Source: a virus. From it: DNA of 24,719 bases. Below, piece by piece: positions 1 through 24,719 of this stretch. Location: the IMG/VR virus record IMGVR_UViG_3300024520_000476, positions 1 through 24,719 of that record. One strand, 5' to 3'. The position numbers and the translations under genes are program-made. The notes under the pieces were generated by a model, which searched no databases, had not been told where the DNA came from, and worked only from the letters and a program-made list of their open reading frames with translations. Positions within the stretch are counted from its first letter, which is position 1; every line of letters starts with the position of its first letter.

Positions 1-5
1 TGTCA

Positions 6-116
6 ATGGTTGCGAACCCGGCGAAGAAGAAGAGTTTGAAGGTGGTGGCGGGCGCCGGAAAGGCTACGGCCACGAAGAGGTTGACGAAGGCATTAGCGGG
101 ATATTTGGGGATCTGA
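6..116 (+). CDS. Small lysine-rich ORF at window edge
   Basis: This is a possible 36-residue basic protein, or the 3' end of a gene that begins before the window, since the frame is open to the left edge. It starts MVANPAKKK and ends at TGA 114-116. I favour this frame over the overlapping open frame at 2-151 because its codons end mostly in G (AAG, TTG, GTG, GCG, ACG), as in the genes downstream. The start context ATGGTTGC-AACC is almost repeated at the start of the giant gene at 1795. There is no recognisable domain and no function can be named. The competing possibility is that the 152-1789 protein simply extends to the left of the window. Confidence 0.4.
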   Translation: MVANPAKKKSLKVVAGAGKATATKRLTKALAGYLGI

Positions 117-151
117 CCACGACCCATCAGGAAAGCGAAATCCGTCGGCGC

Positions 152-1789
152 ATGGCCGAACTAGGAACCACGGATCTGAGTCAGGTGATTCGTGACGAGT
201 TCGCTACTATCACTACCCCAGATTATGCCGCCGATATTCTGACGGCACATGAATCAATGCGTACGGCTGTAAGCGACGCTGCTACGGAACGATCCGAGCA
301 ACTGGAAGCGGCTACGACGCGCGCTGAGGGTCGGATCGCAGAGATCAAATCGACTCTTACCGGGGAGTTGCAAACCTTTGAGGTTGACCGCGTAGAGCAG
401 CAGACGGCTCTGAAGCAGAAGGTCATTGATCGTACGACAAATATGGAGTTGGCGCTTACGGAGCGTTTGGCTGATATTCGTACGGAGTTGGGGGATCAGG
501 TTACGGACGAGTTTGAGTCGGTGGCTGCTTTGGCGGGGACTTTGACTTCTTCGCAGGCGACTTCTTCACGGGATGCGATGTCCCGATTGGGGCAGGTTGC
601 CAATATGGCAGCCGCAGCCCGGTTGGCTGCTCCTGCCGAGTTGTCGGCTGAGGCGTTGACGGCGTTGGGTGATCTGGAGTTCCAGATTGAGAATCAGATT
701 GCTCAGGCGAAGGCTGATACGACTGCTCAGATCAACATTGAGCAGGCTTCTGCCATATTGAATGAAACGATGCGGCAGGGAGGGTTTGAAACAGAGAAGC
801 AGCGGGCCTTGGTGGAGGCCACTTTGACTGAGGCTTTGCGTGGCACGGTTTATGAGGATCGCGTACAGGAGATGATGGCGGAAGCGTTGTTGCAGGAAGA
901 CCAGTACGTGCGCCAGTTCGGTGAGGCTGTGGATCGGTCTGAGGCGCAGGCGAAGTTGCAGAACCTGTTTGGTACGCAGGAGTATGAACGCCAGTTGGAT
1001 ATGATGAATCTGACGCGGGATTGGCAGACTGCGGATGCGTTGCAGGGGCGTGGTTGGCAGACTGACGATATGGCTACCGCTCGTGGTTATCAGACTGACG
1101 ATATGGCTACCGCTCGTGGCTATCAGGAGGCTGATTATACTAAAGCACTAGGCGATCAGCAGGCGGCTGCTTTGCTGGAGCGGGGTTATCAGACCGATGA
1201 TTACGCGAAGGCTATTGCGGATCAGAGATACGATTATGACACGGCTCTCATTGACCAAAGGTACGATGCTGAACAGCAGCAGAAATCTGATGTTGAACGG
1301 GCGTTGGCGGAGAACGCTGTCGGGGATGATCCTCTGTCACAGTTGAAGTTCGCGTTCCCAGATCAAGATGCCGGTTTGTATGCTTCCGCCATGCAGATTG
1401 CCCGGATGTCGGATAAGCGTGAGAGTGTGACATCGTGGCAGGACGAGCCGCCGCAAGAAGCCGATTTTGATGGAACGGTTGAAAAGATTGGCGACAAGTA
1501 TTTCGTAACTGAATATGGCGCCCAGTCGCAGGCGGAGTCGTATTTGCGATCCTTGGGTGAAGGGGCACTTGTTGAGGGCGTGGACGACTGGGGCGGAAGT
1601 CAGATGTCCAGAACACCGTCACTTTCCGCTCAAGATTATGCCGCGTTGCGGGCACTTTCAGATTTGGCACGCGAACTTATCAGGAAGCACGACGCAGCAT
1701 TGTATGATGCGTCGGGCGCCCAGTACGGTTTCGTTCGGGGTGCACAAGATCCGCTAGCGGACTACGACGCCTATCTGAACACCCACTAG
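152..1789 (+). CDS. Coiled-coil virion-type protein with 11-residue repeats
   Basis: This 545-residue Gln/Ala/Glu-rich, almost entirely helical protein contains no cysteine. Residues about 25-285 look like continuous coiled coil. Residues about 288-375 are at least eight 11-residue units (TRDWQTADALQ, GRGWQTDDMAT, ARGYQTDDMAT, ARGYQEADYTK and so on), a hendecad pattern suited to long helical rods. The C-terminal 130 residues are more globular. It lies 5 nt before the giant virion protein gene, so an internal or tail-associated structural role is inferred from position and composition; no family was recognised. The first ATG is at 152, but no good Shine-Dalgarno precedes it and the reading frame stays open to base 2. 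The true start could therefore lie outside the window, giving a longer N-terminus. Confidence 0.75.
   Translation: MAELGTTDLSQVIRDEFATITTPDYAADILTAHESMRTAVSDAATERSEQLEAATTRAEGRIAEIKSTLTGELQTFEVDRVEQQTALKQKVIDRTTNMELALTERLADIRTELGDQVTDEFESVAALAGTLTSSQATSSRDAMSRLGQVANMAAAARLAAPAELSAEALTALGDLEFQIENQIAQAKADTTAQINIEQASAILNETMRQGGFETEKQRALVEATLTEALRGTVYEDRVQEMMAEALLQEDQYVRQFGEAVDRSEAQAKLQNLFGTQEYERQLDMMNLTRDWQTADALQGRGWQTDDMATARGYQTDDMATARGYQEADYTKALGDQQAAALLERGYQTDDYAKAIADQRYDYDTALIDQRYDAEQQQKSDVERALAENAVGDDPLSQLKFAFPDQDAGLYASAMQIARMSDKRESVTSWQDEPPQEADFDGTVEKIGDKYFVTEYGAQSQAESYLRSLGEGALVEGVDDWGGSQMSRTPSLSAQDYAALRALSDLARELIRKHDAALYDASGAQYGFVRGAQDPLADYDAYLNTH
1013..1276 (+). repeat. Hendecad (33-nt) coding repeats
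   Basis: At least eight consecutive 33-nt units each code for 11 residues. The two at 1058-1090 and 1091-1123 differ at one base only; the others have diverged. The near-identical pair points to recent duplication by slippage or recombination within an older repeat. Confidence 0.8.
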
Positions 1790-1794
1790 TTGAC

Positions 1795-4700
1795 ATGGTT
1801 GCCAACCGTGGAACTATCCCGTTAGCGGAACTTCGTTCTGAACGTCGTAAGAAGTTGACTGCTTCACGATCAGAGATCGTGAACGCAGTCAAGCCCGCAA
1901 AGACGATAGAACACAAAGGTCGCGTGACGCGTACAGCGACCAAGAGTACGTTGCTTGACAGTCTGGGCTTAGGTGATTACACCTCGGCATCGGATTTCAA
2001 CCCCTATAGCGGCAGTTACGGTTCTTCGGGCATCTATACGGGTCAGGGTACCTCAGAGTACACACAGGATCTGATGGGGATGACCCGACCGAAACCTGAC
2101 TATCCGGCGTGGATGGATCTGTGGAATGCCACTCCGGGGCCGGTCAAGTGGGGACTGAAAACAGCCGGTGGGCCGTTCCTCAATGCCCTTGAGGCTCTCG
2201 CTATTCCCTTGTCGGCAGTTGCTGCGAGTATGGAAAACATCTATCTGGTTGGCTACAACCAGTTGGATCCCGAAGGGATGCGGAATAACCCGACGGCTTT
2301 GGCGGCGTATAACGATCTTTGGGAGATGGCGAATGATCCCAACTTGCTCAAAGCGATAGGCAAGTTTTCGTACGACACTTTGTGGGATCGTAGAAAGTCT
2401 GGTTCCCATGATTTCATGTATGGGCAAGGCGACATCTTCAACACGTTCAACATCTGGCAGGGTGAGAGAGGCACCGATCAGGAATGGGAATGGTGGGCGA
2501 ATCGGGGTGCTGCCCTTCTTGGGGATCTCAGGATGGATCCCTTGATGCTCGGTAAGACTTTCGGAACACTTTCTAAGTCTATTGCTCGTAATATGCAAAC
2601 TGGTGACTCGGCTATCAAGTTGGGTAGAACGTATACTGCTCAGAAACTAGACGATGTTCTTAGACCTCTGTTCAAGCGTGAACTAGGTGCTGGCGGGGGT
2701 GTAGCCAAAGCGGCACCCAAGGTGGCGCGTCAGTCTACTCTTGCACAGAAACAAACAGCGTTGAGGGTTGCCGAACGTGGGGCTAAAGCCGCGTTGAATC
2801 CGAAGACCCGTGAAAACTACCAGAAGTTGGCTGACCGCCTTCGGCGTGAGATTGCCGGTGGTCCGGCGGGACCACCCGCTGGTCATACCTTGCAGGTGGC
2901 GGAAGAACGCGTAGTCGGCGAGGGCGCTGAACGGATATACCAGTTTTGGGATGAGATGGGAACACCGTTTACTGTTACATGGAGGGGGGCGGAGGTACTT
3001 GATAAGTTTGGACAGATGCGGCCAACCAAGGCCGCTGACTTGGAAATCGCGGTCCACAGGGTGGCCCGACAGGCGCAACCGCATGTTCCGAATGCAAGAC
3101 CGACACATCCGAGTCAAACAACTCGCGGGGGGATTGGCAACGACACGGTGATCGACGGCGATCTGTTCTCAGCGGCAGGCAGGAGAGCGGCTGCGCTGGT
3201 GATGGAAGCGGAACTTGGAGCGACACGACGGGTTGCTGAGCGGTTGGCTCCAAAGGCTGTCGATGATGCGGCAGCAATGACATCCGTTTGGCAAGAAGCG
3301 GTTATGAACCGCATGTCCGACAAACAGTTCGTGTTGCAGGTCGCTAGGGACTTGAGTAAGGGCACCAGTCAGATAGTTGTCCGTGAGGGTGATAGAACAT
3401 TTATCAACTTTGGAGCAAAGTTCGGACAGCACCGCAAGGTGGCTGAAACCGTAGGTAACAAGATTCTGAAGGTTGAAATCCCGAAGAATGTCGCAGACGA
3501 CATTGGACGGCTTGCAGACTATCTGATGATTAGTTCGCGTGAAGGTCCGCTGAAACTGACAAACGAGGGATACAAGTTTGCTGCAAAAGCAATGCACGAA
3601 GTGGGCATGGACCCGTTTTTCAACCTCGGACCACGCACACTTCTGAATGGTGTAAAAGTGCCTGCGGAAACAGGGTTCCGCACGGCTGGGACCACTTTCC
3701 GCGCTGGGCGTGTAGGAAAAGAGGCGCTTGATGGTGCCGCGACACTAGCCCCTGTTACGGCTAGTGAGGCGGCACATGCCGGATTCAGGATTGGTTTAGC
3801 GGTTCCGTTTACGGGATCTATGGGTCGCAAACTGTTGGTGAATCCGGTTCGTAAGCGACTGTTGGGCATGATGGCTTTGCCGGATGCGGTGCCGATGTTG
3901 GCGTGGAGCGCCAGCAACAAGTATTTGGGTCGCCCGCTGGTCGCGGCCAACAACTTCATGCGGAAAGCGTTTGTCGGTAGGGGGAACCGGTATTCAAAGA
4001 TGGGTGGCAAGACGGGTGAGTTCAGAAAGACTATCCGTAAGAGCAAGGATCCTTGGGAAGTTATTGATGCCAAGGCAGCCATCCTTGCGGTAGGACGGGG
4101 TTCTCAGATGACTCGTTCTGCTGAACAGTTGCTGCATCGGATGTTTCAGGATGTAAAGGACGCCATTCAGACTCATCCACGTTTGGCACGCGACCACCCT
4201 GATGGTGGTGCCGTGCTGCAACGTGCGGTTTGGGGCAATGAGGATGCGGTACAGATCGTTCGGGAGGCAGCCGGTGATGAACTGTTTGACCAGTTCATTT
4301 CGTTACTTCCCCGGATGGCCGACGAGTTAGAAATCAAGGCCGGTAGGAAGTTCATAGGGCGGGCAAACAACTATGGACCGCGTAAGATTTCAAAAGAAGC
4401 GCGGGAGCATATGTCGAAGAGGCGTCCCGGCTCAGTAAGGAAGAGGCACCAAAGAAAGCCATATGATGCGGGACCGCATGAACTTGAACGCAAGTATGTG
4501 GATCAGGACGAGTTCGCTGCTCTAGTCCAGAAGTACATCCGCGAGGGGATGGAACCTGAGGCTGCTATAGAACAGGTTGCGAAGATAAAGAGTGACGAAA
4601 TCTTCGGCCAGAAGTTGTTCAAGGTCAACACCATCATGGACGACGGCATGAAGGCACCATCTGTAGAAGAACAGATCGCCAAGATCATGGACGACATGGA

Positions 4701-7700
4701 CATCGGCTACAGCCTGTTCGTTGAAGACTGGTATGAGGTTATGCCTAGTTATGTCACCGGGATGGCGAAGCGTGCGGGTGAGGTGTTCACGGAACATCTT
4801 CTGGTGGATAAGCACGGTTTGTTCATGGATCGCATGTCAACGATGGCGCAGGTGCCTTCAACGCATGTGCAGGGCCGTTGGACGATGGTGATGCGGGCAC
4901 AACTCAATCTGAAGCATCAGGCTGCTGCTGTAAGCGAAACTCTGTCAAAGATTGCTAAGGCTGGAAAGTCTGAGATGAAGCAGTTGGAGATGCAGTTAGT
5001 GCGTCGAAACGCTGTTTTGGATCTTGCTGAAGAAACCTATGAGAAGGCCGCGAAAACCTTCGACGTAGAGGCTCTTGCGGTTCAGAGGGCTGAAGCACAC
5101 GCCATGATCGTTCGTAACGAGGTTGAGGCTCTTCAGACAAGAATCGGTGAGATCACAAATGGCCTGAAAAGGGGGGACGTTGGCAACGCCGTCCTGTTGG
5201 AGCAGGAGCGGGTCAAACTTGCTGAACGGATAGCGACGTTGCAGGCCGATCCGTCGGTACCTAAGTATTATTTGGAGTCGTTGCGGGCTTCAACTATTGG
5301 ACAGTTGGAGATGGAGCATCGCATACATGATGTGTTCCGCAACATAGAGACATTTGAGGCGTTTGAGAAGATATTCAAGAGGTGGGATCCTGCGTTGCCT
5401 CTCACGAAGACAAACCTGTATGACTTCATGGTGAAGAATCAGGATCAGGCGGGTCTTGTCGGGAATCTGGACATCATTCCTGATGTGAAACAGTTCATTC
5501 TCCGGTTGGGCAAGGAGGGCGTGAAGAACGAATACGACAATAAGAAGGTGCTGGAGATGCTGAAGGGGTCCAACAAGATGTTGGACGACCTAGACAGCAC
5601 TCCCTTGGGTTCATGGTTGGGCGTTGAAACCAGTCCCGCCCAGCAGGCGGATACTTTGAGCGGATTGCGACTTCAGCAGTATTCGCAGGTGTACAAGTCG
5701 ATCAAACAGCACACCCAAAAGTCCACAAAGATTCTACAGGAATGGGTTACCTTCCATCCTGCGGTGTGGAAGGGAAAGATTCCTACGCCCGCGAATGTGG
5801 AAGAAGCACGGGTTGCGTTGGTCAAGTTTACGGATGATGCGCTGAAGCAGGGGCAGACCTTCGGGGATGCTATGGCTCAGATTGGTGCGGAAAGTACGCT
5901 TCGCCAGCATTTGCACACCTATTACGGGGTGCATAACGATCTCAACATGATGAATATGACGAACTTTGGAACTATCGACAACATTGTCGATCAGATGGAG
6001 ACAGCGATAAGGCTTCGTTACCACGACATTGAGAAGGCGCTGGCAGAGTTCAGACCGGTAACATTTCAGATACGTGTTGGTCCGGGGGAACACGGGGTAC
6101 GTACGCTAGGCATTGAAGAGTATGCGAAGTATCAGCGACTGAAGGAGGCAGCCCTTCAGTCGCGGTATTCGGCTCAAGTGCCTTTGCCACCGGCCCAGTA
6201 CACGATAGATGACATCCTTGCGGGTGGAAGTCAGATGGCGAGGAATGGTTCTGGGCAGGGGGGCGTCGTAGGCGGTACACATCCCGGTGGAAAGTATTTG
6301 GTGAATACGCCTACGGGGCCGAAAGAGTTCTATGTGAAACAGTATGGTGCCGACAGGGAGACTCTCGCTGCCCTGCAAAGGGAATCCGACGATGTTGCTG
6401 AGTTTATCAATACCGGTTTGTTCCATGAGGCAGGCGATCTTCCCGAAGGCACGGATTATCGGGCACACTTTGGTCCCATGCTTGAGCGGTATAAGGCGGG
6501 TGATGGACCGCAAGCCTTTGTTCACGACCATTTGATCTCAGATGAGGTGCGGGATCAGGCGATGTCCCACTTGGACATGCTGGATGCGCAGATAGGAAAA
6601 CAGGCCGTATTCGGCAAACTTCGCGCTGAGGGCGAAGTGTTGGCTAACGCCTTGTATCGTGAAGTGGGGGGCGATGTTGCCACCGCCCCCATTTCGTATG
6701 CTTCGTACAGTAAGAATACGGCGTCATGGTGGGTGGTGTCGGAGTGGATGGATGGCCTGATGCCGGTGGGCCGTGCAGCCGGAGTCGGGTCACAGGCGGA
6801 GGCGCTTACGGCGCGGATGCACATGGCTGGAGGTGGGCTGCCGAGGGTGATTACGGCACAACAGGCAACCGCTTTGGGTCCAGATGCGGCATCAAACATT
6901 CGCCCCATCTTCGACATGTTGGGTGACAACTATTTGACTGATGTGTTGTTGGCGAACTGGACTGTTCTGGGTGATGATGTTGAGAAGATTGCGCTGAATC
7001 AGTCGGGCCGGTTGGTTCGTGTGGATAATGGTGGGGTATTTAGGTTTCAGAACCAAGGTGGGGTAAAGCCTGATACATGGGATTATCGGGTTGTGGATGA
7101 GTTGTATGGCTTTTTGGATCCCGAGAAAGCCACATCAGGCTATGGGGTGATGGCAGAATCGTGGGAGAACGCTTTGGGAGGAAGAGAAGGTGCCGTAGCC
7201 GCACTCCAGTCACAGTTCGTGCAGTTGGATGATGTGCGCAAGTCGTATGGTGGCTGGCAGGGTTTCGTTCGCAAGCATCTGCCTGACATCCAGTCTTCAG
7301 GCGAGAAGGAGTACGCCTCGTTCTTAGAACATCGTTATGAGGTCATAGCGAACAAACTGGGAGAAAAGTACAACACGGGTATTGAGTTGGCTGCTGAAGC
7401 ATTGAGCCTGCGGGGGGTTCCTACTCCTGAGATTGAAAAGGCGTTGAATCGTTTCGGGCCGACTCAGGCTGCGTCTAAGAAGTCAGGGTTTAGACCGTGG
7501 TTGTCGCCTGATGGGTCATCTCAGGCATTGAATACGTTTGATCTTGGACAGGCACGAGGTGCCCTTGTTGGGAAACATGCAGAGTCCGGTATTCCTAAGA
7601 CCACACTTGGTGACAGACTCAAAGTGTGGAAGGCAAACGTGCTGGATAATGCCCAGTCGTGGATAGATGGTGCATGGGGCCAAGCGGCAAACTGGCGGAA

Positions 7701-10700
7701 GCGCCTACCCGCAGAGTTGGAGAATCGGGCGACAGTATCAGACTTGCTCTCCCATGACCTTGCAGGGTCAATGTATGAGGGGAACCCGGTCCACGGTCAT
7801 CTGAAGATGAGCGCCCATCATCCGTATCGCGGAACTGAAGACGTATGGAAGGGCCATCTGTTTACGGACGATCTGAGTGGTGAACTCGTTGAAGCATGGA
7901 CACCAACCGTCAAGGGAGAGATAGAGCCGTCCTACGGAGTCATTATTGTGGATGGTAACGGTGACTTCGTTCTGCGAATGCCTTCGGCGTCTGAGGCAGG
8001 GGCCACACACCCCGAAGGTACATGGAACTTCTCCCGGTCCACGGCAAAGACTTGGACGGAGAATGGAGTGCTGAAGGGTGAGACACCAGCGCAGGCAGCA
8101 ATACGGTCGGCCAAGGAACAGATGGATTTAGATGTTTGGTTGATGGATGCGATGCCGGGAGTCTCCCTCAAGGATGCGAAAGGAACCGTTCAGCCTGTTC
8201 GGGCCGGAGAGGGGGGCGCTATGTACCACGTTGAAGATCAAGACGTATTCTTCTACATCGCACAGATCGCAGACCCCGCACCGGGAACAGTATCGACCGT
8301 AGCGGACACGTTTAGCGTTGCTACCCCTGCTACGTCTGACCCCGAGACTTGGCGTCAGGTAATGACCATGTTCCACCATTCTCACGGAACACAGATGATA
8401 GATCCTGCCGGTGTGAATGTAGGCGGCGCATCGCCAATGTGGCCTGATGCGTGGGGTTTGAACATGAGTCCCGGTGCCATACGAAACAGGCTGGTGAGGG
8501 ACGCTAATCATACGTATGCGTTTGATGTCAATGTGGGCATGTTGGGTGAGCGTGTCCGCACCTATGGGATACCTACCCATTTGAACGCGCGCAGCGTTGC
8601 TGCCGCTCGTTCTCAGAACATTCATGCCGGTCAAAGCACTTTGGATGAGGGTTTGGCCGCGTTTGCAACAGACATGGTGGGACCGAATAAGAACAAGCCG
8701 TATTATCGGGTTGACTCTCACAACCTTGTAGCGGATGGCGACATGACCGTTGACATGTTTGGTCGCATACACGACTACGACTCGCAAATGTACGAGGATC
8801 TGCGTATCTATTTCAAGAAGTTCTATCGTACGACCCACGAACCGGGGGTCGATCCGATGTGGGGGATCAATAAGGATCTAGCGAGAGGGGTCAACAACAT
8901 TTCCGTGAAGATGGATTTGTTGGATGATTTGGGTAGGTACAACATTCCTGCTTTGGACGCGATGGACTATCAGACGAAAGCCTTGTTTGTTGCCCATTTG
9001 GAGAACTCTGGTCGGATGTACAGTCCCGCAGAGTGGCCCGTCACGGGTGTTCTCAAAATAGGGGACGACGTTGACGCTATGGAAGGCGTCGTTGTCGATT
9101 TCCTTGCACGCATTGACGAAGGTCTGAACCCGATTGACGCATGGGCATTCAAGAGTGAGTTGTTGTCGAAGCCGGGTTTGTTCCCTTCGGATCTACAAAG
9201 GGCACGGCAGCAACTGGCGATGTCAGCAGGCGGAGAGTGGCCTACTGGTCAGGCTGGCATTATGCCCGGTGTCGGCAAGCAGCCGGTCTTGGGGAGGGGT
9301 GAAGTCCTGATTCCGGAATCACCGGCTGCCGCCGCAGAGCGTGTGAGCAGTATCCCTGAGGGTCGCGGTTGGAAGTCTCTCAGGAAGGAAGGGCCGGAGT
9401 CCCTTGGTGGCAGTATGCGCTATGAACGATTCATAGAGACATACAGGCGTTCCATGATGATGGATGGGTACACGACAGCGGCGTGGCTCAACCCGGAACA
9501 GTTCCGATTGGGAAAGACCGTCATTTCAGATCCCCAGATTGGGGCGTTCAATGCCATTTTGATCGACCCGATGGCCGCAGGTGTCACGCCACGTATTGTT
9601 TCGTACTTTGATGATGTGATAGGGAAGGGTCGTGCGGGCGTTGAGGATTCGGGGATCCTCAACGTGGACCAGTTCTTGATCGACTATGCGCGTAGGTCAG
9701 ACGAGCAACTGCTGGGCAGTTCCTTCGGTAAGAGCCAGATTAGCCCGGATGATCCGATTGAAACTTTGTATGAGCGGCGCGTACGGGCTGCCTTTGACTT
9801 GGATGGCGAGGGTGGTGCCATGCAGCAGTTGAAAGCGGCTACTGCAAGTTTGGAAGAAGCACAGAAGGTAATGAATGAAGCGCGTCTGGTCAAAGCAGCC
9901 GCGAAGAGTGAAACTAGGGCCGCAAAGGCTACGAAGTTTAGGAAGGGTGAGCCTTCTAAGGCTGCGATAACTAAGCGGGCACTTCAGATTCTAAACGCAG
10001 ACAACCTGAAAACTTCTCCTCGGGTACCGGATTTGAAGACAGACAGCCTAAGGAATGCGTTTGCTGGGACTGATAGGCAGTTGCGAGCGCAGGCACGAGC
10101 GGACCTGTTGCAGCAGCCGACGGGGGCGGAGGGCGTCAGTAAGATCAAGGAACTTGAGACTCTGATAAGTCAGGCCCAGCGGAAGGTGACGGCAGCCGAA
10201 ACGGCGAACACGATTCTACATAGGTTGGGAACGGTCGATAAGTTTGGTCGTTCTATCCCGTTGGAAGACCTGTCTACGGAAATACGCAATCTGAAAGTTT
10301 CTGTCGGCGCTCTCATGGATTCTGATGCCCAGCAGATCAATCTCGCGTTGAAGGAGTTGGATCGGGGCGCTGAGGCTGCGAAATGGTTGCGTCAGGTGGG
10401 CGAGTACGGGGATGATGAAATCTGGTTCCCGCTCAAAAGGGGCTTTATGAAGGACAAGTATCTGGACTTCTCGTTTGAGGCGGGTTTCAAGCCGTTTGGT
10501 TATTCTTCGCAGGGGCCAGCAGAGATGGTGGATGCGATGACCACTATTTCAAAGTACCGTGGTGGTCGTTTCTGGGGCTACTACGACAAAGTTCATAATC
10601 TGGTGAAGGGCTATCTGATTATGAAGCCCGGATTCCACATGCGGAACTATTTCTCTGCCGTGTTTATGAATCATCTGGCAGGTGTTGAGGTCCAGTCGTA

Positions 10701-11907
10701 TCGCCAGTTCCAGAACGCTTATTGGAACTATCAGTATGATCGTGCGGTGGAGTTGGGTCTAAAGAATCGGGCAGCCAGTCTGGAGAACTCCCTCAAGAAG
10801 CGGCTCATCTTCAAGAAGGCAACGCCTGATGACGTTGGCATCATCAGGCAGATGGATGAGGCAGGTATTCTGGGCGGAGCGCAGGGCCAGATCGGTACAG
10901 AACAGGTTATGGCAGGAGGTCCGGGGGGCAACACGAAGTTGAAGCGTGCCCTACAGGCAATAAATCCGTTGAGTAGCCGCAATGCTCCATTGCGTCTGTC
11001 GAAGAACACGGGCATGGGAGTAGAAACCTATGTACGCGGTGTCATGGGGTTCGATTCGCTGAAGGCTGGGAACAATGTTGATGTGGCCTTTGACCGCATT
11101 ATGAAGTTCCACTTCGACTATTCGGATCTGTCTCACTTTGAGGCTGGAGTTGTCAAACGGTTGGTGCCGTTCTACACATGGACACGTAAGAACCTTCCGT
11201 TGATGGTTGAACAGATCGGCTCCAACCCGGCTGTCTTCAACCAGTACAACATTGTCAAGAAGAACATCGAAGGCGATGACCCGATCACGGATATGGTGCC
11301 GCCGTGGATGATCCGACAGGGTGGCATCCAGTTGCCGTTCAAGTACAAGGGTGAGAACATGTGGATCCTGCCGGATCTGCCGTTCAAATCGCCATTGGAA
11401 ATGCTTGATCCGATGCTTTCTTTGGATAGTGCCTCTCCGACTGAACGAATAACGGCTGCTCTTAGCACGATGTCAACTCAGTTGACGCCGCTCGTGAAGG
11501 GTCCGATGGAATGGTCCTTCCAACGCAACATGTGGAAGGGTTACAACTTTACGGGCAGGTACGTGCGGGTACCGACGATTTACACGAAGATTCCGGGCAT
11601 GATGCCAGCGTTGAGTGTGGCGCAAATAGCGGAAAAAAATGTGGCCGGTGATTGGTACATGCAAGACAGAGATATGCACACATTGGGAATGATGGTGCCC
11701 GTGTTGTCTGATATACGTCGGTTGATACCCACGGAAGAGCGATACCAGCAGCGCGCTCTATCTACGTGGATCTCTTGGTGGGCGGGTCTTGGCCTGCGGA
11801 CCAACACCCTTGATGAGCAGGAACGCACATATCAGTCCTACGTGCAACAGATGGAAGATGATCGGGCCAAGGACTACAAACGCAAGGCTGCTGGACTGAA
11901 GCCTTAG
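1795..11907 (+). CDS. Giant 3370-residue virion/ejection-type polyprotein
   Basis: This single ORF of 3370 residues has no internal stop. Its size and position, between a coiled-coil structural gene and the endolysin, fit the giant internal or ejected proteins of short-tailed and other phages. Near the C-terminus it carries stretches I associate with such proteins: KPGFHMRNYFSAVFMNHLAG (about 2944-2963) and a segment with FDYSDLSHFE and PFYTWTRKNLP (about 3106-3136). Other visible modules are a hydrophobic N-terminal segment (about 125-150) and coiled coils (about 1040-1165 and 2675-2805). A kinase-like region spans about 1478-1760, with a Gly-rich stretch, K1515 in FYVKQY, E1614, LLANWT and D1744 in RVDNGG. 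A degenerate Nudix-like region spans about 2045-2165. There is no signal peptide. The start ATG at 1795 lacks a clear ribosome site. I infer a virion protein with several enzyme-derived modules; its exact role is unknown. Confidence 0.8.
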   Translation: MVANRGTIPLAELRSERRKKLTASRSEIVNAVKPAKTIEHKGRVTRTATKSTLLDSLGLGDYTSASDFNPYSGSYGSSGIYTGQGTSEYTQDLMGMTRPKPDYPAWMDLWNATPGPVKWGLKTAGGPFLNALEALAIPLSAVAASMENIYLVGYNQLDPEGMRNNPTALAAYNDLWEMANDPNLLKAIGKFSYDTLWDRRKSGSHDFMYGQGDIFNTFNIWQGERGTDQEWEWWANRGAALLGDLRMDPLMLGKTFGTLSKSIARNMQTGDSAIKLGRTYTAQKLDDVLRPLFKRELGAGGGVAKAAPKVARQSTLAQKQTALRVAERGAKAALNPKTRENYQKLADRLRREIAGGPAGPPAGHTLQVAEERVVGEGAERIYQFWDEMGTPFTVTWRGAEVLDKFGQMRPTKAADLEIAVHRVARQAQPHVPNARPTHPSQTTRGGIGNDTVIDGDLFSAAGRRAAALVMEAELGATRRVAERLAPKAVDDAAAMTSVWQEAVMNRMSDKQFVLQVARDLSKGTSQIVVREGDRTFINFGAKFGQHRKVAETVGNKILKVEIPKNVADDIGRLADYLMISSREGPLKLTNEGYKFAAKAMHEVGMDPFFNLGPRTLLNGVKVPAETGFRTAGTTFRAGRVGKEALDGAATLAPVTASEAAHAGFRIGLAVPFTGSMGRKLLVNPVRKRLLGMMALPDAVPMLAWSASNKYLGRPLVAANNFMRKAFVGRGNRYSKMGGKTGEFRKTIRKSKDPWEVIDAKAAILAVGRGSQMTRSAEQLLHRMFQDVKDAIQTHPRLARDHPDGGAVLQRAVWGNEDAVQIVREAAGDELFDQFISLLPRMADELEIKAGRKFIGRANNYGPRKISKEAREHMSKRRPGSVRKRHQRKPYDAGPHELERKYVDQDEFAALVQKYIREGMEPEAAIEQVAKIKSDEIFGQKLFKVNTIMDDGMKAPSVEEQIAKIMDDMDIGYSLFVEDWYEVMPSYVTGMAKRAGEVFTEHLLVDKHGLFMDRMSTMAQVPSTHVQGRWTMVMRAQLNLKHQAAAVSETLSKIAKAGKSEMKQLEMQLVRRNAVLDLAEETYEKAAKTFDVEALAVQRAEAHAMIVRNEVEALQTRIGEITNGLKRGDVGNAVLLEQERVKLAERIATLQADPSVPKYYLESLRASTIGQLEMEHRIHDVFRNIETFEAFEKIFKRWDPALPLTKTNLYDFMVKNQDQAGLVGNLDIIPDVKQFILRLGKEGVKNEYDNKKVLEMLKGSNKMLDDLDSTPLGSWLGVETSPAQQADTLSGLRLQQYSQVYKSIKQHTQKSTKILQEWVTFHPAVWKGKIPTPANVEEARVALVKFTDDALKQGQTFGDAMAQIGAESTLRQHLHTYYGVHNDLNMMNMTNFGTIDNIVDQMETAIRLRYHDIEKALAEFRPVTFQIRVGPGEHGVRTLGIEEYAKYQRLKEAALQSRYSAQVPLPPAQYTIDDILAGGSQMARNGSGQGGVVGGTHPGGKYLVNTPTGPKEFYVKQYGADRETLAALQRESDDVAEFINTGLFHEAGDLPEGTDYRAHFGPMLERYKAGDGPQAFVHDHLISDEVRDQAMSHLDMLDAQIGKQAVFGKLRAEGEVLANALYREVGGDVATAPISYASYSKNTASWWVVSEWMDGLMPVGRAAGVGSQAEALTARMHMAGGGLPRVITAQQATALGPDAASNIRPIFDMLGDNYLTDVLLANWTVLGDDVEKIALNQSGRLVRVDNGGVFRFQNQGGVKPDTWDYRVVDELYGFLDPEKATSGYGVMAESWENALGGREGAVAALQSQFVQLDDVRKSYGGWQGFVRKHLPDIQSSGEKEYASFLEHRYEVIANKLGEKYNTGIELAAEALSLRGVPTPEIEKALNRFGPTQAASKKSGFRPWLSPDGSSQALNTFDLGQARGALVGKHAESGIPKTTLGDRLKVWKANVLDNAQSWIDGAWGQAANWRKRLPAELENRATVSDLLSHDLAGSMYEGNPVHGHLKMSAHHPYRGTEDVWKGHLFTDDLSGELVEAWTPTVKGEIEPSYGVIIVDGNGDFVLRMPSASEAGATHPEGTWNFSRSTAKTWTENGVLKGETPAQAAIRSAKEQMDLDVWLMDAMPGVSLKDAKGTVQPVRAGEGGAMYHVEDQDVFFYIAQIADPAPGTVSTVADTFSVATPATSDPETWRQVMTMFHHSHGTQMIDPAGVNVGGASPMWPDAWGLNMSPGAIRNRLVRDANHTYAFDVNVGMLGERVRTYGIPTHLNARSVAAARSQNIHAGQSTLDEGLAAFATDMVGPNKNKPYYRVDSHNLVADGDMTVDMFGRIHDYDSQMYEDLRIYFKKFYRTTHEPGVDPMWGINKDLARGVNNISVKMDLLDDLGRYNIPALDAMDYQTKALFVAHLENSGRMYSPAEWPVTGVLKIGDDVDAMEGVVVDFLARIDEGLNPIDAWAFKSELLSKPGLFPSDLQRARQQLAMSAGGEWPTGQAGIMPGVGKQPVLGRGEVLIPESPAAAAERVSSIPEGRGWKSLRKEGPESLGGSMRYERFIETYRRSMMMDGYTTAAWLNPEQFRLGKTVISDPQIGAFNAILIDPMAAGVTPRIVSYFDDVIGKGRAGVEDSGILNVDQFLIDYARRSDEQLLGSSFGKSQISPDDPIETLYERRVRAAFDLDGEGGAMQQLKAATASLEEAQKVMNEARLVKAAAKSETRAAKATKFRKGEPSKAAITKRALQILNADNLKTSPRVPDLKTDSLRNAFAGTDRQLRAQARADLLQQPTGAEGVSKIKELETLISQAQRKVTAAETANTILHRLGTVDKFGRSIPLEDLSTEIRNLKVSVGALMDSDAQQINLALKELDRGAEAAKWLRQVGEYGDDEIWFPLKRGFMKDKYLDFSFEAGFKPFGYSSQGPAEMVDAMTTISKYRGGRFWGYYDKVHNLVKGYLIMKPGFHMRNYFSAVFMNHLAGVEVQSYRQFQNAYWNYQYDRAVELGLKNRAASLENSLKKRLIFKKATPDDVGIIRQMDEAGILGGAQGQIGTEQVMAGGPGGNTKLKRALQAINPLSSRNAPLRLSKNTGMGVETYVRGVMGFDSLKAGNNVDVAFDRIMKFHFDYSDLSHFEAGVVKRLVPFYTWTRKNLPLMVEQIGSNPAVFNQYNIVKKNIEGDDPITDMVPPWMIRQGGIQLPFKYKGENMWILPDLPFKSPLEMLDPMLSLDSASPTERITAALSTMSTQLTPLVKGPMEWSFQRNMWKGYNFTGRYVRVPTIYTKIPGMMPALSVAQIAEKNVAGDWYMQDRDMHTLGMMVPVLSDIRRLIPTEERYQQRALSTWISWWAGLGLRTNTLDEQERTYQSYVQQMEDDRAKDYKRKAAGLKP

Positions 11908-11927
11908 GGACAGAGTACCCTTAGGGT

Positions 11928-12683
11928 ATGCAGTACGTTCCTCGCTCCGAATGGGGTGCGATAGACACAGGGAAGCGCCTGAAGGACTTCTGGCGTCCGG
12001 TGCAGGGGATTGTCGTCCATCACACCACGGGGCCGTCACACGGCCCGTGGGACCGTGTGAGAGGACATGACAGGTACCATGTGCATACCAAGGGATGGGA
12101 TTCCATCGCGTACAACTGGCTTGTGTCGGGTGAAACGGGCGAAATCTTTGAAGGGCGCGGGTGGAAGCGTGGTGCCGCCACTCGCGGTTGGAACTCTAAG
12201 ACAATCTCCGTTGCATACATCGGAGATTCCGATGATGGGCTAACGGAACGCGGTAAAGATAGTATCTTGACCGCCGTCGGGGCAGCACGCGGGCGTTATG
12301 GTGACCACTTGTGGATCAAGTGTCACAAAGACTTTTCGCAAACTACTTGCCCCGGCGAAACTCTGACCGAATGGGTGCATTCTGGCATGACTGCCGAACA
12401 GCCCCATACTAATACGATTATCGACTGGGCAGCGATCCTTCGATACGTTACGGAGGCAGGTTTGACTTACGTAATAGATCAACCTATCAAGCGAGGCTCT
12501 ACAGGAAAGTGGGTTTCGATTACGCAACAGAGACTGAATGACCGCAATAACGCAGGTTTGAAAGTCGATGGTATTTACGGTAAGAAGTCTGTAGCCGCGT
12601 GCAAGCGGTTCCAGAGACAGTTCGCTATGGAAGTCAACGGGATCGTTGACGTAGACACATGGAAGGTATTGTGGGTAGCATGA
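11928..12683 (+). CDS. Endolysin: N-acetylmuramoyl-L-alanine amidase
   Basis: This 251-residue lysin cuts the amide bond between muramic acid and the peptide stem of peptidoglycan at the end of infection. The N-terminal Amidase_2/PGRP fold (about 1-160) shows zinc ligands H31 (in VVHHTTG), H133 and C141 (KCHKDFSQTTCPG). The H-to-C spacing of 8 is the same as in T7 lysozyme. Supporting motifs are YNWLVS, GEIFEGRGW and SVAYIGD. The C-terminal part (about 187-250) is a PG_binding_1 repeat (QQRLNDRN, VDGIYGKKS, FQRQF) that anchors the enzyme to the wall. There is no signal peptide, so release depends on the holin encoded directly downstream with an ATGA overlap. A perfect inverted repeat TACCC-TTA-GGGTA sits right at the start codon. 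Confidence 0.95.
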   Translation: MQYVPRSEWGAIDTGKRLKDFWRPVQGIVVHHTTGPSHGPWDRVRGHDRYHVHTKGWDSIAYNWLVSGETGEIFEGRGWKRGAATRGWNSKTISVAYIGDSDDGLTERGKDSILTAVGAARGRYGDHLWIKCHKDFSQTTCPGETLTEWVHSGMTAEQPHTNTIIDWAAILRYVTEAGLTYVIDQPIKRGSTGKWVSITQQRLNDRNNAGLKVDGIYGKKSVAACKRFQRQFAMEVNGIVDVDTWKVLWVA

Positions 12684-12838
12684 GAAATATGATTGAACGA
12701 GCGGGATGGACTTTCGTACAGGCTTTCTTGGCTGTATTCGTGATCGGGGATCAGGGCACTCTAAAGGTGGCTCTGATCGGCGCTGTTGCTGCCGCTCTGT
12801 CGGTGGTAAAGACCTATGCGGTGGAGCGTAAGGGCTGA
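12680..12838 (+). CDS. Holin-like small membrane protein
   Basis: This 52-residue protein is predicted to form the membrane pores that let the endolysin reach the cell wall. It has a short polar N-terminus, hydrophobic stretches (WTFVQAFLAVFVIG, then VALIGAVAAALSVV) separated by a short DQGTLK segment, and a basic tail ending VERKG. The order, with the first helix following an Arg-Ala-Gly-Trp and a second Ala-rich helix ending SVVKTYA, resembles the r1t-type phage holins common in actinobacteriophages. The start overlaps the endolysin stop (ATGA) and its stop overlaps the next start (TGATG), so the three genes form a translationally coupled lysis operon. Confidence 0.85.
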   Translation: MRNMIERAGWTFVQAFLAVFVIGDQGTLKVALIGAVAAALSVVKTYAVERKG

Positions 12839-13152
12839 TGGGTGAGGCCGAAGAGCCTGATGCGTTCGATGAGTTCCAGAGCGAATATGGTTATTTGGCA
12901 ACAGAAATCTACGAGGATTTGAAAAAGACCTCGCACCTGTTGGACATCGCGGATCAGACTCACGCCAAATGGCATGAATCTGATCTGGGTGTTCTGCTGG
13001 TGTTGCCGTACGAACACGTAGTGGCATTTGCGCACGAGAATCTTTCAAACGATTTCGACAATAGCCCATTACATCAGTACGTATTCGCAACAATGAGTAC
13101 ATTGATTATGAACTCATTTGAGGCTATGGAAGATGGTTACCCGGACAAGTAG
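12838..13152 (+). CDS. Acidic protein after holin, unknown
   Basis: This 104-residue acidic protein (MGEAEEPDAFDEFQSEYG...) is the last rightward gene. It appears helical throughout, without membrane segments or cysteines. It is coupled to the holin gene by a TGATG overlap, so it is expressed with the lysis genes, yet nothing in its sequence suggests a spanin or antiholin. Its 3' end overlaps the 3' end of the leftward HTH gene by 16 nt. I do not recognise a family. Confidence 0.75.
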   Translation: MGEAEEPDAFDEFQSEYGYLATEIYEDLKKTSHLLDIADQTHAKWHESDLGVLLVLPYEHVVAFAHENLSNDFDNSPLHQYVFATMSTLIMNSFEAMEDGYPDK

Positions 13153-13490
13153 TCCTGTATTCCGGGATCATTTGCGAGAGCATCTCTGAGTTTAGCCAAT
13201 ACTTTATCACGATAACGTGCGACAGTTGTTTTGGGAATCCCAATACTACGTTCGATTTGGCGCAAACTTAGACGCTCAAATAAGAGCGCATTCAATAGCC
13301 ACGCCTCTTCTGCGCTAAGGATACTTAGCGAATCTAGGACTGTCTCCTGTAACGCCATGCGTTCCTCTTGGGAACGCTTGGGTTCATTCGGTCCTGATTC
13401 CTGAAGGGCAATCAGTTCCGTTTCGGGAAGGCCATCGGAGTTGCTCCACCGTGGCTCTTCCGTGGGGTCAAATGGAAACTCTCTCTTCAT
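13137..13490 (-). CDS. Sigma-70 region 4-like HTH protein
   Basis: This is a 117-residue protein whose C-terminal half (about 57-105) reads like sigma-factor region 4: LSAEEAWLLNALLFERLSLRQIERSIGIPKTTVARYRDKVLAKL. This is a helix-turn-helix with recognition helix around PKTTVARYRDKV. The N-terminal half is acidic and lacks regions 2 and 3, so it is not a complete sigma factor; a phage transcription regulator or RNA-polymerase-binding factor is more likely. It is the last gene of the leftward cluster. Its start lies 23 nt inside the end of the upstream nuclease-fold gene, and its end overlaps the convergent gene. Confidence 0.75.
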   Translation of the reverse strand: MKREFPFDPTEEPRWSNSDGLPETELIALQESGPNEPKRSQEERMALQETVLDSLSILSAEEAWLLNALLFERLSLRQIERSIGIPKTTVARYRDKVLAKLRDALANDPGIQDYLSG

Positions 13491-13989
13491 CCACCCCAGT
13501 ATACGTCATCGGAGGGTTCAAGTAGTCTTCTGCGATGACACGCGTACCTTCGCTGTCATAACCGGAAGGCTCACCCTTCTCCCACGCTTCATCGTGGTCG
13601 ATCCATCCAAGGATCTCCACGGCACGAAACTCTGGCGCTACGGGTCTGACCACAAATAGGGTCAAACCTTTTTCCAGTTGCTTACGACGCACAGCAGCAC
13701 TACTACTCGTACGTACGCGTCTAACTTCGATATTGTGTCCTACGTCCGCCATGCCTTTGAACTCTTCGTGACGATTGCCGGGCCATACATGTCCGCCCCA
13801 ATACTGGTTGACGAGTTTAGCGACAGCCAACTCACCGGCACAAGCGGCGGCTTGTGCCGTGCGGTCATCTTCCATGCGTTTCTTGTCGTAGTAGGCGGCA
13901 TCAGCCTTAGCCCAGTTCTCAATGTAACGACGAGCGCCTACATGCAGCGCCCATTCGTACTCCCACGGATGCAGTTCTACAAGAATCAT
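13468..13989 (-). CDS. Restriction-endonuclease-fold-like protein
   Basis: This 173-residue protein is of uncertain function. A possible PD-(D/E)XK core can be traced: GELAVAKLVN helix with a Glu, then ADVGHNIEVRRVRT (Asp and Glu-Val-Arg where the family has D...ExK), followed by beta strands LTLFVVRP and VEILGWI. Arg in place of Lys makes activity uncertain. I placed the start at ATG 13989, which overlaps the RusA stop as ATGA. The longer frame reaching 14109 would run antiparallel to nothing useful and only re-read RusA codons. Position beside RusA and primase suggests a DNA-processing role. Confidence 0.65.
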   Translation of the reverse strand: MILVELHPWEYEWALHVGARRYIENWAKADAAYYDKKRMEDDRTAQAAACAGELAVAKLVNQYWGGHVWPGNRHEEFKGMADVGHNIEVRRVRTSSSAAVRRKQLEKGLTLFVVRPVAPEFRAVEILGWIDHDEAWEKGEPSGYDSEGTRVIAEDYLNPPMTYTGVDEERVSI

Positions 13990-14414
13990 TCCTTGACTGC
14001 TTTCAGTTGGACAACAAGCCGGTCGTTTGGGATAATACCCGCACGTTGGCACCCATCCAGACAGAGTTTGATGTAGTTGTCCAGATCGCCACGCAACGGG
14101 GTCTGCCATTCTTCCAAGGAGCGTACAGTAACATACGTTGCTTCCTCGCAGAACGTCATCTCCACCGCCACCGGTCCCTCAAAGACCGGCGGGTTATCAT
14201 CAACCGCTTGAGCGTATGATTTCTCTGCTTCAACGGTTTCCTGCGGAGTGTAAACACGACCTTTGCGCGACATGCGGGGACGACCCTTGGGCCGTGGCCT
14301 TCCGGGGACGACGAACGAGAACTCATCTGGTGGCTTTGCGTTCGGCGTCGGTGACGAGTCTGTCGATTTGCCTTTCGCAGTCTTGCCTGCCCGTGAACTT
14401 CGGCCCGTCGTCAT
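13986..14414 (-). CDS. rusA: RusA-type Holliday junction resolvase
   Basis: This 142-residue protein of the RusA family cuts four-way DNA junctions made during phage replication and recombination. The family-typical strand-loop FVVPGRPRPKGRPR is at 34-47. The three acidic catalytic positions are visible as D110 and D112 (GDLDNYIKLCLDG) and D131 (NDRLV), with the same 110-to-131 spacing as D70 to D91 in E. coli RusA. The first 31 residues are a Ser/Thr/Lys-rich extension encoded inside the 3' end of the primase gene in another frame (92-nt overlap). The start is supported by GGGAG six bases upstream of the ATG and by the absence of another start before the core domain. Confidence 0.92.
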   Translation of the reverse strand: MTTGRSSRAGKTAKGKSTDSSPTPNAKPPDEFSFVVPGRPRPKGRPRMSRKGRVYTPQETVEAEKSYAQAVDDNPPVFEGPVAVEMTFCEEATYVTVRSLEEWQTPLRGDLDNYIKLCLDGCQRAGIIPNDRLVVQLKAVKE

Positions 14415-15354
14415 ACCAACTCCCTAGTCGTGAGTCTAAGTCTTTAGTCCACGATAGAACATCGATACGAGTATAGCCGGTTTCAAACATTGCACGGGCG
14501 AATCGGTTTAGGAAACCATGACGACCCTTGCCTGCACCGTGCCCGCCCTTGTAGTACGGGACGGGACCGTTGTTGAACATCTCCGACGGCAGTCCACGCA
14601 AGCGTGTGCCGTCTACGGTCATCAACGGTTCCTTGCTGTAGTCCCGTTTCGGGGGAAGGTCCACCACCACCGGTACAGGATCCTTGTACAAGGCTGCTGC
14701 ACGCTCCAAGGTTGCTGTAGGCGTTTTGTCTGCTTCTGCAAAGTTGAGGAACTCATCCACGGACGGAATCATTCCGCAGTCATCAACTATTTCTTGCCTG
14801 TCTTTGGGTCGCTTTCCACCGTATGGCAAGCGCATATAGTTGCCGGGAGGCCCAGCCAGAGAATCCTGCTTTGGGTACACCGCATCGTATTTGGCTTCTG
14901 CCAGATCCAAGGCAGCGTGCATGGCACGACGGATTACTGAAGCACGAACCCATTCCTCGCAGAAGATCCACAGGTGATAGCCCTTACTTCGTGACCTTTC
15001 AGGCCACGCTTTGATGTCCATTGCTTGCAGGATCATCTGAGTGTTGCGGGCAATGACGAGGGAATCGTCACCTTCGTCTATGTCGATAGACCCCCACCTG
15101 CACATCCACAAGTCGGGATCCATCTCCACGTAATAACGGTTATTCTCAGAGCCTTCCGTCCACGAGTCAGGGCCACCGCGTGTGAACAAGGGGTCATAGA
15201 CCATCGGGTAAATCCCGATCATCTCTTCACCTGACAGGTGCTTCTCCCACATGCTGTCAACGTCCGCCCATCGGCAGCCGCCTTCGTCGGTGCCATAGGC
15301 AAGAGAAAACCCTAGGAACAGATTGCGAAACGAAATGAGCGTGTTGTCATTCAT
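14323..15354 (-). CDS. Archaeo-eukaryotic-type primase (AEP/PrimPol-like)
   Basis: This 343-residue protein carries the signature of the AEP primase superfamily, which makes primers (and sometimes extends DNA) for replication. A metal-binding DxD is at D91/D93 (WGSIDIDEGDD) and an sxGxH nucleotide-binding motif is at S123-G125-H127 (RSKGYHLWIF). A strand follows with YMRLPYGGKRP. The C-terminal 150 residues are probably a helical accessory domain. I chose ATG 15354 over the in-frame TTG one codon upstream. The start overlaps the helicase stop by 8 nt, so primase and helicase are likely co-translated and work together at the fork. No replicative polymerase lies in the window, so whether this enzyme also polymerises DNA is open. 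Confidence 0.87.
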   Translation of the reverse strand: MNDNTLISFRNLFLGFSLAYGTDEGGCRWADVDSMWEKHLSGEEMIGIYPMVYDPLFTRGGPDSWTEGSENNRYYVEMDPDLWMCRWGSIDIDEGDDSLVIARNTQMILQAMDIKAWPERSRSKGYHLWIFCEEWVRASVIRRAMHAALDLAEAKYDAVYPKQDSLAGPPGNYMRLPYGGKRPKDRQEIVDDCGMIPSVDEFLNFAEADKTPTATLERAAALYKDPVPVVVDLPPKRDYSKEPLMTVDGTRLRGLPSEMFNNGPVPYYKGGHGAGKGRHGFLNRFARAMFETGYTRIDVLSWTKDLDSRLGSWYDDGPKFTGRQDCERQIDRLVTDAERKATR

Positions 15355-16348
15355 CAAGATTCATCTGTTCCCAGACGATGCCGGGTTCCAGCAAACGTCC
15401 GCTCTTGTCGATGGTTAGATTTACCTCCGCTTTCTCACCATCACCTGATTTGTTCTTCCACATGCCTGCACTTATTTCGTCTTCATAGTGCTTGCGCTCG
15501 TCTTCATCCATGCTGGTGTCATCCCACCTACGCCACGTTTCGATCAGGAAGTGGCTTTCGCTGGTAGAAGCATACCGTCCGGCTTCAATCCCACCGGCAC
15601 GGCCACGGTTCCCTGAACCCCGGCCTGACTGATGCAGGATTACACCTATGACACGCCAGTCGGACACCAACTGCTTGAATGATTCGATCTTGGCTTGCAC
15701 GCTGGCTGCATCGCCAGCGCCCCCGCCCCGGATCAACTCCAAGTAGTCGTAGACCAGAACCTCAGGTCGTTGCCCTTCCCACAGTTCCACGGAAGCAATC
15801 CGCATTGCTTTGTCGATGTCATCGACGGACATGCCGGTGGATTCAAAGTGCAAGTTCGTTTCGTCACGCATGATTTGTTCCACACGTTCCCAAGCCCGTG
15901 GGTCTTCACGGATGAGTCGTCCGATCCAATCCTTCTGGTCGATTTCCATGCGGATGGCTGCGTACCGACCCCAGAACATCGTTTCGGTTTCATCCGGGCT
16001 AACCCACAAGGTCCGATGGTTACGGTTGCGGGCAATCATGTTCAACGCCAGCAAGGTCTTGCCTGTATGCGATCTACCGATGATCGTCACAAGTTGTCCA
16101 GCGCGAGCGCCGCCCAACGTGGCTTCATCGAAGACTCGCACTCCAAATGACCATTCGCTACCTGAGCGCAGGTCGTGGCGCATACGCCGGACCTGTTCCT
16201 TCTTAGGTGTGAACAGTCTTTGCAGGTCCGCTGGTGAGATTCCCTCTATTTGTGCTGGAGGCTCCGAGGGGGGAGGGGCCGGAGCAGGAATGGATCCCGC
16301 TCCGGCCACGCGCCTTAGTGCTTCCTCCAGACTGAGTTCCTCAGGCAC
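15347..16348 (-). CDS. RecA-fold replicative helicase (DnaB-like)
   Basis: This 333-residue ATPase is the probable phage replicative helicase. Residues 1-60 are a Pro-rich, charged N-terminal part. The core shows Walker A GRSHTGKT (91-98) and Walker B VLVYDYLELI with D201. A later strand VIGVILHQSGRGSGNRG (about 233-249) resembles the sensor/DNA-binding loop of DnaB C-terminal domains. It lacks the usual DnaB N-terminal helical domain, so it is shorter than a bacterial DnaB (about 450-470 residues). The start is GTG at 16348, overlapping the upstream stop by 8 nt, and the 3' end overlaps the primase start. A RadA-like recombination ATPase is the main alternative. Confidence 0.85.
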   Translation of the reverse strand: MPEELSLEEALRRVAGAGSIPAPAPPPSEPPAQIEGISPADLQRLFTPKKEQVRRMRHDLRSGSEWSFGVRVFDEATLGGARAGQLVTIIGRSHTGKTLLALNMIARNRNHRTLWVSPDETETMFWGRYAAIRMEIDQKDWIGRLIREDPRAWERVEQIMRDETNLHFESTGMSVDDIDKAMRIASVELWEGQRPEVLVYDYLELIRGGGAGDAASVQAKIESFKQLVSDWRVIGVILHQSGRGSGNRGRAGGIEAGRYASTSESHFLIETWRRWDDTSMDEDERKHYEDEISAGMWKNKSGDGEKAEVNLTIDKSGRLLEPGIVWEQMNLDE

Positions 16349-17135
16349 TTACCTGACTCAACCAGTTGTGAGGATCTATCGGGTCGGGTCGGTCGCCCCA
16401 TCCGAAGCCAGCCTTGAGTTTCACCAACGCAGCAAAGTACCCACTCTTGTTGGCAAGAGGATGGTTACCATCTCCTGCCCCTAGGAAGGGAATCCCGTCA
16501 TTGCCTATGGATGTGGCCTTCTTGACTTTGAAGTCTCCAAGCCCACACTTGCCATTCTTTGTAACCGGGATTGCTTGCCCCTGTAGGGATTCAGCCCAAT
16601 AGTTGTCTGGGAAGTTTCGCTTACCGTCAGCAAACAACTTGCGGATGGCCTGATTACACAGGAACATCGACTGCTGACTGGCGAACTGCACTCCAGCAGC
16701 ACGTTCGGCATTCCAGATAGCCAATATCTGTACGTACTCTTCATCGTCTACGTACTTTGAAGTCATCCCATCCGTACGGCCAGCGAAGCCACCCGGCGTT
16801 GTTGCTGCCGTTGTCGCTCCGGGGAACGCATCCTGAACGGTGGCAACCGCAGCGGTCATTTCAGGAACCGCACTAGCGGTCACATCCTGACCGGGGGCTA
16901 CCACTATAGGAGCGCCTTGACCCTCTGAGGGATTCAAGATGCTAACGCCTACAAGGCTGTCCTTCAGGTGGGGTAGTTCTTTGGCGAGAGCGCGTGCGTT
17001 CTCTATTGCCATCGTGACTGCTACACCGTCAGGTTCGTTGCCAATCTCTGCGACAGCGAGTTCAACCGCTGCTTTGAGAATGACCTGTGCTTCTATACTT
17101 GCCCGCTCATGCGGACTCATTGGCGTCCAAGCCAT
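16341..17135 (-). CDS. Replication-cluster protein, unknown
   Basis: This 264-residue protein is not recognised. An N-terminal helical region (about 1-60) is followed by a low-complexity Ala/Thr/Pro/Gly linker (about 70-120). A C-terminal domain (about 125-264) has one Cys in a NQAIRKLF segment and aromatic strands ending DPHNWLSQVSA. Because it sits between the helicase and the Fe-S nuclease and overlaps the helicase start, a role in replication (for example single-strand binding or helicase loading) is possible but unproven. The start is supported by AGGAGG eight bases upstream, which itself lies in the last codons of the nuclease gene. Confidence 0.8.
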   Translation of the reverse strand: MAWTPMSPHERASIEAQVILKAAVELAVAEIGNEPDGVAVTMAIENARALAKELPHLKDSLVGVSILNPSEGQGAPIVVAPGQDVTASAVPEMTAAVATVQDAFPGATTAATTPGGFAGRTDGMTSKYVDDEEYVQILAIWNAERAAGVQFASQQSMFLCNQAIRKLFADGKRNFPDNYWAESLQGQAIPVTKNGKCGLGDFKVKKATSIGNDGIPFLGAGDGNHPLANKSGYFAALVKLKAGFGWGDRPDPIDPHNWLSQVSA

Positions 17136-17136
17136 A

Positions 17137-17955
17137 CTAAGTGCCTCCTATTGTTGCACCTTTACACCGTGCGAAGTTTTCGCACCATTTTGTGGAACAC
17201 CACCAACCGTTGTCACCCAGCGGGTATGGACCCGTTTGAGTTTCAAGCAGTTTGCAGAGTGCCAACACCTTCTGACGTAGCCAGTCGTAATGCTCCTGTC
17301 CACGCTCCAAGTCCATACGGCCCACACCTTTGGGATGCATCACCGCGTATGAGAAGTTGGGGATACCCAATGCGTAGCAGTAGGCGATGGATTGAACATC
17401 CCATCGCTCAAACTGCCATTTATCACGGGTGTAATCCCTACCGGGGAACTTCCAATCCCATAACCGGTCTTCTTCAACTAGGTCAATCGTTCCTGTCAAC
17501 CGAACTATTCGTTGATCGTCTTCAATGAGTGGGACATCAAATGTGTGTTCGGTCTGTAACGGCTTGAGCAGGGGAAACACTTCGTTGTACCAGTTGGTGA
17601 CCTTGCTTGCGCCAGCCACACGGGCGCTCTCAGGGTTGTAAGAGTTCCACACCTGAATGCTGTCAACGGTTTGTTCCCACTCGTAATCAAACGCATCCAA
17701 GGCTGCCTGTAGATCCATAGGTGCCTCGGCATGGCCTTCGTTTACGTCTATGAGTGAGTTGCAAACGTCTTCCGCAATCGTATGACATACCGTGCCTAGC
17801 GACGAAGCATCCTTCATGGGTTCGCTTACAAGGCCGAATACGTCATTGCGCCAACGCTCCAGACACATGTCTGAGGTCTTGACGGATGATTGGCGAACCC
17901 ACGTATGGACCCACCTACCATCTGCTGCTTTGTGTAACGGGTACTTCTGTTGCAT
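17137..17955 (-). CDS. PD-(D/E)XK nuclease with Fe-S cysteines (Cas4/AddB-like)
   Basis: This 272-residue exonuclease-type protein belongs to the RecB/Cas4 branch of the PD-(D/E)XK superfamily. H58 lies in the helix GTVCHTIAED. The catalytic core is D158 (GTIDLV) and D167-x-K169 (WDWKF), and the RecB-family QxxxY motif is Q188-Y192. C31 near the N-terminus plus C253, C258 and C264 in a short C-terminal cluster match the 1+3 cysteine layout that holds a 4Fe-4S cluster in Cas4 and AddB. It likely processes DNA ends for recombination or degrades host DNA. The ribosome site GGGAGG is three bases from the ATG. One base separates its stop from the start of the next gene. Confidence 0.88.
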   Translation of the reverse strand: MQQKYPLHKAADGRWVHTWVRQSSVKTSDMCLERWRNDVFGLVSEPMKDASSLGTVCHTIAEDVCNSLIDVNEGHAEAPMDLQAALDAFDYEWEQTVDSIQVWNSYNPESARVAGASKVTNWYNEVFPLLKPLQTEHTFDVPLIEDDQRIVRLTGTIDLVEEDRLWDWKFPGRDYTRDKWQFERWDVQSIAYCYALGIPNFSYAVMHPKGVGRMDLERGQEHYDWLRQKVLALCKLLETQTGPYPLGDNGWWCSTKWCENFARCKGATIGGT

Positions 17956-17980
17956 GATCCTCCCTGCCTGTACTTAGTAT

Positions 17981-18007
17981 CGCTTCTCCCCCTTTAGGGG
18001 AGAAGCG
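17981..18007 (-). terminator. Perfect 11-bp hairpin between genes
   Basis: The arms CGCTTCTCCCC and GGGGAGAAGCG pair perfectly around a 5-nt loop, 18 bases downstream of the 18026 stop. There is no U-tract, so it may stop transcription weakly or protect or process the mRNA upstream of the nuclease gene. Confidence 0.6.
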
Positions 18008-18025
18008 TGTACTGAGTACCTGAGC

Positions 18026-18178
18026 CTAGTCGTCGCTCTCGTCGGATTCCGACACCTGCTCGTTACAGTCGGATGTTTCTTGTGACGGATCCGTGTCTTT
18101 TGTTGCGATCAGGTTACGGAGGCGTAACAGTTCTTCACGAGTGAACGTGGTGTCATACCCCGCTGGCGTCAGACCCAT
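18026..18178 (-). CDS. Small acidic protein
   Basis: This 50-residue protein (MGLTPAGYDTTFTREELLRL...) has a short amphipathic helix and a tail of Ser, Glu and Asp ending ESDESDD. The start ATG lies 26 nt inside the end of the upstream gene, with GGAGG nine bases before it, also inside that gene. Acidic tails of this kind occur in phage inhibitors and DNA mimics, but no family was recognised and the function is unknown. Confidence 0.65.
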   Translation of the reverse strand: MGLTPAGYDTTFTREELLRLRNLIATKDTDPSQETSDCNEQVSESDESDD

Positions 18179-18689
18179 CTTCCCCACCTCCATCTATCAC
18201 CGTCAATACCGGACGTTTCCCTCGCAAGGACGGGTGATTCTGTTTCGGCCACAAGAGGTCTTGCCTGTATGCGATCTCTTCCAGCGCAATCATTCGACGT
18301 TGCACTATGTCTGAGTTGTAAGTTCCACCCCAGTTCTCCCTGCATCGGTTCTCGAAATCGTCGTATGTGATCTCCATAACCGCAAGGTTGAAATAGGCCA
18401 TCAACAGGTCGCGGGGGGTACTCATCCTCCACTCGTACTCATCCCCCCAATCTGGAACACCCTCGTAATGCTCCCGCTTGCCGGTCCAGAAACGACCACG
18501 GTACATCAGGCCGTCCTCAGGACCAGTTTTCACGTACACGCTTTTGTCGCTCTTTCTTGCAAACTCAACAATACGATCTCGCATCTGGATGAGTGAAGCC
18601 TCATCGTGAGAACGCACAGCCACGTAATCTGATCCTTCGGTGGACTTATCTGCGATGGAATAGAAACCGTCTGGGGTGGTTAGCCACAT
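18153..18689 (-). CDS. Conserved actinophage-type protein (MW-TTPDGFYS)
   Basis: This 178-residue protein has an N-terminus MWLTTPDGFYSIADKSTEG followed by VAVRSHDEASLIQMRDRI. It resembles a hypothetical family I know from many actinobacteriophages, in which the first 80 residues form a small alpha/beta fold. No function is known to me. The start is fixed by the SD stem-loop ending one base before ATG 18689; a longer frame to 18794 runs through that leader and is not used. Its 3' end overlaps the small acidic gene. Confidence 0.78.
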   Translation of the reverse strand: MWLTTPDGFYSIADKSTEGSDYVAVRSHDEASLIQMRDRIVEFARKSDKSVYVKTGPEDGLMYRGRFWTGKREHYEGVPDWGDEYEWRMSTPRDLLMAYFNLAVMEITYDDFENRCRENWGGTYNSDIVQRRMIALEEIAYRQDLLWPKQNHPSLRGKRPVLTVIDGGGEDGSDASGV

Positions 18690-18690
18690 G

Positions 18691-18705
18691 TGCACCTCCT
18701 GTGCA
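18691..18705 (-). promoter_or_regulatory. SD stem-loop for gene at 18689
   Basis: The RNA reads TGCAC-AGGAG-GTGCA, with five base pairs and the Shine-Dalgarno in the loop, one base before the ATG. It belongs to the recurrent leader family of this region. Confidence 0.75.
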
Positions 18706-18712
18706 TGGGGGA

Positions 18713-18759
18713 GCGTGTGAGGTGGGGCAACCGGGGGGCTGGTACCCCACCCCACACGC
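18713..18759 (-). terminator. 15-bp hairpin upstream of SD stem-loop
   Basis: Arms 18713-18727 and 18745-18759 pair over 15 bp with one G-U, around a 17-nt loop. It sits just upstream of the leader of the 18689 gene and could end read-through from the DUF932 gene or act as an mRNA 5' element. Confidence 0.6.
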
Positions 18760-18817
18760 GAATGGTTGAGTGTGCGTTGTTGACGCAGACGCACCCCTGC
18801 GTGGCAGCCGGAGGCTG

Positions 18818-18837
18818 GGAGGTTTCAAGAAACCTCC
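18818..18837 (-). terminator. 9-bp hairpin after DUF932 gene
   Basis: GGAGGTTTC and GAAACCTCC pair perfectly with a two-base loop, about 30 nt past the stop at 18866. There is no U-tract, so termination is only inferred. Confidence 0.5.
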
Positions 18838-18865
18838 GACCGCCGGAACTGCCCCATCCTAGATG

Positions 18866-19930
18866 CTAGAACGGTTCCTCTGCACCTACGGTGGTGAGGT
18901 CCATCAGGTACCTCTGTGCCGCATCCGCAATGGGGGTCTTGCCGTCAAGCGCCTTCACAAGCGCCCGCTCTCTGGCTGCCTCCGTACTCTTACCACCCGT
19001 GTTGATCTGATGCTGTTCAGCACCCTGCATGGCGTTGTATGCGCCCCACATGGTCGGGTTGTCCTCAGCCTCGTTACGCCACGCCTTCAGACAGGCACTA
19101 CGCTTAGAGTAAATGGCAGTCTCCGTCTTGTGGTGTGCGTCATCCTTCGGGCGGGGAATCACCGAGTTCAGCATGTCGTGGAACATGCCGTCTGTGAACT
19201 CCTGATCCGAAAGGATCTGAGCCATCAACTTGAGCGTCTGCCCCTGAGCCACCGCCATCTCAATCACATTGGAACGCATCGTGAGCAAGGTGTCGTGGTT
19301 CTTCGTGGCTCGCACACCGATCAACTGACCGGAATGCCCAAGCATGTTCTCGCAGGCTAGGCGCTGGCTAACGGGAATAATCTCCGTCTTCCATGTGCCA
19401 TTCAATGACATACGAGTGTAGATGAACGGCTGGATCATGTCGCCATCACCCAAGTCGTAAGGCTCATCAAGCACCTGCTGGACAACCACTCGTTCACCGT
19501 TCCCATACACGGTCACGCTGTCACATGACTTCGGGAACATGTCTTCAAGGGTCTGAAACACATGCTTGTAGCCTTCACGCTCCGGGTAACGACCGGACAT
19601 GTTGCCAACCACCTGATGCGTGTCTTCACGCAGCAGGTACTGGTCGGCAGGGTGACCCCTGTAGATGCCCTTAGAGTAAACGGGAACAATCTGCTCTCCC
19701 GTCACGGGGTGAATGTACCCAGATGGAACGTACAGGACATCGAAGTCAGCGTTCGCCACATCAGCGCAACCTTGCACCGTCCACGGTTCAAACTGACCTG
19801 TTGCCTGCGGAGGTAGATCCTCCACAACCTCACCATCGCTGGTGGGGATGTTCTCAATCTGGTTACGCAACTGAGTTATCCAGTTGTGGTCACCTGCATC
19901 CGTATTGTCGGTGATGTTTCTGCCTGTCAT
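18866..19930 (-). CDS. DUF932-like phage/plasmid protein
   Basis: This 354-residue protein resembles the DUF932 family (TIGR03299-like) that is frequent in phages and plasmids. I see the typical order of an N-terminal strand region (FDVLYVPSGYIHPVTGEQIVPVYSKG), the YLLREDTHQVVGNMSG segment, strands with VTVYGNGERVVVQQVL, then the helical part with ISQRLACENMLG-like VSQRLACENMLGHSG and an arginine-rich follow-up. The molecular function of the family is not established. Start ATG 19930 is set by the SD stem-loop that covers it; the in-frame GTG two codons earlier lies inside that stem. The protein ends AEEPF, similar to the EPPF tip of actinobacterial SSB. Confidence 0.82.
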   Translation of the reverse strand: MTGRNITDNTDAGDHNWITQLRNQIENIPTSDGEVVEDLPPQATGQFEPWTVQGCADVANADFDVLYVPSGYIHPVTGEQIVPVYSKGIYRGHPADQYLLREDTHQVVGNMSGRYPEREGYKHVFQTLEDMFPKSCDSVTVYGNGERVVVQQVLDEPYDLGDGDMIQPFIYTRMSLNGTWKTEIIPVSQRLACENMLGHSGQLIGVRATKNHDTLLTMRSNVIEMAVAQGQTLKLMAQILSDQEFTDGMFHDMLNSVIPRPKDDAHHKTETAIYSKRSACLKAWRNEAEDNPTMWGAYNAMQGAEQHQINTGGKSTEAARERALVKALDGKTPIADAAQRYLMDLTTVGAEEPF

Positions 19931-19949
19931 AAGCACCTCCTGCGCTTAT
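19929..19949 (-). promoter_or_regulatory. SD stem-loop for DUF932 gene
   Basis: The RNA forms ATAAGCGC-AGGAG-GTGCTTAT, eight base pairs with one G-U, and the SD in the loop. The last two bases of the stem are the AU of the start codon, and the stem abuts the stop of the upstream gene at 19950. Confidence 0.75.
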
Positions 19950-20156
19950 CTAACCCTTACGGAGTTTCCGCAAGGAGTTCAAGTAATCCTTGTACCAGTT
20001 GGCTGCCCGGCGTGCTCGCACACGCCGGGCAACCTCCATTGCGACAGCCGCTAACACCATTCCCGCAAAGAAGACCACCATCTCCAACCCGAAGTCGTTG
20101 ATGTGGAGGGCGTCCATATGCGGACAAGGTGTCATGGCTGTGCAAGACTCATCCAT
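19950..20156 (-). CDS. Small single-pass membrane protein
   Basis: This 68-residue protein has one transmembrane helix (about 24-43, LEMVVFFAGMVLAAVAMEVA) followed by a strongly basic cytoplasmic tail (RRVRARRAANWYKDY...RKLRKG). The N-terminal 20 residues contain Cys and His (DESCTAMTPCPHMD). The positive-inside rule places the tail in the cytoplasm. The start is one base after the upstream stop (TGACATG), so translation is coupled. The function is unknown; an early membrane-associated host-takeover protein is one possibility. Confidence 0.7.
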   Translation of the reverse strand: MDESCTAMTPCPHMDALHINDFGLEMVVFFAGMVLAAVAMEVARRVRARRAANWYKDYLNSLRKLRKG

Positions 20157-20157
20157 G

Positions 20158-20652
20158 TCAGACCACGGAATCCGGGGTTACTGACGCTGCACGCTCACCC
20201 ATGTCGGTGATTGCCGCCAACAGGGTCTTGACCTGACGCTCTAGTGTGTTGATGCGACGCTGTACGTCCAGATCCTGATCTATGCGGGCCTGATCGACAC
20301 GCTCATCGACCGCGGATTGAGTCCACCCTTCGACGCTCATAACCGCCTCAATCGCCTTCCGTGCGCTTCTACCTAGATCACACAACGTGTCACCATTACG
20401 GATACGTGTGGAGAACTGGTCCAACAGGCTCTCTAGGTGTTCGTCACCATCAGACCAGTCGATATTGCCGCCGTGATCTGAGATCGCATCCTCTACGTAG
20501 TTCTCAACTTCACCAGACACGGAGTCCCAAGGCTCGTATGATTCCAGTTGGGACTGGATCTCACGCTCAACCCTGTCCTCTATGGCATCCCATACAGCGT
20601 CATCGTCAAACTCAACGTCTACGTTTGTGTTTATTTCAACTTCGGTATTCAT
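20158..20652 (-). CDS. Acidic coiled-coil early protein
   Basis: This is a 164-residue very acidic protein (MNTEVEINTNVDVEFDDDAVWD...). Residues 15-90 are helical and Asp/Glu-rich. Residues about 120-155 (VDQARIDQDLDVQRRINTLERQVKTLLAAI) make a clear coiled coil that would oligomerise it. No family was recognised. ATG 20652 follows an SD stem-loop. The longer frame to 20697 would read through that leader. Confidence 0.75.
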   Translation of the reverse strand: MNTEVEINTNVDVEFDDDAVWDAIEDRVEREIQSQLESYEPWDSVSGEVENYVEDAISDHGGNIDWSDGDEHLESLLDQFSTRIRNGDTLCDLGRSARKAIEAVMSVEGWTQSAVDERVDQARIDQDLDVQRRINTLERQVKTLLAAITDMGERAASVTPDSVV

Positions 20653-20655
20653 ATG

Positions 20656-20670
20656 TGCACCTCCCGTGCA
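20656..20670 (-). promoter_or_regulatory. SD stem-loop for gene at 20652
   Basis: TGCAC-GGGAG-GTGCA has five perfect pairs with the SD in the loop, three bases before the ATG. It is the same sequence as the leader at 21447. Confidence 0.75.
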
Positions 20671-20694
20671 TTGGTTTGGAAATGGTGAAGCCAC

Positions 20695-20743
20695 CACCCC
20701 CTCTTTCTGAACTTCACTTCGTTCAGTTCAGAAAGAGGGGGTG
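20695..20743 (-). terminator. 18-bp perfect hairpin
   Basis: Arms 20695-20712 and 20726-20743 are perfect complements (CACCCCCTCTTTCTGAAC against its reverse complement), with a 13-nt loop containing TTCACTTCG. It lies between the stop at 20752 and the SD stem-loop of the next gene. Confidence 0.7.
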
Positions 20744-20769
20744 TTGCAGCCTCATGCGTGATCGTCCGG
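20743..20769 (-). repeat. 27-bp repeat, copy 1
   Basis: It is identical to 20927-20953 except for one base. It spans the last codons, stop and trailer of the gene ending at 20752. Confidence 0.8.
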
Positions 20770-20922
20770 CCACATTTGGCCGATCTTCTCTGCCAGACTG
20801 CGGAGCGTGTCATCGTCAATGACGAGGCTGTTCCTCAGCAACGCAATCGCCTTGCCTAAGTCTCGCTTCGTGTACTGCACGACCTCAAGCGGGTCGTACA
20901 CCACTTGATCTAGGTGGCTCAT
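20752..20922 (-). CDS. Small protein, unknown (56 aa)
   Basis: This 56-residue protein (MSHLDQVVYDPLEVVQYTKRDLG...) is probably helical and ends MWPDDHA. I set the start at ATG 20922, 13 bases after the upstream stop. A longer frame to 20979 would overlap the neighbour without a better ribosome site. The last codons and following bases form a 27-bp repeat with the 3' end of the upstream gene. The function is unknown. Confidence 0.6.
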   Translation of the reverse strand: MSHLDQVVYDPLEVVQYTKRDLGKAIALLRNSLVIDDDTLRSLAEKIGQMWPDDHA

Positions 20923-20926
20923 TGGG

Positions 20927-20953
20927 GTTGCAGCCTCATGCGTGATTGTCCGG
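20927..20953 (-). repeat. 27-bp repeat, copy 2
   Basis: This is the second copy, spanning the last codons and stop of the gene ending at 20936 and reaching to within five bases of the next start. Both genes therefore end P-D-(D/N)-H-A. Confidence 0.8.
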
Positions 20954-21115
20954 TAGATTCGGCTCGTGTGCATGGGCAACTATGTCGTAGCAACCGACCC
21001 GTGCCCAGTCGTCCACAGCGTCGTCATCTTTGGCATCGGCTATCTCTACAAGCCTCTGAACCAACGCAAAATACATGGCTTCGTAATCAACCACGATCTT
21101 TCGGATGTCAGTCAT
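20936..21115 (-). CDS. Small protein, unknown (59 aa)
   Basis: This 59-residue acidic, helical protein (MTDIRKIVVDYEAMYFALVQRLVEIADAK...) starts within the last codons of the upstream gene (8-nt overlap), at a 12-bp palindrome TTGGGATCCCAA. There is no good Shine-Dalgarno, so expression probably depends on coupling to the upstream gene. No family was recognised. The tail PDNHA matches that of the next gene because of the shared 27-bp repeat. Confidence 0.62.
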   Translation of the reverse strand: MTDIRKIVVDYEAMYFALVQRLVEIADAKDDDAVDDWARVGCYDIVAHAHEPNLPDNHA

Positions 21116-21443
21116 TGGGATCCCAAGCCTGCAACTTGTTCAGGTCGTCACCCTCAATCGCAAAGGCATACTCCTGTGAAGGAGTCCATTCCTCGTCCAT
21201 CTCAGACGGATCCCAGATGAACTCGCACTCCACCGACAAGTAACTACCGAAGTCGTGAGGGTTCGACTTGATGTACAAGCGTGCACCCTGCGGCTCCGCC
21301 CCGTAGTGCTTGCGAATCTGTTCGATAAACCGCCGACACTCCTTGCCTGCATTCACCCGGTACATGTCTGAACCAACTTGTGCACAAGTCTCATCCCAAG
21401 GGGACTCACCTATGTACAAGGAATCTTTGATTAGTGTTGCCAT
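21108..21443 (-). CDS. Conserved phage hypothetical (HDFGSY motif)
   Basis: This 111-residue protein has a central segment AEPQGARLYIKSNPHDFGSYLSVECEF that I have seen in small hypothetical proteins of many phages and in environmental phage genomes. It alternates strands and helices and likely folds as a small alpha/beta domain. No activity is known. ATG 21443 follows an SD stem-loop and a (TC)n/(GA)n hairpin. The 3' end overlaps the next start by 8 nt. Confidence 0.75.
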   Translation of the reverse strand: MATLIKDSLYIGESPWDETCAQVGSDMYRVNAGKECRRFIEQIRKHYGAEPQGARLYIKSNPHDFGSYLSVECEFIWDPSEMDEEWTPSQEYAFAIEGDDLNKLQAWDPND

Positions 21444-21446
21444 ATC

Positions 21447-21461
21447 TGCACCTCCCGTGCA
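21447..21461 (-). promoter_or_regulatory. SD stem-loop for gene at 21443
   Basis: TGCAC-GGGAG-GTGCA ends three bases before the ATG. It is preceded by AACCA, as at 20670. Confidence 0.75.
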
Positions 21462-21483
21462 TTGGTTTCTGGTTTCATTGCCA

Positions 21484-21524
21484 CATCATCTCTCTCTCTC
21501 AAAAAGAGAGAGAGAGAGATGATG
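21484..21524 (-). terminator. 17-bp (TC)n/(GA)n hairpin
   Basis: Arms 21484-21500 and 21508-21524 are perfect complements, mostly TC and GA dinucleotides capped by CATCA/TGATG, around an A-rich 7-nt loop on the plus strand (U-rich in the RNA). It lies between the stop at 21541 and the SD stem-loop. Confidence 0.7.
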
Positions 21525-21540
21525 GATCTCTTGCGTGCTG

Positions 21541-21762
21541 CTAATGCTTAGCCACCGCTCGCCCATCAGGCCACACGCTGTCAACAGGCCATTGAACCTG
21601 CGGTTCCGTGTGCCCCTTGAAGTATTCGTTCACCCCTTCAGCGTTACCGCACGGTGAACACACATACACGGGTACATCATTCTCGCCCCGTGTCGTTCTA
21701 CTCAATGCGTTCAGAACCTGCTCTTCGGCAAGTTCTTCGCCTTCACACCTAGGACAAAGCAT
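21541..21762 (-). CDS. Zinc-ribbon protein
   Basis: This 73-residue protein has two CxxC knuckles, C3/C6 and C35/C38 (MLCPRCEG and YVCSPCGN), which should bind one zinc ion. A helix EEQVLNALSRTTRG lies between them. Small zinc-ribbon proteins with this helix are common among actinophage early genes. DNA or protein binding is likely but the partner is unknown. The start shares a base with the upstream stop (TGATG). Confidence 0.78.
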   Translation of the reverse strand: MLCPRCEGEELAEEQVLNALSRTTRGENDVPVYVCSPCGNAEGVNEYFKGHTEPQVQWPVDSVWPDGRAVAKH

Positions 21763-22016
21763 CAGGCATCCACCTCTTCGTCGGCACCGATGTAGATATC
21801 CCAGCAGGGCGGGCACAAGTAATACGAGATTCCACTCCTACGGTTGTACGGCGGGTTGGCACTAATGAGAATGTCCCGATCCGCAGGCGTAAGGTTCGGA
21901 AACATGTTCTGCACCAGTCCCTCACGCATCAGATACCTGTCATGCACCGAACTGTCAACGCTCACATCCCTGTCGCATGAGCATTGCTGACACGTTGCTT
22001 CTACTATTCTGTTCAT
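21762..22016 (-). CDS. Cys-rich zinc-binding protein
   Basis: This 84-residue protein has C9, C12, C14 near the N-terminus and C68/C71 (LCPPCWD) near the C-terminus, around a helical centre FPNLTPADRDILISANPPY. The PxLTxxDRxxLIS-CxxCWD order resembles a small zinc-binding family in actinophages. It is coupled to both neighbours by ATGA and TGATG overlaps, so the zinc proteins form one operon. The start lies in a hairpin with arms GTTC-ATCC and GGAT-GAAC that also enclose GAGAAGG. Confidence 0.76.
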   Translation of the reverse strand: MNRIVEATCQQCSCDRDVSVDSSVHDRYLMREGLVQNMFPNLTPADRDILISANPPYNRRSGISYYLCPPCWDIYIGADEEVDA

Positions 22017-22195
22017 CCTTGCACCTTCTCTCGGATGTGAACATCACATTCCCCATGCTCGGGGATGTCACCGGCCTCGTTCAACACGCTTAGCGCACGC
22101 TCAATGGCGCCTGCTTCGGTTGCGGCCTCAACCTCAAGCGTGTAGGTAGGCATGAGGATAGAAACCTCAACCTCCCATATGCCTGTATTGCTCAT
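22013..22195 (-). CDS. Small protein, unknown (60 aa)
   Basis: This 60-residue protein (MSNTGIWEVEVSILMPTYTLEVEAATEAGAIERAL...) has a beta-beta-alpha look: strands WEVEVSILM and YTLEVEAA, then an Ala-rich helix. The start ATG 22195 is preceded by GGGAGG. A longer frame to 22270 would re-read the neighbouring gene. No family was recognised. Confidence 0.7.
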   Translation of the reverse strand: MSNTGIWEVEVSILMPTYTLEVEAATEAGAIERALSVLNEAGDIPEHGECDVHIREKVQG

Positions 22196-22209
22196 TACAT
22201 ACCTCCCTA

Positions 22210-22344
22210 TTAGACTGTTGCTGGCCGGGTTGGCTCGCAGAGCATCCCGAACCATGTGTTCAGACAACACGAACAGGTCCGGTCAGGTTTGTCGTCCCAA
22301 CAGGTGTCGTGTCCGTCCACCATGCACTTCTCGCACTTGTCCAT
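22210..22344 (-). CDS. 44-residue cysteine-rich protein
   Basis: This tiny protein starts MDKCEKCMVDGHDTCW and has seven cysteines in 44 residues (C4, C7, C15, C24, C26, C27, C36) plus H12, enough for one or two zinc sites. The start is set by the SD stem-loop CATAC-AGGGAG-GTATG upstream of ATG 22344. The frame upstream runs into the tRNA-like RNA and is not coding. The spacing of 11 from SD to ATG is longer than usual, so a GTG two codons earlier is a possible alternative. Confidence 0.65.
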   Translation of the reverse strand: MDKCEKCMVDGHDTCWDDKPDRTCSCCLNTWFGMLCEPTRPATV

Positions 22345-22351
22345 CAGATCA

Positions 22352-22367
22352 CATACCTCCCTGTATG
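22352..22367 (-). promoter_or_regulatory. SD stem-loop for gene at 22344
   Basis: CATAC-AGGGAG-GTATG has five pairs whose sequence differs entirely from TGCAC/GTGCA while the SD stays in the loop. Confidence 0.7.
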
Positions 22368-22388
22368 CGGCTACTTGCTTTCCTTGCG

Positions 22389-22468
22389 TGGAGGTGCGGG
22401 GAATCGAACCCCGGTACTCATGCGTTCCCACATGGGGCTTTCACATGAGGCGAAACCATTTCACCCCC
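22389..22468 (-). ncRNA. tmRNA-type tRNA-like domain without mRNA part
   Basis: This 80-nt element reads 5' to 3' as follows. The acceptor strand GGGGGTG (22462-22468) pairs with CACCTCC (22390-22396). AAATGGTTTCGC replaces a normal D-arm, as in tmRNA (GGTTTCG). An 8-bp stem CTCATGTG/CGCATGAG (22442-22449 with 22417-22424) stands where tmRNA has P2. A 17-nt cap contains CCC-ACAT-GGG in plus-strand terms. The T-arm is CGGGG-TTCGATT-CCCCG (22397-22413), and the discriminator is A22389. No CCA is encoded. A full tmRNA has about 250 or more nt inside P2, with the tag frame and pseudoknots; here all of that is missing. It may be a tRNA mimic, a decayed tmRNA or the 3' domain of a larger RNA. Confidence 0.7.
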
Positions 22469-22830
22469 TTGCGACCGTTTGCAGCGCCCCGGTGGAACCT
22501 AATCTCCTCTGACGCCGCTTCTTATGTCAACTACGTTGACGAACAGGGGAACGGTCACTCCCCGCAGCGGTCAGGTCGCCACCCTATTATGTAGGGGACT
22601 TACACAGGCTTAGACCCACTATCCGCTTGCGAGTGATAGGTGAATCTAATCTGGTTGTAGCCAGACCCCATGCGTCTACAACCGCACGGAACCTGATGCC
22701 CACGTACCCCGGAGGGGTACCGCTTGCAGCCTGAGAGCCTATTTATGCACGCTGCAACGTGCTGCATGGGTGCCCCCGCCTCCCCTTGAGGCAGAGACAC
22801 CCACACATGGTGCCATGACAACACCGCCAA
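22469..22830 (-). ncRNA. Highly structured gene-free region, putative RNA
   Basis: This stretch holds no supported protein gene. By eye the minus-strand transcript forms many stems. In plus-strand coordinates they are 22767-22803 (14 bp in three blocks), 22747-22751/22758-22762, 22704-22710/22714-22720 (7 bp), 22653-22660/22676-22683 (8 bp), 22610-22623/22635-22649 (about 14 bp), 22582-22586/22592-22596, 22546-22550/22559-22563, and 22526-22531/22535-22540. The last two lie side by side inside 22509-22513/22570-22574, a three-way junction. It leads straight into the tRNA-like domain. It could be one large RNA with the 22389-22468 element at its 3' end. No match to RNase P RNA or to a tmRNA tag frame was seen. 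Confidence 0.5.
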
Positions 22831-22831
22831 A

Positions 22832-22858
22832 CGCCCCACCCAATGCACGGGCGGGGCG
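22832..22858 (-). terminator. 10-bp GC hairpin
   Basis: Arms CGCCCCACCC (22832-22841) and GGGCGGGGCG (22849-22858) pair with one G-U, 13 bases past the stop at 22872. It is a likely boundary between that mRNA and the structured RNA region. Confidence 0.6.
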
Positions 22859-22871
22859 CAAGGCGCTACGG

Positions 22872-23228
22872 TCAGGCAGAAGCCTGCTCGGCGAAGGACT
22901 GCGCCTTCGCACCGATGCGATCCATCGTTGACTGCCAAGTCAACGACCCATCCTTGTTCAGATGCGTGGGCACCAGATTCTGAGCCTTCTGCAAAGCAGC
23001 GACACATGCGGTGCCGTTGCCTGCCTTGAATGCCTTCGTTGCGTTGGACAACTGGGCGTTGATCTGCCGATTCGTGCGCTGGTTCCTTGCGGTACGAGCA
23101 GCCTTATCGACAGCCAATGTCTGCGTAGTTGCAGGCACCGGAGCAGGCTCCGGCGTATCGACTTCGGTCATAGCAGCCATGATGGCTGCGACCAGTTGTG
23201 TGAGGTCGCCCTCTGTGATGGTACTCAT
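22872..23228 (-). CDS. Ala/Thr-rich early protein, unknown
   Basis: This 118-residue protein has a helical N-terminus (LTQLVAAIMAAMTEVD), a Pro/Ala/Thr linker (about 25-40), then a basic helical part (KAARTARNQRTNRQINAQLSNATKAFKAGNG) and a C-terminal helix-rich domain. One Cys is present. No family was recognised. ATG 23228 follows an SD stem-loop. The frame can be read further to 23399, but that part crosses the hairpin and leader and is not coding. Confidence 0.7.
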   Translation of the reverse strand: MSTITEGDLTQLVAAIMAAMTEVDTPEPAPVPATTQTLAVDKAARTARNQRTNRQINAQLSNATKAFKAGNGTACVAALQKAQNLVPTHLNKDGSLTWQSTMDRIGAKAQSFAEQASA

Positions 23229-23234
23229 GTATAT

Positions 23235-23248
23235 GCACCTCCCGATGC
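23235..23248 (-). promoter_or_regulatory. SD stem-loop for gene at 23228
   Basis: GCATC-GGGA-GGTGC has five pairs including one U-G, with the SD partly in the loop, six bases before the ATG. Confidence 0.65.
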
Positions 23249-23253
23249 GGTTG

Positions 23254-23278
23254 TTGGATTGGATTGGGGTAGCCCCCC
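23254..23278. repeat. 25-bp linker repeat, copy 1
   Basis: It matches 23778-23802 with one mismatch. It joins the long hairpin to the SD stem-loop and reads as repeated TTGG/ATTGG followed by GGGGTAGCC and a C-run. Confidence 0.8.
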
Positions 23279-23322
23279 CACCCACACTCTCTTCGCTTCG
23301 CTCAGAGAGTGTGGGCGGGGGG
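23273..23322 (-). terminator. GC-rich hairpin
   Basis: Arms 23281-23292 and 23304-23315 pair over 12 bp and are extended by C7/G6 runs on both sides. The loop TCGCTTCGCTC resembles that of the 20695 hairpin. It lies between the stop at 23330 and the leader of the next gene. Confidence 0.65.
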
Positions 23323-23329
23323 TGTTGGG

Positions 23330-23608
23330 TCATTCGCCGTACAGTTCCCTGTAGCCGATGCCCACACCTGCGCCTGTCGTGATGCGACGTACGCCACATC
23401 TGTCAGACGTAGAACCATGACCACGGTTGATCGGTTCGACCCGACCCCATGTGTCATTACCGTTCAAGTGAACGGTAATCATGTGTGTGCTGTGGTGCCA
23501 GACATCGACACCCTGACCCGTGAAGTAAGCCTTCCACTTGCCACCAGATGCGTGGGCCACATCGTGACGGGCAGCCGTATGTATCAGGTTCAGAAGATTC
23601 GACCTCAT
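23330..23608 (-). CDS. Small His-rich basic protein, unknown
   Basis: This 92-residue protein (MRSNLLNLIHTAARHDVAHASGGKWKAYFTG...) has several histidines (VWHHSTHMITVHLNG) and a C-terminal Gly/Arg-rich part. Strands in the centre suggest a small beta fold. No family was recognised. The start overlaps the upstream stop (ATGA) with GGAGG eight bases before, so it is coupled to the 50-residue Cys-rich gene. Confidence 0.68.
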   Translation of the reverse strand: MRSNLLNLIHTAARHDVAHASGGKWKAYFTGQGVDVWHHSTHMITVHLNGNDTWGRVEPINRGHGSTSDRCGVRRITTGAGVGIGYRELYGE

Positions 23609-23757
23609 GCGTACACCTCCAGATCACGAATCGGAGAAGCCTGACTCATGTCTAGGGGCACATACCACAAACGGCCCTTGCCGTTGGTGGATTCGGCACA
23701 GCATCCTTCGCACCGACACGCAAGCAAGTCATCTTCGGCAATGTCTGCTTCATTCAT
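23605..23757 (-). CDS. 50-residue Cys-cluster protein
   Basis: This small acidic protein has a tight cysteine cluster, C14, C16, C19, C20 (ACRCEGCCAES), followed by strand GRLWYVPLDM. The cluster could bind one zinc ion or form the heart of a small knuckle. ATG 23757 follows the SD stem-loop GAAACC-GGA-GGTTTC. The 3' end contains the ribosome site for the next gene. No family was recognised. Confidence 0.68.
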   Translation of the reverse strand: MNEADIAEDDLLACRCEGCCAESTNGKGRLWYVPLDMSQASPIRDLEVYA

Positions 23758-23759
23758 GT

Positions 23760-23774
23760 GAAACCTCCGGTTTC
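23760..23774 (-). promoter_or_regulatory. SD stem-loop for gene at 23757
   Basis: GAAACC-GGA-GGTTTC has six perfect pairs. Its stem is unrelated in sequence to the other leaders, yet the GGAGG stays at the same place, which is strong evidence that pairing is kept. Confidence 0.78.
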
Positions 23775-23777
23775 ATA

Positions 23778-23802
23778 TTGGATTGGGTTGGGGTAGCCCC
23801 CC
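23778..23802. repeat. 25-bp linker repeat, copy 2
   Basis: This is the second copy of the linker at 23254-23278, one base different, again between a long hairpin and an SD stem-loop. Confidence 0.8.
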
Positions 23803-23841
23803 TCCCCCTCTCTCTCAAAAGAGAGAGAGAGGGAGAGGGGG
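23797..23841 (-). terminator. (TC)n/(GA)n hairpin
   Basis: An 8-bp TC/GA core (23809-23816 with 23821-23828) is extended by C/G-rich arms with two mismatches, with an AAAA loop on the plus strand. It lies ten bases past the stop of the gene ending at 23851. Confidence 0.65.
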
Positions 23842-23850
23842 AATCTGGCA

Positions 23851-24300
23851 CTAGAACGGCTCGGACTCTCGCATCCGTATGTTCACCTCTGCGTCCACAA
23901 GCAAGAGTTCCAACTTGTCCTGTCGTTCGGCGAAGCCGATCTGTAACGCCTCACGCAAGAGATCCCTATTCTCACGCAACTGCCGGACCTCAGTACGCAG
24001 ATTCCATATCTCTGCGTTGTCCTGAGCCTCATGTGCACGCAAGTGGCTACGCAGTTCTCGTATGTCGCAGACATACTCCCGGCAATGGCCCACCACCTCG
24101 TCATAGTGACGACTCTTGCGTATGAACGATCCCAAAGGGGATCGCAACCAATGGCGCGACACTCCGTGGTAGAACCAGTAGTCGATGATTCCGCCAACAA
24201 GTTGGCGGAATCCGTACAGGGCGATGTCCTCACGCAAGTCGTGAGAAACCACCTCCCACCGTTCACGCAAAGTGAACCTAACTCCGTTGATGTCCTTCAT
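23851..24300 (-). CDS. Coiled-coil protein with EPF tail
   Basis: This 149-residue protein has a globular N-terminal half (VRFTLRERWEVVSHDLREDIALYGFRQLVGG) and a coiled coil from about 90 to 140 (IWNLRTEVRQLRENRDLLREALQ). It ends ESEPF, a tail shared with the neighbour and the DUF932 protein. No family was recognised. ATG 24300 follows an SD stem-loop. The longer frame to 24384 crosses a hairpin and is not used. Confidence 0.72.
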   Translation of the reverse strand: MKDINGVRFTLRERWEVVSHDLREDIALYGFRQLVGGIIDYWFYHGVSRHWLRSPLGSFIRKSRHYDEVVGHCREYVCDIRELRSHLRAHEAQDNAEIWNLRTEVRQLRENRDLLREALQIGFAERQDKLELLLVDAEVNIRMRESEPF

Positions 24301-24303
24301 GTA

Positions 24304-24319
24304 TGCACCTCCCAGCGCA
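24304..24319 (-). promoter_or_regulatory. SD stem-loop for gene at 24300
   Basis: TGCGC-TGGGAG-GTGCA has five pairs with one G-U, three bases before the ATG. It is a U-G variant of the TGCAC/GTGCA stem. Confidence 0.7.
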
Positions 24320-24341
24320 TTGGTTATGTTTCGGGGCAACC

Positions 24342-24381
24342 CCCCTCCCCTCTCTCTCAAAAGAGAGAGAGAGGGGAGGGG
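24342..24381 (-). terminator. 17-bp (TC)n/(GA)n hairpin
   Basis: Arms 24342-24358 and 24365-24381 are perfect complements with a 6-nt A-rich loop on the plus strand. It is eleven bases past the stop of the gene ending at 24393. Confidence 0.7.
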
Positions 24382-24392
24382 CAACTCATGTA

Positions 24393-24632
24393 TTAGAACG
24401 GCTCCACCACATGCTCATGCACGCGGCCTTCGTCGTTCATCCAGTCGTAGAACGACTGCCACGAGGACACCATCTCCTGTAGATGGCGCACCTCAGCACG
24501 CAAGTCTTCATTCTCTTGGATCAAGCCCTCGGCTTGATCCGCAAGGATTCGGTTTCTGCCAGACTGCAACTGCCACTTCATGCGTGACTCACGCTCCTGC
24601 TCGTACCGGATCTTGTTCCTGCGGATCGTCAT
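24393..24632 (-). CDS. Short coiled-coil protein with EPF tail
   Basis: This 79-residue protein has a basic N-terminus (MTIRRNKIRYEQERESRMKW) followed by a coiled coil (about 30-62, DQAEGLIQENEDLRAEVRHL...). It ends HVVEPF. It resembles the C-terminal half of its downstream neighbour in composition and may be a shortened relative, but the similarity is too weak to call by eye. The start overlaps the upstream stop (ATGA) and is preceded by the SD stem-loop TGCA-GGAGGT-TGCA. Confidence 0.7.
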   Translation of the reverse strand: MTIRRNKIRYEQERESRMKWQLQSGRNRILADQAEGLIQENEDLRAEVRHLQEMVSSWQSFYDWMNDEGRVHEHVVEPF

Positions 24633-24719
24633 GCTGCAACCTCCTGCATGTAAGCGTCGTAATCCTCATCGTCCATCTCGGTGTAACCGAGATCAACATG
24701 TGGTGCACCCGAACTCCTG
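24629..24719 (-). CDS. 3' end of an acidic protein (partial)
   Basis: The frame is open from the right window edge to TGA at 24629-24631 and gives about 29 C-terminal residues (SGAPHVDLGYTEMDDEDYDAYMQEVAA). The tail is acidic and tyrosine-rich. It overlaps the next start as ATGA. The start and the rest of the gene lie outside the window, so no identity can be given. Confidence 0.6.
   Translation of the reverse strand, partial: RSSGAPHVDLGYTEMDDEDYDAYMQEVAA
24635..24648 (-). promoter_or_regulatory. SD stem-loop for gene at 24632
   Basis: TGCA-GGAGGT-TGCA has four pairs with the SD in the loop. It is unusual because it lies inside the last codons (M-Q-E-V-A-A) of the upstream gene. Confidence 0.6.

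Follow-up and report, generated by a model that had tools for sequence, protein, structure and literature searches.

The stretch of viral DNA considered here, referred to throughout as the window, comprises all 24,719 nucleotides of IMG/VR record IMGVR_UViG_3300024520_000476, a 24.7-kb virus record that encodes an endolysin, an AEP primase, a DnaB-like helicase and a PD-(D/E)XK exonuclease. On its minus strand lies an 80-nt element, read from 22468 to 22389, that corresponds to the tRNA-like domain (TLD) of tmRNA, with a self-cleaving ribozyme and a second structured RNA upstream. The 721-bp region around the element has no DNA similarity to isolate phages, and comparison of the window helicase with isolate phages gave one match, at 30%. 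The features of the locus, with the evidence for each, are as follows:

22389..22468, minus strand: TLD-only tmRNA, with acceptor, D-loop analogue, P2, hairpin, T arm and A73 (RF00023, 61.1 bits at 22386-22468)
22462..22468, minus strand: 5' acceptor strand GGGGGUG, with G3 at 22466 (sequence; 7/7 pairs including G3:U70)
22449..22457, minus strand: D-loop analogue GGUUUCGCC, without a D-stem (aligned to the tmRNA consensus GGaUUCGAC)
22442..22448, minus strand: 5' strand of P2, UCAUGUG (covarying helix 2)
22425..22441, minus strand: loop of 17 nt that closes P2, AAAGCCCCAUGUGGGAA, and contains a 3-bp CCC/GGG hairpin (helix 3; family motif AAARCC...GGA)
22418..22424, minus strand: 3' strand of P2, CGCAUGA (family alignment)
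22397..22413, minus strand: T arm CGGGG UUCGAUU CCCCG, perfectly paired (RF00023 match; family alignment)
22390..22396, minus strand: 3' acceptor strand CACCUCC, with U70 at 22392 (sequence)
22389, minus strand: A73 (sequence)
22469..22590, minus strand: stretch of about 120 nt between linker RNA and TLD, overlapping the end of the linker-RNA alignment region (locus comparison)
22580..22702, minus strand: conserved structured RNA between Pistol and TLD, here called the linker RNA (alignment A5, five loci)
22698..22762, minus strand: Pistol self-cleaving ribozyme, upstream of the TLD on the same strand (RF02679, 51.8 bits)

Read 5' to 3', the element runs GGGGGUG AAAU GGUUUCGCC UCAUGUG AAAGCCCCAUGUGGGAA CGCAUGA GUAC CGGGG UUCGAUU CCCCG CACCUCC A. 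The acceptor has seven pairs, with a G-U at pair 3; P2 has seven to eight pairs and is closed by 17 nt; the linker, GUAC, is of the GGAC type; and A73 is directly followed by CGC, so that CCA is not encoded. The initial annotation had placed the element at the same coordinates, and its description of the acceptor, the D-loop analogue without a D-stem, P2, the 17-nt closure and the T arm agrees in every part with the sequence and with RF00023.

The element is a tmRNA TLD without its mRNA part, as had been proposed from its appearance. RF00023 matches it from end to end (model positions 1-374) with 61.1 bits and an E-value of 7.5e-22, against a gathering score of 47 bits; the mRNA part is deleted, a few nucleotides taking the place of some 290 model positions. 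A family model, R1, scores the window element at 89.9 bits, the window sequence being part of the model seed. There is no tag reading frame with a resume codon in the 17 nt that close P2, nor any conserved frame across 59 sequences of the family, and neither the RF00023 match nor the family alignment places pseudoknots between the P2 strands. The initial annotation had set three findings against its own reading, namely a standard cloverleaf, a permuted or split tmRNA, and relatives lacking acceptor and P2 pairing; none was encountered. ARAGORN called neither a tRNA nor a tmRNA on the window, and the alignment as a whole does not preserve the cloverleaf-like minimum-energy fold with a D-arm that a single sequence can adopt. 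That fold would be explained if the D-loop GGNUU paired with AARCC, but the AARCC partner fails to follow where N is not U (L030, L041, L042 and L076); P2 covaries in 7/7 pairs. A permuted, two-piece tmRNA is rejected by a score of 19.5 bits with RF04321 against a cut-off of 47. As for a full tmRNA whose 5' end lies far away, the calls that ARAGORN makes in six related loci (L005, L055, L117, L279, L295 and L296) look spurious: their 5' ends are coding or ribozyme sequence, and the one part they have in common is the 3' end of the TLD. The folding energy of the window element departs only mildly from expectation (z -2.2), and its minimum-energy fold is a different, local one, so proof of the fold has to be comparative.

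A first search pattern, a T-loop and a D-loop analogue 20-50 nt apart, matched at least 120 viral-contig stretches, and a structural scan of these together with helicase-related loci gave 57 short TLDs in which 6-7 acceptor pairs form and G3:U70 is present. The same short form, for which the initial annotation had proposed a search of related phages, was found by structural scan at 156 loci in all, including INPHARED phage loci and a handful of other architectures. In the main searches a covariance model built from ten sequences gave short forms about 40-96 bits and tRNAs no more than about 32. In an alignment of 59 distinct sequences to this model, standard pairs occupied 95.9% of pair cells, compared with 64.3±0.9% when partners were shuffled (0/500 shuffles reached the observed pairing) and at most 56% when the structure was slid along the alignment. 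As relatives keep the pairing to this degree, chance is excluded. Acceptor and P2 pairing is maintained by compensatory change: in these sequences both sides have changed in 17 of the 22 pairs, and the covariation score reaches 0.761, compared with 0.140. P2 (helix 2) is paired in 93.2% of cells with both-sides changes in 7/7 pairs, the closing hairpin (helix 3) in 90.9% and the T arm in 100%. An independent parse, which leans slightly towards pairing by optimising the P2 register, found 95.5% of P2 paired versus 44% with swapped partners. The D-loop and T-loop motifs were built into the search patterns and their conservation is to that extent circular; the acceptor, P2, the ends of the T-stem and position 73 lay outside those patterns. 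Conservation of GGNUUCG in the D-loop was thus imposed by the patterns, and the BLAST-found Streptomyces phages BRock, Alone3 and Tomas depart from it.

Several variants of the form are worth recording. At L013 2366-2428 the element is a minimal 63 nt, with a GCAA tetraloop closing P2, and at L160 3340-3385 the hairpin loop of the TLD carries an insert, GUCGCACGCGGUGACCGGAC, that recurs at 3660-3690 in the downstream coding region in the manner of a short repeat that has jumped. In alignment A4 the position after UUCG in the D-loop changes together with the second base of the linker (UUCGAC with GGAC, UUCGUC with GCAC, UUCGCC with GUAC), a possible tertiary covariation to which L112, with UUCGAC and GUAC, is an exception.

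The G-U pair by which alanyl-tRNA synthetase chiefly recognises its RNAs had been named in the initial annotation as a feature to look for, and it is present as G3:U70. Among 85 distinct elements, filtered on nothing more than 5 of 7 acceptor pairs, it is kept in 84, the single departure being a chance or tRNA match, and A73 is found in 85/85. Chargeability of the family looks selected, since G3:U70 and A73 are kept while acceptor pairs 4, 5 and 6 range freely over GC, CG, UA and AU. About a fifth of short forms encode CCA. Given that a pure SmpB sponge needs no G3:U70, we infer charging of the RNA and, probably, its delivery to ribosomes.

The family is almost completely restricted to viral DNA. 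A second, more specific pattern gave 111 matches in viral contigs and one in bacterial and archaeal genomes totalling 257 Gb, and that sole match lies on a contig of a metagenome-assembled genome which, as it carries genes for a terminase large subunit, PhoH and an HNH endonuclease, is a phage contig. Among 50 whole records bearing the short form, many of them fragments, none has an SmpB gene and one has a tyrosine integrase, which the window record lacks; the element would therefore have to act on the SmpB of the host. Isolated phages carry it too, unannotated as an RNA gene: the Streptomyces phages LuckySocke, BRock, Shaeky, Alone3 and Tomas and the Stenotrophomonas phage Jojan60, with GiJojo and pSt2308 added as full-length matches by BLAST alone. 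This absence from annotations arises because ARAGORN misses or miscalls short forms; its calls overlap 9/156 of them, and each of the six calls inspected extends to a longer gene whose 5' end is implausible. In the Streptomyces phages the short form sits inside a tRNA array, and across the family 18/156 loci have at least three tRNAs within 2 kb. Streptomyces phage Tomas has both a full-length tmRNA (97147-97421 of its record) and a short form (L205 1478-1555) with a decayed D-loop, GGUGUGAUA; the D-loops of Alone3 and BRock are altered too. In Gordonia phage GMA2 the structural scan revealed a full-length tmRNA-like gene, unannotated in the record (L209 1122-1530), in which acceptor, D-loop and T arm are about 400 nt apart.

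Upstream of the TLD, the arrangement seen in the window is shared in part by its relatives. The element is carried by three contigs with a related helicase (L122, L160 and L163), and Pistol occurs also in L122, L163, L055 and L118, and by motif in L279. The linker RNA matches no Rfam family and was found in five viral contigs only, in all of which a TLD-only tmRNA lies downstream; the UGUAG of its hairpin loop, GUUGUAGA, can pair with a downstream CUACA as a possible pseudoknot, and its enclosing helix CAGG/CCUG changes to CGGG/CCCG. L122, L163 and L055 all lack, at one and the same position, the stretch of about 120 nt that separates it from the TLD in the window; L118 and L110 have a different insert there. 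The position between linker RNA and TLD seems to be a hot spot where RNA modules insert. Since L112 and L160 have the TLD with neither Pistol nor linker RNA at that place, Pistol is ruled out as an essential part and the two upstream RNAs form a separable module, which perhaps releases the 5' side of the transcript. Other structured RNAs occur nearby in these phages: a conserved, GC-rich and structured-looking stretch lies directly 3' of the TLD in L160 (3420-3540) and in L118 (after 1050), with the sequence GGGUGUACGNNCACCGUGGUARUYGCAGCGGG... and no Rfam match at the gathering cut-off, and type II hammerhead ribozymes are found in relatives of the window phage at L160 143-219 and L165 423-489.

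Among the readings of the element, the decoy role raised in the initial annotation is the leading one. We consider it probable that this widespread phage RNA family, a tmRNA reduced to its TLD, inhibits host trans-translation during infection. RNase P and RNase Z would trim the element like a tRNA, the host would add CCA, and alanyl-tRNA synthetase (AlaRS) would charge it with alanine; host SmpB and EF-Tu would then bind it in place of host tmRNA. The element would both soak up SmpB and, once charged, enter stalled ribosomes, where it could offer no resume codon and no template switching, with the outcome that tagging and mRNA release by the host are inhibited. A molecule similar to the 'TLD only' tmRNA of DS6A strongly inhibits tmRNA in E. 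coli, and does so whether or not it is chargeable (PMC4131195; PMC11915505); as the published inhibitor needs no charging, the strictness of G3:U70 suggests more than SmpB titration. tmRNA can be antiviral, in that its deletion restored virus growth in recoded E. coli (PMC6207430). Against an inhibitor stands the need of some phages for tmRNA, lambda immP22 requiring it for rescue rather than tagging (PMC2862035). More tentatively, TLD-only tmRNAs might be a general, convergently maintained phage counter-measure, in which dead-end tmRNAs chargeable with alanine enter stalled ribosomes together with host SmpB and shut off trans-translation; their bearers would be phages, for the most part lytic, that infect several bacterial phyla, and bacterial chromosomes would almost never keep them.

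The main rival to inhibition is a working rescue factor that leaves no tag: alanyl-TLD with SmpB would enter stalled ribosomes, take the peptide and help to free the ribosomes for translation of phage mRNAs, with no phage protein being marked for degradation. Strict G3:U70 and A73 fit a molecule that needs charging, lambda immP22 requires precisely rescue rather than tagging (PMC2862035), and tagless mitochondrial tmRNAs have been retained together with SmpB, with a proposed role in dealing with incomplete mRNAs (PMC11915505). We nonetheless regard such a factor as unlikely: without a resume codon and stop it has no known release step, and the similar TLD-only molecule inhibits tmRNA instead of supporting it (PMC4131195). 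Rather less probable is a tRNA-shaped processing signal, cut by RNase P and RNase Z so as to separate flanking mRNAs in the phage transcript, its likeness to tmRNA being incidental. The element does lie between genes on the transcribed strand, some relatives have the self-cleaving Pistol ribozyme upstream, and some members sit in tRNA arrays; an ordinary tRNA would be enough for the task, however, and processing needs none of the conserved G3:U70, the tmRNA D-loop, or P2 with its AAARCC hairpin.

The full alanine identity set could serve a decoy aimed mainly at AlaRS or EF-Tu, lowering host charging with SmpB not the target, but a tRNA-Ala minihelix would suffice for this and the conserved P2 and closing hairpin would be left unexplained, which makes it very improbable. 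Phages integrate in tmRNA genes, and their attP cores retain the 3' half only; the BLAST matches in the mycobacteriophages Shandong1, Squirty and Validus, which look like 3' halves beside integrases, are likely to be such remnants. Extending this origin to the family, as a remnant of host ssrA in an integrating phage (the attP core) or as a decaying tmRNA gene, is barely credible and is refuted for the family by the presence and covariation of both halves; moreover, 49/50 records lack an integrase, and no copy on a bacterial chromosome was found in the 257 Gb of genomes from bacteria and archaea.

Should inhibition of trans-translation prove to be what the family does, host ribosome rescue would be a common phage target, and the family would provide ready-made inhibitors for a pathway under study as a point of attack for antibacterials. 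Experiments can already address the question, since isolated phages of Streptomyces and Stenotrophomonas carry copies.

As a kind, the TLD-only phage tmRNA is already known, from mycobacteriophage DS6A, and was reportedly first described there by Mao et al. in 2009. The initial annotation, which knew of no such reduced form, was in this respect mistaken: DS6A carries a 'TLD only' tmRNA (PMC4131195; PMC11915505), the one phage case found in the literature searched, and 'standard, no CDS' tmRNAs number 9 of 97,179 catalogued (PMC11915505). With standard bacterial tmRNA (RF00023) the window element shares the acceptor with G3:U70, A73, the D-loop analogue, P2, the GGAC-type linker and the T arm, but it has no tag frame, no pseudoknots and no helices beyond a short hairpin, and measures 80 rather than about 350 nt. 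Tagless mitochondrial tmRNAs and plastid tmRNAs of about 65 nt (PMC11915505) are organellar, permuted in mitochondria and partnered by nuclear SmpB, whereas the element is viral. Full-length tmRNA genes are likewise found in phages (Bxz1 and Wildcat, and in two pieces Melnitz, PMC9004378), yet these keep the tag frame that the short forms lack. The closest likeness is to the DS6A molecule, which is similarly phage-borne, little more than a TLD and without a tag frame; it comes from a single phage and is likened here by description, whereas the present family spans dozens of diverse phage lineages with a common AAARCC hairpin ending P2. Relative to the literature searched, what is new is this spread and this hairpin, the near-exclusive viral location, the near-invariant G3:U70 and the ribozyme-linked arrangement.
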